Shown in pieces: positions 1 through 64,000 of a DNA stretch of 64,000 nt (position 1 is its first letter; every line of letters begins with the position of its first letter). The position numbers and the translations under genes were made by a program. The stretch comes from Methanospirillum lacunae. Its GTDB lineage: Archaea > Halobacteriota > Methanomicrobia > Methanomicrobiales > Methanospirillaceae. The stretch covers positions 62,001-126,000 of the forward strand of contig NZ_QGMY01000017.1 of assembly GCF_003173355.1 (NCBI RefSeq), in the 5' to 3' direction. Below the pieces are notes generated by a model. It had not been told where the DNA came from. It made no database searches and saw only the letters and a program-made list of their open reading frames with translations.

Positions 1-200
1 AGATGGTTCTCTACGCAGGCCACTGGATGCAGTTTCTGCCCTGCCGGGTTCAGAAGGTTGCTGCCGGAGGAGACTGGAGGTCAGCAGAGATAACCCTCTC
101 ATTTGAGAAAGAACTCATCTTTAAATCAGGATCAGTTATTATCCTTCATTATCTGGAAGGAGAAAAACTCAGAATTGTGGGAACCCTCGAGCTTGCTTAA
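1..200 (+). CDS. C-terminal end of a protein running in from the left edge; family uncertain
   Basis: An open frame enters from the window edge and stops with TAA at 198-200. The roughly 65 visible residues are beta-rich, ending SVIILHYLEGEKLRIVGTLE and a short tail, and look like a terminal beta-barrel, for example of an EF-Tu/SelB-like GTPase. That guess rests on general character only. The stop lies 9 nt before the next start, so it is probably co-transcribed with the YgiQ gene. The ATG at 3 is unlikely to be the true start because the frame is open to the edge. Confidence 0.55.
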   Translation, partial: MVLYAGHWMQFLPCRVQKVAAGGDWRSAEITLSFEKELIFKSGSVIILHYLEGEKLRIVGTLELA

Positions 201-209
201 TACGAGCCC

Positions 210-2138
210 ATGATACCGGTCATGAGAGGACAACAGGAGAGAACCCATCTCCCACAGCCTGATTTTCTTCCTGTTTCCCGGGATGAACTTGAGAGTATCG
301 GGATTGATCATCCTGATATCATCCTCGTTTCAGGAGATGCATACCTTGATCACCCTGCATCTGCGACCGCCCTTCTGGGAAGATCACTCTGGGATGCCGG
401 ATACACAGTGGGAGTTATCTCTCAGCCAGATATCAGAAATCAAGAGTCATTCACTACATTGGGTCCACCACGCCTCTTTTTTTCAGTATCAAGCGGATCG
501 ATGGATTCGATGGTGGCCCATTACACACCGGCACGGAAACGCCGGCGTGAGGATGCTTTTTCTCCTGGAGGCCGCCTGTTAAGACCTGACCGTGCAACCC
601 TCGTGTATGCTGATCTGATACACAGGATCTATCCAAGCTCACCTCTTGTTCTTGGAGGAGTTGAGGCATCCCTGCGAAGATTTGCTCATTATGATTACTG
701 GTCAGACAAGATTCGCCAGTCCCTCTTTGCAGATGCACCAGCCGACCTCCTGGTCTTCGGGATGGGTGAACAACAACTCATAACCCTTTCCGATGATCTC
801 GAAAGCGGCAAAGATATAAAGACAATTCATGACCTTCCCGGTACCTGCTGGAAGATCGCCCCAAAGAAGTGGGAAGAGAAGAAGGAAGAGATAAACCAGG
901 AAATTCTTGAGATTCCCTCATTCACTGATGTCAGTTCAAACCCCCTCCTGTATGCACAAAGCCATATTCAGATATTGAATGAACAAAACCCATACCAGGG
1001 AAAGATAATACTACAGCGTCACCCTAAAACCTTCATTATCCAGAACAGGCCTGCACTCCCTCTCTCTTCGGAGCGGCTTGATCAGATCTATGATCTCCCA
1101 TACAAACGGAGGGCACATCCATCATACCAGGATCCGATTCCTGCACTCGAATCGATCAGGTTTTCAATAACTTCTCACAGGGGTTGTTATGGGAACTGTT
1201 CATTCTGTGCTCTCGCCATGCACCAGGGGAGAATTATCCAGAGCAGGAGTAGGGAGTCAGTACTCAGAGAAGTATGCCGGATTGCAGATATGAAAGAATT
1301 CAGAGGAACGATCTCTGATATCGGCGGACCAAGTGCAAACATGTACGGTGACTGGTGTGAACGGTGGAGTTCACAGGGGGCTTGTTCTGATCGTGAATGT
1401 ACTACTTGCCAGGCCCGGAGATCTGGGATCTCCCAGTACCTTTCTCTTCTTCGGGAAGCCCGGGAGGTTCCCGGGGTTAAACATGTCTTCATCGGTTCCG
1501 GCCTAAGATACGACCTGATCCCTGACGAACCGGACATCATGCAACAGATATGCTCCCATGTTTCAGGACAACTGAAGATTGCCCCTGAACATATCAGCCA
1601 CGATGTAACCATTCTGATGAACAAGCCAGACCTTAACGTGTTTGATTCATTCAGAAAAAAGTTTGAAGAGGCACAAAAAGGGAGAGATTCACGGCAGTAT
1701 ATTATCCCATATCTGATGGCAGGTCACCCGGGATGCACTGTCACGGATATGATCAAACTTGTAGAATATCTCCGTGACCATCATCTTTATACAGAACAAG
1801 TACAGGACTTCACTCCCACACCCATGACAACCTCGACATGTATGTATGCAACAGGCATCGATCCAAGGACAGGAAAAAAAGTGCATGTGCCAAAGGGGGA
1901 GGAAAAGAGGATCCAGCGGGCGTTTTTATCCTGGCGTGATCCTGCCGGATATGACCTTGTCAAAACAGGACTCAGGCAGGAGAGACGTGAAGACCTTATA
2001 GGAAACGGACCCGACTGTCTCATCAGAAGAAACAGCAATCCAAAAGAGCATACATCAGAAAAACTCGATGTCATAAGACCGAAAGGAAAGAGTATCGGGA
2101 AAATGACGGCCCACAGCCTCCGCCATAACGATCATTGA
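210..2138 (+). CDS. YgiQ family radical SAM protein
   Basis: A 642-residue protein of the YgiQ (UPF0313) family. The radical SAM cluster motif CxxxCxxC is visible as RGCYGNCSFCAL near residue 330, after a long N-terminal cobalamin-binding-like domain, and the C-terminal region carries FTPTPMTTSTCMYATG typical of YgiQ. Family members are near this length, so the gene looks complete. The cysteines should bind a 4Fe-4S cluster that cleaves S-adenosylmethionine; the substrate of the family is unknown. The gene follows the preceding stop by 9 nt and converges with the next gene, overlapping its end by 7 nt. Confidence 0.9.
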   Translation: MIPVMRGQQERTHLPQPDFLPVSRDELESIGIDHPDIILVSGDAYLDHPASATALLGRSLWDAGYTVGVISQPDIRNQESFTTLGPPRLFFSVSSGSMDSMVAHYTPARKRRREDAFSPGGRLLRPDRATLVYADLIHRIYPSSPLVLGGVEASLRRFAHYDYWSDKIRQSLFADAPADLLVFGMGEQQLITLSDDLESGKDIKTIHDLPGTCWKIAPKKWEEKKEEINQEILEIPSFTDVSSNPLLYAQSHIQILNEQNPYQGKIILQRHPKTFIIQNRPALPLSSERLDQIYDLPYKRRAHPSYQDPIPALESIRFSITSHRGCYGNCSFCALAMHQGRIIQSRSRESVLREVCRIADMKEFRGTISDIGGPSANMYGDWCERWSSQGACSDRECTTCQARRSGISQYLSLLREAREVPGVKHVFIGSGLRYDLIPDEPDIMQQICSHVSGQLKIAPEHISHDVTILMNKPDLNVFDSFRKKFEEAQKGRDSRQYIIPYLMAGHPGCTVTDMIKLVEYLRDHHLYTEQVQDFTPTPMTTSTCMYATGIDPRTGKKVHVPKGEEKRIQRAFLSWRDPAGYDLVKTGLRQERREDLIGNGPDCLIRRNSNPKEHTSEKLDVIRPKGKSIGKMTAHSLRHNDH

Positions 2139-2593
2139 TCTTCTCCCGGAATCTTCATCGCACATGCAGTACACTCCTCAATACTTTCTGCATAGGTTCG
2201 GTATGCATCAGCGAGAACAGTTGACTGTGATGTGAGACCAGCGATAAGGATGGCTTCGAGAATCTCATCTTTTGTTGCCCCCTTCCTGATAGCTGCCTGT
2301 ACGTGATAATCGGTACAATGGTTGCACCGGAGTGCGGAAGAGACGGCTATACTAATAAGTTCTACGTACTTCGGCTCAAGAGTGCTTGTCTTGAGAACTG
2401 ATGTTTTGTAGAGAAGATGAGAGACCAGAACTTCTGGCCGTTCAGCCATACGTTCAAATATTAAAGGGACCCTCCCATTTTCTGCAAGAATGGCATCCAT
2501 CCAGGACTGGGCAGTCTCCGCTGCCCCTGACTCGAGAACACTTTTAATGATCTGTTCGTATCCTTCAGTTGGTTTTCCCATCTGTGACTCCAT
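2132..2593 (-). CDS. Carboxymuconolactone decarboxylase (AhpD-like) family protein
   Basis: A 153-residue protein with the CMD-family core CNHCTDYHVQAAIRKGA around residues 93-109, giving the CxxC plus downstream histidine used by AhpD-type thiol peroxidase partners. Members are either alkylhydroperoxidase/disulfide reductases or gamma-carboxymuconolactone decarboxylases. The CxxCxxxH arrangement favours a redox role, which suits an anaerobe, but this is inference. It stands alone, converging on ygiQ with a 7-nt overlap at the 3' ends. Confidence 0.85.
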   Translation of the reverse strand: MESQMGKPTEGYEQIIKSVLESGAAETAQSWMDAILAENGRVPLIFERMAERPEVLVSHLLYKTSVLKTSTLEPKYVELISIAVSSALRCNHCTDYHVQAAIRKGATKDEILEAILIAGLTSQSTVLADAYRTYAESIEECTACAMKIPGEDQ

Positions 2594-2709
2594 CCCCGGT
2601 GCTCACCGGCAGATAGTGAAGTATCTGTGAACCAGATATCTGAAGGTATGGAAACTGAAAGATCTCAGCACAATAACTTCAAATAGAGTAAATTAAGCTC
2701 TTGTATACG

Positions 2710-3570
2710 ATGAATCGATATCAGATTATTCTCATAGTAGGAGTACTTGCAGGGTTACTACTCGTTGCAGGATGCACAGAACAGGCAACTCCCAAATCAG
2801 GGCAGACCCTGCCACCGACATCTGCGCCCACATCAATCGCAACACCACTACCGGCCACTCAGGCTCCAGTTACCCAGACACCAGCTCCTACCCTCTTCGA
2901 CAGCCAGGTTATGGAGCCACCAGCAGACCTGGGGGTGTCTGTATCGGTTCAGAAAGACCCGGTGTATTCCAACATTACCACAACCTTTGACGGGGGAAGA
3001 GGTCAGACACTCGTACAGTCAATTCAGGCCAGAATCACTTTGAGTGACGGCAGAGTCATCGAACAGGATCTCGGGAAACAGAAAGGTGATGAGATCACAA
3101 CGGCCGGAACGAAAGGTGCTGACCGGGTCCAGGTTGTCGTCAAATACATGAACGGTGATTCATATCTTATTCTTGATAAGAAGATAGAACTTGGACGGGC
3201 GGGCCTTGCTACTGCAACACCAACGAAAGTTGCCACAGTAACAACCAGCAGCGAACAGGGACTGTACGAAGGTCCTGTCACTCAGCCACCCAACAGTCTG
3301 TCTGTCACTGTTGATGTAAACAAGGAACCGATATACCGGGTAATAACCGGTACATTCAGAGGAGGCCACGGGCAATCCCTGATCAGTTCTATTGACATGA
3401 GGGCCAAACTGGGCAATGGAGAACTGGTAACCAGGCAGATTGCAAACAACATCGGTGCAATTGGAGAGATCCAGGGATCAGACGGGACCGATCATGTCCA
3501 GGTGATCGTCTCATTCAAAAACGGTGAAACATACAAGATCTATGAGAAGACATTCGGGCCAAGAGGGTAA
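2710..3570 (+). CDS. Secreted lipoprotein with two tandem repeat domains
   Basis: The start is the ATG at 2710, giving a hydrophobic signal segment ending in LLLVAGC, a lipobox-like site where the cysteine would be lipidated. A Thr/Pro-rich linker (residues ~25-65) is followed by two homologous ~95-residue domains, one starting near MEPPADLGVSVSVQKDPVYS and the second near TQPPNSLSVTVDVNKEPIYR. Each contains a G(R/H)GQ(T/S)L motif. A TTG nine bases upstream is in frame but would place charged residues before the signal. Extracellular anchoring is well supported; the function is unknown. Confidence 0.75.
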   Translation: MNRYQIILIVGVLAGLLLVAGCTEQATPKSGQTLPPTSAPTSIATPLPATQAPVTQTPAPTLFDSQVMEPPADLGVSVSVQKDPVYSNITTTFDGGRGQTLVQSIQARITLSDGRVIEQDLGKQKGDEITTAGTKGADRVQVVVKYMNGDSYLILDKKIELGRAGLATATPTKVATVTTSSEQGLYEGPVTQPPNSLSVTVDVNKEPIYRVITGTFRGGHGQSLISSIDMRAKLGNGELVTRQIANNIGAIGEIQGSDGTDHVQVIVSFKNGETYKIYEKTFGPRG

Positions 3571-3586
3571 GAGGCAGGTCCCTCTT
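3561..3586. terminator. Hairpin between convergent genes
   Basis: AAGAGGG at 3561-3567 pairs perfectly with CCCTCTT at 3580-3586 across a 12-nt loop. It sits at the junction of the lipoprotein gene (+) and the PEGA gene (-), so it could act on either strand. The stem begins inside the last codons of the lipoprotein gene. Confidence 0.4.
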
Positions 3587-3596
3587 AACCAAAAGA

Positions 3597-4553
3597 TCAT
3601 TTTCTTTTTATCTGAATAACAAAAGCACACAACAATCCGAGAATCACCAATGCCGGGGTAAATCCTGCTTCTGGTGTAGGTGTAGGGGTTGGAGTGGGTT
3701 CAGGAGTTGTTAGTACCGGTGTCGGAGTTGCAGTGGGTATTGGCTGCAGATATATGGAAACAGGTACTCGCTGTCCAGCAGACAAGATAACCTGGCTTTG
3801 TGCATTCTGATACCCGGGGAGATTAAATCCGATGAGGTACGAGCCCTGCTCAAGGTCGGCTGCTGTAACCGGGGTGATCCCATATGACATTCCATTAATA
3901 GAAACTGCCGCCCCTGCAGGATTTGATGAGATATCAAGTGTTCCGGTTGTTATTGTATCAAGAGTGATCCGTACTTTGTTTTCAAGGTTCGGGGTGACAT
4001 ATACCTGCTGAACTAAATCTTTGTAACCTGGCATGGTCACCCTAATCGTCCTGCTGCCTGAGTTAATGGTCCTGATGGACATGATTCCTGACTGATCAAC
4101 GACCCCTGCCGATACGTTATCAATGCTCACAGTTGATCCAGGGGGGCTCACTGCAAGAGAAAGAGAGCCAGTGAGGTTTAACGGAACTACCTGAAGAGTT
4201 CCTCGTAAAACCATGGTCTCCCCTGCTTTAGGACCTTTCACCAGCGTTTCATGATATGTAGAATAGCCCCCAGCCTCTATACGAAGTTCGCGGGTCACTG
4301 GTTTCTCATAGACATCAACGGGGATCTTCAATGAGCCTTCCCTGATTGTTCCAACAGTCTGGTTATCAAGAAATACCGTGGCACCTTCGACATTAGATCT
4401 GAACTCAAAAAAACCGCTTCCAATAGGGCCAGGGGGAACCTGATTATTTACTCCATTTTGAGGAGATATTGCCCCCGGAGTGTCTGCAACACAGATGCCG
4501 CATGAGATCAGTACGATTATTATTATAAGAATTTTACCATAATAAAAACTCAT
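3597..4553 (-). CDS. PEGA-domain surface protein with C-terminal membrane anchor
   Basis: A 318-residue secreted protein: signal segment at residues 1-24, three PEGA-like repeats (for example VEGATVFLDNQTVGTI, PGSTVSIDNVSAG and PAGAAVSINGMSYGITPV), then a Thr/Pro linker (TPTPTPTPEAGFTP) and one hydrophobic helix ending IQIKRK. This is the usual plan of archaeal cell-surface proteins held by a C-terminal helix; the GFTPALVILGLL tail resembles PGF-CTERM-type sorting signals but lacks PGF. It is followed by a paralogue in the same orientation, suggesting tandem duplication. Confidence 0.8.
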   Translation of the reverse strand: MSFYYGKILIIIIVLISCGICVADTPGAISPQNGVNNQVPPGPIGSGFFEFRSNVEGATVFLDNQTVGTIREGSLKIPVDVYEKPVTRELRIEAGGYSTYHETLVKGPKAGETMVLRGTLQVVPLNLTGSLSLAVSPPGSTVSIDNVSAGVVDQSGIMSIRTINSGSRTIRVTMPGYKDLVQQVYVTPNLENKVRITLDTITTGTLDISSNPAGAAVSINGMSYGITPVTAADLEQGSYLIGFNLPGYQNAQSQVILSAGQRVPVSIYLQPIPTATPTPVLTTPEPTPTPTPTPEAGFTPALVILGLLCAFVIQIKRK

Positions 4554-4697
4554 AAGTCCACCATTATTCAGATATTCTGACCAGCAGGGTGATGGATATC
4601 ATGTGCCGCCAGTAAGAAGATCTGAGGGAACAATAGGGTAAAACTCTTTGCTATTGATAACCCACCCAACCAAAGAAAGAAATAATAAGGAGAGGCT

Positions 4698-5642
4698 TCA
4701 GGGTTTCTGTTTTCTGAAAGCCCAAACTCCGATCAAAACACAGCAGAGAACAAGTACAACAACCAATATGAAAACCCCATATAATATAGAACCATTTTCC
4801 TGGGGTTCTACAACTTCAGGTGATGGCGTGACATCAGGGCAGGTTGGTGTCGGAGTTGGAGGAAGTGAAACTAATACAGCATCAACCTGGTTTTGTTCAG
4901 CACCTACAACTAATATCTCACTTCCCCAGTCCTGATATCCTTCCTTTGTGATCTTCAGAGTCATATTTCCAACAGGAACATGAGGGATAGTAAGAGGTGT
5001 GAAACCGGCATTGAGGTTATTCAGATATACCTCTGCACCTTCTGGCGTGGAATTAATATGAACATCCCCTGTAGTCGCAGGTTCAAGATTCACCCGGTAT
5101 ACAGTGACCGCATTTGAAGAGACATACTGTTGCTGGGTGATTGAAAGATTGCCCGGCCGTTTTACTGAGAACTCATACAGTCCGGCAGGGACAGTCTGAA
5201 TCAGAAGATTACCAGAGTCAGGTGTTACCCCTTTCTTTACTCCATTAAGAAACAGTTCAGCACCTGCAAGTCTGCTCTCAAACGAGATGATTCCCATCCG
5301 TTCGTATCCGGTTTTATTTAGATTAACCAGAACGGTTACTGTTTTCTCAGGGACTAGGGCTGGGACCGGCCCGATATATGTTTGGTACCCCGTATACTCG
5401 ATGATGAGATTTGAATACCGTGGAGTCGCCATCACATCTATGGGAATCGTGATGGCTCCATTCTGAATAAAACCCATGAAAACCTGATCCAGGTATACCC
5501 GCGCCCCATCGACCGGAACCTGAATCTGAATATACCCGACAGTGGCGAGATCAATTCCCCCATTTTCAGCACCTGTAACGATGCCGGAGGAGAAGAAGGC
5601 TGGCATAACCAGCAGAACAATTAGGACGAAATATCTGTTCAC
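4698..5642 (-). CDS. PEGA-domain surface protein, paralogue of the neighbouring gene
   Basis: A 314-residue protein with an N-terminal signal helix, three PEGA-like units (VDGARVYLDQVFMGFIQNGA, LAGAELFLNGVKKGVTPDSG and PEGAEVYLNNLNAGFTPLTI), a Pro-rich linker and a strongly hydrophobic C-terminal helix ending FRKQKP. The third unit is the most canonical PEGA. Probably an envelope-anchored protein with beta-sandwich modules. The 55-145 region aligns by eye with the first domain of the neighbouring paralogue (GYxTY motif). No enzymatic motif is visible. Confidence 0.8.
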   Translation of the reverse strand: MNRYFVLIVLLVMPAFFSSGIVTGAENGGIDLATVGYIQIQVPVDGARVYLDQVFMGFIQNGAITIPIDVMATPRYSNLIIEYTGYQTYIGPVPALVPEKTVTVLVNLNKTGYERMGIISFESRLAGAELFLNGVKKGVTPDSGNLLIQTVPAGLYEFSVKRPGNLSITQQQYVSSNAVTVYRVNLEPATTGDVHINSTPEGAEVYLNNLNAGFTPLTIPHVPVGNMTLKITKEGYQDWGSEILVVGAEQNQVDAVLVSLPPTPTPTCPDVTPSPEVVEPQENGSILYGVFILVVVLVLCCVLIGVWAFRKQKP

Positions 5643-5867
5643 TACACATCAACCCTTCGTTAAGTGAGGATGGGTCTTCAGAAATCATAACATTTTGCGT
5701 GAATTACCTAGATGAGAACCAAGTGTGTACACCATGATGACCGACAGAATATCCTTACAATCCTCTACACTGAAGTCCAATTGCTGTTATTTGACGAGGA
5801 AGTGCAATTTGAATATAGCATCATATAATTTATTGGTGATCTTATAGTTCAGGAAAGTAAATTATTT

Positions 5868-6563
5868 TCAGTCCTCTTCCCACCGATGAGAGAGATTCTC
5901 ACTAGCAGAGACCACATAGTGAGGAATTTCAGATATAATCACGAGCAGAATCCGGTGGTCACAATACGGACATTTCCCCTGTCGAAGCGATCGCATCTCG
6001 TTCATCTCATCAGCAGAAGATAGTGAACGATAATCCACCACTTCCGATGTATTTTGTGGGAGATTCATTAGAACTCCAGGGCTGAACTCATGATGACACT
6101 TCTGGCAGAATCCCCAGATGCCATACTGAATAATAATCCGGGAAAGCCCTTGTTCATTTAGGGCATGAATTACTGGATGATTACGATAAAAAATGAAAAA
6201 TTTCTTGATTGCAACAGGCAGGCCCGCATATATCTTCAGCGAGTTAATCTCGGTGCCGGTCCTGTATCCGCCAGGAATATGAAAGATATCACCGCAATCC
6301 TGGCACATAGGTTGGGAACCCATAATTGGATGCACCTCACGAACCGGGACTGTATTAATAATGTCACAAACTGGACAAGGGAAAACCAAAAGACCATTTC
6401 TATTTTTTACATCAGTTGTAACTTTGTTCAGAGGTATCCTGATCTTCTTCGGTTGGCATTCAGGGATTTTAGCACCAGGAGGAGATTCTATTTCAGATTG
6501 ATCAGATATATGGCCACAATCCCGTGCTTGATGAGAAACTTTAAACCTGTTGAATATACCCAT
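5868..6563 (-). CDS. Zinc-ribbon protein of unknown function
   Basis: A 231-residue soluble protein with several CxxC knuckles: CPVCDII and CQDCGDIF in the middle, CQKCHHEF further on, and CPYCDHRILL near the C-terminus. The paired knuckles suggest two zinc ribbons. The start at 6563 gives MGIFNRFK. No catalytic domain is recognised; it could bind nucleic acid or protein. About 225 bases with no evident gene separate it from the PEGA pair. Confidence 0.6.
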   Translation of the reverse strand: MGIFNRFKVSHQARDCGHISDQSEIESPPGAKIPECQPKKIRIPLNKVTTDVKNRNGLLVFPCPVCDIINTVPVREVHPIMGSQPMCQDCGDIFHIPGGYRTGTEINSLKIYAGLPVAIKKFFIFYRNHPVIHALNEQGLSRIIIQYGIWGFCQKCHHEFSPGVLMNLPQNTSEVVDYRSLSSADEMNEMRSLRQGKCPYCDHRILLVIISEIPHYVVSASENLSHRWEED

Positions 6564-6701
6564 TGAATCACACCTGACAATAGGGAGTAGTTAGAATACA
6601 AGATAATAAGTGTTGCCTAATGTTCGGCATTTATCCAGAAAGACCAGGAGTGATTAGAGCGGTCAGATTCTTTATTCACATATATGTTCAAATAAGTACT
6701 G

Positions 6702-6977
6702 ATGATTCGAACAGTAGCAATTCTCCTTTGTACAGTTATGCTCTTTACTGTAGCCACTGCTGATGAGACAAATAATACATCCAATTCAACCACTTCTGGA
6801 ATCTCCAATCTGACTAATATCATGACTGCAAACCAGAACACCACCAATCAGGCGAGTGTCCAGGCAACACCAACTGCTACAGTAAAACCCGTGTATAAAG
6901 AGAGTGTCGGAAGTGTGTATGAAGCAGATTACCAGGAACCACAGCCAATGACATTCACCAGTTACCCCACATGCTGA
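6702..6977 (+). CDS. Small secreted Asn/Thr-rich protein
   Basis: A 91-residue protein: signal peptide MIRTVAILLCTVMLFTVATA followed by an Asn/Ser/Thr-rich stretch with many NxS/T sequons (NTSNSTTSG, NTTNQAS), hence probably N-glycosylated outside the cell. It ends YPTC with a C-terminal cysteine. No family is recognised. It is too short to hold a catalytic domain, and a structural or surface role is likely. Confidence 0.55.
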   Translation: MIRTVAILLCTVMLFTVATADETNNTSNSTTSGISNLTNIMTANQNTTNQASVQATPTATVKPVYKESVGSVYEADYQEPQPMTFTSYPTC

Positions 6978-7110
6978 TACATTCCCGGTCATTGAATAGA
7001 TATAAACAAAGGATATATATCAGGCTGGGAAATACCATCCGGTTTCAGGCCTGATCACCTTTTTTAATAGCAACTACGAAGTATCTTCTGAAAGGGTTAT
7101 TCAGGTAATC

Positions 7111-8697
7111 ATGGGAACCGAGGAGAAATCAGGACAGTTCAGCCGGGGTCTCCGGGCATTCAGGTCAGGTGATTTTCAAACTGCAGTGGAATTACTCTCT
7201 GATGCAGTTGAATATGACGAAAAGAATGATCGTGCATGGAATGCACTAGGGACTGCATGTGCCAAGATCGGAAGATATGAGGATGCAGATCTCTGCTTTG
7301 AAAATGCCCTGATCATATCACCGGATAATCCAATCTATCTGAAGAATAAGAAAACGAACACCAAGAACCTGATAAATCCCTTGTCTCCTCACGAATTCTC
7401 ACCAAAGAGGGGAATTCTTGATCATATTCCCCTGGACAAAATTCCTCTAGATAAGCCATTTCTGCTTGCAGGAATAATTATTGCTCTCATCATCGTTGTA
7501 GGGTTCGTCCTGATCTCTGCCATCTCTTTCTTCACAACCCCTGCTGCCCCTCCAGGGCCAGGTATATTGATCTCTGCCAGCCAGAACGGGTCATTTATTA
7601 ACATAACCAATGATGGCGGCCCTCAGATCAGTTCGATTGAATCCTTCTCCTGGAAAGTAAATAATCTTCCCATAGGCACCGGTCAACCCGGAGATCCTAC
7701 CACCATTGGTGTAGACCGGGGTTCGAGAGCCACAGTTCCCATATCAGAACTTACTGGAACAAACATAAGCGCAGGGATGCGGGTCATGGTCATCGCCACA
7801 TACAAGGATGGAAGTCAAAGTATTGTGCTGAGCACAACACTTCCTCCCCCTTCTCCCGATTTGATCACCCCACTGGCAGAAACTCCGGTACCAACTCCCA
7901 CATTTCCTCCTGACGTACCCCGGTTTAAGAGCGGTGACATCATCCAGGATTCAGGCAGCAACACTTGGTGGCTTATCAATTCTCCACCACTCAATGGATC
8001 GTACTCAGTTACCGCTGCTGCCAGACTGCCAAACGGATCATTCACGAACCATGGATCAATAATCACCAATGTGAGCTTGAGAAGTTTTGAGGAGAGCGGA
8101 ACATATATCGGAACTCAAGGGCTGGGGGGCACACCTGCGGGACTTCATGATGATGTCCCACCTCCAGTCACCGGGATTCCGGCTTCCCATCCCGAGCCAA
8201 TCTATCCTGCAGGTGATCTGGTAAATCCTTCAGCAACCGGAGACACAGGAATGCTTGTAATCCTCGGATATGATCCTGCTTCAGATCAGTACCAGGCAGA
8301 TGATATTTACCAATATTATACCGGAGAGTGGGGATACAGGACAAATGCAACAGCCATGTGGTTTATGAGGCCTGTACTCGAAGAGAGATACAACCACAGG
8401 GCAGGAAGGATAGCAATTAGTGATGTGGGCATTGGAGCTGACTCAGCTCCTCCACGGACACCAGTTAAATATGTTGCAGGGGACATTATCAGTCCGGATC
8501 CTGCAGGAGTGGATGCAATCCTGGTCGTCACCGCTTATAACAAGACTGACGACCGATATCAGATAGACTCAATCACACCTGCATATGATGGTGGCTGGAG
8601 GTTGGGGGGGAATCCCACATGGGAGAAACGTGCCTTTGTTGAGCGGAACAATCCATATCAACTTAGAAGAATTGACCTGTCACTGATCAGGAGCTGA
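7111..8697 (+). CDS. TPR protein with one membrane helix and extracytoplasmic repeat domains
   Basis: The 528-residue protein starts with two TPR units (residues ~8-75; ENDRAWNALGTACAKIGRYE is typical). A Lys/Pro region and one transmembrane helix (about 113-136, FLLAGIIIALIIVVGFVLIS) follow. The rest carries a beta-sandwich-like domain and two or three related units with the pattern AGDxxxPxAxGxxxxLVxxY...YQxDxI. The TPRs should be cytoplasmic and the repeats outside. The nreA gene follows after 13 nt. Confidence 0.75.
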   Translation: MGTEEKSGQFSRGLRAFRSGDFQTAVELLSDAVEYDEKNDRAWNALGTACAKIGRYEDADLCFENALIISPDNPIYLKNKKTNTKNLINPLSPHEFSPKRGILDHIPLDKIPLDKPFLLAGIIIALIIVVGFVLISAISFFTTPAAPPGPGILISASQNGSFINITNDGGPQISSIESFSWKVNNLPIGTGQPGDPTTIGVDRGSRATVPISELTGTNISAGMRVMVIATYKDGSQSIVLSTTLPPPSPDLITPLAETPVPTPTFPPDVPRFKSGDIIQDSGSNTWWLINSPPLNGSYSVTAAARLPNGSFTNHGSIITNVSLRSFEESGTYIGTQGLGGTPAGLHDDVPPPVTGIPASHPEPIYPAGDLVNPSATGDTGMLVILGYDPASDQYQADDIYQYYTGEWGYRTNATAMWFMRPVLEERYNHRAGRIAISDVGIGADSAPPRTPVKYVAGDIISPDPAGVDAILVVTAYNKTDDRYQIDSITPAYDGGWRLGGNPTWEKRAFVERNNPYQLRRIDLSLIRS

Positions 8698-8710
8698 CCG
8701 GTACTACGAG

Positions 8711-9865
8711 ATGACTCTCTGTATCTCCTGTAAAGGTAAGGGTCTTTGTGGGCGGGAGCGGTGCCCGGTCATTTCTCGTTTCCATGCCCAGATGCAGACC
8801 AAACCCAGATCCGAATACGTGGGGACTACTCCTTCTATCTTTGTAGGGAGTTCAGGATATCCGGATGTCAATGCCGGACCACTCCTTACCAGTGATCAGG
8901 ATCATCCGCCGGATTGGATGAACCGGGACCTCTCTATTGCTGATATAGTAAACATACGTGCACAGACAATCAGGGCCACATCCTCACCGCACCGCTATGA
9001 AGAGCATCTCCATGAGATAGCCATATCCAGTGTCCCTCTTGGAGTTGAAACGGCGTTTGACAGACCTGTCTCGTTTGATCTCAGGTTTGACGGGATGGTT
9101 GCCCCTATCGGAATGTCAGGGAATATCAAATCCTTTGATCTCCTTGACAACGCAAAGGTTGAGAGGGTAGTCGACCGGATCACAAGTGATACCGATCTTC
9201 CCGCATCAGGTGCCTGCCAGGAACTCACAGAAGGAGGGACTGATACCTACCGGATCATCAGCCTTATGTCTGCAGGTCTGCTTGGGACAGAGAAGAGCAG
9301 ACACATGGTTCCCACCAGGTGGGCAATAACTGCCGTAGATGATACGCTAGGAAAAAACCTGAAACCACAGGTGTTCAAATCCCAGGACTATGACAAAATC
9401 AGTCTCTTCTTCTCTAAAAGATTCGGCAATACGATTGCTGTTATCCTCATTCCTGGTGACTGGCAATTTGAGATGATAGAAATCTGGGGCAGTCAGTCAC
9501 TCTGGGCAGGAGGGAATGAGACCATCGTTGTTGACAGAGAAGGGCGCAATAAGACAGGATATTCTCCAATCACAGGGGCATACTACTCGGCACGACTGGC
9601 AGTTCTTGAGTACCTTACTGCGATAAACCGGAATGCACGTGTTATCGTAATCAGATGGATCACCTCCGAATACTGGGCACCGTTGGGCACCTGGGTCATA
9701 AGAGAGGTGACCAGGCAGGCAATGGCATCACCTCCCTCTCATTACGAAAACATTTCTTCAGCTGTTGATGCAGCATCAGCAGCACTTGGAATGAACCGGT
9801 GGATTACACACAGCACATTACTCACAGAGATTAGAACACAGCGATCACTCGCTGATTTCTTTTGA
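8711..9865 (+). CDS. NreA-like DNA repair protein with C-terminal PCNA-interacting motif
   Basis: A 384-residue protein of the archaeal Nre (DUF650/DUF651) family. The N-terminal C4 zinc motif CISCKGKGLCGRERCPV is at residues 4-20, followed by the conserved GTTPSIFVGSSGYPDVNAGP. The last eight residues are QRSLADFF, a consensus PIP box (QxxLxxFF) placed exactly at the C-terminus. Family knowledge: Nre proteins of haloarchaea contact PCNA through this motif and help repair DNA damage. Length and both ends agree with the family. The gene is embedded among surface-protein genes, so it offers no operon clue. Confidence 0.85.
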   Translation: MTLCISCKGKGLCGRERCPVISRFHAQMQTKPRSEYVGTTPSIFVGSSGYPDVNAGPLLTSDQDHPPDWMNRDLSIADIVNIRAQTIRATSSPHRYEEHLHEIAISSVPLGVETAFDRPVSFDLRFDGMVAPIGMSGNIKSFDLLDNAKVERVVDRITSDTDLPASGACQELTEGGTDTYRIISLMSAGLLGTEKSRHMVPTRWAITAVDDTLGKNLKPQVFKSQDYDKISLFFSKRFGNTIAVILIPGDWQFEMIEIWGSQSLWAGGNETIVVDREGRNKTGYSPITGAYYSARLAVLEYLTAINRNARVIVIRWITSEYWAPLGTWVIREVTRQAMASPPSHYENISSAVDAASAALGMNRWITHSTLLTEIRTQRSLADFF

Positions 9866-9906
9866 TTACACTCACAAATCATATTTATTATAGTATTCAG
9901 GTCACC

Positions 9907-11184
9907 ATGGGAGAATCATCATCATACCGTGTTGCTGTAGTCGCCATCATTCTCTGTCTTGTTACCGCAGGATTCATCACCATTATCACGAGTACTCCCC
10001 AAAGTCATGTTGAGCCAATCAAACAGTCCAAAATAGTCTATCAGGCAACTCCGCCATTACTCAACCAGACAAAAGCTAACCAGTCATCCGTGGTAACCAG
10101 CAGATTGCGGATACTCTGGTATGATGATGGAGGAAAGACCTACACGTTCCATGATTATAATAACCTAAAGGGAATTGGCCCAGATATATGGACAGATGCC
10201 GATCTCCCGAGACCAGAAAACGGGACACGACAGAATAAAGCAGCAATGATACGGTTTCTTGAATGGGACGGATCCATCGAGAAGATGACAGGGACAAAAT
10301 ACCTCATCGATCAGGAGACGATAACCAGCATTCTCAACAATTATACCCTGATTGCCCCCCCACCGGCTATGCCCACACAAGGAGTTACACAGACACCTTC
10401 CATCCAACCAACGCCCGATATCACCCCTGCCCCGGGAATGCTTTTCCCAACCTCCAGTAGGCCATGCAACCTGGGTAATGGGACAGTCAGGGCCTCATTT
10501 GGGTATGTAAACCGCCATAATACTCCTGTCACAATGCCCATCGGCGACCGGAATTACTTCTCTCCCGGAGTTCAGGATCGTGGCCAGCCAACATCATTCC
10601 AGCCGGGGATTCACCAGGATGTCTTTACCGTACTACTCCCTGAAAACGGGACAAGTATCGCCTGGCATCTCATGAATACCACAGTTGGAGCAGGGCAGGT
10701 TCCTCCAGTTCAGGCAGCGTTCACTGCCGAACCACTCTCAGGGTATACACCGCTTGAGGTCAGATTTGTGGATCAGTCTACCGGCGGTACTACCGAAGAT
10801 CCTCTGACCGGAACATGGAACTTTGGGGATAAGACAACCGCTTCAGGTGTCTCGGTATTTCACCGGTATGAACTCCCGGGAACATACGAGAGCAGCAGAA
10901 ACATCAGAACAAGTTGTGGGAATGTAATTGCTACGAAGATGATCACTGTTTATGAGATTGCATTCACGGCAGAACCTTTCGATGAAAAACCAAACACCAT
11001 TAAATTTACCGACAAGTCAACTGGTGAGCCGACTGTCTGGGCATGGGATTTCAATGATGGCTTTTCTTCATGGGAACAGAATCCAGTTCACACCTGGAAG
11101 TCACCCGGAACCTATGATGTCGGTCTAACTGTATCAGGAAAAACAGGTTCAGGATCGACTGTCCGAAGGATCACAGTCCAATAA
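9907..11184 (+). CDS. PKD-domain secreted protein
   Basis: Start chosen at ATG 9907 (MGESSSYRV), which puts a single hydrophobic helix near residues 8-29. An upstream in-frame ATG at 9862 would overlap nreA and add a poor leader. AT-rich sequence around 9877-9892 could be a TATA box for a nearly leaderless message. The C-terminal half has two PKD domains: one with TGTWNFGDKTTASG and a second with WAWDFNDGFSSWEQNPVHTW. A probable signal anchor with extracellular beta-sandwich modules that bind other surface proteins or polysaccharide; function otherwise unknown. Confidence 0.75.
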   Translation: MGESSSYRVAVVAIILCLVTAGFITIITSTPQSHVEPIKQSKIVYQATPPLLNQTKANQSSVVTSRLRILWYDDGGKTYTFHDYNNLKGIGPDIWTDADLPRPENGTRQNKAAMIRFLEWDGSIEKMTGTKYLIDQETITSILNNYTLIAPPPAMPTQGVTQTPSIQPTPDITPAPGMLFPTSSRPCNLGNGTVRASFGYVNRHNTPVTMPIGDRNYFSPGVQDRGQPTSFQPGIHQDVFTVLLPENGTSIAWHLMNTTVGAGQVPPVQAAFTAEPLSGYTPLEVRFVDQSTGGTTEDPLTGTWNFGDKTTASGVSVFHRYELPGTYESSRNIRTSCGNVIATKMITVYEIAFTAEPFDEKPNTIKFTDKSTGEPTVWAWDFNDGFSSWEQNPVHTWKSPGTYDVGLTVSGKTGSGSTVRRITVQ

Positions 11185-11220
11185 TAATTTTATAACCCGG
11201 TTAGGTGGTCTGACCTGCCT

Positions 11221-11673
11221 TCATATAGTTTTCCTGAGAATGAGACGATCTTCACCAGGACCAAAATACGCTGTTTCACGATTTAGATCAGAATATCCCT
11301 GACGGTAGTACAAAGCAAGTGCTCCGTGATTCACCGGGGAGCAGGAGAGGAGGATCTGGTTTATTCTGTAATCCTTCATCAAATCTTCAATTTTGCACAT
11401 CAACATGGTTGCAACTCCCATTCGCTGAAAAGCCGCATCGACCCGCACTCTCAGTATCCAGCCTGAAGACGGATAATCACATGGAATTGAACCAACGAGA
11501 TATCCGGCAATCTGATCATCCACTTCACTAACAAGAAATAACCGGGGCCAGAGAGTCATTGCCTGGCGGACAAATACTGCTGCCTGATAGTGAGCTCCTG
11601 ATGAACCCTGTTCAAGAAGACACACACAGGAATAGTCTGCCTCATTTATCGCTCTAACCTTGATCTGTTTCAT
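11221..11673 (-). CDS. GNAT family N-acetyltransferase, RimI-like
   Basis: About 150 residues with the GNAT fold. The acetyl-CoA loop is visible as VDAAFQRMGVATMLM (R/QxxGxG/A pattern), followed by LSCSPVNHGALALYYRQGYS, the usual C-terminal tyrosine region of RimI-type Nalpha-acetyltransferases. Start taken at MKQIKVRAI; an ATG 12 nt upstream is possible. In archaea this class acetylates protein N-termini. It converges with the PKD gene and stands divergent to the next TPR gene. Confidence 0.8.
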   Translation of the reverse strand: MKQIKVRAINEADYSCVCLLEQGSSGAHYQAAVFVRQAMTLWPRLFLVSEVDDQIAGYLVGSIPCDYPSSGWILRVRVDAAFQRMGVATMLMCKIEDLMKDYRINQILLSCSPVNHGALALYYRQGYSDLNRETAYFGPGEDRLILRKTI

Positions 11674-11749
11674 AATTGATCCCATTTATGAGCATTCCTG
11701 GTGCAGATCGCAGTGAACCTATAAAAGGAGATCTGACAGAACATATCCT

Positions 11750-12940
11750 ATGGATATTATCAAGACACTTTCGATATCACTCCTCCTCCTTGTGCTGGCA
11801 TTCTCTCTACAGGTTGGTGCTGAGAAGAATGTTTCCATCTCTGACAGATCAGACTTGCAACAGAATATATCCGGAGAAGAGACTCAGGCAGACAACCAGA
11901 CAGATTCAAAAAATGAAGTTATATCCGATATTTCTGCAAATGATACCAAAAAACAGGAGCATCCAGATCAGGCGGAGGTGAACAGATCGCCTCCTCTAAC
12001 TAATGCCACGGCAGAGAGGAATGTATCAGCAAACAAGACTGGCACTGAAGGAAACCAGACAAGCCCAAGCGCTGCGGATATTCAGAAGGCTTTTTCAGGA
12101 TGGTATGAAAAGGCAGAGAATGCTTCTGCTACCGGTAACAACAAGGCCGCAGCTGATGCATACGCAGCCGCACTCAGGCTTGACAAAGGTTCAGAAAAAG
12201 CACTGGCCGGATACGGGGCAGTCCTCTCAAAACTTGGACGTGATTCTGAAGCACTTGATATCTACACCAGGCTTCAGAACATCTCACCAAACAATACTAC
12301 CATTCTAATCCCGCTCGGTAGGGAACAGAATGCAGTAGGAAATTATGAAGCAGCGCTTGCTACCCTGCTTAATGCAACCACAGCATATCCGAACAACACC
12401 GAAGGGTGGAACCAGTTAGCTGCAGCCTATGCAGGACTCTCACGGTATGAGGAGGCTTTGACAACAGTGAGAACCTCTCTGCAGATCTCAACTGATCAGG
12501 CTGGAGGATGGGGCCAACTCGGTGCTATCCTTTCAGGACAGGGCAGATTTTATGAAGCAGTGCCCGCCCTTGAAAAATCACTCACCCTGGATCCAAACGA
12601 CGGGTCAACCTGGAAAAACCTAGGAAAAACCTGGACTGCACTAGGTCATTTAAAGGAGGCTGCACAGTCATATGAGGCTGCAACTGAAAGCAGACCGACA
12701 GACACAACTCTCTGGTTACAACTCGGAGCCATATACGAAAAAATGAACAAGACCAAAGAAGCAGCCGAGGCATTCAGGAAAGGTGGGGTTGCCTCTGTGC
12801 CTGATACACCCGTAAATCAGTCAGTTCAGGAACCCAACAAAACTTTGTCAAACCCGAAGATGAATGCGACAAAAAACATGACAGGAGAGGAACCATCCGA
12901 CTCTCCTGTTAAAAACGAAACCGGCCAGATAAAAGAATAA
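11750..12940 (+). CDS. Secreted TPR protein
   Basis: A 396-residue protein with a signal peptide (residues 1-24, ending SLQVGA), a low-complexity Asn/Gln/Lys/Glu segment rich in NxS/T sequons (25-105), and six to seven TPR units from about 110 to 345 with the typical pattern YxxALxxxPxNxxxWxxLGxxxxxxGRYxEA. The tail returns to Asn/Thr/Lys-rich sequence. Probably a glycosylated extracytoplasmic scaffold. The TPRs should mediate protein contacts; partners are unknown. Confidence 0.75.
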   Translation: MDIIKTLSISLLLLVLAFSLQVGAEKNVSISDRSDLQQNISGEETQADNQTDSKNEVISDISANDTKKQEHPDQAEVNRSPPLTNATAERNVSANKTGTEGNQTSPSAADIQKAFSGWYEKAENASATGNNKAAADAYAAALRLDKGSEKALAGYGAVLSKLGRDSEALDIYTRLQNISPNNTTILIPLGREQNAVGNYEAALATLLNATTAYPNNTEGWNQLAAAYAGLSRYEEALTTVRTSLQISTDQAGGWGQLGAILSGQGRFYEAVPALEKSLTLDPNDGSTWKNLGKTWTALGHLKEAAQSYEAATESRPTDTTLWLQLGAIYEKMNKTKEAAEAFRKGGVASVPDTPVNQSVQEPNKTLSNPKMNATKNMTGEEPSDSPVKNETGQIKE

Positions 12941-12979
12941 CCATTACAATAAACAAAGAAAAGCTAAAGAAAGACTTAA

Positions 12980-12996
12980 TTTTTTTTAAAAAATTT
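12980..12996. terminator. T8/A6 tract between convergent genes
   Basis: Eight Ts followed by six As and TTT lie between the TPR gene (+) and the receiver gene (-). Archaeal transcription commonly ends at T-runs, and this tract offers one on each strand. No stable stem is required or obvious. Confidence 0.45.
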
Positions 12997-13006
12997 AGGA
13001 AGGCAA

Positions 13007-13405
13007 TCACTGCCATTTTATCCCAGTTGTCTTTCCTGGAGGACCAACTATCCGTTCCACTGCTTTAAGAAGGTTTACAGCCTGATATGGCTTGACAACA
13101 TATCCTTTTGCGCCGATTCTCCTGGCAAGATCAACCATCCCTTCTTCACCAACCGAAGTACAGAGCATGACCCGTGCTTCAGGATACTCCTCACGAATCC
13201 TGCGCAGGGTGTCTATTCCATTTAGATCCGGCATGATCAGATCAAGCATGGCCAGATCAGGGACCAGTTCACGGAAGAGTCGTACCCCTTCCTCACCCCC
13301 ACTTGCCAGACCTGCTATCTCATAACCGGCAGAGACCAGAATATTTCTGAGAAGATTCCGGTCAAAATCAGTATCATCCACTATTAGAATCCGAGGCATC
13401 CCCAT
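13007..13405 (-). CDS. Stand-alone response-regulator receiver (CheY-like)
   Basis: A 132-residue single receiver domain: acidic pocket in ILIVDDTDFDR, phospho-acceptor aspartate in LAMLDLIMPDLNGID, the conserved T/S in MLCTSVGEE and the lysine in GYVVKPYQ. It ends VERIVGPPGKTT, an ending shared with the receiver at 18,595-18,984, so the two are paralogues. With no output domain it should act by protein contact, plausibly downstream of the two hybrid kinases next to it. Confidence 0.88.
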   Translation of the reverse strand: MGMPRILIVDDTDFDRNLLRNILVSAGYEIAGLASGGEEGVRLFRELVPDLAMLDLIMPDLNGIDTLRRIREEYPEARVMLCTSVGEEGMVDLARRIGAKGYVVKPYQAVNLLKAVERIVGPPGKTTGIKWQ

Positions 13406-13572
13406 CCCTCATTTTTCCGATTATGCTCAACTATTCAAAGCCCCATCAATTTTTTTTCATTCATCTGGCAATCTACAATGTAATATTCACCTGTACCTGT
13501 CTTCGATCTCCGTGGTGTACCCATAAATTACTTTTCTTTCGTTTGTCTGATGCAAAACCAGCCTGAACATCA

Positions 13573-14640
13573 TCAACCGAGTTCAGGCAGGGTTATCCAG
13601 AAGGTAGCACCGGAATCAGGAACCCCTTCAGCCCAGATCTTTCCTCCATGCCTGAAGACAATACGTTGCACGGTCGCAAGACCGATCCCATTTCCAGGGA
13701 ATTCTTCCTGGGAATGAAGACGCTGGAGCGGAACAAAGAGAAGGTTAGCCTTTTCAGGTGGAAACCCGGCGCCATTATCCTTTACATAGAATGTCAGGCC
13801 CCTGCCACGCATTGTTCCCCCTACTTCTATACTGCCTTCACTCCTTTTGCCCGTATATTTCCATGCATTAGAGAGCAAATTCTGCACTGCTATCAGCAGG
13901 AGACCCTTATCTCCGGCTGCCTGAAGTCCGGGTTCAACCGTCCACCTGACATTGCGGTCAGGATACTCATGAGACAGATTTTCCAGGGCCTCTGTTGCCA
14001 TGGTACTGATATCAACCGTTTCCATTACCAGTGAAGCCCGGGTAACCCGTGAAAGCCTCAGGAAATCATTGACCAGTTTATCCATATTAGTGGCAGCCTG
14101 ACGTATCCGTTGAAGACAATCCTGTCCATCAGCAGGAAGATAGGACATGTATGACTCTTCAAGAATCCTGGAAAACCCATCTATGGCAATAAGAGGCGCC
14201 CTCAGATCATGGGAGACAGAGTAACTAAATGAGTCAAGTTCATGGTTGGCTGCCTCAAGTTCTGCTTCCAGACGTGAGCGTTCCTGTGCCATCCTGATGG
14301 TTGCATGCAGATCCCGTTCTCTGAATGGTTTTATAAGATATCCAAACGGCTTTGCTTCCTTTGCCCGTTCAAGAGTCTGATCGTCTGCATACGCGGTTAG
14401 AAAGATCACCGGGATACGATACGATCCAGAGATGTTTCCTGCGGCATCTATCCCGTCTATTGTGCCTGCGAGATGGATATCCATCAGTACCACATCAGGC
14501 CTTACCTCACCAGCGAGTTTTACAGCTTCTTCACCGGTAGGAACCGGCCCGGCAACATCATACCCGAATTTACGCAACTTAGACGCGATAGACTCTGCAA
14601 CAATCGCCTCATCCTCTACTACCAGTATCTGTGTCGCAAT
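13573..14640 (-). CDS. Hybrid receiver-histidine kinase, apparently starting at ATT
   Basis: N-terminal receiver (VLMDIHLAGTIDG phospho-acceptor, YLIKPFRE lysine), then HisKA with H-box FSYSVSHDLRAPL and a HATPase domain (N-box NAWKYTG, G1 DNGAGFPPE). The first standard start, TTG at 14577, removes the first strand of the receiver and its acidic pocket. Those residues, IATQILVVEDEAIVAES, are encoded in frame upstream. No ATG, GTG or TTG exists between them and the stop at 14656-14658. A GGGGGG stretch (14644-14649) precedes ATT at 14640, so ATT is the likely initiator. The gene begins 11 nt after the end of the next kinase gene, suggesting coupled translation. Confidence 0.8.
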   Translation of the reverse strand: MATQILVVEDEAIVAESIASKLRKFGYDVAGPVPTGEEAVKLAGEVRPDVVLMDIHLAGTIDGIDAAGNISGSYRIPVIFLTAYADDQTLERAKEAKPFGYLIKPFRERDLHATIRMAQERSRLEAELEAANHELDSFSYSVSHDLRAPLIAIDGFSRILEESYMSYLPADGQDCLQRIRQAATNMDKLVNDFLRLSRVTRASLVMETVDISTMATEALENLSHEYPDRNVRWTVEPGLQAAGDKGLLLIAVQNLLSNAWKYTGKRSEGSIEVGGTMRGRGLTFYVKDNGAGFPPEKANLLFVPLQRLHSQEEFPGNGIGLATVQRIVFRHGGKIWAEGVPDSGATFWITLPELG

Positions 14641-14651
14641 TATCCCCCCTT

Positions 14652-17288
14652 TTATTTATGAACCGGAAACTGTATGGTAAACCGTGCTCCAGGGCCATCT
14701 TCAGAATCTCCCACAGTAACAGACCCTAGTAACTGACGGGTCAGAACACGAACCAATCGCATTCCAAGGCTGCTCGATGAGTCAATCGAGAAATCTGGAG
14801 GGAGGCCAATTCCATCATCTGCGTAAGTAATCACGTAAGACCCCTCCCCGTGCTTCATACAGACGCTGATTGTTCCCTTTCCTTTTCCGGTGAAAGCATA
14901 CTTCATCGAATTTACCATCAGTTCATTGATAATAAGACCAAGGGTGACCACGGTATCAAGATTGAACCTGACATCACCAACATCGATCTCCGCCCTGATA
15001 TCCCGCACGGTTGCGATACTGCTGATAACCTCTTCAGCAAGATTCTCAAGATAGGTGGCAAATGAAATCCCAGAGAGCGAATCACTTCGATATAATGTCT
15101 CATGCACCAGTGCCATCGATGCGATACGCTGCTCACAGTCATGAATCGCTGAGATAAGACGCTCATCCTCGATGTACTCTTCCTGAAGCTGGAGCAGGCT
15201 GGATATCACCTGCATATTATTCTTAACCCGGTGATGGAGTTCACGGAAGAGGACATCCTTCTCCTCGATAGTCCGCTGGAGCGTTTCCTGGTACCGTTTC
15301 ATCTCTGTGATGTCCACGATGACACCGCGGACACCATCATATACAGTATCACGGAAAACCGGTGAAAGGGAGAGGAGAACAGAGCGCTCCCCGCCATCTT
15401 TTGCCCTTACAGTAAAGTCACCATTTCTGACAGTGGGATCAGCCTTTACCTCATCCAGAACAGACCCCAATTTACCCTGATCTTGATCACTGAAGAACTG
15501 GAAAAATGAAACCCCGATAAGTGTTGTATCATTACCTGGTGCAAGAAGAGCATGGGCTCCCCGGTTACAGAATGTCACATAGCCCCAGGCATCAGTCTCA
15601 AAAACCGGTTCTGGCAGAAGATCGGCAAGTTCCCGAAAGTGTCGTTCACTCTCTGCAAGAGCACGTTCGGAAAGTTTTTGTTCGGTTCTGTTGCGAATAA
15701 TGAGCAGAACTGCGGTATCGCCTGACTGTGTTATCGGCACCGCAATCAGTTCAGCATAGATCTCCCTGCCAGATCTACTCCACATCACAGCTTCACATGA
15801 GTTTGGTCTCCTGAGTGAGAAACTGAGAGAGAGCATATCTGAAACTGCTGGATATGACGCACTATCGAAGTACTCATTCAGCGGCTGGGTCATGAACTCA
15901 TCAAACGAATGCACACCAAAGAGGAAGAGGGCAGCGGGGTTCAGATAGACGGGACGGTTATGTGCGGAAAGAATTGCAATGGCATCAGGTGATGACTCAG
16001 AGAGCTGCATATACCGCTCCTCACTCTCAATAAGCGCATCACGTAGTGCATCTTCAGCCTGTATTCTTGCAATAACATTTCCAATCTGTGAGACTACCGT
16101 CTCAAGGGAACTCCGGTATGTGATAGGAACTTCGTTCATGGTGTCGGAACCCACGACAAACCAGCCGGTTACCTCATCATAGCGCTGAACCGGGACAATG
16201 ACCAAAGAGAGGAACGGTGCCTCAAATCTGCTCAGATCAGTTTGGCTATAGTAACGTGATGTTCCGGCAAGAACTGCAAGGAGATCTACATTATCGTTCT
16301 GCCAGATATCCATGAACTGACTGAGTGAACGACGATGAGGACCGCACTCAAACGCCTTTACAACCGTTCCCGTGACACGGTCCCGAAGGTATACAGAACC
16401 TGTATCCATTCCGGTGAGCTTGACAACAGCCTTGAGTGATAACTCAAGCACCATGTCCACTGATGAGACCATTGCCAGTTCAAGGGCGAGATCACGTTGA
16501 ATTGAGATCTGTCGTGCCACCTCTTTCTGAGCGCTGATATCACGACCAACTGCCAGGATTTCCCTGGGTTCAAACGAGGAGTCAAAGAGGAGCCTGAGCG
16601 TCCAGTGGAGATCTGACTTTGAACCATCAGAACGAATGTTCCTTATTTCAGCATGAACCACTGGGTTGTCAGGGTCACAGATATCCGGTGCCTCTTTCAG
16701 GTCTTCTCCCTCCTCTCCGAAGAGTGCAAAGAAGTCTGAACCAATAAGGTTCTCCGGTTCTCTGGAGATATATTTTGCAAAAGAACTGTTTACAAACCTG
16801 ATTGCTCCTTCAGGATCCATCTGGCAGATGAATTCAGTCTGATCCTCCACTACTGCCCGGTAGAGTTGCTCACTTTCTGTGAGGGCACGCTCTGCCCTGA
16901 ACCGTCGTGCCGCTTTCCCGATGTCATGCGCGAGTTCTGCAAAGAGTTCCTCTGCATTGCCTCCCTTCTGCAGGTAAAAGTCTGCACCGTTATTGATTGC
17001 CTCAATAACGACTTCTTCACGGCTTTTTCCAGTGAACACGATGACAGGAATATCAGGATCCACCTGCCTGATCGCCTTCAGGAGTGTAATGCCATCCATA
17101 TCAGGCATGTCATAATCGACAACCAGGCAGTCATACGAGAAGAGCTGCCCGCTCTGAATGGCATCAGCAGGATCGTTGGTTATATCAACCTCAAGAGAGT
17201 GAATGATCGTCAGATAATCGCGAATTGCATGGAGCAATGCCGGTTCGTCATCAACAAAAAGAACCCGGACGGCAGAATCAAACTCCAT
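14652..17288 (-). CDS. Multidomain sensor kinase: receiver-PAS-GAF-PAS-PAS-HisKA_2-HATPase
   Basis: An 878-residue cytoplasmic kinase. Receiver at ~1-125 (VLFVDDEPA, CLVVDYDMPDMDG, VIVFTGKS), PAS ~140-255, GAF ~270-420, two further PAS domains ~430-550 and ~555-680, then a HisKA_2-type dimerisation helix with ELHHRVKNNMQVISSLLQLQ and HATPase (INELMVNSMKYAF, YADDGIGLPPDF). No membrane helix is present, so it senses internal signals. It lies upstream of, and is nearly continuous with, the hybrid kinase at 13,573-14,640; the two probably form one signalling operon on the minus strand. Confidence 0.9.
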   Translation of the reverse strand: MEFDSAVRVLFVDDEPALLHAIRDYLTIIHSLEVDITNDPADAIQSGQLFSYDCLVVDYDMPDMDGITLLKAIRQVDPDIPVIVFTGKSREEVVIEAINNGADFYLQKGGNAEELFAELAHDIGKAARRFRAERALTESEQLYRAVVEDQTEFICQMDPEGAIRFVNSSFAKYISREPENLIGSDFFALFGEEGEDLKEAPDICDPDNPVVHAEIRNIRSDGSKSDLHWTLRLLFDSSFEPREILAVGRDISAQKEVARQISIQRDLALELAMVSSVDMVLELSLKAVVKLTGMDTGSVYLRDRVTGTVVKAFECGPHRRSLSQFMDIWQNDNVDLLAVLAGTSRYYSQTDLSRFEAPFLSLVIVPVQRYDEVTGWFVVGSDTMNEVPITYRSSLETVVSQIGNVIARIQAEDALRDALIESEERYMQLSESSPDAIAILSAHNRPVYLNPAALFLFGVHSFDEFMTQPLNEYFDSASYPAVSDMLSLSFSLRRPNSCEAVMWSRSGREIYAELIAVPITQSGDTAVLLIIRNRTEQKLSERALAESERHFRELADLLPEPVFETDAWGYVTFCNRGAHALLAPGNDTTLIGVSFFQFFSDQDQGKLGSVLDEVKADPTVRNGDFTVRAKDGGERSVLLSLSPVFRDTVYDGVRGVIVDITEMKRYQETLQRTIEEKDVLFRELHHRVKNNMQVISSLLQLQEEYIEDERLISAIHDCEQRIASMALVHETLYRSDSLSGISFATYLENLAEEVISSIATVRDIRAEIDVGDVRFNLDTVVTLGLIINELMVNSMKYAFTGKGKGTISVCMKHGEGSYVITYADDGIGLPPDFSIDSSSSLGMRLVRVLTRQLLGSVTVGDSEDGPGARFTIQFPVHK

Positions 17289-17414
17289 GATTATAAGCCC
17301 TTAATCAACGGGGATATGGCCTCAATGACCTGGCGCAGGTTTTTTTTATTCGCGGTTCTACGATCATACTTATCTTATCCGAATTAGTACAATGATACGT
17401 TACACAGAAGCATT

Positions 17415-17837
17415 ATGAAGCAACACACATATTTTCTTCTGCTTGGATTCATCGCTTTGATCGAAGTGGGCATATTTCTCTGGTCCGTTGAACACCTCGA
17501 ACCATTAGTGATGACAGGAGCAGTTTTCATCGGCGTGATTGCAGCATGGATCATTCGACAACTCGTTGATGAAGTGGTTGCCGATGAACGGACACACCTG
17601 ATAACCGAGAAGGCATCACTTCGAACACTTCAGGTCCTCGGAGTTATCCTCTTCTCATATGCCCTCGGCGGTGTTGTGATAAGTCTCAGAGGTGAAGTTT
17701 TTGGCCCATTCTCGTATCAGGTTGCCAGATTCTCATTCCTCCTCATGTTTATCGTCTTTCTCATGATCATCGTGTACGTAATATTTCTCTCCTGGTATGA
17801 TCGAAAATACGGAGCCGGGGGGGAGGATGAAGAATAA
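17415..17837 (+). CDS. DUF2178 family membrane protein
   Basis: A 140-residue protein with about four transmembrane helices (near 5-25, 30-50, 75-97 and 105-128) and the conserved DERTHLITEKASLRTLQV between helices 2 and 3, characteristic of DUF2178. The acidic tail GGEDEE overlaps the next gene. DUF2178 genes are often paired with a small XRE-type repressor, as here, suggesting that the regulator controls the membrane protein. Function unknown. Confidence 0.8.
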   Translation: MKQHTYFLLLGFIALIEVGIFLWSVEHLEPLVMTGAVFIGVIAAWIIRQLVDEVVADERTHLITEKASLRTLQVLGVILFSYALGGVVISLRGEVFGPFSYQVARFSFLLMFIVFLMIIVYVIFLSWYDRKYGAGGEDEE

Positions 17838-18057
17838 AATAAAGGTCTTTCGTGCTATGAATGATCTAACGCAGGAAGATCTCGCCAGGGATGTAGGGGT
17901 AACCAGGCAGACTATTCTTGCAATTGAGAAAGGGAAATATGATCCGTCACTTGAGCTTGCTTTTAGGATCTCATCACGTTTCGGTGTTCATATCGAAGAA
18001 ATTTTTACTTATGAAGAGGTTCAGGGACAAGACCTTGGATCAGGAGTAGAGCCATGA
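17827..18057 (+). CDS. XRE-family helix-turn-helix regulator
   Basis: The start is ATG 17827, inside the last codons of the DUF2178 gene (11-nt overlap) and preceded by the G-rich run GGGGGGGAGG. The product begins MKNKIKVFRAM. Residues ~5-60 are an HTH (LTQEDLARDVGVTRQTILAI, then EKGKYDPSLELAFRIS) of the short archaeal/bacterial type that pairs with DUF2178 proteins. An in-frame earlier start at 17797 would extend deep into the upstream gene and is unlikely. Probably autoregulates the pair. Confidence 0.85.
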   Translation: MKNKIKVFRAMNDLTQEDLARDVGVTRQTILAIEKGKYDPSLELAFRISSRFGVHIEEIFTYEEVQGQDLGSGVEP

Positions 18058-18594
18058 CCACTCACCAACCCCAAGCCCTGCTGAACTTTTAATCCGCTAT
18101 CTGACAAAATGGCAAGCATACGTTCCTGATAGGAAAGTAGATATAACACAATGTAAATACTACTATACATGCGCAGGCAAAGACCTGCACAGAAGAAAAG
18201 GAGGTGATAACCGAATCTTGTTGTTTGAATTCCCCACACCAACCCATCCGGTATGCCGTCTTCATCAAAGGGTAATTTATGCCAGAATCAATGCCTCCTG
18301 TTCAGTCATGTAGATACACCCCCCATCCAGCACTCCCCGCATAATACAACAATACATGGCTGAACATGACGGGGCCAGATACACCCCATACCCTACAAGG
18401 CTGAGGATCTGAGCGGGACACCACCGATCCAGACACAATATTCCCCCCAGACTGTGGCTTCTGTTTATACAGGAGCCACCTCAGCCGGCATTACCGCCGA
18501 AACATATCAAACGCGACCAATGTCTATTCTCAAAAAGTTCTGATAGTGCCAACAGAATACATTCTGTTCTCATGTCAGACCTGTTAATCTAGCA
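18058..18594. other. Non-coding stretch with RNA-like structure signals
   Basis: No convincing gene. Three things stand out. First, AGGAGGTGAT near 18199-18208 is a full-length complement of the archaeal/bacterial 16S 3' end but is followed only by weak small frames (a TTG at 18218 opens 31 codons). Second, GTTCAGTCATG (18300-18310) can pair with CATGGCTGAAC (18355-18365) over 11 positions with one G-U. Third, the C-rich word GATACACCCC occurs just beside each arm. A small structured RNA is possible; nothing proves it. Confidence 0.3.
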
Positions 18595-18984
18595 TTATGA
18601 TAGATCAGGCACCTGATTCTTGGGCGGGCCTATCATCCGTTCAACCTCCTGAAGAAGGCGGAGCGTTGGATACGGTTTAGGAAAAAAAGCAAAAGCTCCC
18701 GATCTCCGTGCTAAATCAGCCACAACTTCATGCCCGAACGATGAGCAGACCATAACAGGTATAGAGGGATAGGCTGCCCGGATGGATCGAAGAAGATCGA
18801 GACCGTTCATATCAGGCATCACAATATCAAGTGTAATAAGAGACGGGTGTATGGATCTGAGAAGTTTCACTGCTTCAGTTCCTGATGAAGCAGCCCCGAT
18901 AACAGGATATCCAGCTTCGTTCAGGATACTTTTTAATTGGTTCAATTGCAGGGGGTTGTCATCCACTATCAGAATCCCGCTCAT
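18595..18984 (-). CDS. Stand-alone response-regulator receiver (CheY-like)
   Basis: A 129-residue single receiver: GILIVDDNPLQLNQL (acidic pocket), LITLDIVMPDMNGLD (phospho-acceptor), VMVCSSFGHE and FFPKPYPT (lysine). It is a clear paralogue of the receiver at 13,007-13,405, sharing the ending (V)ERM/RIVGPP. No output domain. It likely exchanges phosphate with one of the neighbouring kinases; pairing cannot be settled from sequence. Confidence 0.87.
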   Translation of the reverse strand: MSGILIVDDNPLQLNQLKSILNEAGYPVIGAASSGTEAVKLLRSIHPSLITLDIVMPDMNGLDLLRSIRAAYPSIPVMVCSSFGHEVVADLARRSGAFAFFPKPYPTLRLLQEVERMIGPPKNQVPDLS

Positions 18985-19068
18985 GCTTAAAATCCTTATT
19001 TAATATGCTTATGGTGGTTTTCAGATTCACAGCATAAAGATATGCCATGCAATCCCAAACCAGGCAAG

Positions 19069-20214
19069 TTACGTGAAGTAAAAGAGCCAGAGTGTATAGA
19101 TAATGGCCTGGAGAAGAGTAAGTGGAAGACCAATCCGGATAAAATCAGAAAACCGTATGGACACACCAGCCTTCTCTGCCTGCTGTATGACAATGACATT
19201 GCTTGCAGCCCCGAGAATGGTCAGATTTCCTGCAATCGTGGATCCTGCAGCCAGGGCAAGCATATATCCTGAAGACATTCCTGATACAGCAATAACCGGC
19301 TGAAAAAGGGCAATGAACGGAACGTTGGAGATCAACTGGGAGAGAATGATACTTACCATGAGGATCAGGGGGATCGTGGTTAGATTGGTAAACGGTATTG
19401 ATGTCTGAAACCAGCCAGAATCATACACACTCTGCATCAGAACAAACATGGCTACAAAAAAGACCAGAGTTCTCCAGTCTATCTGCCTGATAATCACAAC
19501 ACGCTGTTTTGCCAGAAGTAGTACCGGCAGGGCTGCAGAGAGGGCAATGACACCAAGAGGAAACACAGATGGTTTGCCTAAAATGGAGCAGCCTATCCTG
19601 ATCAATATCAGGGTGGCAAGAATCAGCAGAGAGAGAATGGTCACCCTGACAAGATTCCTGTCAGGAGAAGCCGGAAGATCAGGTGGATGGAAAGATCCAT
19701 TGTCATATTTCATCCATCTGGTTCTCATCAACAGTACAATAAGACCCAGACTGATAAGTGTAGGGACGAAAAGACCCGTGGCAAATGACAGGAATGGATC
19801 CGGTGGATTCCAGTATGAAGCAACTAAAAAGTTCTGTGGGTTTCCAATAGGGCTTGGGACACTCCCGGTGGTCAGTGAAAAACAGAGAACCAATAGCACT
19901 GCTGCAGGTGGGATCCGATACCTATAGGCGAGGGATAGAGCAAGCGGTGTTCCTATTATCGCAACAGTATCATTGATCAGAAATGCTGATGATACTGCCA
20001 TTACTGTAATGAATATGAGCAGTAGTTGATCCCGGGTTCTGGCAACCTTGCAGATGTAATCGGATACTCCGGCTAGAAGACCACTTGTCGAAACAGCCTC
20101 CCCGACCACAAACATACCAAAGAGAAAAACCATAACATCAGGGTTAATTGCTGAGATGGCTTTTGGAAGAGAGATCTCCCCGGTCAGAAGAACAAGAACT
20201 GCCCCCACAGTCAT
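19069..20214 (-). CDS. SLC13/ArsB-type ion permease; first helix encoded upstream of the first standard start
   Basis: About ten transmembrane helices with the motifs of the ArsB/NhaD/SLC13 superfamily: NPDVMVFLFGMFVVGEAVS, FLINDTVAIIGTPLAL and SNVPFIALFQPVIA. Substrate is unclear (anion, arsenite or Na+/H+). From ATG 20214 the protein is 381 residues, but the frame stays open upstream to about 20316 and encodes HLSLLILGLVFLLITVRQIG, a good first helix for this family. That extension has no ATG, GTG or TTG; an ACG (20302-20304) lies where an ATG would be expected. Either initiation is unusual or the start codon has mutated. Confidence 0.8.
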   Translation of the reverse strand: MTVGAVLVLLTGEISLPKAISAINPDVMVFLFGMFVVGEAVSTSGLLAGVSDYICKVARTRDQLLLIFITVMAVSSAFLINDTVAIIGTPLALSLAYRYRIPPAAVLLVLCFSLTTGSVPSPIGNPQNFLVASYWNPPDPFLSFATGLFVPTLISLGLIVLLMRTRWMKYDNGSFHPPDLPASPDRNLVRVTILSLLILATLILIRIGCSILGKPSVFPLGVIALSAALPVLLLAKQRVVIIRQIDWRTLVFFVAMFVLMQSVYDSGWFQTSIPFTNLTTIPLILMVSIILSQLISNVPFIALFQPVIAVSGMSSGYMLALAAGSTIAGNLTILGAASNVIVIQQAEKAGVSIRFSDFIRIGLPLTLLQAIIYTLWLFYFT

Positions 20215-20407
20215 GACCTGCCATATCCTGAAGGTAAACCTCCCGATTTGTCTGACTGTGATAAGAAGGAAGACAAGACCCAGGATAAGAAGACTTAGAT
20301 GCGTGCAGAAAAATGGTCATCCCTGATATTTGAGTATCGCTTACTGCAGGCCTTAAAGGGGGATAACCCTAAAGCCGCGAAACGGCACACGTAGCTAAGA
20401 TTATTGT

Positions 20408-21700
20408 ATGACAGATCGTATTCTCATTCCTTTCATCATTCTTATCGGACTCTTACTCATCCCTGCTGCTCTTGCAGCAGACAACAAAGTGCCCCATGGA
20501 GGGACGGTGTACGTAGGAGAAGAAGACCTTGATCTCTCCAGTTGTGATGTTCACACCGGAGATGAGATCGCATGGTGGGACTCAGGAAATGCACAAGGGA
20601 CTCCGACTGCACGATCGCGGGTGACAGATGTCCAGCATTTTAAAGTTGATACAGACTCTTTCAAAGGTCACACCGGACAATGGTATGCCCTGATAACCAA
20701 AAAACCGGTCTTCACAGTTGAAGAACCAACGCTTGAAGTGGACATGGTTGAAAACGGGATGGACACTGAACCAACTTTGATCAAACGGGGAAACCTTGTC
20801 TCGTTCAAGATATCAACCAACCTTGCAGGGATAAGCCAGCGTTCTGGATCTTCCGGTGCTCCGGTTACTATCAATCTTACCGGTCCTAATGACACGGTGT
20901 ACCATACAATTACCTCCTCTCAAACCGGGGACTTCAACCTTGACAAAGTATACGTCTATGCATCCCCCTATGACACCGGAGCTGTTTGGGATACTGCAGA
21001 TGCAAAGAAGTTCCCTGACGGAGACTACACAATCTCTGCAATAACCAATGTCAATAAGATCAACGACAACAACCCTGATTCTGGAGCAACAGTCACCGAG
21101 AAGAAGACATACACACTCGGAAAGACGGGAGTAAAAGCAAAAGAAACAGAGGCTCCAAAGACTGTGAAGAACAGCAAAGATAAAAGCAGTGATGTGACGA
21201 CAGAAAGTGTCACAACCGAGAAGAAGGCTGCAAAAAAGGCTGAAAACGTATCAGAACAGCCTACAAAGAAGATAACCGCAGAACCAACCGAAGAGGAAGT
21301 GTCAAGCAGTAAAAGTTCAAAGAGTAAAAAGTCTGTAGATGAGACTGAAACTCCGACTAAATCACCTACAAAGAAGGTGACGAGCGAGCCAACTTCTGAA
21401 GCAAAGTCCAACAAGACCAAGAAGTTAACTGCTGAAGAACTGGAAAACCTGACTGAAAAGAAGACAACAAAACCAACAGCCGAACCTACTTCTGTCCGAA
21501 CTTCAGTTGTAACCCCGATACCAACAGAGGAAGAGACTGATGAGCCGACACCGGTCTATACCCCTCATCCAAAGCAGACATATGCTCACCCGCCATCCCC
21601 GTCTGCAACAGCCACCCAGGCAAGTCCGCTCTCTCCCGGTGTGATCTGCGCAGCACTTGGTGCAGCAGCCCTGCTCATTGGAACACGACGGAGCCAATAA
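20408..21700 (+). CDS. DUF3821-like surface protein with charged Thr/Lys stalk
   Basis: A 430-residue secreted protein: signal peptide (1-23, ending PAALAA), a folded region to ~230 beginning VPHGGTVYVGEEDLDLSSC and containing HTGQWYALI, typical of the DUF3821 domain of Methanomicrobiales envelope proteins, then a long low-complexity stalk of Thr, Lys, Glu and Pro (240-400). The C-terminus SPGVICAALGAAALLIGTRR is a single helix with a basic end, like archaeosortase-type anchors but without a PGF motif. Probably a major or accessory S-layer-associated protein. Confidence 0.75.
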   Translation: MTDRILIPFIILIGLLLIPAALAADNKVPHGGTVYVGEEDLDLSSCDVHTGDEIAWWDSGNAQGTPTARSRVTDVQHFKVDTDSFKGHTGQWYALITKKPVFTVEEPTLEVDMVENGMDTEPTLIKRGNLVSFKISTNLAGISQRSGSSGAPVTINLTGPNDTVYHTITSSQTGDFNLDKVYVYASPYDTGAVWDTADAKKFPDGDYTISAITNVNKINDNNPDSGATVTEKKTYTLGKTGVKAKETEAPKTVKNSKDKSSDVTTESVTTEKKAAKKAENVSEQPTKKITAEPTEEEVSSSKSSKSKKSVDETETPTKSPTKKVTSEPTSEAKSNKTKKLTAEELENLTEKKTTKPTAEPTSVRTSVVTPIPTEEETDEPTPVYTPHPKQTYAHPPSPSATATQASPLSPGVICAALGAAALLIGTRRSQ

Positions 21701-21779
21701 GAGCCCTCATATTTCTCTTTTCTTTTTGCTACACTTGTAGCCATCACTCTCATTACCGCGTATGCCCTAGTATATTCCC

Positions 21780-23267
21780 ATGAAGCGTGCACTGCTCTCA
21801 GTCTGGAACAAGGATGGGATCATCGATCTCGCAAAGGCACTTGCAGAGGCCGGGATTGAGATCCTGAGTTCAGGTGGGACGGCAAAGACACTGGAGAAGG
21901 AAGGCATTCCAATTATTGAAGTCTCTGATTACACCGGCCATCCGGAGATGATGGACGGCAGGGTCAAGACGCTCCATCCCAGGATTCACGGGGGACTCCT
22001 GGGAAGGCGGGGAAAAGATGAGGCAGAGATGGCGAAGAATAATATCCAGCCGATTGATCTCCTCGTTGTAAACCTCTATCCGTTTGAAGAGATGGCAAAA
22101 CAGGCACTACCTCTTGATGAACTTATTGAGTTTATTGATATCGGCGGACCTGCCATGATCCGGGCTGCTGCCAAGAACTTCAAGGATGTTGTGGTAGTAA
22201 CTGATCCATCAGATTATCCTGATCTCATATCAGCAATAAAAAGTGGAACTCAATTTGGATATGAGCAGCGTCTTGCCCTCGCATGTAAGGTTTTCACAAA
22301 GATGGCTGCATATGACGGTGCCATATCCAACTACCTCCAGAGTCTAGAGGGTACATTCCCTGATACCCTGTCAGTACAGTACAGAAACGGGAGACTGCTC
22401 AGATACGGTGAAAACCCGCACCAGGAGGCTGCCGTATATGGTGAGTCAGGTATTGCAGGGGCAGTCCCGGTTCAGGGAAAGGCGATGTCATACAACAACT
22501 ACCTTGACCTGGACGCAGCTGTCTCACTGCTCAGGGAATTTTCAGAAACTGCAGCAGTTATAGTAAAACATAACAATCCCTGTGGGGTTGCAACCGGGAA
22601 AGATGTCTGTGCTGCCTACATCGCTGCCCGTGATTTAGATCCTGTGTCAGCATATGGAGGTATCGTTGCTGTCAACCGGGAGGTTGGGGAAGACCTTGCC
22701 AAAGAGATTGCATCAACATTTATCGAGGTCCTTATAGCACCATCATATTCACCAGGAGCACTTCCCATTCTTGCAAAGAAAGAGAACATGAGGGTTCTCA
22801 CGCTCCCTGAACCGGTGGAGAAGACCGAGATCAGGACGATCGACGGGGGAGCCCTTGTACAGCGGAACACCAGTTTCAGAGAAGACTGGGTTGTTGTTTC
22901 AGACCGGGATCCAACCGCAGCAGAAGAAGCGGCCATGCACCTTGCCATGAAGGTCTGCAAACACACAAAGAGCAATGCCATTGTCTTTGCTGACGGGACG
23001 AAAGCAATTGGTATCGGAGCAGGTCAGATGAACAGGGTCGATTCAGCCCGCATCGCGGTATCAAGATCGCTCTCTCCGCTCAAAGGCACAGCAGTTGCAT
23101 CTGATGCGTTTCTCCCGTTCCCTGACACATTGCAGGTTGCAGCAGAAGCAGGAGCTACAGCTCTTATCCAGCCGGGTGGATCCATTAGGGATGACCTGGT
23201 AATCGCTGAAGCCAACCGGCTCAACATCGCAATGGTTTTTACCGGAGTCAGATATTTCAGACATTGA
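21780..23267 (+). CDS. purH: Bifunctional AICAR transformylase/IMP cyclohydrolase
   Basis: A 495-residue protein, close to the usual PurH length. The N-terminal IMP cyclohydrolase domain shows ALLSVWNKDGIIDLA, LSSGGTAKTL and VKTLHPRIHGGLL. The C-terminal transformylase domain shows LRYGENPHQEAAVYG, the catalytic KHNNPCGVA and IGIGAGQMNRVDS. It performs the last two steps of purine synthesis with 10-formyl-tetrahydrofolate-type donors. Many archaea use PurP and PurO instead, so a full PurH is noteworthy. A T9 tract follows the stop. Confidence 0.96.
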   Translation: MKRALLSVWNKDGIIDLAKALAEAGIEILSSGGTAKTLEKEGIPIIEVSDYTGHPEMMDGRVKTLHPRIHGGLLGRRGKDEAEMAKNNIQPIDLLVVNLYPFEEMAKQALPLDELIEFIDIGGPAMIRAAAKNFKDVVVVTDPSDYPDLISAIKSGTQFGYEQRLALACKVFTKMAAYDGAISNYLQSLEGTFPDTLSVQYRNGRLLRYGENPHQEAAVYGESGIAGAVPVQGKAMSYNNYLDLDAAVSLLREFSETAAVIVKHNNPCGVATGKDVCAAYIAARDLDPVSAYGGIVAVNREVGEDLAKEIASTFIEVLIAPSYSPGALPILAKKENMRVLTLPEPVEKTEIRTIDGGALVQRNTSFREDWVVVSDRDPTAAEEAAMHLAMKVCKHTKSNAIVFADGTKAIGIGAGQMNRVDSARIAVSRSLSPLKGTAVASDAFLPFPDTLQVAAEAGATALIQPGGSIRDDLVIAEANRLNIAMVFTGVRYFRH

Positions 23268-23281
23268 AGGGTTAACTAATA

Positions 23282-23290
23282 TTTTTTTTT
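23282..23290 (+). terminator. T9 tract after purH
   Basis: Nine consecutive Ts begin 15 nt after the purH stop codon, a typical archaeal intrinsic termination signal. A TATA-like ATTTATATG follows (about 23310-23318) and may serve the next gene. Confidence 0.5.
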
Positions 23291-23344
23291 AAATGCTGCG
23301 CTCCGTCATTTATATGTGGAGCCCGAAAGCATCTTTATTCACTC

Positions 23345-23959
23345 ATGGAGTCGTGTATCCCGCTGCAGGACCTGATGCTCACCATGATCTCCCGAATTGA
23401 GGAGGTCGCAAAATCAGTTGATCAGCGCCAGGTAGAGTGTTTTCTCACCGAGATAAACCGGGCAGAACGAATTTTTGTGCTTGGTGCAGGCAGATCGGGG
23501 TTTGTCGCAAAGTCATTCGGGATGCGCCTCATGCACCTGGGTATGATCGCATATGTTGTCGGAGAAACGGTTACACCTGCATTTCATAAAGGTGACACTC
23601 TGGTTGCATTTTCAGGATCAGGAAAGACAAAGTCTGTGCTTGAGGCATGCCAGACAACACAGCAGATTGGAGGAACAATATGCCTGATCACCGGGACCAG
23701 GAGTTCCCCGATGGCTGATCTAGCCACCTGTGTCGTACATCTCCAGACCGATGAAGAGAGTGTCCATACCGGTTCAGACCATTTTGATCTTCGTCAGCTC
23801 AAAGGAGAACACCGGTCAATGTCGCAACCATCAACACCACTCGGCACTCTCTTTGAGACATCAGCAATGATATTTGCAGATTCAATTGTATCTGCGCTTA
23901 TCGAACTGAAAAACTGCAGTATCGATGATATCATTCACCGGTACTCTAATATGCAGTAA
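23345..23959 (+). CDS. hxlB: 6-phospho-3-hexuloisomerase
   Basis: A 204-residue SIS-domain protein. Visible motifs: RIFVLGAGRSGFVAKSFGMR, LVAFSGSGKTKSVLEA, and the C-terminal PLGTLFETSAMIFADSIV with an acidic residue at the active site. This matches phosphohexuloisomerase, which interconverts 6-phospho-3-hexulose and fructose 6-phosphate. In methanogens lacking the oxidative pentose pathway the reverse ribulose-monophosphate route makes pentoses, so the enzyme likely feeds nucleotide synthesis; purH lies next to it. The 6-phosphohexulose synthase partner is not in the window. Confidence 0.9.
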   Translation: MESCIPLQDLMLTMISRIEEVAKSVDQRQVECFLTEINRAERIFVLGAGRSGFVAKSFGMRLMHLGMIAYVVGETVTPAFHKGDTLVAFSGSGKTKSVLEACQTTQQIGGTICLITGTRSSPMADLATCVVHLQTDEESVHTGSDHFDLRQLKGEHRSMSQPSTPLGTLFETSAMIFADSIVSALIELKNCSIDDIIHRYSNMQ

Positions 23960-24000
23960 CAACCACAGATTTTTTTATTCTGGCAGATCTTATACGGTGT

Positions 24001-24444
24001 ATGAGTGACAGCCTTGCAGAACAGACCGCACCGGTAATCAGAGTAATGACTGCCGTGCCGGTTCTGATTTACATCGTTCTTGCGTTATTTCTCACAATTG
24101 TGGCACTGATATCACTCGGGATTACCCTGTTGGAGATAATCTCTCTGTTTACACTTCAGAACTGGGACGACGGTATCATCCAGGTGATTTATTCGATCCT
24201 GCTCACTGTCATTATCATCGAACTGTTTGAGACGGTGATTGTGTACCTGAAGACCAAACGGGTTCCGGTACGAGCTATCCTGATTGCCGGGCTTACAGCT
24301 ATGATCAGGCATGTGATCATCTTTAACATTTCAGTCGCCCAGCCAATCGAGATCATCGGCCCTGCGGTCATGCTTGCAGTTCTTATTGCAGGTGTGTACC
24401 TGCTCAGGGAAGATATCGATACAGGAAATATCAGAATAAATTAA
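24001..24444 (+). CDS. PsiE-like membrane protein
   Basis: A 147-residue protein with four predicted helices (about 18-40, 58-78, 85-105 and 115-135). The sequence IIELFETVIVYLKTKRVPVR followed by a helix and IRHVIIFN is characteristic of the PsiE (phosphate-starvation-inducible) family. Role unknown in archaea. It lies 41 nt after hxlB on the same strand and converges with the methyltransferase gene, whose stop is 8 nt away. Confidence 0.75.
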   Translation: MSDSLAEQTAPVIRVMTAVPVLIYIVLALFLTIVALISLGITLLEIISLFTLQNWDDGIIQVIYSILLTVIIIELFETVIVYLKTKRVPVRAILIAGLTAMIRHVIIFNISVAQPIEIIGPAVMLAVLIAGVYLLREDIDTGNIRIN

Positions 24445-24452
24445 GTTGGTTC

Positions 24453-25031
24453 TCAGCATCTGGTGAGCCTGAGTATCAATAGGATCTCTCCCCCTTCAAC
24501 TCTCTCTTCTGCAACAGGGGTGCTCACAAACCCATTTTTCCTGACCAGGTCTTCAACCTCTTCAGGTCCGGTAAGTGAAGAGATCAAAAGAAGGACCCGG
24601 CCTTCAGAAGAGAGGAGAGACGGAATCTCCTGAAGAAACCTGATTATAACATCCCTGCCAGAAGGACCACCATCAAGAGCGAGTTCAAGCCAGTCATCGA
24701 TCCGCTCTGAGGGATCAGTGGGGAGATATGGCGGATTGAAGAGGATCAGATCAAAAGGGCCTCGGAGACCGGCTGCAAGGTTAGTCCTGACAACCGGAAC
24801 CCCGGAAGCATATGCGATAGTGGCTGCATGAGGGTTTTTATCTGTTGCAACAAGCAGTTGGCAGGATGAAAGAAGCCCTGATGAGACATATCCTGAACCC
24901 ACTCCGATCTCAAGCACCCGGTCAGACGGTTTGACCTCACTCTTCGCTGTCTTAAGAAGGAGAAACGAATCTTCGGCAGGCTGATACACCTGATTGGGAT
25001 CAGCGTGAAAGGAGGTTTGAGATCGTTGCAT
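24453..25031 (-). CDS. HemK2/PrmC-type class I methyltransferase
   Basis: Start chosen at ATG 25031 (MQRSQTSFHADPNQVYQPAE), because longer versions only read through rsmA. A 192-residue SAM methyltransferase with motif I VLEIGVGSGYVSSG and the N6-type catalytic motif NPPYLPTDPSE. Homologues are HemK2/Mtq2-like enzymes that methylate a glutamine of the GGQ loop in release factor aRF1. The gene overlaps rsmA by 32 nt at the 3' end of the large minus-strand gene run. Confidence 0.87.
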   Translation of the reverse strand: MQRSQTSFHADPNQVYQPAEDSFLLLKTAKSEVKPSDRVLEIGVGSGYVSSGLLSSCQLLVATDKNPHAATIAYASGVPVVRTNLAAGLRGPFDLILFNPPYLPTDPSERIDDWLELALDGGPSGRDVIIRFLQEIPSLLSSEGRVLLLISSLTGPEEVEDLVRKNGFVSTPVAEERVEGGEILLILRLTRC

Positions 25032-25770
25032 AATCTTCCAGATAGAGTGCTTCAGGCCGCGAGGAGAGGATGGCAGGATCCAGTTCTGACAGCAGGGTGG
25101 CAACCGGTTCTGTTCCAAAGATGTTACCTGCATTTTTCAGAATACTCCGGACAGTCTTTCTCCGGCCTGCATACAGGATCTTCACAACTTCTGCATATAC
25201 AGCCCTGTCATCAATTGGGAAGAATGGTGGGCGTGGCTCTATCCAGACAACCGTTGAGTACACAGCAGGAGGAGGTGAAAACGCACCAGGAGGGAGATCA
25301 AAACACCGGCTTACACGGGCAAAGGTCTGCACCATCACCGAGAGCCTGCCACAGTCCCGGGTTCCGATGTCAGCAAGCATCCGGTCTGCAAACTCTTTCT
25401 GGTACATGAGAACAGCAGCCTCAAACCCGATATCAAGCAGGCGGAATGTAATCTTTGATGAGGCAGAATAGGGAAGATTGGCAACAATGATATCAAACTG
25501 AGGGATATCGACCCTGGTTGCATCACCATGAATCAGCGTAAGAGAGCCTGATTCTATAGCATCTGAAAATTCCTGTTTTAAAAAAGCAACCAGATTCTCA
25601 TCTAGTTCTACTGCGATAACCCTGGCACCCCTTGTAAGGAGAGCCCGGGTCAGCACGCCTCTGCCAGGTCCTATCTCAAGAACCCGACGGTCAGCAATAT
25701 CAAGAACTGATGCAATCCGCTCTACCGCATTACGGTCAGATAGGAAGTGCTGATCCCGGTACGCACTCAT
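25000..25770 (-). CDS. rsmA: 16S rRNA dimethyladenosine transferase
   Basis: A 256-residue KsgA/Dim1 family enzyme. SAM motif I is VLEIGPGRGVLT, the acidic loop VIAVELDENLV, and the catalytic motif NLPYSASSKITF (NLPY). The C-terminal helical region with AGRRKTVRSIL is as expected. It dimethylates the two adjacent adenosines in the 3' terminal hairpin of 16S rRNA. It overlaps DUF655 by 4 nt upstream and the HemK2-type gene by 32 nt downstream. Confidence 0.95.
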   Translation of the reverse strand: MSAYRDQHFLSDRNAVERIASVLDIADRRVLEIGPGRGVLTRALLTRGARVIAVELDENLVAFLKQEFSDAIESGSLTLIHGDATRVDIPQFDIIVANLPYSASSKITFRLLDIGFEAAVLMYQKEFADRMLADIGTRDCGRLSVMVQTFARVSRCFDLPPGAFSPPPAVYSTVVWIEPRPPFFPIDDRAVYAEVVKILYAGRRKTVRSILKNAGNIFGTEPVATLLSELDPAILSSRPEALYLEDYATISNLLSR

Positions 25771-26339
25771 CGCGAGGTGAAGAGGTGATACTTCACCGTC
25801 TGATCCTGAAGTTCTTCTAAAATCCTGTTAAGGATCATCTTTTCAGGATGTGGCAGGGATTTAATCCGTGCTGATATATCAGCAAAACTTTCGAACGGTT
25901 TCTTTTCCCTGGCCTCGATGATCTCCCACATCAGTTTCTTCCCGATACCGGGAAGAAGATGGAGCATGTGAAGTTTTGGGGTGATTGAGATTGATTTGTT
26001 GTAGAACTCAACATACTCGCTCTCCCGTTGCTTGACAATCTTCTCGATGACAAAGGGAAGCTCGGATAGTGCCCCGTTGGTCAGTTCATGGTACCCGATC
26101 CGGCGCTTAACCCGTTCGATCTTCTCTCTCTCACCGCTCCCGATGTAGATCAACTCGCCGATCTCAACATTGAGGGATTTTGGAATAAGTTCAAGAAGTT
26201 TGAACTGTTCCACACCCATTGCCTGAACAACCGGCTCGCGTTTATATATGGGGCGAGGGTCATCAGGATATCCTTTGGGAAGAACATCCAGGATGACAGC
26301 GTTAACCTCCTTCTTCTCAGCTCGCTCAGTCTTCATCAT
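25767..26339 (-). CDS. DUF655 family RNA-binding-like protein
   Basis: A 190-residue protein conserved in Euryarchaeota. The N-terminal half has an OB-like region (NAVILDVLPKGYPDDPR, GELIYIGSGEREKI). The C-terminal half holds a helix-hairpin-helix, LHLLPGIGKKLMWEII, suggesting nucleic-acid binding. It sits between rpoF and rsmA, the arrangement commonly seen for this family, which points to a role in RNA or ribosome biology. Two adjacent ATGs begin the gene. Confidence 0.88.
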   Translation of the reverse strand: MMKTERAEKKEVNAVILDVLPKGYPDDPRPIYKREPVVQAMGVEQFKLLELIPKSLNVEIGELIYIGSGEREKIERVKRRIGYHELTNGALSELPFVIEKIVKQRESEYVEFYNKSISITPKLHMLHLLPGIGKKLMWEIIEAREKKPFESFADISARIKSLPHPEKMILNRILEELQDQTVKYHLFTSR

Positions 26340-26347
26340 GAGCGCAC

Positions 26348-26701
26348 CTAGTTGAAATGAGTAATAACGAGATCTATGATCTGATCGAGTTCCTCGGTTG
26401 TATGAGCAAACTTATCCCTGCCGAAGACGGCTCTGACCTCATCCCTGGTCCTGGGCATTGTGTTTGCGATCCGAAGTGCCACGTCAGGTTTAACCTTCTC
26501 AACCTGGAGCAGTGCCTCAACAAGACTGCGGGACTTCGCTGCAGAGGTCCGGGCGATCTGGTTGGCATGTTCGATGCTCCTGCGGAGCTCATACGACATC
26601 TCTTTTCCTTTTTCAAGACGAACTGCCTCAACATTGAGGAGTTCTTCTTTCAATTCAGGAACAGTGATCGCATTTTCTTCAATAATTCCTTTGATCTTCA
26701 T
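26348..26701 (-). CDS. rpoF: RNA polymerase subunit F (Rpb4 homologue)
   Basis: A 117-residue protein with the archaeal Rpb4-family pattern: N-terminal ITVPELKEELLN, middle helix YELRRSIEHANQIAR and C-terminal HRDC-like region ALRIANTMPRTRDEVRAVFG. RpoF pairs with RpoE to form the stalk of archaeal RNA polymerase. Located between L21e and DUF655, a conserved order. Confidence 0.92.
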   Translation of the reverse strand: MKIKGIIEENAITVPELKEELLNVEAVRLEKGKEMSYELRRSIEHANQIARTSAAKSRSLVEALLQVEKVKPDVALRIANTMPRTRDEVRAVFGRDKFAHTTEELDQIIDLVITHFN

Positions 26702-26721
26702 GCCAACCGACCTTTCTACCG

Positions 26722-27015
26722 TTAGTACTGTTGCGCCTTGAGGTGCTGGGGACGTGAGATAATTGTCTTCATCTTATTGCCGTCGTAGATCTCTACGAGC
26801 CATGCACGGCCTCTGCGACCAACGACTGAACCGGTCTTTCCGTGGAAGCGTGCATGAGGCATTCCTTTCTGAATGCTTGGCTCACAAACGATGTGAACCT
26901 TCTGTCCCATATCAAACTCCTGGATGACAGTGGTGATCGGCAGAACGCCGCGCTTTCTCAGATCTTTCTTAAACTTATACCGGGTCTTCTTCCTCGGTCC
27001 ATTGTGAAGTGCCAT
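26722..27015 (-). CDS. rpl21e: Ribosomal protein L21e
   Basis: A 97-residue protein with the L21e signatures GPRKKTRYKFKKDLRKRG and PHARFHGKTGSVVGRRGRAW. Length matches the family. It is a large-subunit protein. It lies 10 nt downstream of pus10 and 20 nt upstream of rpoF. Confidence 0.96.
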   Translation of the reverse strand: MALHNGPRKKTRYKFKKDLRKRGVLPITTVIQEFDMGQKVHIVCEPSIQKGMPHARFHGKTGSVVGRRGRAWLVEIYDGNKMKTIISRPQHLKAQQY

Positions 27016-27025
27016 TTCCGTTCAC

Positions 27026-28249
27026 CTACTCAATTCCCTGCACATCGACAACATCAAGTTGTACGACTCGTGCCGGTGTTCCCAGGATCTCTGATAGACT
27101 GGGCGTAGTCCGCCCCTGGTCACCTGATATTAACTCCTTGATGTACAGACCGGCCTCTCCTGTTACTTCGAACGCGAAGAGGTTCGCTTCCCGGCCTGTC
27201 CATTTGAGCTCAAGGACAACCCTCTCCCGTACCTTGTCTGCCCTCCGGTGGGCAACCCGGGCTGGGGTGCGCTGATGTATCGTGGCACCCGTCAGCTGTT
27301 CTGCGGTTGCAGAGAGGGTTTCTTCGGGGATGGAGCCGTCTATATCGACCAGAATCCTGTATTTTTTATGCCCTTTGTGCGTCTTAAGGGTTTCCACCTC
27401 ACCCCGTTCGGTCCACCTGAGGTCTTTTACCCCGACTCTACCGCCTGTTGACTCATTGATCCTCTTTTCAAGGGTGTCAAGGTCAGCATGTCTTATGCGG
27501 GGTTCAGAGATCTCAATGATAAACGGGCGGCCGGATCCGATCATCACTGCATCGATATCTTCACGTCCGGCGCCGTGAAGTGTTGCTGCCGTGCCCTGGA
27601 AGATATCACAAAGCGGACGGCCAATCAGTTCTTCTACAGAATCTGCATACTGTTTGCCAGTCCCGTTGCATACCTCACAACCTGCGCCCTTGCATGCCCT
27701 ACAGAACCAGTGAGTCTGCGGAATACCCCTCTCATACTTGAAATACCGGCCGTACAGGAAGACCGGACGGATCTGAACCTCGGCTACTTCTTCATGAAGG
27801 TTGAGGACAACAACCACGTCTGGGTTCTTGAGTTCAACCTGAAGCCCGTTCCTGGCTGATACTGCCTTGCCAACCTCACGGTTTATCTCTGACTTAAGAG
27901 GTTCAGGGTCCTGCAATGTGAGATCGGTCCAGAGCATCTCCTCAGCTTCAGTGATGAGCGGCGGGATCCGTGACCCGATAAGGAAGGTTTTGCACTCAAT
28001 CCCTTCAAGAGACGAGATGACCTTCTCTGCCCACTCTGCAGTGTTGTCAAAGAAGTTGTTGCAGATCCAGCAGGGTTCAGACGGTGGAGTGTATGGTTCA
28101 TTTGCTTCAAGTGCGGATGCAATCCGGATTGCACTTCCGCGCATATCATTCGATAAACCATGCGAACGCTTTGCAACGAGGCGACCGAGACAGTGATCAC
28201 AGATCTCCCCGTACTCCTGTACTTTGCGGTATAATTCAGTCAGTTCCAT
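27026..28249 (-). CDS. pus10: tRNA pseudouridine synthase Pus10
   Basis: A 407-residue protein. The N-terminal zinc-binding/THUMP-like part shows CDHCLGRL and CWICNNFF, with a second pair CRACKGAGCEVCNGTG. The catalytic domain contains GAGREDIDAVMIGSGRPFII, with the catalytic aspartate in EDIDAVM. Archaeal Pus10 makes pseudouridine 54 (and often 55) in the TPsiC arm of tRNA. The preceding gene in the operon, trmY, encodes the methylase that acts on that same product; the two overlap by 10 nt. Confidence 0.95.
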   Translation of the reverse strand: MELTELYRKVQEYGEICDHCLGRLVAKRSHGLSNDMRGSAIRIASALEANEPYTPPSEPCWICNNFFDNTAEWAEKVISSLEGIECKTFLIGSRIPPLITEAEEMLWTDLTLQDPEPLKSEINREVGKAVSARNGLQVELKNPDVVVVLNLHEEVAEVQIRPVFLYGRYFKYERGIPQTHWFCRACKGAGCEVCNGTGKQYADSVEELIGRPLCDIFQGTAATLHGAGREDIDAVMIGSGRPFIIEISEPRIRHADLDTLEKRINESTGGRVGVKDLRWTERGEVETLKTHKGHKKYRILVDIDGSIPEETLSATAEQLTGATIHQRTPARVAHRRADKVRERVVLELKWTGREANLFAFEVTGEAGLYIKELISGDQGRTTPSLSEILGTPARVVQLDVVDVQGIE

Positions 28250-28824
28250 CCAGATCTTCTCCGATCGATCTCATTGTAAAGCAGAACAATTGCGTGGTCA
28301 GCATGGACAACCTGCGGTCCGAGCGAGTACCTGGGCAGATCCTTAATCAGCAGTTCTTCATCTGGTGTGAAGTTCTGATGATCAGAGAGGAGAAAGCCTT
28401 CAGGGAGCTCGTCAACCTGAACATTCCTGATATCGGTTCCGTGTTCATCAAGTACCCCAAACCGGTGTTCCCCGAGCAGGGTTTCAAGTCCTGCCTTTCT
28501 TACCGAGACACCGGGCGTGACATCCCGAAAGAGACTGCCTGCCGGGATCTCAAGGGCCTTCTTTATGAACGATGCACTGCTCCGCTCATCTGGACTCAGG
28601 CTGCGGACGTTTGCACCCTCAAACCTGACGGTCTTGACTGCTCCGGGGCCGCCTGCCAGGATCAGAAGACAGGAGGCATCCTCCCGTATCCCATGCGAGA
28701 GGAAGAGCGAAGCCTGAACACACCGGCAGAGAAGGTCCATTCTGCCCCCGCTGCTTGGAAGATCGTTCAGGCTGAATGTGCCGTCATTCTTTGCCTGGTG
28801 GCCGATCACCGCAAAAAAGACCAT
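28240..28824 (-). CDS. trmY: tRNA (pseudouridine-54 N1) methyltransferase
   Basis: A 194-residue SPOUT-fold protein of the TrmY (DUF358) family: N-terminus VFFAVIGHQAKNDGTFSLND, and a C-terminal knot region with GFLLSDHQNFTPDEE followed by LGPQVVHADHAIVLLYNE. Archaeal TrmY converts pseudouridine 54 to 1-methylpseudouridine, the archaeal counterpart of ribothymidine 54. It overlaps pus10, the gene for the preceding reaction, by 10 nt, so the two steps are co-expressed. Confidence 0.94.
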   Translation of the reverse strand: MVFFAVIGHQAKNDGTFSLNDLPSSGGRMDLLCRCVQASLFLSHGIREDASCLLILAGGPGAVKTVRFEGANVRSLSPDERSSASFIKKALEIPAGSLFRDVTPGVSVRKAGLETLLGEHRFGVLDEHGTDIRNVQVDELPEGFLLSDHQNFTPDEELLIKDLPRYSLGPQVVHADHAIVLLYNEIDRRRSGWN

Positions 28825-28828
28825 GGGA

Positions 28829-30142
28829 TCAGGAGAAGCGGCCGAACTTCTTCATAAGCCGTTGCATCCCCTTCTCCCCTCCTTTCAGGTTTTTAAAGGT
28901 GCGTTTCATCATCTTGTAGTACTTGATGAGTTCACGCACCTCTTCAAGAGTCGCACCGGCCCCCATGGCAATACGCTGCACACGTGAACCGTTCATAACT
29001 GTCGGGTCATCCATTTCGGTACTGGTCATCGAGTCCATGATGATCCGGTACCGCTCCATCTTGGTAGACGTGACCTCAATTGCACCTTCAGGAACCTCCA
29101 TGCCTCCGAGGGGAAGCATGCTGAGCACCTGCTTCAATGGTCCCATCTTGTTCACTGCTTCAAGCTGTTTGTACATATCCCGAAGCGTGAACTTGCCTGA
29201 AAGCATGGCATTGACATCAATGTCTTCTTCATTGATGCTCTCCTGGACCTTTTCGGCAAGAGCTTTGAGGTCTCCCATACCAAGAAGGCGGGAGATGAAA
29301 CTATCAGGATCAAACCATTCAAGATCCTCAATCGTTTCACCGGCACCAACAAAGACGATCCCTGCCCCGGTTTCAGCAACCGCAGAGAGGGCGCCACCTC
29401 CTTTTGCGGTACCATCCATCTTGGTGATGATGACACCATCAATCTGAACCGCTTCGTGGAACCGACGTGCCTGCTCACGTGCCTGCTGACCAAGTGCTGC
29501 ATCAAGAACCAGCCACCGGTGAGTGGCATGAGTCATCTCATTGAGATCGATGATCTCCTGGATCAGTTCATCCTCAAGGGCGTGACGTCCCTGGGTATCA
29601 ACGATGATGACTTCATCCTTGAGATGCTGCAGACCTTCTGCAACAATCTTCCTGGCATCAGTCTCTTTGGGATTGCCAAAGCAGTTCACCTGCACTCGGT
29701 CACAAAGGGTCTTGATCTGGGTGTAGGCACCGGGCCTGAAGGTATCAGCACAGATAACTCCGACACGAAGACCTTTCTTCTTGAAGTACCTGGCAATCTT
29801 TGCAGTGGTTGTTGTCTTACCAGACCCCTGCAGACCGGCCATCAGGATGGTCTGTCTGCCGAGCTGAACATCAACCTTGCCTCCGACAAGATGAACCAGT
29901 TCCTCATACACGATCTTGAGAACATGTTCCCGTGCAGTGACCCCTTTTGGAGGTTCTTCATCAAGAGAACGTTTCTTGATCGTCTGGGAGAGCTGCATCA
30001 CCTGTTTGACATTGACATCTGACTGCAGCAGGGCACGCTGAAGATCCTTGACCAGTTCCTCTACAGCAACCCGGTCAATTACCGTTTTTCCGGCGAGTTT
30101 CTTCAGCGCATCCTTGAGATTGGTACCGAGGTTTCCAAGCAT
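28829..30142 (-). CDS. srp54: Signal recognition particle protein Srp54
   Basis: A 437-residue SRP GTPase with N, G and M domains. G1 is GLQGSGKTTTTAKIARYF; VDTQGRHALEDEL and TKMDGTAKGGGALS follow. The M domain has LPLGGMEVPEG and methionine-rich helices ending GMQRLMKKFGRF. It binds 7S RNA and signal sequences and docks with FtsY. Its start overlaps the end of ftsY by one base. Confidence 0.97.
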   Translation of the reverse strand: MLGNLGTNLKDALKKLAGKTVIDRVAVEELVKDLQRALLQSDVNVKQVMQLSQTIKKRSLDEEPPKGVTAREHVLKIVYEELVHLVGGKVDVQLGRQTILMAGLQGSGKTTTTAKIARYFKKKGLRVGVICADTFRPGAYTQIKTLCDRVQVNCFGNPKETDARKIVAEGLQHLKDEVIIVDTQGRHALEDELIQEIIDLNEMTHATHRWLVLDAALGQQAREQARRFHEAVQIDGVIITKMDGTAKGGGALSAVAETGAGIVFVGAGETIEDLEWFDPDSFISRLLGMGDLKALAEKVQESINEEDIDVNAMLSGKFTLRDMYKQLEAVNKMGPLKQVLSMLPLGGMEVPEGAIEVTSTKMERYRIIMDSMTSTEMDDPTVMNGSRVQRIAMGAGATLEEVRELIKYYKMMKRTFKNLKGGEKGMQRLMKKFGRFS

Positions 30143-31215
30143 CAGGCCTCACCTGCAAGAAGATCTGCAACGATTGCTTTAGGCTCAAAAGGCACGATGT
30201 CATCATATCCCTGACCGACACCGATGAAGATGAGTGGTTTTCCCACCGCATGAGCGATGGAAATAGCTGCCCCGCCTTTTGGATCCATGTCAACCTTGGT
30301 CAGCATCACTGCATCCATACCAACAGACTTTGCAAACTCCTCAGCACGGATAACCGCATCGTTGCCTGCAACTGCCTCATCCACATACACAATCAGATCA
30401 GGCTGAATGACCCTGCGGATTTTGGCCAGCTGATTCATCAGATTGACACGGTTGTGAAACCTTCCTGCAGTGTCACCAAGCACAACATCGATGTTGTGGG
30501 CCTTTGCATACTGAACAGTGTCATAGAGAACAGCAGACGGGTCAGACCCTTCCTGATGCTGTATCACCTTGATACCGAGCCTCTCACCATGAACATCGAT
30601 CTGTTCTATCGCACCGGCACGGAAGGTATCTCCTGCACCGATTGCAACCGTCAGACCATTCTTTGTGAGAAAGTTTGCAACCTTGGCAACGGATGTCGTC
30701 TTCCCGGTCCCGTTCACCCCGGTAAAGAGGATCTTCACCGGTTTTTCACGTGATGCAATGAAGTCAAGAATATTGACTCCTTCACCAAGAACTGATAACA
30801 GTGCATCAGAAAGGGCATTTGTAATGACTGAATCGACTGAGGTTCCGATCTTCCGTTTTGATCCGGTGAGATCCTCTCTGACCTTGGTCAGAATAGCATC
30901 AGTTGCAGAAAAGGCGACATCACTCTCAAGAAGTCCGATCTCAAGATCAGAAAGCGAATCTTCAATGTCTTTTTCAGAGATGATAAATTCACGATCCCTG
31001 ACAAGAGAGACCACTTTCTGTGCAAAACCGGGTTTCTTCTTATCTCTGCTATCCTCTTCAGGCTCAGCAGGTTCAGGAGATTGCGATGGAGGAGACGGGA
31101 CGTGTGTGTCCAGTGAAGGAGAGGGAGTATCAGGAGCTTCTTTTGGCTGCTCACTGATAGTGGTCTCCAATCGCTGCCTGACCGAGAAGAGTTTCTCTTT
31201 TAGCGCTTTGAACAT
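30142..31215 (-). CDS. ftsY: Signal recognition particle receptor FtsY
   Basis: A 357-residue protein with a Pro/Ser-rich acidic N-terminal stretch (about 20-60), then the NG GTPase domain: LFTGVNGTGKTTSVAKVANF, LGDTAGRFHNRVNLM and TKVDMDPKGGAAIS. Lacking a transmembrane segment, it probably attaches peripherally to the membrane. It shares an end/start base with srp54, so both halves of the targeting GTPase pair are made together. Confidence 0.96.
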   Translation of the reverse strand: MFKALKEKLFSVRQRLETTISEQPKEAPDTPSPSLDTHVPSPPSQSPEPAEPEEDSRDKKKPGFAQKVVSLVRDREFIISEKDIEDSLSDLEIGLLESDVAFSATDAILTKVREDLTGSKRKIGTSVDSVITNALSDALLSVLGEGVNILDFIASREKPVKILFTGVNGTGKTTSVAKVANFLTKNGLTVAIGAGDTFRAGAIEQIDVHGERLGIKVIQHQEGSDPSAVLYDTVQYAKAHNIDVVLGDTAGRFHNRVNLMNQLAKIRRVIQPDLIVYVDEAVAGNDAVIRAEEFAKSVGMDAVMLTKVDMDPKGGAAISIAHAVGKPLIFIGVGQGYDDIVPFEPKAIVADLLAGEA

Positions 31216-31242
31216 CAGAGACCACTTACGTCCTTAACGGAG

Positions 31243-31704
31243 TTATCGCGGCCCTGCTCCACCGGCACCCTGTTCCTGCTGTGCCTGGCGGTAGAGCTGC
31301 TCAAGTCGTTTCGAGATGTCTTTGACCTGGGCATCAATCTTCTGCAGGACCTCATTCAGGTTCTTGCTTGATGCTTCCATCTCGGCAATCCGGTCCTGGA
31401 GATAACTGACACCACCCTCATTGGTCTTCTGGAGAATGATCTCAGAGCCAATGTTGACATACACTTCATCCGGGTGTTCTACCCGGGCCCGGACATTTAC
31501 TCCGCCACCAATTGGCATAAGGATGGTGGAATCTCCTGCCTCTAAAAGAGCCTTCAGGGTCTCTATTGCGGCATTCCCTTCCCGGATCCCCTCTTCCATA
31601 ATACCAAGCTGACGGGAGTAAACCTCTGCCTGCTGGTTATACTGGTTCAGGTATGCCTGAAGGGACTGAACTTCACGGGGATCAACGGGTGCCATAGGGA
31701 TCAC
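31243..31704 (-). CDS. pfdA: Prefoldin alpha subunit
   Basis: A 153-residue protein with two coiled-coil arms flanking a beta-hairpin core (ILMPIGGGVNVRARV, then HPDEVYVNIGSEIILQK). This is the alpha-prefoldin layout. With beta subunits it forms the hexameric holdase that passes unfolded proteins to the thermosome. Its start overlaps the L18Ae stop by 4 nt. Confidence 0.93.
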   Translation of the reverse strand: MIPMAPVDPREVQSLQAYLNQYNQQAEVYSRQLGIMEEGIREGNAAIETLKALLEAGDSTILMPIGGGVNVRARVEHPDEVYVNIGSEIILQKTNEGGVSYLQDRIAEMEASSKNLNEVLQKIDAQVKDISKRLEQLYRQAQQEQGAGGAGPR

Positions 31705-31892
31705 TCACCTGCACATTCAGTAAGGGTATCGATCTGAATATACATGCGTTTTAGCCGGTGTTTGCTACCGATCAGATTGTAGATCCGTTCCTGTGCCTGT
31801 TTCTCATTTGGGGCGGAAAGAACCTTGGTAAATGGCTTCCATGCGTGAAGCTCCTGGTACTTCCCCTTGATTTCATACTTCTTCTGGTCCAT
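31701..31892 (-). CDS. rpl18a: Ribosomal protein L18Ae (LX)
   Basis: A 63-residue protein, KYEIKGKYQELHAWKPFTKV followed by NEKQAQERIYNLIGSKH, the archaeal LX/L18Ae family. Length is as expected. It overlaps the prefoldin gene by 4 nt and follows aIF6 by 3 nt, the conserved euryarchaeal order L39e-L31e-aIF6-LX-prefoldin. Confidence 0.95.
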   Translation of the reverse strand: MDQKKYEIKGKYQELHAWKPFTKVLSAPNEKQAQERIYNLIGSKHRLKRMYIQIDTLTECAGE

Positions 31893-31895
31893 GTT

Positions 31896-32558
31896 TTACT
31901 CCTCAAATCCGAAAATATCTTCTATTCTTCCGAGTTCATAGCCGCTTGTCTCAACACCGGCTAGATACCCTTTGGTATTTGCCACGAGACCGGTCCCGAC
32001 CATCGCGTTTCCCATATTGATCGAGCCCTTTCCAACCGGCAGCTCACAGACCTTCTCAAGAGTCGAGATCTCGTGCAAACTGCTGCGGGGATTTACCACA
32101 ACGCCGCTATTCGTTGCCACTGCTGCCATCCCGACAACTTTCACATCACCAAGGGTGAGTGGGACAATTGGAACTTTCAGAAATTCTCCAATCTCTTTCT
32201 GAACCTTCTTGTCCATGTCAGGATGAACTGCTGCGAACTTGTCACAAGCGAGAATAACATTCCCGGCTGCGTTCATCCCATGTTCCAGGAAGAAGAGTTC
32301 GCGGTATTCACTGAGCCGGTCAGCTTCTGCCTGCGTGGCAAGACCGGAGACCACAAATCCATTGCTGTTTCCAGCAAGGAGAGAGCCAATGATCGGACTA
32401 CCCTGAATGGTAGTCCTCACAATATCAAGATCAAAGGCCTCTCGGTACTGGTGCTCAAGCTCTTCGGGTGCATCGATCGGGATGACCGCGATATCCTCAA
32501 AGACGCGGGTAAATACGCCAATATGGGGGTCGCCTGCTACCGAGACCGTACGGTCCAT
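31896..32558 (-). CDS. eif6: Translation initiation factor aIF6
   Basis: A 220-residue pentein-fold protein with repeats such as NSNGFVVSGLATQAEADRL, ACDKFAAVHPDMD and NTKGYLAGVETSGYELGRIE. eIF6 binds the large subunit at L14e/L24e and prevents premature subunit joining. One nt separates it from L31e. Confidence 0.96.
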   Translation of the reverse strand: MDRTVSVAGDPHIGVFTRVFEDIAVIPIDAPEELEHQYREAFDLDIVRTTIQGSPIIGSLLAGNSNGFVVSGLATQAEADRLSEYRELFFLEHGMNAAGNVILACDKFAAVHPDMDKKVQKEIGEFLKVPIVPLTLGDVKVVGMAAVATNSGVVVNPRSSLHEISTLEKVCELPVGKGSINMGNAMVGTGLVANTKGYLAGVETSGYELGRIEDIFGFEE

Positions 32559-32559
32559 C

Positions 32560-32823
32560 TCACTCCTCAGCCAGTTCCGCCTGCACCTGACCGTCTTCGA
32601 GCTTCATTGCCCGAACACGGATCCGTGCTGGCGGCTTCTGGGAACCACGGGACCAGACCTTCTCATTGATAGAGGAGTCGAGCTTCACGTCCTCGCTCTT
32701 CATGTGGTGTCCCAGAAACTCCCTGATATCCTTCATTGCCTTTGCACTGCGTCTCCAGCGGGGAACGCGCCGAACCGATCCCAGCGGAATGACATATACC
32801 TGCTCTTTCAGATTATCGACCAT
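32560..32823 (-). CDS. rpl31e: Ribosomal protein L31e
   Basis: An 87-residue protein with [20 protein letters not shown] and [20 protein letters not shown], the archaeal L31e signatures. It lies 4 nt downstream of L39e and 1 nt upstream of aIF6. Confidence 0.96.
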
Positions 32824-32827
32824 ATTA

Positions 32828-32980
32828 TTACACCTTCAGGGTGCTCCGGCGCCAGCTGTGACGGGCGGGGTGAGTCATGACTTTTCTCTTGGTCTTTATC
32901 ATAACCCATTGTGGCACACGCCTGTTCTGCTGGGTCTTTTTGGAAAGCCGGATCTTCCGGCACTTTGAAACTTTGCTCAT
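32828..32980 (-). CDS. rpl39e: Ribosomal protein L39e
   Basis: A 50-codon gene easily missed by length cut-offs. Translation from ATG at 32978-32980 gives [20 protein letters not shown], then [20 protein letters not shown] and [10 protein letters not shown], the highly basic L39e sequence, stopping with TAA at 32828-32830. L39e lines the exit tunnel of the large subunit. It overlaps the upstream PP-loop gene by ATGA (32977-32980) and precedes L31e by 4 nt, as in other euryarchaea. Confidence 0.97.
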
Positions 32981-33579
32981 TGTATTTCTCCAGATGACCG
33001 TATTGCGGTCACGAGGGATTGCTCATGATTTGGCGGGAACAAGGACGAGACCGGAATGCCCCGGCTGTCAAGTTCCCTGCGTATCTCATGTTCATAGTCC
33101 CCGCTGCGGATCTGTCCGGTCTCCCCGTAACGTACTTCGAGGTACCGGGCAGCAAGCCGCTGTACCTCCCGCTTCGGATATCCGATAAGCGGGCGGACAT
33201 AGGAACATCCGCATCCGTCTGATATACTCCGGACTTCGTCATCGGTCAGAAGGGGAACCCGGTCACCAAACCGGGTTCCATCACCGACAACCTCGTACGA
33301 GGTGCAGAGGATACGAACCGCCTCCCGGTGGATCCGCTGGATTGCCTGTGATGGATGCCCGCACCCTACTACCATATCTGCTGCCTCTTTGAGGAGGCCT
33401 TCGGGGAATACCCGTTTATGGTGCGGGAATCCAAGTGCTGCCGCCGCCCGTTCAATCTGCTCAATTGCAGATTCAGAAGAGAAGACAAAGGTGTTCAGTT
33501 CAACCTCATAATTCTCTGACAGCAAAAGCGCTGCAAGAGAACTATCTTTCCCTCCTGAGAACAGGACGCCGGCTTTCAT
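32977..33579 (-). CDS. PP-loop ATPase-like protein (DUF7411-like)
   Basis: A 200-residue N-type ATP pyrophosphatase. The PP-loop is at the very N-terminus, [17 protein letters not shown] (residues 4-20). Further conserved features are [11 protein letters not shown] and [20 protein letters not shown]. Family members adenylate a carbonyl or tRNA base, but this archaeal group has no assigned substrate. Its position between PDCD5 and L39e, with 4-nt overlaps both ways, ties it to translation; tRNA modification is a reasonable guess. Confidence 0.82.
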
Positions 33580-33908
33580 CCTTTACGTCTGATATTGAAT
33601 TCGCGCTTCGCTGGCGTTACCTGTTTAAGGATGACTTTCAGCTGCTCGTCATTGATCTTATTCTTGATCCTTCCGTTCTGGGCAAGCATGACCAGTTGTT
33701 GTTCAACGGACCTTGCAAAATCAGGCTTTGTAAGCCGGATAGTGTTAAGCCGCTCACGTGCTTCAGGCTCAAGAATCTGCATGAGTACAGAATGTATCTG
33801 TGCATCATACTGACGTTGCCGTTCGGCTTCATCCTGCTGGGAAGCAGCCTGTTGCTGCATCTCCATCATTCGACGCCGTCGGATCTCTGCTAATTCATCA
33901 TCTCCCAT
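33576..33908 (-). CDS. PDCD5-related DNA-binding protein
   Basis: A 110-residue protein with a Gln-rich N-terminal helix (RRRMMEMQQQAASQQDE) and the PDCD5 core ILEPEARERLNTIRLTKPDF followed by QQLVMLAQNGRIKNKI. Archaeal members are small helical nucleic-acid-binding proteins encoded beside S19e, as here. Role not established. Confidence 0.92.
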   Translation of the reverse strand: MGDDELAEIRRRRMMEMQQQAASQQDEAERQRQYDAQIHSVLMQILEPEARERLNTIRLTKPDFARSVEQQLVMLAQNGRIKNKINDEQLKVILKQVTPAKREFNIRRKG

Positions 33909-33924
33909 TCAGGAGCACCTTCGT

Positions 33925-34347
33925 TTACGCGGACTCAGTTGCGATACTGTGCGCTACTCCATCGAGGAACGAAGCGCCTGCAGGTGTGACGACTCTGCCG
34001 CTCTTCTGCTGGGCAACATACCCTGCCTTCTCGAGCTGCTGAACCGCCTTTCGCAGGACGGATCCACTCCCCTTCACCGTTTTGTTCGGTTTGGAGCCTC
34101 TGTTCTTACTTCCACCATACACTGACCGCATCCGCTCAACACCGACCGGGCCGTCTACGTACACACGCCTCAGTACGGCTGCTGCACGGGTATACCACCA
34201 GTCAGAATCTTCAGGTGGCATCCCCTTGTGGGCACCGGTCTTTGCAAAGGCTGCCCATTCAGGAGCAGTTATCTCGGATTTTTCCTTCAGTTCCGCTGCA
34301 ACGCGTGAAATCAGCTTCTCAGCAGGAACATCATATACAGTAGTCAT
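33925..34347 (-). CDS. rps19e: Ribosomal protein S19e
   Basis: A 140-residue protein with TVYDVPAEKLISRVAAELK, DWWYTRAAAVLRRVYVDGPV and RSVYGGSKNRGSKPNKTVKG, then LEKAGYVAQQKSGRVVTPAG: a standard archaeal S19e. A TATA-like element lies about 60 nt upstream, inside the end of the YhbY gene, so it probably has its own promoter within the long gene run. Confidence 0.96.
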   Translation of the reverse strand: MTTVYDVPAEKLISRVAAELKEKSEITAPEWAAFAKTGAHKGMPPEDSDWWYTRAAAVLRRVYVDGPVGVERMRSVYGGSKNRGSKPNKTVKGSGSVLRKAVQQLEKAGYVAQQKSGRVVTPAGASFLDGVAHSIATESA

Positions 34348-34400
34348 CGATAGTCCACACTCTCAATGCAGATAGTAGTCTCTACTTATACGTATGAAGG

Positions 34401-34416
34401 ATTCTTATATATTTCG
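34401..34416 (-). promoter_or_regulatory. TATA box before rps19e
   Basis: On the minus strand AAATATATAAG lies about 60 nt upstream of the S19e start codon, overlapping the last codons of the YhbY-type gene. With a typical 25-nt TATA-to-start distance the leader would be about 35 nt. This is the only strong AT box I see inside the 12.5-kb run, and it coincides with the largest gap (57 nt). Confidence 0.5.
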
Positions 34417-34701
34417 TGAACGGGTGCCGGAGACAGATCCTGAATCTCCAAGTACCATTGTCCTTCCCCTTACCTGAAGAAGTATCGTGCCGCTTTCCTG
34501 TGCGACAACTTCCGGTTCCACTTCAACAGACTCAAGCCACTTTACCTTGATAACTTTCCTGGTCTTGATCTGGCTTTTGATCTCTTCGATGATCGTCTGA
34601 CTCATACCCGATTTTCCAACCCAGATAGTCGGTTTGAGGTCATGGTACCCACCGGCTGGGGCTGATGTCTTTTTTCTTGAACTATTTCTGTCTTGACTCA
34701 T
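34405..34701 (-). CDS. YhbY/CRM-domain RNA-binding protein
   Basis: A 98-residue single CRM domain: LKPTIWVGKSGMSQTIIEEI (GxxG-like loop), then TRKVIKVKWLESVEVEPEVV and SGTILLQVRGRTMVL. CRM proteins bind structured RNA and are linked to ribosome assembly. It overlaps the RNase P subunit gene by 4 nt. Confidence 0.9.
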   Translation of the reverse strand: MSQDRNSSRKKTSAPAGGYHDLKPTIWVGKSGMSQTIIEEIKSQIKTRKVIKVKWLESVEVEPEVVAQESGTILLQVRGRTMVLGDSGSVSGTRSRNI

Positions 34702-35015
34702 GGTTTATTCCGATAAAGGGGGTAACGGCGGCGATAGCCGCATGCCATGCAGGTGACAACCACACGGCTACGGTGAATTCTGGTCTGCATAGTTACACCA
34801 GGCACAAAGAATCCGTAACAACTGCGGCAAAATTGCCGTCTGAGCTCATGAGGCATACGGATTCTCTCCTTCATTGCTATTCGGCGGGCCAGTGCAACGC
34901 ACCGGTTGCTCCATTCAGGATTTTCAGGGAAGAACCGTGATGCCTGCGTAAAGAGAATCTGGATGCGTTCCCCTGCAACATGCCTGCGATCCGAACGCTG
35001 GTGACGTTTTCCCAT
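34698..35015 (-). CDS. rnp4: Ribonuclease P protein component 4 (Rpp21 homologue)
   Basis: A 105-residue protein with two CxxC pairs, FCRSCYGFFVPG and VVTCMACGYRRRYPLYRN, forming the zinc ribbon of archaeal Rpp21/Rpr2, preceded by a helical region containing ALARRIAMKERIRMPHELRR. It assists the catalytic RNA in tRNA 5' maturation. It shares one base with the end of purN upstream. Confidence 0.93.
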   Translation of the reverse strand: MGKRHQRSDRRHVAGERIQILFTQASRFFPENPEWSNRCVALARRIAMKERIRMPHELRRQFCRSCYGFFVPGVTMQTRIHRSRVVVTCMACGYRRRYPLYRNKP

Positions 35016-35662
35016 TAATCATCCCGACCCGGGGACGGAGCCTGATTGGTATCAATTTTCACAACCCGACCTTCTATCGTAAGCCGTCCTTGAAAGAAGA
35101 GCCGGATTGCCTGCGGAAATGCCTTATGCTCTTCAACAAGAATCCGATCCGAGAGGATATCGCCATCATCATTCTCAAAGACGGGGACAGTCCGCTGTAT
35201 AATTACCGGGCCTGCATCCATATCTTCTGTGACAAAATGCACAGTGCATCCGGCAACTTTCACACCGTAGTTGACTGCCTGCTCCTGTGCATGCAGCCCG
35301 GTAAAGGAGGGAAGGAGACTTGGATGAATGTTGACCATCCTGCCTGAATATTTCCTGACGATCTCACTTCCTAAAATCCTCATATATCCGGCTAACACCA
35401 CAAGATCCGGATTATATTTCTGGATTGTTGCAATCAGAGCAGTCTCATATGCCTGTTTATCTGAAAACGATTTAAACGAGACGACTTCACCGGGGATCCC
35501 TGCAGCTCGCGCACGTTCGATTGCATGGGCAAGTGGGTTGTCTGTTATCAGGGCTGTACATACCGCAGGGATATACCCGTCAGATACACGGTCAAGGATG
35601 GCCTGAAAATTTGACCCTCTTCCTGAAGCAAGCACAACAAATGTCCCCTTTTTTACGTTCAT
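35015..35662 (-). CDS. purN: Phosphoribosylglycinamide formyltransferase
   Basis: A 215-residue GAR transformylase. Visible: FVVLASGRGSNFQAILD, the catalytic asparagine region GRMVNIHPSLLPSFTGLHAQ, and CTVHFVTEDMDAGPVI with the catalytic His and Asp. It uses 10-formyl-tetrahydrofolate-type cofactors to formylate GAR. Together with purH this shows a folate-type route for both purine formylations. It overlaps the CNNM-type gene by 4 nt. Confidence 0.94.
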   Translation of the reverse strand: MNVKKGTFVVLASGRGSNFQAILDRVSDGYIPAVCTALITDNPLAHAIERARAAGIPGEVVSFKSFSDKQAYETALIATIQKYNPDLVVLAGYMRILGSEIVRKYSGRMVNIHPSLLPSFTGLHAQEQAVNYGVKVAGCTVHFVTEDMDAGPVIIQRTVPVFENDDGDILSDRILVEEHKAFPQAIRLFFQGRLTIEGRVVKIDTNQAPSPGRDD

Positions 35663-36939
35663 GCACCGGCCTCTGATTTTTTGAGAGAAGGCGAGATCAG
35701 CAGTTTGATTCTGGTTATTCGTTTTCCTTTCATCTGAATCACAATCAGTCTGATGCCTCCATCCAGATCACAGGACTCACCAATTCGTGGAATATATCCC
35801 AGCCGATCGATGATAAGGCCTGCTATGGTTTCGTAGGTTTCGCATTCCGGTAAATCAAGCTCAAGTTCCTTGTTGAGATCTGATACCCACATCCTGGCAT
35901 CAACAGAATAGACACCCTCTGCTACCCGTATCAGTTCAGGCTCCTCGGTATCGAACTCATCAAGGATATCTCCCACCAGTTCCTCAACGATATCTTCTAC
36001 CGTGATGATACCAACAAATGCACCATACTCATCTAGGACAATAGCAAGGTGGTTTTTCCTGGCCTTCATCTCACGGAGCAGATCATCTATCTTCTTAGTA
36101 TCAGGAACATAGACCGGTTCAGAGCAGAGCTCAACAAGCGGGTGATGGTTCCTGCCATCCATCACGGCAACAAAGACATCCTTGATATTGAGAATACCCC
36201 TGATGGTATCGATGTTCTCATGAAACACCGGGAGACGTGAAAACCCGGTCTTCTTAAATATTGCAAGGGCATCTTCTGGAGAGAGGGTGTCTTCAGCCAT
36301 CACCACATCTATCCTCGGCGTCATCGCTTCCCTAACCCGGGTGTCTGCAAACTCAAAGACCGAGTGGAGCATCTCCTGCTCATCCTTCTCTATGGTCCCC
36401 TCTTCCTGTCCGACATCGATCCACTCCTTGATCTCCTCCTCTGTGATGAGATGTTGTGAAAAGACCGGACCACCGGTCATTTTACCGGCAAGAGCATTAA
36501 AGGTCCAGATGAGGGGGCTGAATATCCGCGAGAGCAGGTAGATCGTTGGAGAAACCCCAAGAGCAATACTGGTCTGGTGCCTGCTCGTGTACATCTTTGG
36601 CAGAATCTCACCAAAAAGCAGCAAAAAGATAACCACGCCAACTGTAGCGCCTGCAATTGCATATGGTCCCGGACCAAATATGCCGATTGCCAACGCGGTC
36701 ACAACCGAGGCACCAAGAATATTGACAATATTATTTCCAATCAGGATCGTGATCAGAAACCGGTCAGGCTCCTCTTTCAATGTCAAAAGTGCCTGTGCAC
36801 CTGGCATTCCTTCATTGATGAGGGTCCTGACTTTGGCACGGGTGATGGAGAAGAGTGCAACTTCAGAGCAGGAGAAAAATGCAGAACAGACAAGCGCCAG
36901 AATAAAGATGCCGATATAGAGGTAATATTCGATGATCAC
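35659..36939 (-). CDS. CNNM/CorC-type transporter-like protein (DUF21-CBS-CorC)
   Basis: A 426-residue membrane protein. DUF21 has about four helices (5-30, 60-85, 90-115 and 125-150) with CSEVALFSITRAKVRTL. Two CBS domains follow (MTPRIDVVMAEDTLSPEDAL; FVGIITVEDIVEELVGDI), then a C-terminal CorC_HlyC domain. Relatives move Mg2+ or other cations and are regulated by nucleotide binding to CBS. It heads the long minus-strand run. Confidence 0.9.
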   Translation of the reverse strand: MIIEYYLYIGIFILALVCSAFFSCSEVALFSITRAKVRTLINEGMPGAQALLTLKEEPDRFLITILIGNNIVNILGASVVTALAIGIFGPGPYAIAGATVGVVIFLLLFGEILPKMYTSRHQTSIALGVSPTIYLLSRIFSPLIWTFNALAGKMTGGPVFSQHLITEEEIKEWIDVGQEEGTIEKDEQEMLHSVFEFADTRVREAMTPRIDVVMAEDTLSPEDALAIFKKTGFSRLPVFHENIDTIRGILNIKDVFVAVMDGRNHHPLVELCSEPVYVPDTKKIDDLLREMKARKNHLAIVLDEYGAFVGIITVEDIVEELVGDILDEFDTEEPELIRVAEGVYSVDARMWVSDLNKELELDLPECETYETIAGLIIDRLGYIPRIGESCDLDGGIRLIVIQMKGKRITRIKLLISPSLKKSEAGA

Positions 36940-37164
36940 TAAAACCCGGACCCCCGCAATTCAGGAGCCGCTGGCAGATATGTGCATCCTGATGCCAGGG
37001 ATACCTGTGAAATTCTCATAAAGAACTCAAACACCGTCCGGGGAGATTGATATCTCCACTCCTCTGATTAATGTGAGCGGGCCACACAAATATCAATCTT
37101 TTTCTGACACTGCCAGCTACCGAAAATCATGGAAATGTGATCCATACCTTGTGACATATGAAAG

Positions 37165-37989
37165 TCATGAAAGATGATCCCTGACAACTCTGACATCATC
37201 AGCGATCATCCTGATTTTTTCTTCTGCAGTGAGGGGATCTCCAACCGAGAGGTCGTTGATCTCCAGGGTGATAAGCCCATCATAACCTCCATCACCCAGG
37301 ATATCAAGCGCTTTCTCTGCCCATGGGTTTCCTTTCACCGGACGATGCATGACACTGCCTGATGCCCCGGACAAGTGAACATTTGCAATCCTTCCTTCTG
37401 CAACCGATAAAAATTCACGAAGCACCTCTTCACCACGCGATGCAACATGGCATGAGTCCAGGGTGAATGAGAGCCAGTCACGTTCATTGAGGACACGGGA
37501 AATCTCTGCCGGCGTTGTGAGCAGAGCGTTTACCTGAGGCTCCATGTTCTCAATTGAGACAGAGACCCGTGATGATTCGGCATACGGGGCGATCTCATCG
37601 AGCATCTGGTCAAGACGCCAGTAATCGAGATCAGCAGGAGGCCTCTTTGATGTTCTCCTTCCCGGATGGATCGTGCAGACCTTGGCTTTAAGAGACTCTG
37701 CAAGTTTTATTGAGAACTGTATCCATGAGATCGACGCCCTGACCACGTCAGGATTTATTGAGCAGGGATTGAGATCCAGCACCGGAGCATGCACTGACAG
37801 AGGGGCAGGGAGCGGATGCTGTCTTATCACCTGGGCAAGGTGATCTTCAGAACGTCCTGAAAGCCACCAATCCGGAGTCTCAGGCCAGAACTCAAGAGTA
37901 TCGGCGCCTGATATCCTGACTGCATCAAAGATCAGGTCAAGCGGATGGTCATGGAAGAACATCGTTGAGAAGGAGATCTCCATTACCAT
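37165..37989 (-). CDS. Sugar phosphate isomerase/epimerase-like TIM barrel protein
   Basis: A 274-residue AP-endonuclease-2-type barrel. Metal-ligand signatures include VCTIHPGRRTSKRP, VSIENMEPQVN (Glu), FTLDSCHVASRG (Asp/His), IANVHLSGASGSVMHRPV (His) and LITLEINDLSVG (Glu). Either endonuclease IV-like repair or sugar isomerisation is possible; the family label is the safe call. Its start faces xseA with only about 30 bp between, so the promoters must overlap. Start MVMEIS or, two codons later, MEIS. Confidence 0.82.
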   Translation of the reverse strand: MVMEISFSTMFFHDHPLDLIFDAVRISGADTLEFWPETPDWWLSGRSEDHLAQVIRQHPLPAPLSVHAPVLDLNPCSINPDVVRASISWIQFSIKLAESLKAKVCTIHPGRRTSKRPPADLDYWRLDQMLDEIAPYAESSRVSVSIENMEPQVNALLTTPAEISRVLNERDWLSFTLDSCHVASRGEEVLREFLSVAEGRIANVHLSGASGSVMHRPVKGNPWAEKALDILGDGGYDGLITLEINDLSVGDPLTAEEKIRMIADDVRVVRDHLS

Positions 37990-38027
37990 TGATTATCTAT
38001 ACCGGGGGAAATAACCGATCAGTGAAG

Positions 38028-39422
38028 ATGGATCAGCTGACTCTGGATTCCTGGGGGACCAGTCCGAAACCTGCAGTTATGCGGGTATCTGAGGTTACTG
38101 CAGTGATAACCAGCCTTCTTGATACTCCGGAACTGACCAACATCAGGGTTACCGGCGAGATCACCAACTTCAAGAGGCACGGGTCAGGACACCTCTACTT
38201 CTCACTTTCAGAACGTCAGGGCGAGAAGGAGTTTGTGATCAGGTGTACGATCTGGAAGACTGCTGCAAAGTATCTGCCGTGGAAACCAGAAGACGGGATG
38301 ATCGTAGAGGCGTTTGGGAGCATCAACCACTACGAAAGAAGCGGGCAGTATAATCTAATCGTCACCCAGATGTGGCAGTCAGGGGCAGGAGAGAAGGCCC
38401 TCCTCATCGAGCGGTGGAAAAGAGAACTTGGGCTCAAAGGCTACTTCTCTCCTGAACGAAAACGTCCTCTCCCTGATTACCCGACAAAAATAGGGGTGGT
38501 CACGTCAGAGACAGGAGCTGTCATCCACGACATCCAGAACGTACTCTCCTGCAGGTTCCCGGTGGAGATCATCCTCTCACCAACCGCAGTACAGGGTCCG
38601 ACTGCCCATGATGAGATTGCCGCAGCAATCAGGCGGGTTGCCCCGATGGTTGATCTCGTGATTGTCGGGAGAGGAGGTGGGAGTTACGAGGACCTCTTCG
38701 CCTTCAACAACCCTGCTGTTGTAGAAGCGATTGCAACCTGTCCGGTACCGGTAATTGCTGCCATCGGGCATGAAGTAGATGTCACCCTCGCAGATCTTGC
38801 TGCAGATGTTAGAGCATCAACACCGTCCCATGCAGCAGAACTAGCAGTTAAGGACCGCAAGTCAGAACTCGAAATGATTTCGCAGATCAGGGGTCGCATT
38901 TTCAGACGGCTTCTGACCAGAGTAGAGCAGGCAGACGAGGAACTCAATGATCTCCGGGACCGGCTGTCACCGGTCAGGATGAACAGGACTCTTGCGGACC
39001 GCAGACAGTATCTCGTGGATATAACCGACAGGATGAATAACCTTTCAGATCTCTCGCTTGGAAGGTTCAGAGTTCAGGTCAGGGAACTGAACGCAAGGCT
39101 TGAAGCGAGAAATCCATCAGGTATCCTGATGAGAGAGATTCCTGAACGGAGAATCAGGATCGCAGATCTGAATGAACAACTCTGCCGTGGTGCAGACACT
39201 TTTCTTGCACGGTATCGTGCAGAAATCGAATCATTATCCAAGATACTTGAGGCACGAAGCCCGTACGCTGCTGCCAGGGATGGATATTGTATCGTTTTCA
39301 AAGACGGCAAAACAGTGTCTTCTGCAAGGGTGCTATCAGAAGGTGAGATGGTGGATCTCAGGTTCAGGGATGGATCAGCATCTGCAGTTATTGATCAGGT
39401 GAAACCGCATGAAGAAGTATGA
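38028..39422 (+). CDS. xseA: Exodeoxyribonuclease VII large subunit
   Basis: About 464 residues from ATG 38028 (MDQLTLDSWG); GTG 38022 is in frame and fits the GGGGG at 38004-38008 better. The N-terminal OB-fold shows RVTGEITNFKRHGSGHLYFS. The catalytic domain shows VVTSETGAVIHDI, LVIVGRGGGSYEDLFAFNNP and VIAAIGHEVDVTLADLAADV followed by RASTPSHAAE. A long coiled-coil C-terminal region follows. It degrades single-stranded DNA with XseB. This enzyme is chiefly bacterial, so the archaeal copy is likely an old transfer. Confidence 0.95.
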   Translation: MDQLTLDSWGTSPKPAVMRVSEVTAVITSLLDTPELTNIRVTGEITNFKRHGSGHLYFSLSERQGEKEFVIRCTIWKTAAKYLPWKPEDGMIVEAFGSINHYERSGQYNLIVTQMWQSGAGEKALLIERWKRELGLKGYFSPERKRPLPDYPTKIGVVTSETGAVIHDIQNVLSCRFPVEIILSPTAVQGPTAHDEIAAAIRRVAPMVDLVIVGRGGGSYEDLFAFNNPAVVEAIATCPVPVIAAIGHEVDVTLADLAADVRASTPSHAAELAVKDRKSELEMISQIRGRIFRRLLTRVEQADEELNDLRDRLSPVRMNRTLADRRQYLVDITDRMNNLSDLSLGRFRVQVRELNARLEARNPSGILMREIPERRIRIADLNEQLCRGADTFLARYRAEIESLSKILEARSPYAAARDGYCIVFKDGKTVSSARVLSEGEMVDLRFRDGSASAVIDQVKPHEEV

Positions 39423-39588
39423 GGAACTGGTAACAGATCTCAAAGAGATCGTGAAAAAGATCGAAGATGGTGAGACGAGCCTTGATGAAATGATTGCACT
39501 CTATGAACAGGGAACAGTAATCATCAAGCAGTGCGAGGAGCGGCTGAGTGAGGCAGAGATGAAGATAAGTAAACTTTCAAAGGAGTAA
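39409..39588 (+). CDS. xseB: Exodeoxyribonuclease VII small subunit
   Basis: A 59-residue gene below common length cut-offs. ATG 39409 lies within the last codons of xseA (14-nt overlap). Translation begins MKKYEELVTDLKEIVKKIED and continues with LDEMIALYEQGTVIIKQC, the two-helix XseB signature, ending KISKLSKE with TAA at 39586-39588. It binds in multiple copies to the coiled-coil arm of XseA. Overlap implies coupled translation. Confidence 0.95.
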   Translation: MKKYEELVTDLKEIVKKIEDGETSLDEMIALYEQGTVIIKQCEERLSEAEMKISKLSKE

Positions 39589-39590
39589 TC

Positions 39591-40013
39591 ATGAGAAAAA
39601 TTCTGCTTTTTCTAACTATTCTGCTGATTGCTGGTGCTGTAACCATTTCAGGATGCACAAAATACGCAGATCCTGATCTCAAGATAACATCAAATCTTTC
39701 AAAAGTCTCTGATGATCCTGGTACGGGAAATATCACATATGATGTAAAACTGACAGTTGCCAATGTTGGGACCAACAATGCATACAAAGTCAAGGTCATG
39801 ACCATCCTGTCAACCCCTAAGGATCTTTCTGAATACCGGTTTGTAAGCCGGACTACTGATGCCGGAGATATTGAGAAGGGAACAGTGAGGACATTTACCG
39901 AGCGAATGACTCTTCCGGCAACCAAGGCAAATCATGATCTCATCATTGCTGAGACACAGCAGCCTGCAATTGAGACGAAGATTATGTCAGTCTCTTCAAA
40001 CGTGATGGGGTAG
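39591..40013 (+). CDS. Small lipoprotein with CARDB/LEA14-like domain
   Basis: A 140-residue protein starting 2 nt after xseB. Signal segment 1-19 ends VTISGC, a lipobox-like site. The rest forms a beta-sandwich-like pattern (DVKLTVANVGTNNAYKVKVM) typical of CARDB-type adhesive modules. Likely attached to the outer face of the membrane. Its place in the xse operon seems incidental. Confidence 0.7.
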   Translation: MRKILLFLTILLIAGAVTISGCTKYADPDLKITSNLSKVSDDPGTGNITYDVKLTVANVGTNNAYKVKVMTILSTPKDLSEYRFVSRTTDAGDIEKGTVRTFTERMTLPATKANHDLIIAETQQPAIETKIMSVSSNVMG

Positions 40014-40066
40014 TCTGTAGAAAAACCTCCAATACTTTTATCCATCCAGATGGAGAAGAAGAGTCT

Positions 40067-40375
40067 GTGAGTGCTACAAACCGCATCCTTCTTATCCTGG
40101 ATATTATCAAGGGAGTAATTGCGGTTCTTTTTGGCAATATCGGACTGCCTCCCCTGGTCCGATATCTGATCGGGATGCTCCACGGTTCAGGCCCTGTTCA
40201 GATCCAGACAAATACCCTTGTGATTAGCCTTGTTTGCCTACTGATAACGATCGTCGCGTATCATAAGACAGAGAATAAAATAATCAAGGCATTAGTGATA
40301 ATCTGCCTCTTTGTCCCGGTTTTACTTATCTTTCTCTCGTATTTTACCGTGATGAAGGTCCCGATGCCGTTCTGA
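40067..40375 (+). CDS. Small membrane protein of unknown function
   Basis: A 102-residue protein from GTG 40067, with about three hydrophobic helices (8-35, 45-66 and 80-98). The first segment, IKGVIAVLFGNIGLPPLVRY, contains a glycine/proline kink, and the linker to helix 3 is basic. No family is recognised. Co-directional with the lipoprotein gene, 53 nt downstream. Confidence 0.5.
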   Translation: MSATNRILLILDIIKGVIAVLFGNIGLPPLVRYLIGMLHGSGPVQIQTNTLVISLVCLLITIVAYHKTENKIIKALVIICLFVPVLLIFLSYFTVMKVPMPF

Positions 40376-40396
40376 TGTCATCAGAACAAGAGGGAT

Positions 40397-40705
40397 TCAC
40401 CCCCGATTATTTTCCTTCTCGCCTGATTCCAGATTATGAACCACTTTTTTAAACTCCTTTTCCTCATTCCGATCCGCTAATCCAAGACGATGGGCATTAA
40501 AGGGAAGATACTGTTCATGTACTTTTTCACAGGCCGTATCCATTCTGATCGTGCCTGTGTGACTTAAGATAGCCCGCTCATTAAAAGACAGGAACCGATC
40601 AAGCCTTTCAGTCCTTCATACATACCGGATTATCAGTTGATTTCCAGAGGTGTTGTCTCATGGCTTCGATGAGTTCTAGTTGTGATATGATATACGCTAT
40701 TTATC
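40397..40705 (-). pseudogene. Remnant of a RhuM-family gene (C-terminal part)
   Basis: No long frame survives, but two frames joined by one frameshift give a RhuM (Virulence_RhuM) C-terminus. Frame one reads QLELIEAMRQ...NPVCMKD; then, after an apparent loss of 5 nt from a GACTG repeat, RTERLDRFLSFNERAILSHT and, further on, VHEQYLPFNAHRLGLADRNE and KEFKKVVHNLESGEK, ending at TGA 40397-40399. RhuM proteins end with MxMxDWxxRLDxFL...FxE, and the tail matches. The first ~250 residues of the family are missing. A dead accessory gene. Confidence 0.6.
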
Positions 40706-41209
40706 CAGGGATGTAACTAGTATCAGAATTCCATCAATTTTCACTTCTCACGTGTATTAACCATTCAGAAAGACGGTCTATAAAGTCATTTTCGGTTATC
40801 CTTTTGACAGGATTTTTTTTCGATTCCTTCACATCCACATTCTGCTACCAGATACCTGATAATGTAATAAATTGTGATAACCGAAAAATGATATTGATAG
40901 CCTTCTGTCGTATATCCGTCCTACTCCGGACAGATCGCAGACACACAGGCAGGGTTTGTGAGGAATTTTACTGGGTGCTTCTCCGGAAAAGATATCGATA
41001 TCAGGCGGATACTGATCATGGCTTACCATGAAATCGGAGAACAGGTATCAGTACAATAAAATAACTTGATCTCTTGATCTCCTGCCAAATGACAGGGATA
41101 TATATATCAACAAATATAATGATCGACCAATACGAAGTCTCTACAACTGGTGATTAAGTCTCCGAATGTGTGAGAGTTTGTGCAGAACCCGGCAGGCGTA
41201 GTGAGATCT
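40706..41209. other. Gene-poor stretch
   Basis: No convincing gene. On the minus strand a 34-codon frame opens with GTG near 40840 and reads protein-like (VDVKESKKNPVKRITENDF, then IDRLSEWLIHVRSEN), possibly another small remnant, but no family is recognised. The sequence before 41,210 is AT-rich (TATATATATC near 41,100) and may hold the promoter of the beta-propeller/PKD gene. Confidence 0.4.
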
Positions 41210-43708
41210 ATGAAAAGACTTTGTTTTATTGAGAAGAAGAGAGAATATGAGACCATATGCAGCAACCTGTTTTTCCTGCTGCTGGCCGGGTGTATATGCA
41301 TATTCGGAGTCGGTTATCCCATTGCAGATTTAGTGGATATATCCAATAATTCAACAGGTATCAATACAACATCAACAAATTTCCCTTTTACTGATGCCGG
41401 GCTTATTTCAGGTTTCAATTATCCGGAAGACCCGGATATGAGGGCACACCCTCATTTCAGATCAGATGGGGGTGAGACTGGACATAACAACACCACCGTT
41501 TCTTCATTGACATCCATCCAGGAAAGAGAGACCGGAAGTTCAGAACTAAATGCCAAGGCTATGAAATTCACATGGCAGAGATGTTTTGGAGGGTCATCGT
41601 ATGAAACACCCATATCGATAAAACAGACATCAGACGGAGGATTTCTGATCGGAGGGTATACAGATTCATATGATGGAGATTGTTCAGAAAATCACGGCTC
41701 GTATGATTTTATTATCGTAAAAGTGGATGCATCAGAAGATATTGTATGGAAAAAATGCCTTGGAGGGTCATGGTTTGATGAGGAATGCGAGATCATCTCC
41801 ACACCCGATGGGGGGTGTTTTGTAGTAGGTTCTTCCAACTCTGATGATGGAGACGTCTCCGGAAACCACGGAAGTACCGACTTCTGGGTTGTAAAACTGG
41901 ATGGATCAGGAAACATAGTATGGCAGAAAAGCCTCGGGGGGTCATCATATGATGTGCCCTCTCAGGCAATTCAGACTGCTGATGGAGGATTCCTCATTGG
42001 AGGATGGACAGGTTCATCTGACGGAGACGTCACCGGATACCATGGATACACAGATATCTGGGTAGTGAAACTCGATTCATCAGGAGAGATGAAATGGCAG
42101 AAATGTCTGGGGGGATCAGCGTATGATAGACCTTATTCACTCATTCAGACCACCGATGGAGGATTCCTCATCGGAGGATACACAGGTTCATCTGACGGAG
42201 ACGTCACCGGAAACCATGGAGACGCAGATATCTGGGCAGTGAAACTCGACCCTGCCGGAGAACTGAAATGGCAGAAATGCCTGGGGGGAAAAAAAAGTGA
42301 CAGACTGTATTCACTTATCCAGACTATCGATGGAGGATTCCTGATCACAGGAGATACAAGATCATCTGACGGAGATGTCACTGGAAACCACGGAGAAATG
42401 GACATCTGGGTAGTGAAACTTGATTCATCGGGAGAGATGAAATGGCAGAAATGTCTGGGAGGATCAGCGGATGATTTTTCATTTTCAGCCATTCAGGCCT
42501 CAGACGGAGGACTCCAGATCAGAGGAATCACATACTCAAATGATGGAGACGTCACCGGAAACCATGGAGACGCAGATATCTGGGCAGTGAAACTCGGCCC
42601 TGCCGGAGAATTAAAATGGCAGAAATGCCTGGGAGGATCAGCGGATGAATCTCCCACTTCAGCCATTCAGACCATAGATGGAGAATTCCTGATCGGAGGA
42701 TATACATGCTCATCTGATGGAGACGTTACCGGATACCACGGAGGAACGGACATCTGGGTAGTGAAACTCGACCCTGCCGGAGAACTAAAATGGCAGAAAT
42801 GCATTGGGGGATCAGCAGATGATTATCCCATCTCGATCATCCAGATTACGGACAACCAATATGTAGTCTACGGGTCTACATACTCATTTGATGGAGATAT
42901 TGTAGGAAATCATGGTGAAGAGGACTTATGGCTGGGACTCATAGATACAAGGTATCAGGTAATTGCCACATCCGACTCCATGACAATCGCATATCCCCCC
43001 GGAACCAGGTCATATGAAGAAGGAACCAATGCAGCATACCTTGCACAGGCGAAACCGGGTGCGGATCTCGTGAACGTCTCGGTTGATGGCACTCAGGTTG
43101 GCCCGGTGAGCAACTGGACGTTCTCGCAGATCTCTTCCGATCATACCTTTGCAACAACCGGTCAGCCGACCCCTGGTCAGGTCCATGCATTCTTCACGTT
43201 GAACACCACCTGGGGAGCTGTTCCATTGACTGTTCAGTTCACAAACCAGTCACTTGGAGAACCGACATCATTCCAGTGGGATTTCGGTGATGGTGAGACG
43301 TCAACAGAGCGAGATCCAGTTCATACCTACACAACTCCGGGTACATACTCGGTCACACTTCAGGCTCACAATGCCTGGACAGGAGGAGTAGCTACCTTAT
43401 CCCATGCCCTGACCGCAACAGCCGGGATTGTTCCCTCTCCAACACCGACACCGGTCCCGGGTGAGATAACCGCAGCATTTTCAGCAGACCGGACGACAGG
43501 TTCTGCTCCAATGCATGTATCGTTTATGGATCTGTCAACAGGAAACCCGACATCCTGGGTATGGAGCTTTGGTGATGGAACCTTCTCTGCTTCGCAGAAC
43601 ATTACCCATATGTATTCGGCCAAAGGGACGTATTCGGTCAGCCTTACCGCTCAGAACATTGCCAACTCATGTACCATAGAAAAGAGCGGATACATAACGG
43701 TTACATAA
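41210..43708 (+). CDS. Secreted eight-repeat beta-propeller-like protein with two PKD domains
   Basis: Start taken at ATG 41210 (MKRLCFIEKK); GTG 41180 is also in frame. A hydrophobic export segment follows (about residues 18-45), then a low-complexity region. Next come eight units of 58 residues with the core KWQKCLGGSxxDxxxSxxQT and DGGFLIGGYTxSSDGDVTG. The unit count suggests an eight-bladed propeller, and the DGD/NHG loops look calcium-binding. A linker and two PKD domains (FQWDFGDGETS; WVWSFGDGTFSASQ) complete it. Likely an adhesin or surface carbohydrate-binding protein. The repeats are very similar at the DNA level. Confidence 0.8.
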   Translation: MKRLCFIEKKREYETICSNLFFLLLAGCICIFGVGYPIADLVDISNNSTGINTTSTNFPFTDAGLISGFNYPEDPDMRAHPHFRSDGGETGHNNTTVSSLTSIQERETGSSELNAKAMKFTWQRCFGGSSYETPISIKQTSDGGFLIGGYTDSYDGDCSENHGSYDFIIVKVDASEDIVWKKCLGGSWFDEECEIISTPDGGCFVVGSSNSDDGDVSGNHGSTDFWVVKLDGSGNIVWQKSLGGSSYDVPSQAIQTADGGFLIGGWTGSSDGDVTGYHGYTDIWVVKLDSSGEMKWQKCLGGSAYDRPYSLIQTTDGGFLIGGYTGSSDGDVTGNHGDADIWAVKLDPAGELKWQKCLGGKKSDRLYSLIQTIDGGFLITGDTRSSDGDVTGNHGEMDIWVVKLDSSGEMKWQKCLGGSADDFSFSAIQASDGGLQIRGITYSNDGDVTGNHGDADIWAVKLGPAGELKWQKCLGGSADESPTSAIQTIDGEFLIGGYTCSSDGDVTGYHGGTDIWVVKLDPAGELKWQKCIGGSADDYPISIIQITDNQYVVYGSTYSFDGDIVGNHGEEDLWLGLIDTRYQVIATSDSMTIAYPPGTRSYEEGTNAAYLAQAKPGADLVNVSVDGTQVGPVSNWTFSQISSDHTFATTGQPTPGQVHAFFTLNTTWGAVPLTVQFTNQSLGEPTSFQWDFGDGETSTERDPVHTYTTPGTYSVTLQAHNAWTGGVATLSHALTATAGIVPSPTPTPVPGEITAAFSADRTTGSAPMHVSFMDLSTGNPTSWVWSFGDGTFSASQNITHMYSAKGTYSVSLTAQNIANSCTIEKSGYITVT
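41567..42960 (+). repeat. Eight tandem 174-bp coding repeats
   Basis: Each unit encodes 58 residues, from TWQ/KWQK to the next. Units 3-7 are nearly identical at the nucleotide level in the segment encoding DGDVTGNHG/YHG and in that encoding KWQKCLGG, while units 1, 2 and 8 diverge. This graded similarity fits expansion by unequal recombination from the middle of the array. It lies wholly inside the propeller gene. Confidence 0.85.
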
Positions 43709-43742
43709 ACCAGTTAACCCAAAACCCAATTTTCAACTATTT

Positions 43743-43761
43743 CAAAAGGGATGACCTTTTG
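43743..43761. terminator. Perfect 7-bp hairpin between convergent genes
   Basis: CAAAAGG (43743-43749) pairs exactly with CCTTTTG (43755-43761) across a 5-nt loop, 35 nt past the stop of the propeller gene (+) and before the MFS gene end (-). Symmetric position suggests a bidirectional terminator. Confidence 0.45.
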
Positions 43762-43909
43762 ACAAAATGGATATTTGACAACTGGCAGATCCAGTGTGGA
43801 TATTTTTGTCGGAATCCAAGGTAAGTTATCAGTATATCCATGATTGAATATACCCTGGGTGCGATACACTAAATTCCTACAACCCGTTTTCAAAGACAGT
43901 ACCTCACTC

Positions 43910-45400
43910 TCATGTTTTTCCAATTTCGGTATCTGGTTGTGGATCTGCCCGGTAATCGGGATGAACCTGCTGATACGCGAAGAACGCAACAATAAGGATC
44001 AGAATGCTCACGAAAAAAGCATATGCAAATGCCTGGTGAAACCCGAGAGAAAGGTTCACAACATCAATGGATACAAGTTTTTGCATATTCATCCCACCGG
44101 TAAGGGGAAAATCGGGAATACCGAGCATAAAGATGATATTAAAAATTGGAATTCCAACGATCAGGGGAATAAACCGGGAAAGACTCATGAAACTTGAGAT
44201 CATGCCCTGATATTTCTTTGATACCGAATGGATCACCATATTTGATGCTGACGTCCAGATAAGACCTGACCCCATACCAACCAATACCAGGCAGACTACC
44301 ATATACCAGTAATTCTCAAAAATCTGAAAATAATATGCCAGAAAGTATCCGGTAATAAGAGGAATGCACCCGATGATATTGATATTTCTCCCACCGATTT
44401 TATTGAACAACATCCCGGCACAAATACCTCCAACCATTAATGCAACGGGAAATGAAGTAAACACAAGACCTGTAATATAGGGTGAGAGTTTCAGGACCAG
44501 TTGCAGATAGAAGGGAACAAGGTATACAAGACCATTGAAGGCAACAAACATCAGAATTGTTAATGCATTTATCATAAAGAAATTCCGTTGTTTAAACAGT
44601 CTCAATTCAAGGAGAGGCTGATTACTTCTGAGTTCACAGAACATAAACAAGCAGAGAGAACAGATTGCAAGGAGCATGGACCCGATGATTACCGGATTCA
44701 TCCACCCATATGCCTGACCTTCTGAAATTGAAAACAGAAGGAAGGCAAGTCCAAGGAAAAATAAAACCGCCCCAGCCCAATCAAACCCGGGTATCCATTG
44801 TGCACCAGCCAAATCAGGAATTACTATCAATCCTAAAAGGATGGCACAAACTCCAATAGGAATATTGATATAAAAAATCCAGCTCCAGGAAAGGTACTGG
44901 ATCAGTATCCCACCAACAGTTGGTCCAAGAGCCATTCCAAGACCTGCAAAAGTAAATATTGTGCCCATCGCCTTGCCTCTCATCTCCATGGGAAGAAACG
45001 CAGCGACCATTGCAGGACCGATTGCGGTTATCATCGAAGCCCCAATTCCCTGGATTGCCCTTGACGCGACCAATGCCGGAAATGAATCAAAGAAGACCGG
45101 GAAAAAACCACAGGAAAAAGATCCCAGAGTAAAGATTCCAAAACCTGTTAAAAACATTTTTTTGTATCCAATGGTATCTGATATACTTCCAAATATCAGG
45201 ACCAGACCGGCCATTACTAAAACATACACTGTTAATGTGGAACTCGTCGTCCCTGGAAGGATATTGAATAATGCAGATATGGTAGGATTTGCGACACTCA
45301 CGATGGTTGCATCAAATGCAGCGATAAAATTGGCAAGAGCGATTGAAATTATGAGAAGCGTAAACCGGGTATGATCAGAATGCTCCTCTTGTGTCTCCAT
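43910..45400 (-). CDS. MFS transporter, DHA2 (14-helix) drug-exporter type
   Basis: A 496-residue protein with about 14 membrane helices. MFS motif A appears as GSISDTIGYKKMFLTG, and motif C-like glycines as GLGMALGPTVGGILIQ. Helix 1 contains AFDATIVSVANPTI, typical of the DHA2 family (EmrB/QacA). A proton-driven exporter of drugs or small acids is likely. It stands alone with no adjacent TetR-type regulator. Confidence 0.9.
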   Translation of the reverse strand: METQEEHSDHTRFTLLIISIALANFIAAFDATIVSVANPTISALFNILPGTTSSTLTVYVLVMAGLVLIFGSISDTIGYKKMFLTGFGIFTLGSFSCGFFPVFFDSFPALVASRAIQGIGASMITAIGPAMVAAFLPMEMRGKAMGTIFTFAGLGMALGPTVGGILIQYLSWSWIFYINIPIGVCAILLGLIVIPDLAGAQWIPGFDWAGAVLFFLGLAFLLFSISEGQAYGWMNPVIIGSMLLAICSLCLFMFCELRSNQPLLELRLFKQRNFFMINALTILMFVAFNGLVYLVPFYLQLVLKLSPYITGLVFTSFPVALMVGGICAGMLFNKIGGRNINIIGCIPLITGYFLAYYFQIFENYWYMVVCLVLVGMGSGLIWTSASNMVIHSVSKKYQGMISSFMSLSRFIPLIVGIPIFNIIFMLGIPDFPLTGGMNMQKLVSIDVVNLSLGFHQAFAYAFFVSILILIVAFFAYQQVHPDYRADPQPDTEIGKT

Positions 45401-45498
45401 ACTACCCCTTTTGCTTTTTGTGAATATGAGAGTGACGAAGTGTTCCGGCCCTAACCAGCACTATCATCCTGCAGGGTCAGACTTCCACTCCGCTGCCA

Positions 45499-46341
45499 TC
45501 ACTCAGGGCAGATTGCAAACACTCGTGCAGGAAATCCGGACCCGTCACGCGGTTTTGGAAATGTAACAACAACCAATGCCCCGGACTCTGGAACCTGGTC
45601 GAGATTTGTGAGCAGTTCAACCTGATACTTATTCTGGGAGAGGATGTATGTCTCCAGGGGATACTTGTCACTGCTTACCACAAGACCCGGATCTGTATCA
45701 GTTGTTTCATGTCCGGATGCTGTAATATTGCAATTTTCATAGAGGTATGTCAGAACGTCCTGACTCCAGCCGGGATAATGGGCAATTCCTTCTGCATCAA
45801 GGTTCTGCATGGCATCCTGATCAGGCCATTTCTTTGACCAGTCAGTTCTGAGTGCCACAAATGAGCCTTGCGGGATAGGCCCGTACTCCTTCTCCCATGT
45901 TCTGATATCATCCATTGAAACGACATAATCCGGGTTTTCCATCACCTTCTGGTGAATATCAATCACAACAAGGGGAAGGATCATCTCTCTCGGACTTATC
46001 TGATCAAGGGTCCTGAGACCTTCAATAAAATGGGCGGGCGGGTCCACATGGGTTCCCCATTGCCCCACGTGGGAGTAATCCTGCATATAAAAACCTGAAC
46101 CAAGAGTTCCATTTCCCGGTTTATATGAATACAGGGTTTCCACTGTTTCATCAGGGGCTCCTTTCCAGTGAGGAATGCCTGGCTCAAAGGTGTGAGTGAG
46201 ATCAACAAAGGTGCAATTCTGAAAAGTTTCCCATATCCCGGTAAGGTTTTGAGAAGGATCTGAAGCGACTGATGCCGGAAAACAGATGAACATCACAGCA
46301 CAGAATACAATGAGTAAAGCATAGAGCGAACCTGATGACAT
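45499..46341 (-). CDS. Secreted cyclase-family (kynurenine formamidase-like) metal hydrolase
   Basis: A 280-residue protein with a signal peptide (1-27). The cyclase-family metal motif is GQWGTHVDPPAHFIEG (HxDxPxH), preceded by DLTHTFEPGIPHWKGAP. Later residues ASGHETTDTDPGL complete the family pattern. Members hydrolyse amides or lactones with a divalent metal. Export from the cell is unusual for the family, but the hydrophobic N-terminus is clear. Substrate unknown. Confidence 0.85.
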   Translation of the reverse strand: MSSGSLYALLIVFCAVMFICFPASVASDPSQNLTGIWETFQNCTFVDLTHTFEPGIPHWKGAPDETVETLYSYKPGNGTLGSGFYMQDYSHVGQWGTHVDPPAHFIEGLRTLDQISPREMILPLVVIDIHQKVMENPDYVVSMDDIRTWEKEYGPIPQGSFVALRTDWSKKWPDQDAMQNLDAEGIAHYPGWSQDVLTYLYENCNITASGHETTDTDPGLVVSSDKYPLETYILSQNKYQVELLTNLDQVPESGALVVVTFPKPRDGSGFPARVFAICPE

Positions 46342-46604
46342 ATCTGATGATGTATTATTCTTGAACCATAAAAAACCAAACCGATACCATTACAGAAAGA
46401 AGGTAGTGAGAACGGGGATATATATCTGCAATAGTATCATCACCACGGGAATCGTAATTTCACAAAATCCAGTATTATCCAATGAAATTTGCAACGATAG
46501 GGAAGAATTAACTACCTTTGGAACAATGGGAAGACACCTCTAATGGAAACATAAATTTATTATCAATCTGGTAAATTTAGCCGATATTGGGGAAGGAAGT
46601 AATA

Positions 46605-46808
46605 ATGATTCAAAACAAAAAAGTAAACCCCAAAAATGCTCAACCCGGCATGAATGGAGTTACAACTCCGGTATCCACTGATGGATCTCCCAAGAGTAAA
46701 AGCATCTATCGGAATGTATCGGCAGATGGGACTCACAACATCCACCGAAACCCTTCTGAACAGAGTAATCCGGTCAGCAAACCAGGATCAAAACTTAAAA
46801 AGAAGTAA
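46605..46808 (+). CDS. Small basic protein of unknown function
   Basis: ATG 46605 is preceded by GGGGAAGGAAG, a good ribosome binding site, which decides this start over an earlier in-frame ATG at 46587. The 67-residue product, MIQNKKVNPKNAQPGMNG to a SKPGSKLKKK end, is lysine- and asparagine-rich, probably disordered, with no recognised family. It could bind nucleic acid or be a stress-type small protein. Confidence 0.4.
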   Translation: MIQNKKVNPKNAQPGMNGVTTPVSTDGSPKSKSIYRNVSADGTHNIHRNPSEQSNPVSKPGSKLKKK

Positions 46809-47151
46809 TCTGATAGTGTTTATATACCTGATTTTCCTGAGTGCCGGAACCAGATGGAAATACACAGGTAATGCAGATGATGTTACACTCCCCCAGTAAA
46901 AGATACCTCATTGGATGAAATTCTCCTCCTACAATATTGTCCGATTTGAGGAAGATCATCTGCATCTTTTTTCGTAACCACGGACGTTCCTACATAGGTT
47001 GATATTTCTCAAGAGAGAGGAAACAAATTCAGACCTTTGCTATTGAGAAGAGTTTCATTTTAGAAAAAAGCCTGATACCCACAAGATAAAATGCTCGTTT
47101 ATCCCAGGGAGTTGTATCATTTGATGCTCTTTCCGGGGTGAGGAGATTCAA
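46809..47151. other. Intergenic stretch with no clear gene
   Basis: No feature I can support. A 20-codon frame beginning MKFSSYNIVRFEEDHLHLFS at 46917 reads protein-like but is too short to interpret. Confidence 0.4.
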
Positions 47152-47475
47152 TTATTGATTCCCGGACAGGGGTATCTCTTCCCGGTATACAGAAATCTGT
47201 GGGGCGGTCATGGAGGCGATGAACGGAATAATCTCGTATTCGGCAACACCATGAATGTAAAAGGGATCCTCTTTGATGATGGCCCTCACCGCTTCTTCGT
47301 TTTCAGCTCTTGCAATGATAATCCCGCCAGTCCGGGGAATCCGTCTGCCGGAGAGGAGAAAATTCCCAGACTCATAGTTTTTCTGGAGGTACTTTGTGTG
47401 TTCCGGGACATGGGAATCAACGGTCTGGAGATCGGTTTTGTAGTGAAGAAGAAGGAGATACATGCTTACCCTCAA
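47152..47475 (-). CDS. YciI-like protein
   Basis: A 107-residue YCII-domain protein: YLLLLHYKTDLQTVDSHVPE (conserved His), NFLLSGRRIPRTGGIIIARA, and IIKEDPFYIHGVAEYEIIPF with the catalytic-type His/Asp pattern. The family is a small ferredoxin-like fold of uncertain enzymatic role. Single gene. Confidence 0.85.
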   Translation of the reverse strand: MRVSMYLLLLHYKTDLQTVDSHVPEHTKYLQKNYESGNFLLSGRRIPRTGGIIIARAENEEAVRAIIKEDPFYIHGVAEYEIIPFIASMTAPQISVYREEIPLSGNQ

Positions 47476-47700
47476 TAATAGAAAGGACTAAATGATCCTG
47501 ACTATCTATTCGTATAGTTGGAGATTTCGATATTTTTAGTCTTATCCCTGTTATTTCCAGTTGGAAAGGTTGTTGAGGGGAACAATCCGATTTAGGCTAT
47601 AACACCAGTCATTCGACCAATCGTGGATCTCATCAGTGCAATCTGCATCACAAGTATAAACCGATACTATCAACATGAATTTTTCCCTATCAATAGTATG

Positions 47701-48364
47701 GCAAAGCAGATGCCAACCCCGGGGCACTGCCTTCTCTGCAAGGAGGAGGTCTCAAAACGGACCATTAAAACCCTTATTATAAAAAAACGCCATGATCCAG
47801 ATGGCGTTTCGCGTTCTCTTATTATGGTTGATACACCTTATTCGTCACCATACTGGCTCATGTTATCTGTAGATCCATCTGCAACCCTTAAAATCTTGAT
47901 GACGTGCTCAGGGGAGTGTGGTTGAAATGTTGTGGACATTTGAGTTCATTTTTCTTGATGGAGAAGAGATTGAGATGACCTGAGAGGATGATGCAATAAT
48001 TTCAGGCAAGAAAGGGACATCATCTAAAAAGAATTCTTTGAAACCAATCCTCATTCCAGGGAATTCGTTTGAGTATATATATGATTATGGTTCTACCACC
48101 GAACTGCGCCTCAAGGCCGGAGAACAGGTCAGGATAAAAAATACCGGTGAAGCGATTATAGTTCTTGGGATGAACGATCCACCTGCATGGACATGCAGTG
48201 AATGTGGAAAGCCCGCAACTTTTCATTACAATGAAGAGGATAATGAAACTGTACTCTGTAATGAGTGTTCAGAAAACCCTGACCTCGATGAGTGCTATCT
48301 GCTCCCGATTACAAACTCACCCCGCACCGGGGTTTGTGCGTACGAGGGAGGCCGGTATGATTAA
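47701..48364 (+). pseudogene. Broken pRiA4b ORF-3-like (IS1096 TnpR-like) protein gene
   Basis: Three frame segments assemble into one protein. It begins MAKQMPTPGHCLLCKEEVSK and runs to YWLMLSVDPSATLK. It shifts frame in an AAAA run (about 47,890) to LDDVLRGVWLKCCGHLSSFF, then shifts back in a TTTTT run (about 47,951) to LDGEEIEMT. It then meets TGA at 47981-47983 where tryptophan would fit, and continues with GNSFEYIYDYGSTTELRLKA to the end. The tail WTCSECGKPATFHY and ITNSPRTGVCAYEG is typical of the family. Two single-base losses plus a nonsense change indicate a decayed gene rather than recoding. Confidence 0.7.
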
Positions 48365-48597
48365 GAAAGGGGAGTAAGTTCTGCTCGGTGGATATTGACA
48401 GAATCCCAATATGTTTTTCTATAAGTGAACTTGCCCGATCGCCTCTCCCGGAGAATATACCAGTGCAACGGTTACCTCACTTTTCAAGTTATCATACCAC
48501 TGATAAGGTTAATTTAAATTTAATTAATTATTATTGAACTTAGTATATGATTTTAAATTACATACTCAGAAAATAATAAGGTGATTGATCGACTTAA

Positions 48598-48612
48598 GTA
48601 AAAATATTTTAC
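48598..48612. promoter_or_regulatory. AT-rich palindrome at the binding-protein promoter
   Basis: GTAAAA and TTTTAC flank a 3-bp centre, 36 bp before the ATG at 48648. The element is AT-rich enough to be, or overlap, the TATA box, so a protein bound here would block transcription. A second palindromic block TTAATTTAAATTTAATTAA lies near 48,510. A metal- or cofactor-responsive repressor is a guess based on the gene downstream. Confidence 0.35.
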
Positions 48613-48647
48613 CGGTTCTGATCACTATCACAAGTACATAAATCTGG

Positions 48648-49736
48648 ATGTTTCTCATGAAATCGAACATGGCAATGTTTCTTGGAAAATTAATCCTGAT
48701 GACAGTATTACTGGCAGGATTAGTATGCGTCCCATCAGTATGTGCTGCTCAGACAGGTTCTTCGTCTCAGGGTGCAACACAGACCATTACTGATATGGCA
48801 GGAAATTCAGTTGAAATTCCTGCAAGTATTGAACGTGTGGCAGATCTCTGGCATGCACATAATGAAGTCATGCTGATGCTTGGAGCTGGAGATAAAATCG
48901 TTGCAACGACTTCAAACATCAAGTCAATGCCTTTCTTTAAGAAAGTAGATCCACAAATCAATGACATTCCTGCTGCTCAAACTGGAACAGGAGCCGGGGA
49001 TATTTCAATGGAAACACTGGTTTCAACAAAACCCGACATTGTTATTTTGTCTTCAGTTACCAACGAAACTCAGGACAAACTTACAAGTGCAGGAATTCCT
49101 GTTGTCATAATGATGTTCAATAACTTTGACGACCTGAAAAAGGCATTCCTCCTCTCTGGATCGATACTCGGCGATTCAGAAAAGAAGAAAGCAGATGAGT
49201 ATATCACATACCTTGACTCTAAACTATCCGAAATAAAGGATATCAGCTCAAAAATCCCGGCAGACAAAAAACTGAGTGTTGTTCACATCCAGAGTCTGGA
49301 GCCACTCAAGATTGACGGTAGCAACACCATCATTGATTCATGGATCAACGTAGCCGGTGGAGTGAATGCTGCTGCAAAAGATGTAAAAGGAAACATGCAG
49401 GCTGTAACCTTTGAACAACTCCAGGCCATGAATCCGGATGTCATCATCATCGGTGGCACTGTAAAAGACAAGGATACCGTAATGAAGGATCCAAAATGGC
49501 AGGCACTCAAAGCTGTTCAGAACGATAAGGTCTATGTGAATCCAAAAGGTGTGTTCCCCTGGGACAGATACGGAGCAGAAGAGGCTCTTCAGATCCAGTG
49601 GGCAGCAAAGACCCTGTATCCGGATCAATTTAAAAATATCGACATAAAAGATGAATTCAAGAAATTCTACACTGAATACTTTAATTATTCATTGACAGAT
49701 GACGATATTGACGGGATATTAAATCCCACAGCATAA
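48648..49736 (+). CDS. ABC transporter substrate-binding protein (iron/cobalamin type)
   Basis: A 362-residue PF01497-type protein. A signal segment (residues 9-33) ends VPSVCAA; then DMAGNSVEIPASIERVADLW, LVSTKPDIVILSSV, and the C-terminal FEQLQAMNPDVIIIGG and GAEEALQIQWAAKTLYP. Members bind ferric siderophores, cobalamin, haem or tungstate-like ligands outside the cell. There is no permease or ATPase gene nearby, so it must share a transporter encoded elsewhere. The preceding ~280 bp is very AT-rich. Confidence 0.88.
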   Translation: MFLMKSNMAMFLGKLILMTVLLAGLVCVPSVCAAQTGSSSQGATQTITDMAGNSVEIPASIERVADLWHAHNEVMLMLGAGDKIVATTSNIKSMPFFKKVDPQINDIPAAQTGTGAGDISMETLVSTKPDIVILSSVTNETQDKLTSAGIPVVIMMFNNFDDLKKAFLLSGSILGDSEKKKADEYITYLDSKLSEIKDISSKIPADKKLSVVHIQSLEPLKIDGSNTIIDSWINVAGGVNAAAKDVKGNMQAVTFEQLQAMNPDVIIIGGTVKDKDTVMKDPKWQALKAVQNDKVYVNPKGVFPWDRYGAEEALQIQWAAKTLYPDQFKNIDIKDEFKKFYTEYFNYSLTDDDIDGILNPTA

Positions 49737-49890
49737 ACACCCCTTTTTTCCTGATCCCGGGTACCAATGGGACGATGTAACATGGATACATACCGATTAC
49801 GAAACTAGTCACTGAGATACACATCAGACAACGACAGCAATACTGTTCGAAATTGCATACCGTTTTTTAATTATTTACCAAAATGTGTAG

Positions 49891-50061
49891 ATATTTTTAG
49901 ACATTTGCTCAATCATTGAAAGTCTGGAGAAAAAGTCCCGGAACGTATCAAAATCTATGAGTTCTTCAGCATCTATTGATCAGATAACACGGGTAATTTC
50001 TGACGCAGCAGCAGTGGTTCAAAGAATTTCTGATGAAATGAGCAGATTTGTTACGTCATGA
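49891..50061 (+). pseudogene. Possible methyl-accepting chemotaxis protein tail remnant
   Basis: An open frame without a start reads SIIESLEKKSRNVSKSM, SSSASIDQITRVISDA and AAVVQRISDEMSRFVTS, then TGA. The heptad pattern and the SSSASIDQI... segment resemble the C-terminal coiled coil of chemoreceptor signalling domains (ASSEEQAASIEQLT-type). It is preceded by a stop and no start codon, so it would be a decayed fragment. Similarity is short and judged by eye. Confidence 0.35.
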
Positions 50062-50149
50062 GGGAAAGCATGGATAAATAGATTATTATTTTCTTATGTG
50101 GATGATACTCTGTCTAAATAACTTTTACAGATTCTCTGTCTGGAAAGCG

Positions 50150-51091
50150 TTATCTGGATGGGCAGAAGGATAATTTCAACGTACCATTGTGGTAAAATAT
50201 GCCCTTTCCCTCTTTTTCATCATCATAGAGCTTAAAGTACAGTACCGGTATATCTTCAGAATTGCTCCAGTTGCTCACTTCTCTGAAGTATCTGTCGGCA
50301 TTTTCCTTCGAAGGTACAGCTGAACCTATAGTCTCCCCAGCTGATGGAAACCCGGTCTCTGATATGACCACGGGTTTACCTTTGCTGACTTTCTGTATTA
50401 CCCGGTATCTCTGTTTAAGATCTTTCATTTCCTTATCAATTCTTACTCCTGCATAGAGAGGGTAAATATTGGCATACACTGCATCAATCTCATCAACAAG
50501 TTCCGGGTTATCACGCCAGTTTTTAAGAGTTTCAACAGTGGTAACAGTCATATTTGGTACAGCTGTTTTTACTTGTCTGATGTAATGTTTGAGTTGATCT
50601 GCTGTAACATCACCACGGAGAAGTGCTTCATTTCCAACAGCAAGTACATCAGCATCTCCCAAGCGACCCAGGTTAATCAGTTGCTGAATCTGGTCCTCAT
50701 TTTTCGTAAGGTTTTTCCCAATCCATGCTCCAGCTACAACCTTAATGCCCATCTGATGTGAGATCTCACCAATTTTTTCGCTGTAATCACCACAACTGTA
50801 TGTCCGTATCCATCTGACACCAGACCCCAGAACAGAGAGCCGATCCCGTACATGTGTCTCATTTATTGTTCCATTGACAATCGGATCTAAACCCTGGTTT
50901 ATTGAGCTATAACATACCCCATACAGGGACTGGACACACGGGGGAGAGAGTGATTCTCCTTGGAATTGAATTGCAGGTTCCTGATTACTCACCGATACGG
51001 TGTCTGCTGATCCATGCATGGCAATAATAAAAGAACAGACAACCAGTCCAACGAGTGCAGGCCACTGATATGTGGTGATCCTTTTATTCAT
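50150..51091 (-). CDS. Secreted glycoside hydrolase family 17-like protein
   Basis: Start taken at MNKRITTYQWPALVGLVV (51091), which begins a signal segment; an ATG at 51175 would add 28 polar residues. From about residue 57 the GH17 barrel appears: LYGVCYSSINQG, RWIRTYSCGD, ADVLAVGNEALL (Glu 155, acid/base) and KPVVISETGFPSAGETIG (Glu 245, nucleophile). GH17 enzymes cut beta-1,3-glucans. Export suggests action on external or envelope polysaccharide. Such an enzyme is uncommon in methanogens and may be horizontally acquired. Confidence 0.85.
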   Translation of the reverse strand: MNKRITTYQWPALVGLVVCSFIIAMHGSADTVSVSNQEPAIQFQGESLSPPCVQSLYGVCYSSINQGLDPIVNGTINETHVRDRLSVLGSGVRWIRTYSCGDYSEKIGEISHQMGIKVVAGAWIGKNLTKNEDQIQQLINLGRLGDADVLAVGNEALLRGDVTADQLKHYIRQVKTAVPNMTVTTVETLKNWRDNPELVDEIDAVYANIYPLYAGVRIDKEMKDLKQRYRVIQKVSKGKPVVISETGFPSAGETIGSAVPSKENADRYFREVSNWSNSEDIPVLYFKLYDDEKEGKGIFYHNGTLKLSFCPSR

Positions 51092-51434
51092 AGGTTTTAT
51101 CGTCCCTTCTCTTGACGGACTAATATCATCTAATCCAGTATATCTGCCACCAGTGATGATATGTGTCTCATTCATTTAGCAGGTATCACAGAGGTCAGAA
51201 TTTGGATTGTATAGTATTCTGGATATTATATACAAGAATGACTTTTACTGGATTAAATTCGGCGGATGAGATGATAAAAATCATTTAAAATGACGAGTCA
51301 GTTCTGATTCCATGCAATTGAATCTCTTGTTCACCTAAAATAGGCTATAGTTAAGTGATTCAATGTTTTTCATGAAGAGGTTTCTGGTTTGTGTAAAAAA
51401 AGTAAACGATAAGCAAAAAATTATTTATTCTGCT

Positions 51435-52085
51435 TTATTGAGGGTCAGTTGCTAATCGTACACCCATTTCAAATGCCTTTTGACAATCAATTGGGAATAC
51501 TTCTGCTCTTCTCCGAATCTTCCCCTCAACATCATGGCTTGTTGCAACCACCTTTGAGTAATCTTCAAATTGAACCGTATCAAAGCTGAGGAGCGATTCA
51601 GAATCTCCGAATATCATTCGCGTGGAAAATTCATTAAACTCAACGTGTTTATCCAAACCTGCTTTCTTAAACCACTCTTCTGTCACGTTCATTGTATAAA
51701 TAAATCCCGATTTTACCTTTTTTTGAAACAGGGAATGACCTGAATTGCTATATTCAAGGTACTGAAAGAGTAACCGGTCAAGAAAAGCAGCCATCTCACC
51801 AGATACGCGTCCCCAGTAAATAGGAGATCCAAAGATAAGACCATCAGCCTCTTCTACTTTTTTGAAAACTTCAAGCAGGTCATCGGGTATCGGGCATTTA
51901 CCGTAACTTTTTCCTCCTTTGATTTTACAAGCAAAACAACTGGTGCATCCTTTATACTCCAAACCATACAGATGAATCAGTTCAGTCGTAGCTCCCTGTG
52001 ATGCTGCACCTTCAAGAGCCTTATTCAAAAGGGTGGCAGTGTTCCATTCTTTTCGTGGACTTCCATTAAATGCAAGAATTTTCAT
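51435..52085 (-). CDS. NADPH-dependent FMN reductase/iron-sulfur flavoprotein-like
   Basis: A 216-residue flavodoxin-like protein: ILAFNGSPRKEWNTATLLN (phosphate-binding loop), then GCTSCFACKIKGGKSYGKC, a compact cysteine cluster (CxxCxxC plus a distant Cys) as in Isf-type iron-sulfur flavoproteins, and DGLIFGSPIYWGRVSGEMAA. It probably transfers electrons from reduced ferredoxin or NAD(P)H. An HxlR regulator starts 38 bp away on the other strand. Confidence 0.87.
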   Translation of the reverse strand: MKILAFNGSPRKEWNTATLLNKALEGAASQGATTELIHLYGLEYKGCTSCFACKIKGGKSYGKCPIPDDLLEVFKKVEEADGLIFGSPIYWGRVSGEMAAFLDRLLFQYLEYSNSGHSLFQKKVKSGFIYTMNVTEEWFKKAGLDKHVEFNEFSTRMIFGDSESLLSFDTVQFEDYSKVVATSHDVEGKIRRRAEVFPIDCQKAFEMGVRLATDPQ

Positions 52086-52123
52086 TCTATTATCTCTCCA
52101 AATGTCTACTATTATTTATACGA

Positions 52124-52519
52124 GTGAGGTTCAAAAATATAGTAGTTACATTTATTGAAGCAACTATAGGACAGGGATCTAGTATTCGTAACCATACTGA
52201 ATCGAACAATAACGAGTGCATTACCAGGATAGAGAAGATTCTTTCAATTATAGGGAGCAAATGGACTATCCAGATTTTAAGGGAATTGTCGAGTGGAACT
52301 AAAAGATTTGCTCAGTTACAGAAGTCACTGAAAGGAATCAGCCCGAAAACTCTTTCGACTCGACTACAGGAGCTTGAGTCATATAATATAATTACTAAAA
52401 CCGTATATCCCGAGGTTCCACCACGAGTTGAATACTCATTCTCATCACAGGGTGAAGGATTAAAAAAAGTCCTCTTTGATCTCTATGAATGGGGTGAAGA
52501 ATTCCTTGGTGATGAATAA
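52124..52519 (+). CDS. HxlR-family winged-helix regulator
   Basis: Start uncertain. GTG 52124 is the best in-frame choice; the longer frame from 52070 would read into the flavoprotein gene. The HxlR domain spans the C-terminal ~95 residues: ILSIIGSKWTIQILRELSSG, FAQLQKSLKGISPKTLSTRL and VEYSFSSQGEGLKKVLFDLY. HxlR proteins often control adjacent redox-enzyme genes, and this one is divergent from the flavoprotein by 38 bp, so it probably represses that gene and itself. Confidence 0.83.
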   Translation: MRFKNIVVTFIEATIGQGSSIRNHTESNNNECITRIEKILSIIGSKWTIQILRELSSGTKRFAQLQKSLKGISPKTLSTRLQELESYNIITKTVYPEVPPRVEYSFSSQGEGLKKVLFDLYEWGEEFLGDE

Positions 52520-52647
52520 AATTTGTTTAATGAAATGCCTTATCATTTTATTCAACTCAATTCTAAAAGATACCATTTAGACGATTTTTAATGATCCTGT
52601 AAAACTCTTTATGATATGTTTATATCCGATTCGATTGTTGTACAAAT

Positions 52648-53853
52648 ATGAGAGTCGGGTTTATTCCTCTTCTTTGTGGACTCTTATGCATTTTATTATT
52701 CATTCTTTCCGGATTGCCTGTAGGGCATGAACTTGCCGGTACCGGAGCCAAACCAACTGTCAAGTTTGTGTATGCCTCCTCTGGTATCATGCCCCAGCTC
52801 CTGAACACTTCCCAGGTGGATGCATTCATTGTCTGGGAATCAGTTGTATCAACAGCAAAACTTGGGAAAATAGGCACAGTCATAGCCCGGGATGGTGATA
52901 TTCCCCCAGATCATAAATGGGAGAATGCGGCCTGCAATGTACTGGTCATGCGAAATAATTTCGTTGAACAGTACCCGGAAATTGCAGCACTTCTTTCAGC
53001 GGTTACTATTGCCGGCAACCACCAGATAGAAAAAGATCCTGATACTGCCCGGAATATTACAGCAAACTGGGTATACGGGTCAAAACCTATCCGTTCGGCA
53101 GGCCTTTATCTGAATCCAATAGATGTGGAAAATCAAGCATTTCAGTACATTACCTTTACCAGTTCAGCCCCGCTTCCTGATATTTCACGGCTGAAATCAT
53201 CAATGGATGAAGATTCTTCTCAAATGAAAGTTGATTATATCAATGGTTCTGTCATGCTCCGGGCACAGGAACTCATAAACGGATCATCACCGGTTCTCTC
53301 TAACGATCCTCCGGTTGTCCGCATTGGGTATCTTCCCTCATCAGATCTCTATGCCCCGCTATATGTCACAATTATGTCTCACAAGGAGATTTGTGATACA
53401 TATGGATTTTGTCTCGCCCCGGACTCAGGAACATCAGGACGGCCGACCGGTGCATCACTTCTTTATCATAATCAGACCGCTGCAAAGGTAGTGTTGCTTC
53501 CTGGATCTGTAGGAGGAGGAGTTATGACCGGTCTTGGACAGGAAGCAATGGAAGCAGCCTATATCGGGAGTGTTCCGTCAGAACTACAGATTTCAATGGG
53601 AAATGATGCATCAGTTATTCAATCGATCAATGCTGGGGGTTCAGGCCTCATCGTTGATAATTCTGCACCCTGTACTGACTGGAACTCGTTTATCTCATGG
53701 GTAAAAGACCGGTCAGCAAAAGGAAATCCGGTTATTGTAGCAGTTCCCCAAAGTTCAATTCAGGAAGAGATGATGAGAGAAGCGTTTGATTATGAAGGAA
53801 TAAACATCCTTTTGTATGGTATTCCCCCACGATGGAGTGTGAATGGCTCATAA
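52648..53853 (+). CDS. ABC substrate-binding protein with its two halves in reversed order
   Basis: A 401-residue secreted protein; signal segment 5-25. Residues ~36-165 look like the second lobe of an SsuA/TauA/NMT1-type binding protein (MPQLLNTSQVDAFIVWESVV; NNFVEQYPEIAALLSAVTIA). Residues ~222-395 look like the first lobe (VVRIGYLPSSDLYAPLYVTI, IVAVPQSSIQEEMMREAF, and an ending NILLYGIPPRW). Normally the first lobe precedes the second. The junctions match: the C-terminal strand stops where the N-terminal one begins. Either a circular permutation or a relic of two fused copies. Overlaps the permease gene by 11 nt. Confidence 0.75.
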   Translation: MRVGFIPLLCGLLCILLFILSGLPVGHELAGTGAKPTVKFVYASSGIMPQLLNTSQVDAFIVWESVVSTAKLGKIGTVIARDGDIPPDHKWENAACNVLVMRNNFVEQYPEIAALLSAVTIAGNHQIEKDPDTARNITANWVYGSKPIRSAGLYLNPIDVENQAFQYITFTSSAPLPDISRLKSSMDEDSSQMKVDYINGSVMLRAQELINGSSPVLSNDPPVVRIGYLPSSDLYAPLYVTIMSHKEICDTYGFCLAPDSGTSGRPTGASLLYHNQTAAKVVLLPGSVGGGVMTGLGQEAMEAAYIGSVPSELQISMGNDASVIQSINAGGSGLIVDNSAPCTDWNSFISWVKDRSAKGNPVIVAVPQSSIQEEMMREAFDYEGINILLYGIPPRWSVNGS

Positions 53854-54613
53854 ACATAAGATTTCAAGAGGACTTTTGCTGCCGGTGATGATCTTCATCA
53901 TCTGGGAAATTCTCTCTAAAAGTATTGGTAACAGTTTCATTCTCCCGGGATGGGAACTCATTATCCCGGTCCTTATTCATCCGATGGAGTCCCTGTTTGG
54001 GGGAGCCTCCCTTCTCGAAAATGCTATTGTGAGTCTTCAACGTGTCATCATCGGTTTTTTGCTTGCCGTTATGTGTGCAGTCCCTCTTGGTCTTCTGAGT
54101 GGCTGGTCTCAAAAAATAGATGATTATATAAATCCACTAATTCAGGTGCTCCGTCCGGTTCCTCCGATTGCATGGATGCCTCTCGCCATTGCCTGGTTTG
54201 AGATAGGGTTTGGATCACTCATCTTTATCATCTTTATCGGTTCTTTCTTTCCAGTGCTCATCAGCACGATTGAAGGAGTTCATACTATCAGGGGGAGGTG
54301 GCTTGAAGTGGCACAGACTCTTGGGGCCACCACCGGTGAAACGTTTCTGACAGTTGTAATCCCCGGGGCACTTCCCTTTATCTGGACCGGGCTTCGACTT
54401 GCATTTGGAGTCTCATGGATGTGTCTGGTTGCTGCAGAAATGCTTCCCGGAACAAGTGCCGGCCTTGGATATCTCATCATGTATGCATATAATCTCGGCC
54501 AGATACAGGTCATTGTAGCAGGTATGATCGTAATCGGCACTATCGGCATCATTTCGGATTATATTTTTAAACTTGGCCAATTACGCTTTTTTGGCTGGCA
54601 GGGGAAAGAATGA
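53843..54613 (+). CDS. ABC transporter permease (sulfonate/nitrate/taurine type)
   Basis: A 256-residue BPD_transp_1 permease with about six helices. The EAA loop is visible as EVAQTLGATTGETFLTVVIP followed by GALPFIWTGLRLAFGVSW. Closest in type to SsuC/TauC/NrtB permeases. It overlaps the binding protein by 11 nt and the ATPase by 4 nt. Substrate unknown: sulfonates, nitrate-like anions or a thiamine precursor are possible. Confidence 0.92.
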   Translation: MAHKHKISRGLLLPVMIFIIWEILSKSIGNSFILPGWELIIPVLIHPMESLFGGASLLENAIVSLQRVIIGFLLAVMCAVPLGLLSGWSQKIDDYINPLIQVLRPVPPIAWMPLAIAWFEIGFGSLIFIIFIGSFFPVLISTIEGVHTIRGRWLEVAQTLGATTGETFLTVVIPGALPFIWTGLRLAFGVSWMCLVAAEMLPGTSAGLGYLIMYAYNLGQIQVIVAGMIVIGTIGIISDYIFKLGQLRFFGWQGKE

Positions 54614-55365
54614 ATGAAGTCCTTGTTGTTGACAATATATCAAAACAATTTATCGATGATGATTCTGTTTGCCGGGCAATAGACTCACTTTCATTAACGA
54701 TTCGTAAAAAAGAGATTGTCTGTCTCATGGGGCCTTCCGGATGTGGGAAGTCTACAGTCCTGCGAATTATATCCAAACTTGAACATGCTGATTCAGGTCA
54801 AATTCATGGAGGTGACGGAGTTTTTTCAGAACAGTTGCGTTCTGCTATGGTTTTTCAGGAGCACGGGCTCTTTCCCTGGCTTTCAGTCAGGGAGAATATT
54901 GCATACGGGCTCAATATGAAAGTCAGGTTTTCCTCGAAAGAGCAGGTGAACCAAAAAGTTACAGAACTCCTTACCCTTGTCCGGATGGAGGAGTTTGCAA
55001 ATTCTCATCCTCACCAGCTCTCCGGAGGGATGAAACAACGGGTTGCGGTTGCTCGTGCCCTTGCGGTGGAACCAGAAATTCTCCTCATGGATGAACCATT
55101 TAGTGCTCTTGATCCCTTCACCCGTCGTGAACTTCAGGACGAAGTGCTCAGAATTCGCAATCAACTCAATACAACTTTTTTTATCGTGACTCATAATCCT
55201 GAAGAGGCAGTGTATCTGTCAGACCGGATTGTTATCCTTACACACAGACCGGCGGTGGTTCGAAAAGAGATTCCGGTTTCTCTTCCTTTTCCCAGGAATA
55301 TGGCAGATCCAAGTACTATCGCTCTAGTTCAGGATGTTACCCGGCTGGTTGCATCAGGTACATAA
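54610..55365 (+). CDS. ABC transporter ATP-binding protein (sulfonate/nitrate/taurine type)
   Basis: A 251-residue ATPase with Walker [15 protein letters not shown]-loop [14 protein letters not shown], signature [20 protein letters not shown], Walker [14 protein letters not shown] and H-loop [16 protein letters not shown]. The SsuB/TauB class is indicated by the Q-loop context. It overlaps the permease by 4 nt and completes the importer with the unusual binding protein. Confidence 0.94.
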
Positions 55366-55366
55366 A

Positions 55367-55534
55367 TTACTCTTTCTTACTATCCAGGAGTCGGCTATGG
55401 CGAAATTTATTGATCTTTTCCACCGGTTTTAGTGTTCTCATTACTATTTTCAGACCGGGTGGATATTGTTCATTCCCGGCCAATTCGTGTCAAGGGCCTG
55501 CCATCACCTGACATTCATCACAAACCAACATCAT
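55367..55534 (-). pseudogene. Small zinc-knuckle-like frame interrupted by a TGA
   Basis: A 55-codon frame from ATG 55534 reads MMLVCDECQVMAGP, then TGA (55490-55492), then HELAGNEQYPPGLKIVMRTL and KPVEKINKFRHSRLLDSKKE to a stop. It reads protein-like throughout and has a CDEC knuckle. No family is recognised. It ends 1 nt after the ABC ATPase gene on the opposite strand. A single nonsense change in a small accessory gene is the simplest reading; a chance frame is possible. Confidence 0.3.
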
Positions 55535-55571
55535 TAAAAATGGAGATGATGTGAGATAGAAAACTCCCATA

Positions 55572-55790
55572 TTACATCAGATATATCTCAACAAACAATG
55601 CTGCCTTCTTCTTCGGCCAGTACTCGAGCATATGCCAGACCTGTATGACATCAACCTCAAATCTTCCGCCTTCCTTGCCCGGAGTATCAAACACAACCCC
55701 GAGACCGGAGGGAGATAACTTTACCAAACCAGGAAAGGAACTATCTCCGTTCCTTTCTACAGATTTAAATTCCCAGAAATATCATTTTTC
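55572..55790 (-). pseudogene. Remnant copy of the small primase-associated gene (copy 2)
   Basis: The minus strand reads, without a start, NGDSSFPGLVKLSPSGLGVV followed by FDTPGKEGGRFEVDVIQVWH and MLEYWPKKKAALFVE, ending at TAA 55572-55574. This matches the C-terminal half of the intact 60,872-61,231 gene, whose own version reads GVVFDIPGKEGGRFVAVAMQ then VWNMLEYWPKKKAALFEEG. It is the most diverged of the three copies and the N-terminal half is missing. Confidence 0.7.
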
Positions 55791-55811
55791 AATGAAACAA
55801 TACAAACTGTT

Positions 55812-56195
55812 TCAGTGATTAAAGGTTACCAGTTCACTCCACTCAATAACCTTTTTGGCAATTTCTATCGCTTCTTCCGGGGAGAGAGTATCAGTAATAG
55901 TATCATCATATCTTGCCTTGACTGCATAAAGATTGAGAAGTGCAACCATATCACCATCAACCGGTAATGTGAGTGAAAGATCCTGAATCAATTCAGTCAA
56001 TTCAACAAGATCATGAATCTTCCTGATAGGAGTACCTTTCCGTATCAATACTGCCTTTAACCCTTTTTCCACCGTCTGTTGAGCATGAAAGCAGATAATT
56101 GAGGATGGTCCATCCTTTTCAAAAAGGATTTTTGCAGCAATAAGATCATCATGACCGAGACGGATTAATGCTGCACTCTCCTCCTCAGCACTCAT
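55812..56195 (-). CDS. HEPN-domain toxin-like protein
   Basis: Start chosen at MSAEEESAALIRLGHDDL (56195), which overlaps the MNT gene by 11 nt; the longer frame only reads through that gene. The 127-residue HEPN protein shows IICFHAQQTVEKGLKAVL (HAQQxxEKxLKA hallmark) and AVKARYDDTITDTLSPEEAI (conserved RxxxH-like region replaced by RYDDT). HEPN proteins paired with MNT nucleotidyltransferases form type II-like toxin-antitoxin modules, the HEPN acting as an RNase. Confidence 0.85.
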   Translation of the reverse strand: MSAEEESAALIRLGHDDLIAAKILFEKDGPSSIICFHAQQTVEKGLKAVLIRKGTPIRKIHDLVELTELIQDLSLTLPVDGDMVALLNLYAVKARYDDTITDTLSPEEAIEIAKKVIEWSELVTFNH

Positions 56196-56511
56196 ACAGT
56201 ACCTTTCCTTCTGATAAAGCCCAGTATACAACAGTACCTGGAACCGGATCTCTGGTTTTCTCTGTCGGGTACACCAGAATATCGATACCAACACCGGGGG
56301 CTATCCTGCCGGCTGCTTTTCTCAGCCGTACCATCTCCATTCCCTGGTGCTTCACAGTATCCTCTATTACCATGAGATCAATATCTGAATCTGAAGTCTC
56401 TTCCCCGCGGGCATATGAACCAAACAGGATGATTTTTCGTGGATTCGCTGCTTCAACAAGGCGCCTCACCACATTTTGTATATCATCCATAGTTACCGGT
56501 ACCTGGTTCAT
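56185..56511 (-). CDS. MNT-type minimal nucleotidyltransferase (antitoxin-like)
   Basis: A 108-residue protein with the polymerase-beta fold motif KIILFGSYARGEETSDSDID: GSx10DxD intact, with a third acidic residue in VGIDILVYPTE. MNT antitoxins adenylylate a tyrosine of the partner HEPN toxin. It precedes and overlaps the HEPN gene by 11 nt, the standard gene order. Expected to be active. Confidence 0.9.
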   Translation of the reverse strand: MNQVPVTMDDIQNVVRRLVEAANPRKIILFGSYARGEETSDSDIDLMVIEDTVKHQGMEMVRLRKAAGRIAPGVGIDILVYPTEKTRDPVPGTVVYWALSEGKVLYEC

Positions 56512-56650
56512 AATTCACCACATAATTCTGAAAGAGTACATCCAGCCTGAATATCCCGAAATATGTAATTATAGGATTAGTGTCGTTAATAATAACTCTC
56601 ATCTCTCCTTTCTTGTTGACACACTGTAGCATCTATCCAATATTCTTCTA

Positions 56651-56773
56651 CTACACCTCCATCTCCTCAAACAACGCTGCCTTCTTCTTCGGCCAATACT
56701 CCAGCATATTCCAGACCTGCATGGCTACAGCCACAAACCCTCCGCCTTCCTTGCCCAGAATCTCGATCACAAA
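56651..56773 (-). pseudogene. Remnant copy of the small primase-associated gene (copy 3)
   Basis: The minus strand reads SFVIEILGKEGGGFVAVAMQ then VWNMLEYWPKKKAALFEEME and stops at TAG 56651-56653. It corresponds to the last ~40 residues of the gene at 60,872-61,231. Of this, 59 bases (56667-56725) are identical to 60882-60940, so the duplication is recent. Confidence 0.75.
56667..56725. repeat. 59-bp direct repeat, left copy (partner at 60882-60940)
   Basis: An exact 59-base match, in the same orientation, to 60882-60940. Both copies lie in the 3' part of the primase-associated small gene or its remnant. They bracket a 4.2-kb block holding the DUF1156 remnant, SIR2, micro-ORF, AlbA_2 and HicBA genes. 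Recombination between them would delete that block. Confidence 0.85.
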
Positions 56774-56885
56774 CGATTTGATCCATACATTTTCCGGGGT
56801 TTAGGTCTTAACCGAAATTTACTGACCCAATCTGGACAAATTGAGAATTGAATTCCCAATCTGTCCATAGTGATATTCAATGCTC

Positions 56886-57153
56886 TCAAGAACAGCCGGA
56901 AAAAAGATGCTGGAGTCGTTCAGTCTTAACAAACTCCTTCGGGTATAAGGGGTCGACTGGATCCGGCCAGAGGGATGCACAGATTACTGCACGGCAAGCA
57001 GCAAGAGACCGACGAGCCCACCAGATATGAAGTGTCGAAATATGATGACCATGACGGATGGATTTCTCACGACGGGCACGTTCTGATAACTTTCTTGATC
57101 GGAAGATCAACATCAATGAGATGCTTTAGGTAGGAGGAGGTTTGTTGAGACAT
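56886..57153 (-). pseudogene. N-terminal remnant of a DUF1156 DNA methylase gene
   Basis: From ATG 57153 the minus strand reads [20 protein letters not shown], then an extra base in an AAGAAAG run shifts frame. The other frame continues [40 protein letters not shown] and [16 protein letters not shown]. This is the DUF1156 signature ([28 protein letters not shown]) of large adenine-specific methylases near defence genes. Only about 85 of some 900 codons survive. A full system may once have occupied this site. Confidence 0.75.
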
Positions 57154-57169
57154 TTTTATCAGATGTGTG

Positions 57170-58459
57170 TTAAAGCACGATTTCTTTTGGAGGATCATGA
57201 AATGGTTTATCAGAATCAGGGATAGAATCTAAATATTCAGCTACTTTCCCATTAAATGGGATAAAATCACCAAATACTTCCTCGTAGTTTTTTGTCACAT
57301 CGGGTATCCGGGTATGAACAACTACTACCTTATTCCATCGCTTTCCATGTCGGTGGATCTTAGCTTCATGAATAATATCTCTGATTTTCGTATCAGATGT
57401 GGCTAAAGAATATCCCAAAAAATACAGTTCATCTGCTTCTGCGATCTTTTCTATTGCAGCATTCGAGATCTCAATAAGATAAGGGGACCTCTCTACTTTT
57501 TTTCCAAATGGGGGAACAATTAATGACTTTGGATCAAATTTTTCACAGCAAAAATATCGTTCTTGCTCTTTCGGAGGGAGAGTTTTTATATATTCAATAT
57601 ATTTTTGAACTCCGCTCCATGGTGTAAGGTATGTTACAAATAATTCTCCACAATTTGTACATCTGCCCCAATTTATTGAACCGTGTAGCCGAAAAACGTG
57701 TAATTTATATTTAACCCAATCCGGGGGTCTAATGCGATAACAAATTGGACCATGACAAGCCAGATCAACGTCAGGGGATAACTCACAATAATTTACCCCA
57801 TAATCAATATCTGTTCTATCCAATACTCCAGATAATGCGAATTCAAGAAAATGGTCATAATTAAAGGTGAGTATAGTATCTCCCGGGTCGACGATTTTGG
57901 CGAACTTACAATAATTTCTCACGTAACCTTGGGCTTCGCTTGATAATGAACTGATATCTCCATCATCTTTACACGAACCATCTCGAAGAGAACGATAATA
58001 TTCCAATTCTCTTTCCATATTAAGAATATTTTTGGCTCGTATTACTCCCCCCATATCTTCCTCATCACAAAGATATGCGGCATATGGATTATCAATCGGA
58101 CCGATATCTAAATCTGTATTTATTTTGTCCCATGTTTTAGCAATTATTTCAATTATTGCATTAACAAATACCTGACGTAAAGAAAACAGCTCTTCTGGAG
58201 AATAATTTTTTAAAGGAGATCCCTCAATCAAACAATTGTCTATTTCTGATAATATTTCTTCAATATTTGGAGTATTATCTGGGAGATATACATCAGAGAG
58301 AAATTTGAGTATCTTTTTTTGATCTTCCTCATTCACGAGAGATAAAAACCGGTCTTCTAAAAAGTTTCTAATTATTGGAACTCCACAATCGGCTGACATT
58401 CCAGCACCGATAATAAAAACCCGTTTTGGAGAGAGATGGGATACTTCTGTTTCACTCAT
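57170..58459 (-). CDS. SIR2-domain protein, probable NAD-hydrolysing defence effector
   Basis: A 429-residue protein with a SIR2-like fold. NAD-binding loop VFIIGAGMSADCGVPI (residues 14-29), TILTFNYDHF (195-204), the catalytic-type histidine in VFRLHGSINW (255-264), a zinc site from CTNCGE (267-272) and CCEKF (304-308), and LYFLGYSLATSD (345-356). Non-deacetylase SIR2 proteins beside mobile genes usually deplete NAD upon infection. It overlaps a 31-codon gene by ATGA and follows an AlbA_2 protein gene on the same strand. Confidence 0.82.
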   Translation of the reverse strand: MSETEVSHLSPKRVFIIGAGMSADCGVPIIRNFLEDRFLSLVNEEDQKKILKFLSDVYLPDNTPNIEEILSEIDNCLIEGSPLKNYSPEELFSLRQVFVNAIIEIIAKTWDKINTDLDIGPIDNPYAAYLCDEEDMGGVIRAKNILNMERELEYYRSLRDGSCKDDGDISSLSSEAQGYVRNYCKFAKIVDPGDTILTFNYDHFLEFALSGVLDRTDIDYGVNYCELSPDVDLACHGPICYRIRPPDWVKYKLHVFRLHGSINWGRCTNCGELFVTYLTPWSGVQKYIEYIKTLPPKEQERYFCCEKFDPKSLIVPPFGKKVERSPYLIEISNAAIEKIAEADELYFLGYSLATSDTKIRDIIHEAKIHRHGKRWNKVVVVHTRIPDVTKNYEEVFGDFIPFNGKVAEYLDSIPDSDKPFHDPPKEIVL

Positions 58460-58551
58460 GAATATTCCTTTGATAACTCCTCATAGTAACAATATTTGTG
58501 CCAGATATGCTCCGGCTCATAAGTCCTCACCTCAATATAATCCTGGCTCAT
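58456..58551 (-). CDS. 31-codon micro-ORF coupled to the SIR2 gene
   Basis: ATG at 58549-58551 opens MSQDYIEVRTYEPEHIWHKY then CYYEELSKEYS, with TGA at 58456-58458 overlapping the SIR2 start codon (ATGA). It is only 14 nt after the AlbA_2 gene. Composition is protein-like (Tyr, Glu and His rich). It may be a tiny regulator of the SIR2 protein or the leftover start of a lost gene. No family recognised. Confidence 0.45.
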   Translation of the reverse strand: MSQDYIEVRTYEPEHIWHKYCYYEELSKEYS

Positions 58552-58565
58552 ATCCGCACATATTC

Positions 58566-60248
58566 TCACTCCTCCCAGACATAATATGTCCCCTTCCTGG
58601 TTCCTTTTTGCTGAATTGAAGGGTACTTCTCAACCATTTTATTGAGTAATTTCGAAGCCTGGGATCCGGTGAGGGTGCATAAATCCATCACCCCGGACCG
58701 GGTAATTTTTCCATGTTCTTTAAGCCAGGTTATAATCATCTGTTCCTGCTGGATTCTATCAAACCCTTTGGCTCTGACATAAGCTGAGGATTCATTCAGC
58801 CGCTTGTACACTCTTGGAGATAGGATGTAATGTCTGCCTCCTTTCTCTCCAACTCCTTGGACAAGCCCTCTTTCAATAAGTCGTTCAAGCGTAGCCTTCG
58901 CTGAATTCAATCCTTTCTGGGTCAGGTTGCCCGCTTCAGCGGTGGTAATCCTCCGCTCTGAATGGAGGGCATTTAAAATCAGCAATTCATCAAGTTTCAG
59001 AGATTTCCCGTTTCTATCCTGTTCAAAGACCAGGGCAGCGAATTCAAGCGAAGACTCTCCTCCCGGGAGAACAATCCGGACCGCATTTGAATCAGTTCGT
59101 GAGTAATCGGGAATCGGTCTGCCATAGGTGATCTGACCGATGTAGATCTTATCGACACCCCGCCCGGTCGTCTCCACAAGTCCGATTCTCCGGAAAACTT
59201 CAGCAAGTCGCGGGTTCCGGGGCTTCGGTTCATGTACGAGGATGTTGTCTAAGGTGACCCCTTCAGGAAACCCTCCGGGATTGGTAATGAGAATATGGTC
59301 TGTCTGCCACTGGATGAACACTGGCCCGGATTTTGCATAATCCCGGTGAAGAATGGCATTCATCATCGCTTCACGAAACCCTTCAGAAGAATAATCCGGA
59401 ATCGGAACACGGAATAACCCAACGATTACTTCGCGTTCTGCATTCCGGGCATTGAAACGATCCTCAATCTCCTGAAGAACGCGGGAGAGCGGGCCATGAA
59501 ACACATCATTAAGCCTGACATCTCCCCGTTCATCGAGAACCTGGAAGAATACCTCATGGGTAGGAAGATAGGTCGTGATGATTTCATCCTTTCCAAGGAG
59601 CAATAGACCGGCGTAATTGGGGATGAGCACTCCATCCTTGGTTTCCACAAGTTTTAGAGCTTTTACTAACTCCTCGTCTGTCAGTTCAAGGAGAGTATTC
59701 TCTCCTTTGCGGGCTTTGATGATCCTGCGAATCCACGCGAAAGCAACCGGGTCGAAAGCATCGAACCTAAGATTAGGAATCTGTTCAGCGGTCAGGTCTA
59801 TGGATTGAATCTGTATCCTCCGGGAGAGATGATCCCGAGGATAGAACGGAACAGATTGAGGCTTTCCCTGAGTCTCAATAATCCGATGGAGTGCTTTCCC
59901 TTGAGAGGTCGAGCAGATCTCAGGGTGTTGATCCACCTCAATCGAGATAACCTGAACGTCATCAACAGGCACAACCGATATACGTGTATTAATATTTGGC
60001 ACAGTCTTGGTGTAGATCATCGCTCTGATCTTAACCGGATCAATCCCCGTACCTGACCGATTGGGGATTCCGGTTACTGTCCCGTCATCCTCAACTCCAA
60101 GGAGAAGCACTCCTCCGTCGGTATTTGCCATTGCAACAATATCAGATACAATCTCATCATCGCTTTGGATCCGGTGGAGTTCAGATTTGAACTCCCTGCC
60201 CAGACCCTCACCCGCTGCGGCTAATCTCCGGATCTCCTCCTCATCCAT
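58566..60248 (-). CDS. AlbA_2 (Schlafen-like) DNA-binding domain plus HATPase_c_4 protein
   Basis: A 560-residue protein. The AlbA_2 domain at residues ~15-135 shows GREFKSELHR and VAMANTDGGVLLLGVEDDG. A RecG-like C-terminal HATPase_c_4 domain shows FREAMMNAILHRDYAKSGPV, ITNPGGFPEG and VFRRIGLVETTGRGVDKIY. Two winged-helix segments follow (LILNALHSERRITTAEAGNL; ITWLKEHGKITRSGVMDLCT). Often annotated as ATP-binding or putative transcriptional regulators and common in defence islands. It leads the micro-ORF/SIR2 gene set. Confidence 0.85.
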   Translation of the reverse strand: MDEEEIRRLAAAGEGLGREFKSELHRIQSDDEIVSDIVAMANTDGGVLLLGVEDDGTVTGIPNRSGTGIDPVKIRAMIYTKTVPNINTRISVVPVDDVQVISIEVDQHPEICSTSQGKALHRIIETQGKPQSVPFYPRDHLSRRIQIQSIDLTAEQIPNLRFDAFDPVAFAWIRRIIKARKGENTLLELTDEELVKALKLVETKDGVLIPNYAGLLLLGKDEIITTYLPTHEVFFQVLDERGDVRLNDVFHGPLSRVLQEIEDRFNARNAEREVIVGLFRVPIPDYSSEGFREAMMNAILHRDYAKSGPVFIQWQTDHILITNPGGFPEGVTLDNILVHEPKPRNPRLAEVFRRIGLVETTGRGVDKIYIGQITYGRPIPDYSRTDSNAVRIVLPGGESSLEFAALVFEQDRNGKSLKLDELLILNALHSERRITTAEAGNLTQKGLNSAKATLERLIERGLVQGVGEKGGRHYILSPRVYKRLNESSAYVRAKGFDRIQQEQMIITWLKEHGKITRSGVMDLCTLTGSQASKLLNKMVEKYPSIQQKGTRKGTYYVWEE

Positions 60249-60298
60249 CAGTCTGATGCTCCCAGAATCGAATCAGCCCCAGCATGTATTTGTGTAGA

Positions 60299-60538
60299 TT
60301 ATCCGGAGTTTTCATAGGCTTCTATAAATTCTTCACGAGGTATTGCTGCTTGTGTACAAACCATTCAAAGCGTAGATCCCTTTATTTTATGGTGACCAGA
60401 CAGAGTTAATGGAGTGCTCGTATTATCCAGGTTGTTTCTTTCCATTGAAATATGATTTCCCGACCTCACGACACGAAATCCTAATTTTTCCAGAGATTTG
60501 ATTACTCAGGTTAGAGGAGCGTCATGCGGGAATTTCAT
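60299..60538 (-). pseudogene. hicA: hicA toxin gene interrupted by two in-frame TGA codons
   Basis: Directly after the hicB stop (TGA then ATG, no gap) a 79-codon frame reads MKFPHDAPLT, TGA, VIKSLEKLGFRVVRSGNHIS and MERNNLDNTSTPLTLSGHHK, IKGSTL, TGA, MVCTQAAIPREEFIEAYENS. This is a full HicA apart from the two stops (60506-60508 and 60365-60367). The catalytic histidine in GNHIS is kept. Both TGAs sit where the family commonly has arginine, consistent with CGA to TGA transitions. The toxin should be inactive. Confidence 0.8.
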
Positions 60539-60754
60539 TCAGATAACAACCTCAGCGAGTTCAGCTCCTATGAGATCATAATCCAGGAATGCCTTATTCC
60601 CAAAGGTTTCGAGGTGAAACCGTATTGCAGATGTTACATTATCTAACGCTTCCTGATACGTGTCACCTTCACCAATAACAACCCCGTTCAATCCCACAGG
60701 ATAGGCAATATATCCATCAGGATGGTGTTCAATGATTATTTTTATTTGATCCAT
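60539..60754 (-). CDS. hicB: HicB-family antitoxin
   Basis: A 71-residue partial-RNase-H-fold protein: IIEHHPDGYIAYPVGLNGVV and GEGDTYQEALDNVTSAIRFH, typical short HicB without a DNA-binding tail. It precedes the disrupted hicA, which starts immediately at its stop codon. With hicA broken, the antitoxin is either a leftover or protects against HicA from another locus. Confidence 0.88.
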   Translation of the reverse strand: MDQIKIIIEHHPDGYIAYPVGLNGVVIGEGDTYQEALDNVTSAIRFHLETFGNKAFLDYDLIGAELAEVVI

Positions 60755-60871
60755 GTTGATCCTGAATTAGTTTGAAGTCACAAAAAATTACTCATGGGGG
60801 TATTGTAGGTGTATCACCAGTATGAGCATGACATCATACAAACATCTCAAACGACCTCTATATCCCCCCTT

Positions 60872-61231
60872 CTATCCCTCTTCAAACAACGCTGCCTTCT
60901 TCTTCGGCCAATACTCCAGCATATTCCAGACCTGCATGGCAACCGCCACAAACCTTCCTCCCTCTTTTCCCGGAATATCAAACACAACCCCATGACCGGA
61001 CGTCGATAACTCCACTGTTCCCCCTGGACTCACCTCTATCCCTTCTTCCCGGTTGATCACAGCCCAAGCATCGCTACGAACAATCCTTGCTATCTCTCCG
61101 GGACCGTCGATGATCACCCGAATTGTGTCATTCACCGGATCTGGCTTCAGCCTGCCCACTTTCCAGAGCACAGAGCAACCGAACAAAAACCAGAAGAGAT
61201 GAGGCAGATGGATCCGAAACACCGGGTTCAT
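60872..61231 (-). CDS. Small primase-associated protein of unknown function
   Basis: Start taken at MNPVFRIHLPHLFWFLFGCS (61231), overlapping the primase gene stop by ATGA. The 119-residue product has a hydrophobic N-terminus and a conserved tail containing GVVFDIPGKEGGRFVAVAMQ and VWNMLEYWPKKKAALFEEG. No family recognised. The tail exists in three copies in this window (also 55,572 and 56,651), showing repeated duplication of the gene end. Its coupling to the primase suggests a replication or element-maintenance role. Confidence 0.65.
   Translation of the reverse strand: MNPVFRIHLPHLFWFLFGCSVLWKVGRLKPDPVNDTIRVIIDGPGEIARIVRSDAWAVINREEGIEVSPGGTVELSTSGHGVVFDIPGKEGGRFVAVAMQVWNMLEYWPKKKAALFEEG
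60882..60940. repeat. 59-bp direct repeat, right copy (partner at 56667-56725)
   Basis: Exact match to 56667-56725 in the same orientation, located in the 3' end of the intact primase-associated small gene. Confidence 0.85.
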
Positions 61232-64000
61232 GACCCCTCCCGGAGAATCCGTGACCTGCACGAGTCACAGACTGCCGTCCTTGTCTCAGGATCATGCCAT
61301 GTTGCCTTGAACGTATCACAGACCTGACATCTCCCTATATCTGAAGTCACTCTGACCAGAGATGCCGGGTCAATCACACCGGGAAGTGCCCTGAACGATG
61401 CTGCCTCATCACGTTTTGCCTTCTCAAAACATGATTTGCATATCTTCCGGTTCATCCGGGGAGGAGCAGCAAGCCGCTCTTTTGTCATCCGTTCCTGATA
61501 GTGAACCCATTTAGAACCACAGCATTCACATGGACCCTCACCAAAGCCCCGGTCAATCTCACAGAAATCAGAGGAATGTACACTCAAAAGTTTTTCCTGA
61601 TTTTCAGAACTGATTACAAGAGAATTTGCGTCCTGCGGCTCGTGCTGTATGGAAGTTGGTGTTTTGCGGATATAGGGGCCCTTACCTAACGCGTCAGAAT
61701 CACTATCTGATCTCGTAATGCCATCAGAACGAGGTACTTGATCACACCTCGCGGAAATTTTAGATTCACAAACATAGGTACCACAGACAGGATGATGGTC
61801 AAGTGTCTTCTCTGTATTTTCTAATTTTCCGCACTGTACATCTAAAGTACAATAATTATTATTATTTTTATTATTATACCCAGTATTTGCCTCTGAATTT
61901 GGTGCAGAAGTCTCCGTATTCTTTCCGAACTGAACCGCAGTTCCGAAAAAAGAATTTTGATCATGAGTATCCTCGATCACATTCTGATCGTTCTCACTGC
62001 CTCCAACAGGCATCTGGCCATCACCATCACCACCTTCGTGACCGTCATCAGGATCGAGCCAGCATCCACCCTCAAACCGCCATGCCTCATACACACGTTG
62101 ATCCCAGGAATAGGCCTTTGCTCTCCGATGGGCTGATGTTGACCCACTCTCATCAACTACGAGCGTCCGCACACATACTGAGACAGCGGGGCACTTTTCA
62201 AGGAGTCCAGAGTATTCACGACCTCTGCTCGTAGAGCCGTTCAGCATCTTGTAAATCACAGAAGAAGACAACTTCGTGATATGCTGTAACTCTGCAACCG
62301 TGATTTCACCACACCCGTGAGATCTGATAACATCAATAAGAAATGACTCTCTCCGGGTCAATTTGGATTCCTGCCCACCTGAAGAACTGTTAAGGGCGAT
62401 ATACAACTGTTTTGCAGCAGAAAAATCCTCTTCTGTTGCAAGGATCTGTTCCATGCCCCCGAAATCCACATGTGTACGCTGATGTTGCATAAGCACTGCA
62501 TGAGCCCTTACAAGATCGAGCAGCATATCAGGATTTCTTCGGTTCAATGCAGATGTAACCCGAATTCGGTTTGCGAATGGAATCGTAACCCAGGTTGGCG
62601 ATAACTGTCGCCATATATCCTGACAGACAAGGGCTTCATACCGAATATCTATAGTTTCAGGTGTGAACCTTGCTGCTTCCTGAAGAGTCCGCTTGAGGAC
62701 TGCTTCATCCTGCTCATGTGAATCATCGATCCAGCAGGTCAGCATCCTGTTCCAGACCTGGTCATCACCAGTACCATCAACTTTGGCTATCCACCAGACA
62801 CACCGTTCAGGAATAATACAGGTTTCACCAACACGGTCCTTGGTGACGGTTCGGTATATGAACGGACGACGAAATGAGGTAGTAACTCCTTTGAGAATCT
62901 CCTGCATCTGATCCGATAAGGCGATATCATCAAGGACAATCACACTTCCTGGCTGCATACCCTTGATATAGAAAAGGGCTTTCTCACTCATTCTCCCTTC
63001 AAGTCTGTATTCTTCAGGGATCTGAGTTAATATAGTCTCAAATGCATGAGATTTTCCTTTTCCTGATTCTCCTGTAACTGAAACATGAAGACCTCGTGCA
63101 TTGATAACCTTCCTTGATGCAAGTGACATAACAAGGCATTCAGCGAGAATCAAATCACCGATATGATCGCGTGCAAAGGTCTCAAGCATATACGATAATG
63201 GATCACCAGTTTGGAGAACGGTCTTCGCAGTGCTTGAAATATTACCTGATATTTCGGGATGAAGATCAGAAGATTCCTTTTCAGATTTTGACCCAGAGGT
63301 TGGATCTGATTTTAATCGTTTTTCGCTACCCTTTTTTATAGCGTCAATTTGGTTCAGAGATGACCGGGCTGATGGACCTTCATACATTGCCCGAAGTTCT
63401 GGCCACCGCTGCTTTCCTCCTCCACATGAAGCATGGTGACATCCTGCAAAGATACCCCCGTTTGAGAACTGGATAGCATATGCACCATCAGTATGGTCGT
63501 GTGAGAACGGACATGTATCAAGGATAAAGAGTGACCCATTCGCGTATGGCTTCTGCCTGTATCCGATAGAATACCGGTCAAGCCATGATTTCAGATCTGT
63601 TGGTGCTTTTCCTGCTGCTTTCCGGGATTTTGGTATTCCTTCAGGGTCTGCCTCTTTGGGAAGCATCTCTGATAGAGATGTTAACGCTTCTGTATGAACT
63701 ATCACCAGGGTTTCCGGAACAGAGAGTATCGTTGCCTTCCGGTGTGGTCGTGCAGCGATATTATCCCCTTTTCTGCAAGTCGTTCCATACAGTTTCCAGA
63801 TCCTGGCAGCGTTAAACACAGACGTATCAACGGTTGAGGATCCATCTGAAAAGAGGAGATCCAGGGTTTCAAGCACGTTCTTGACCAGATCCCGGGACTG
63901 TTCATCGTTTGGGAGATCAATGCGATACAGCAAATGAGCACCATTACCTGAGTCTGCCATGACCGGCTCAGGCCATCCAAGATCTGAAAGATATGCAGCA
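61228..64000 (-). CDS. Primase/helicase replication protein of a mobile element (N-terminus beyond window)
   Basis: The frame is open through the right edge (YLSDLGWPEPVMADSGNGAH near it), so the ATG at 63960 is internal. The visible part starts with a prim-pol-like segment (ADSGNGAHLLYRIDLPNDE), then a zinc module with CPFSHDHTDG and CHHASC. An ATPase follows, with Walker A GESGKGKSHAFE and Walker B SVIVLDDIALSD, then a winged helix (ELQHITKLSSSVIYKMLNGS) and C-terminal zinc knuckles (CECCGSKW, CKSCF, CQVCD...CDSC). This architecture is typical of archaeal plasmid or provirus replication proteins. It overlaps the small gene downstream by 4 nt. Confidence 0.82.
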   Translation of the reverse strand, partial: AAYLSDLGWPEPVMADSGNGAHLLYRIDLPNDEQSRDLVKNVLETLDLLFSDGSSTVDTSVFNAARIWKLYGTTCRKGDNIAARPHRKATILSVPETLVIVHTEALTSLSEMLPKEADPEGIPKSRKAAGKAPTDLKSWLDRYSIGYRQKPYANGSLFILDTCPFSHDHTDGAYAIQFSNGGIFAGCHHASCGGGKQRWPELRAMYEGPSARSSLNQIDAIKKGSEKRLKSDPTSGSKSEKESSDLHPEISGNISSTAKTVLQTGDPLSYMLETFARDHIGDLILAECLVMSLASRKVINARGLHVSVTGESGKGKSHAFETILTQIPEEYRLEGRMSEKALFYIKGMQPGSVIVLDDIALSDQMQEILKGVTTSFRRPFIYRTVTKDRVGETCIIPERCVWWIAKVDGTGDDQVWNRMLTCWIDDSHEQDEAVLKRTLQEAARFTPETIDIRYEALVCQDIWRQLSPTWVTIPFANRIRVTSALNRRNPDMLLDLVRAHAVLMQHQRTHVDFGGMEQILATEEDFSAAKQLYIALNSSSGGQESKLTRRESFLIDVIRSHGCGEITVAELQHITKLSSSVIYKMLNGSTSRGREYSGLLEKCPAVSVCVRTLVVDESGSTSAHRRAKAYSWDQRVYEAWRFEGGCWLDPDDGHEGGDGDGQMPVGGSENDQNVIEDTHDQNSFFGTAVQFGKNTETSAPNSEANTGYNNKNNNNYCTLDVQCGKLENTEKTLDHHPVCGTYVCESKISARCDQVPRSDGITRSDSDSDALGKGPYIRKTPTSIQHEPQDANSLVISSENQEKLLSVHSSDFCEIDRGFGEGPCECCGSKWVHYQERMTKERLAAPPRMNRKICKSCFEKAKRDEAASFRALPGVIDPASLVRVTSDIGRCQVCDTFKATWHDPETRTAVCDSCRSRILREGS

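Follow-up and report, generated by a model that had tools for sequence, protein, structure and literature searches.

Natural circular permutants of binding proteins

Circular permutation has so far been described in nature for only a few binding proteins. TpMglB-2 is a bacterial protein with the type I / cluster B glucose-binding fold, the N lobe of which is affected by the permutation, and belongs to another family than the protein described here. Found in Treponema pallidum (Tp0684) and its relatives and designated 'type Ic / cluster Bc', it is a natural, functional permutant with an N-terminal membrane tether; the permutation was suggested to constitute a possible adaptation to anchoring (PMC4990184). 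Glycine-betaine-binding proteins, including OpuAC from Bacillus subtilis, are reported to be circular permutants among themselves as well as relative to molybdate-binding proteins and CysB (PMC2395249). In TauA, domain I comprises residues 23-104 and 202-319, and domain II residues 105-201 (PMC6906117).

The window analyzed here is a stretch of 64,000 nucleotides from Methanospirillum lacunae. The open reading frame at 52648..53853 (+) encodes a substrate-binding protein (SBP) of 401 residues, to which residue numbers refer unless stated otherwise. Across its entire mature length, the protein is homologous to TauA, SsuA, NrtA, and CmpA (PF13379; type II, cluster F); it retains their cleft motifs (GYxPSxD/H, D.AYVGxxP, GSxLVV, GSIQD/SSIQE, and QxDAFxxWE) and, like them, shares an operon with a permease and an ATPase. 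It differs from these proteins in its permuted order, with a cut within lobe II and a junction segment between the old termini, in an extra β strand in lobe I, and in a putative N-terminal tether on lobe II. Like TpMglB-2, it is a natural permutant of a binding protein with an N-terminal hydrophobic helix or tether, while with OpuAC it shares the type II fold and a natural permutation. In our view, the protein very probably represents a natural circular permutant of the NMT1/TauA/SsuA type (type II, cluster F, NMT1_2), serving as the SBP of an ABC importer. In the original prediction, a permuted periplasmic-binding fold encoded in a normal operon was noted as unfamiliar; given TpMglB-2 and the OpuAC-type proteins, natural permutation of binding proteins is not new. 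New here, as far as published reports could be found, are the NMT1/TauA/SsuA family, the cut point, and the archaeal distribution: a literature search, which had most subscription journals outside its reach and does not amount to proof, found no published permuted SBP of the NMT1/TauA/SsuA type or from archaea.

Gene and operon context

The gene is intact, with an ATG start. Its N-terminal hydrophobic helix (residues 5-22, 52660..52713, +), evident from the sequence and the AlphaFold2 model, is a signal peptide or an uncleaved membrane anchor, and may thus serve in anchoring. No lipobox is seen in the N-terminal sequence; lipoboxes are present in several B-type and Archaeoglobus-type relatives. 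The SBP gene is the first of an operon with the SBP-permease-ATPase order, the cognate arrangement of NMT1_2/TauA-SsuA-type SBPs. It overlaps by 11 bp the gene of an ABC permease of the TauC/SsuC/NrtB type (53843..54613, +; Pfam BPD_transp_1, E-value 5.7e-22), followed by that of an ABC ATPase (54610..55365, +; Pfam ABC_tran, E-value 3.9e-34). Against NCBIfam, the SBP scores far below the cut-offs of the SsuA, TauA, and SaoX models; the matches of the permease (SaoP, ntrB, TauC) and the best matches of the ATPase (PhnT2, SaoA, PotA) are all below cut-off as well. The neighboring genes offer no common hint at the ligand: an HTH regulator, a fumarase subunit, a HEAT-repeat protein, and a USP protein were found, none of them common to the neighborhoods.

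Several other genes of the window lie close to the operon. On its 5' side, positions 51435-52519 contain a divergent HxlR regulator and an NADPH-dependent FMN reductase, which were not seen beside the permuted SBP in the relatives examined. At 55812-56511 (-), an MNT-type nucleotidyltransferase gene adjoins a HEPN gene, the layout of an MNT/HEPN toxin-antitoxin pair. At 57170-60248 (-), a SIR2-like protein (a weak SIR2_2 match) is encoded beside a Schlafen/AlbA_2-RecG-C-type regulator, and this neighborhood is possibly defence-like.

A complete type II fold in permuted order

The Pfam profile NMT1_2 (PF13379) matches the SBP in two stretches (E-value 6.9e-12; 46.1 bits, above the gathering cut-off of 24.7). 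Residues 37-137 correspond to positions 153-247 of the 252 in the profile, i.e., its last ~95, which places the end of the profile at the start of the protein. An NMT1-like paralog from the same genome (L003, G000:C6) served as the conventional reference. According to hhalign, the N-terminal half (residues 36-207, 52753..53268, +) corresponds to residues 194-356 of L003 (probability 99.8, E-value 2e-27), which comprise most of lobe II together with the helices that complete lobe I at the C-terminal end, whereas the C-terminal half (residues 222-387, 53311..53808, +) corresponds to residues 60-192 (probability 99.5, E-value 2.6e-22), which comprise the N-terminal part of lobe I and the strand-helix unit that opens lobe II. 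The two matches cover mature L003 once, from residue 60 to residue 356 of 357, and leave out a single residue, at the cut (192|194). The identity of the halves to L003 is low (16% and 22%), and it is the hhalign scores, far above chance expectation, that are decisive. The segment left unaligned between the two matches (residues 208-221, 53269..53310, +) constitutes the junction of the former C- and N-termini, and the chain ends in a family-specific tail of low confidence (residues 388-401, 53809..53850, +; pLDDT <50 for residues 393-401).

The presence of second-lobe motifs before first-lobe motifs, on which the original prediction was based, is thus confirmed both by the order of the profile and by the hhalign halves. 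Of its description as 'reversed lobes', the permuted order stands, but the implied cut between the two lobes does not: the cut falls inside lobe II, behind the strand-helix unit with which this lobe begins, and in terms of TauA inside domain II. Consequently, lobe II is made from both ends of the chain, and lobe I, split in ordinary SBPs, would form one unbroken stretch, to judge from the aligned sequences. Nor does the C-terminus coincide with the opening strand of the N-terminal lobe, as had been proposed; it falls just past the IAVPQSSIQEE helix. Duplication of the same β strand at both ends was considered and rejected, as the C-terminal strand (residues 386-389) corresponds to a loop in the conventional protein. 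The chain does not run from lobe I to lobe II and back to lobe I; because its order is permuted, the protein is classed as a permuted relative of NMT1_2 SBPs rather than as an ordinary member, and it displays the complete fold with relocated termini that characterizes circularly permuted binding proteins.

Structure prediction agrees with this assignment. The AlphaFold2 model of the SBP, built on 37 homologs (pLDDT 88, pTM 0.83), displays a type II fold with two lobes, in which no secondary structure element is lacking; the model of L003, built on 16 homologs, is of similar quality (pLDDT 88.9, pTM 0.82). Strands and helices of the two models pair one to one in permuted order, and in the permuted register of hhalign the secondary structure agrees at 257 of 285 residues (0.90), whereas shifted-register controls average 0.36 and do not exceed 0.52. 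An additional β strand (residues 268-273) in the C-terminal half has no equivalent in the conventional model. The prediction thus points to a single two-lobed SBP fold and not to two unrelated domains. With profile, structure, and synteny in agreement, the proposed permutation of a periplasmic-binding fold, encoded in an ordinary permease/ATPase operon, is borne out.

With a sequential structural aligner, the L003 model matches NrtA (Z 34.3, 294 residues), TauA (Z 31.9), and SsuA (Z 30-33) over 279-294 residues, while the model of the permuted SBP reaches only Z 7.8 over 184 residues with SsuA; its top match is OpuAC (Z 9.6, 207 residues). Foldseek returned poor global matches only (NMDA receptors, TM 0.27), which is what a sequential aligner should give for a permuted chain. 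That OpuAC is the top sequential match points to a similar lobe-II-first order, although the aligned ranges suggest that its cut precedes the present one by one strand-helix unit, like that of the archaeal protein L071 (see below). A sequence profile search of the PDB matches the SBP to TauA, Nrt, Cmp, and SsuA chains and not to OpuAC, and PF04069 gives a weak match to lobe II (E-value 0.098).

Proposed rearrangement and function

The protein is probably derived from an ancestral chain with the order lobe I - lobe II - lobe I, the old N- and C-termini of which, both located in lobe I, would have been joined. The joined chain would then have acquired a new opening in lobe II, at a surface loop that follows the lobe's first strand-helix unit, with the export signal kept at the new front. 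Once folded, the permuted SBP would have its two lobes, hinge, and cleft motifs intact. Its lobes presumably close around a small solute, probably an anion, which might then be passed, as in TauA and SsuA, to the ATPase and the one-gene (homodimeric) permease encoded just 3'. Its tether would be attached through lobe II, in contrast to lobe I in TauA and SsuA. Most likely, the protein works like TauA and SsuA, by capture between the lobes, closure, and delivery; from a complete SBP fold encoded in an importer operon, we infer these further steps.

Conservation and distribution

The two best named matches of the SBP come from Methanospirillum contigs (67% and 64% identity, nearly full length), and the permuted order is conserved over the full length in relatives of 25-67% identity. 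A family-level search yielded a match in 65 of 108 genomes, and an order-level profile search in 120 of 232 Methanomicrobiales genomes, representing 25 of 40 genera, some of these matches being fragments at contig ends. Among Archaeoglobales-like genomes (the order of G322), 20 of 57 encode a permuted SBP. Within the closer permuted family, full-length proteins match the family profile with E-values < 1e-90; conventional SBPs of the phylum match it only as swapped halves, mostly with E-values of 1e-8 to 1e-13. A profile of conventional SBPs reveals a shared cut, at model position ~176, in Archaeoglobus-type proteins (L061-L063, L070, and L086) as well as in members of families f10 (L066), f21 (L067, L068), f25 (L087), f29 (L092), f30 (L088), and f33 (L089-L091, L093). 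In several families, the genes of permuted SBPs, like those of conventional ones, lie directly 5' of the permease and ATPase genes and so retain the SBP-permease-ATPase order. Among congeners, dN/dS amounts to ~0.13-0.16, with dS near saturation, and sequence comparison indicates that the gene is under purifying selection. On bacterial plasmids, only matches from lobe II to other SBPs were found, and no full-length permuted relative. Three proteins with partial Pfam matches (G490 C116, C1, and C41), considered as further permutants, all turned out to be conventional.

Some loci show unusual gene arrangements. At L087:1420-3437, a conventional NMT1_2 protein (~300 residues, no obvious signal peptide) is encoded directly 5' of the permuted SBP and in the same direction; the genes of the permease and the ATPase follow. 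Two genomes of one genus (f3 g25; L080 and L097) each contain two adjoining permuted SBP genes in tandem, located in L080 5' of the permease gene. In L030 (G068), the permuted SBP is split into two overlapping frames at the junction between the halves, which could reflect a frameshift, a pseudogene, or a sequence error.

Alternative explanations

One textbook origin of circular permutations is the duplication of a sequence with subsequent loss of its outer halves. The original prediction offered as an alternative a tandem SBP-SBP fusion devoid of its outer halves, which would make the protein the joined half-proteins of two copies. The adjoining permuted gene copies in L080 and L097 lend this reading some support, yet we regard it as improbable: a search for tandem homologs revealed no N-C-N-C order, as the long frames checked (L081-L085 and L139-L144) hold one SBP each; nothing is missing or duplicated except one residue at the cut; and the trees of the two halves agree. 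As no part of the SBP is missing, a tandem loss is not needed to account for missing parts. Duplication with loss of the outer halves is possible as the historical route, but it adds nothing on the present-day protein. It is far less probable that the halves were shuffled from different SBP families, with no single permuted ancestor. The low identity of the halves to conventional proteins would fit such a chimera, but both match the same conventional family, end to end, with the single missing residue at the cut; moreover, the half-trees yield the same groups, and neither rejects one permuted clade (p-AU 0.76 and 0.43), so that their compatibility gives no sign of a chimera.

The location of both chain ends in the same lobe would allow their exchange between two copies (3D domain swapping), with an intertwined dimer as the working unit. 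This is very unlikely, though slightly less so than lobe shuffling, given that a monomer is predicted with high confidence across both halves, and that TpMglB-2, the closest studied analog, is monomeric (PMC4990184). One might suspect from the split frames of L030 that the assembly or the annotation is at fault or that the gene is decaying, but the same order recurs in dozens of independent genomes, including single-contig ones and the named Methanospirillum contigs; this conservation refutes the explanation, and purifying selection also speaks against it, which leaves it practically no probability. A naturally permuted, complete SBP is therefore the preferred reading.

A second permutation with another cut point

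When the sequences are re-ordered and placed in a tree, the permutants with the cut of the M. lacunae protein (P1) fall into two strong clades, a methanogen-type and an Archaeoglobus-type one. A constraint uniting them in one clade is not rejected (p-AU 0.61), which makes a single origin of P1 possible rather than demonstrated. L071 (P2), the protein with the second cut, is placed among conventional proteins from the family to which it belongs, and one origin for both cut points can be dismissed, as P1 and P2 are rejected as a single clade (p-AU 0.001). In swapped halves, L071 is 50% identical to L064, with near-exact joints; in a congener (G239), a protein with the conventional order is 84% and 70% identical to it in the two halves. 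At the DNA level, L100:3365-4454 (G265) and the corresponding L146/L149 (G239) have collinear flanks and operons with two lobe-coding blocks exchanged between the signal peptide and the stop codon, i.e., an in-place swap. P2 thus constitutes an independent and possibly very recent permutation with another cut point, in a Methanocella-like genome represented by one draft assembly.

On balance, we favor the existence of an ancient, widely kept permuted NMT1/TauA-type class in archaea ('type IIc') and of two or more permutations, independent of each other, in a single SBP family: one deep and common to Methanomicrobiales, Archaeoglobales, and others, and one between two congeneric Methanocella-like genomes, where it can be seen as an exchange of DNA blocks in place. 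The move of the tether to lobe II could be the property under selection.

Implications

A rearranged SBP conserved across many methane-making and sulfate-reducing archaea provides a clean natural example of a re-ordering that has been kept. The permuted family offers many sequences along with conventional paralogs within the same genomes, while for the second, recent permutation a single genus has the two orders at syntenic loci. As profile annotation matches permuted SBPs with only a part of the family profile, such proteins may be mislabelled as partial. Both the DNA-level origin of the permutation and the effect of anchoring by the other lobe on docking and transport become testable; so does the anchoring-adaptation idea proposed for TpMglB-2, for which the M. 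lacunae SBP, probably tethered through lobe II, may serve as a test case.
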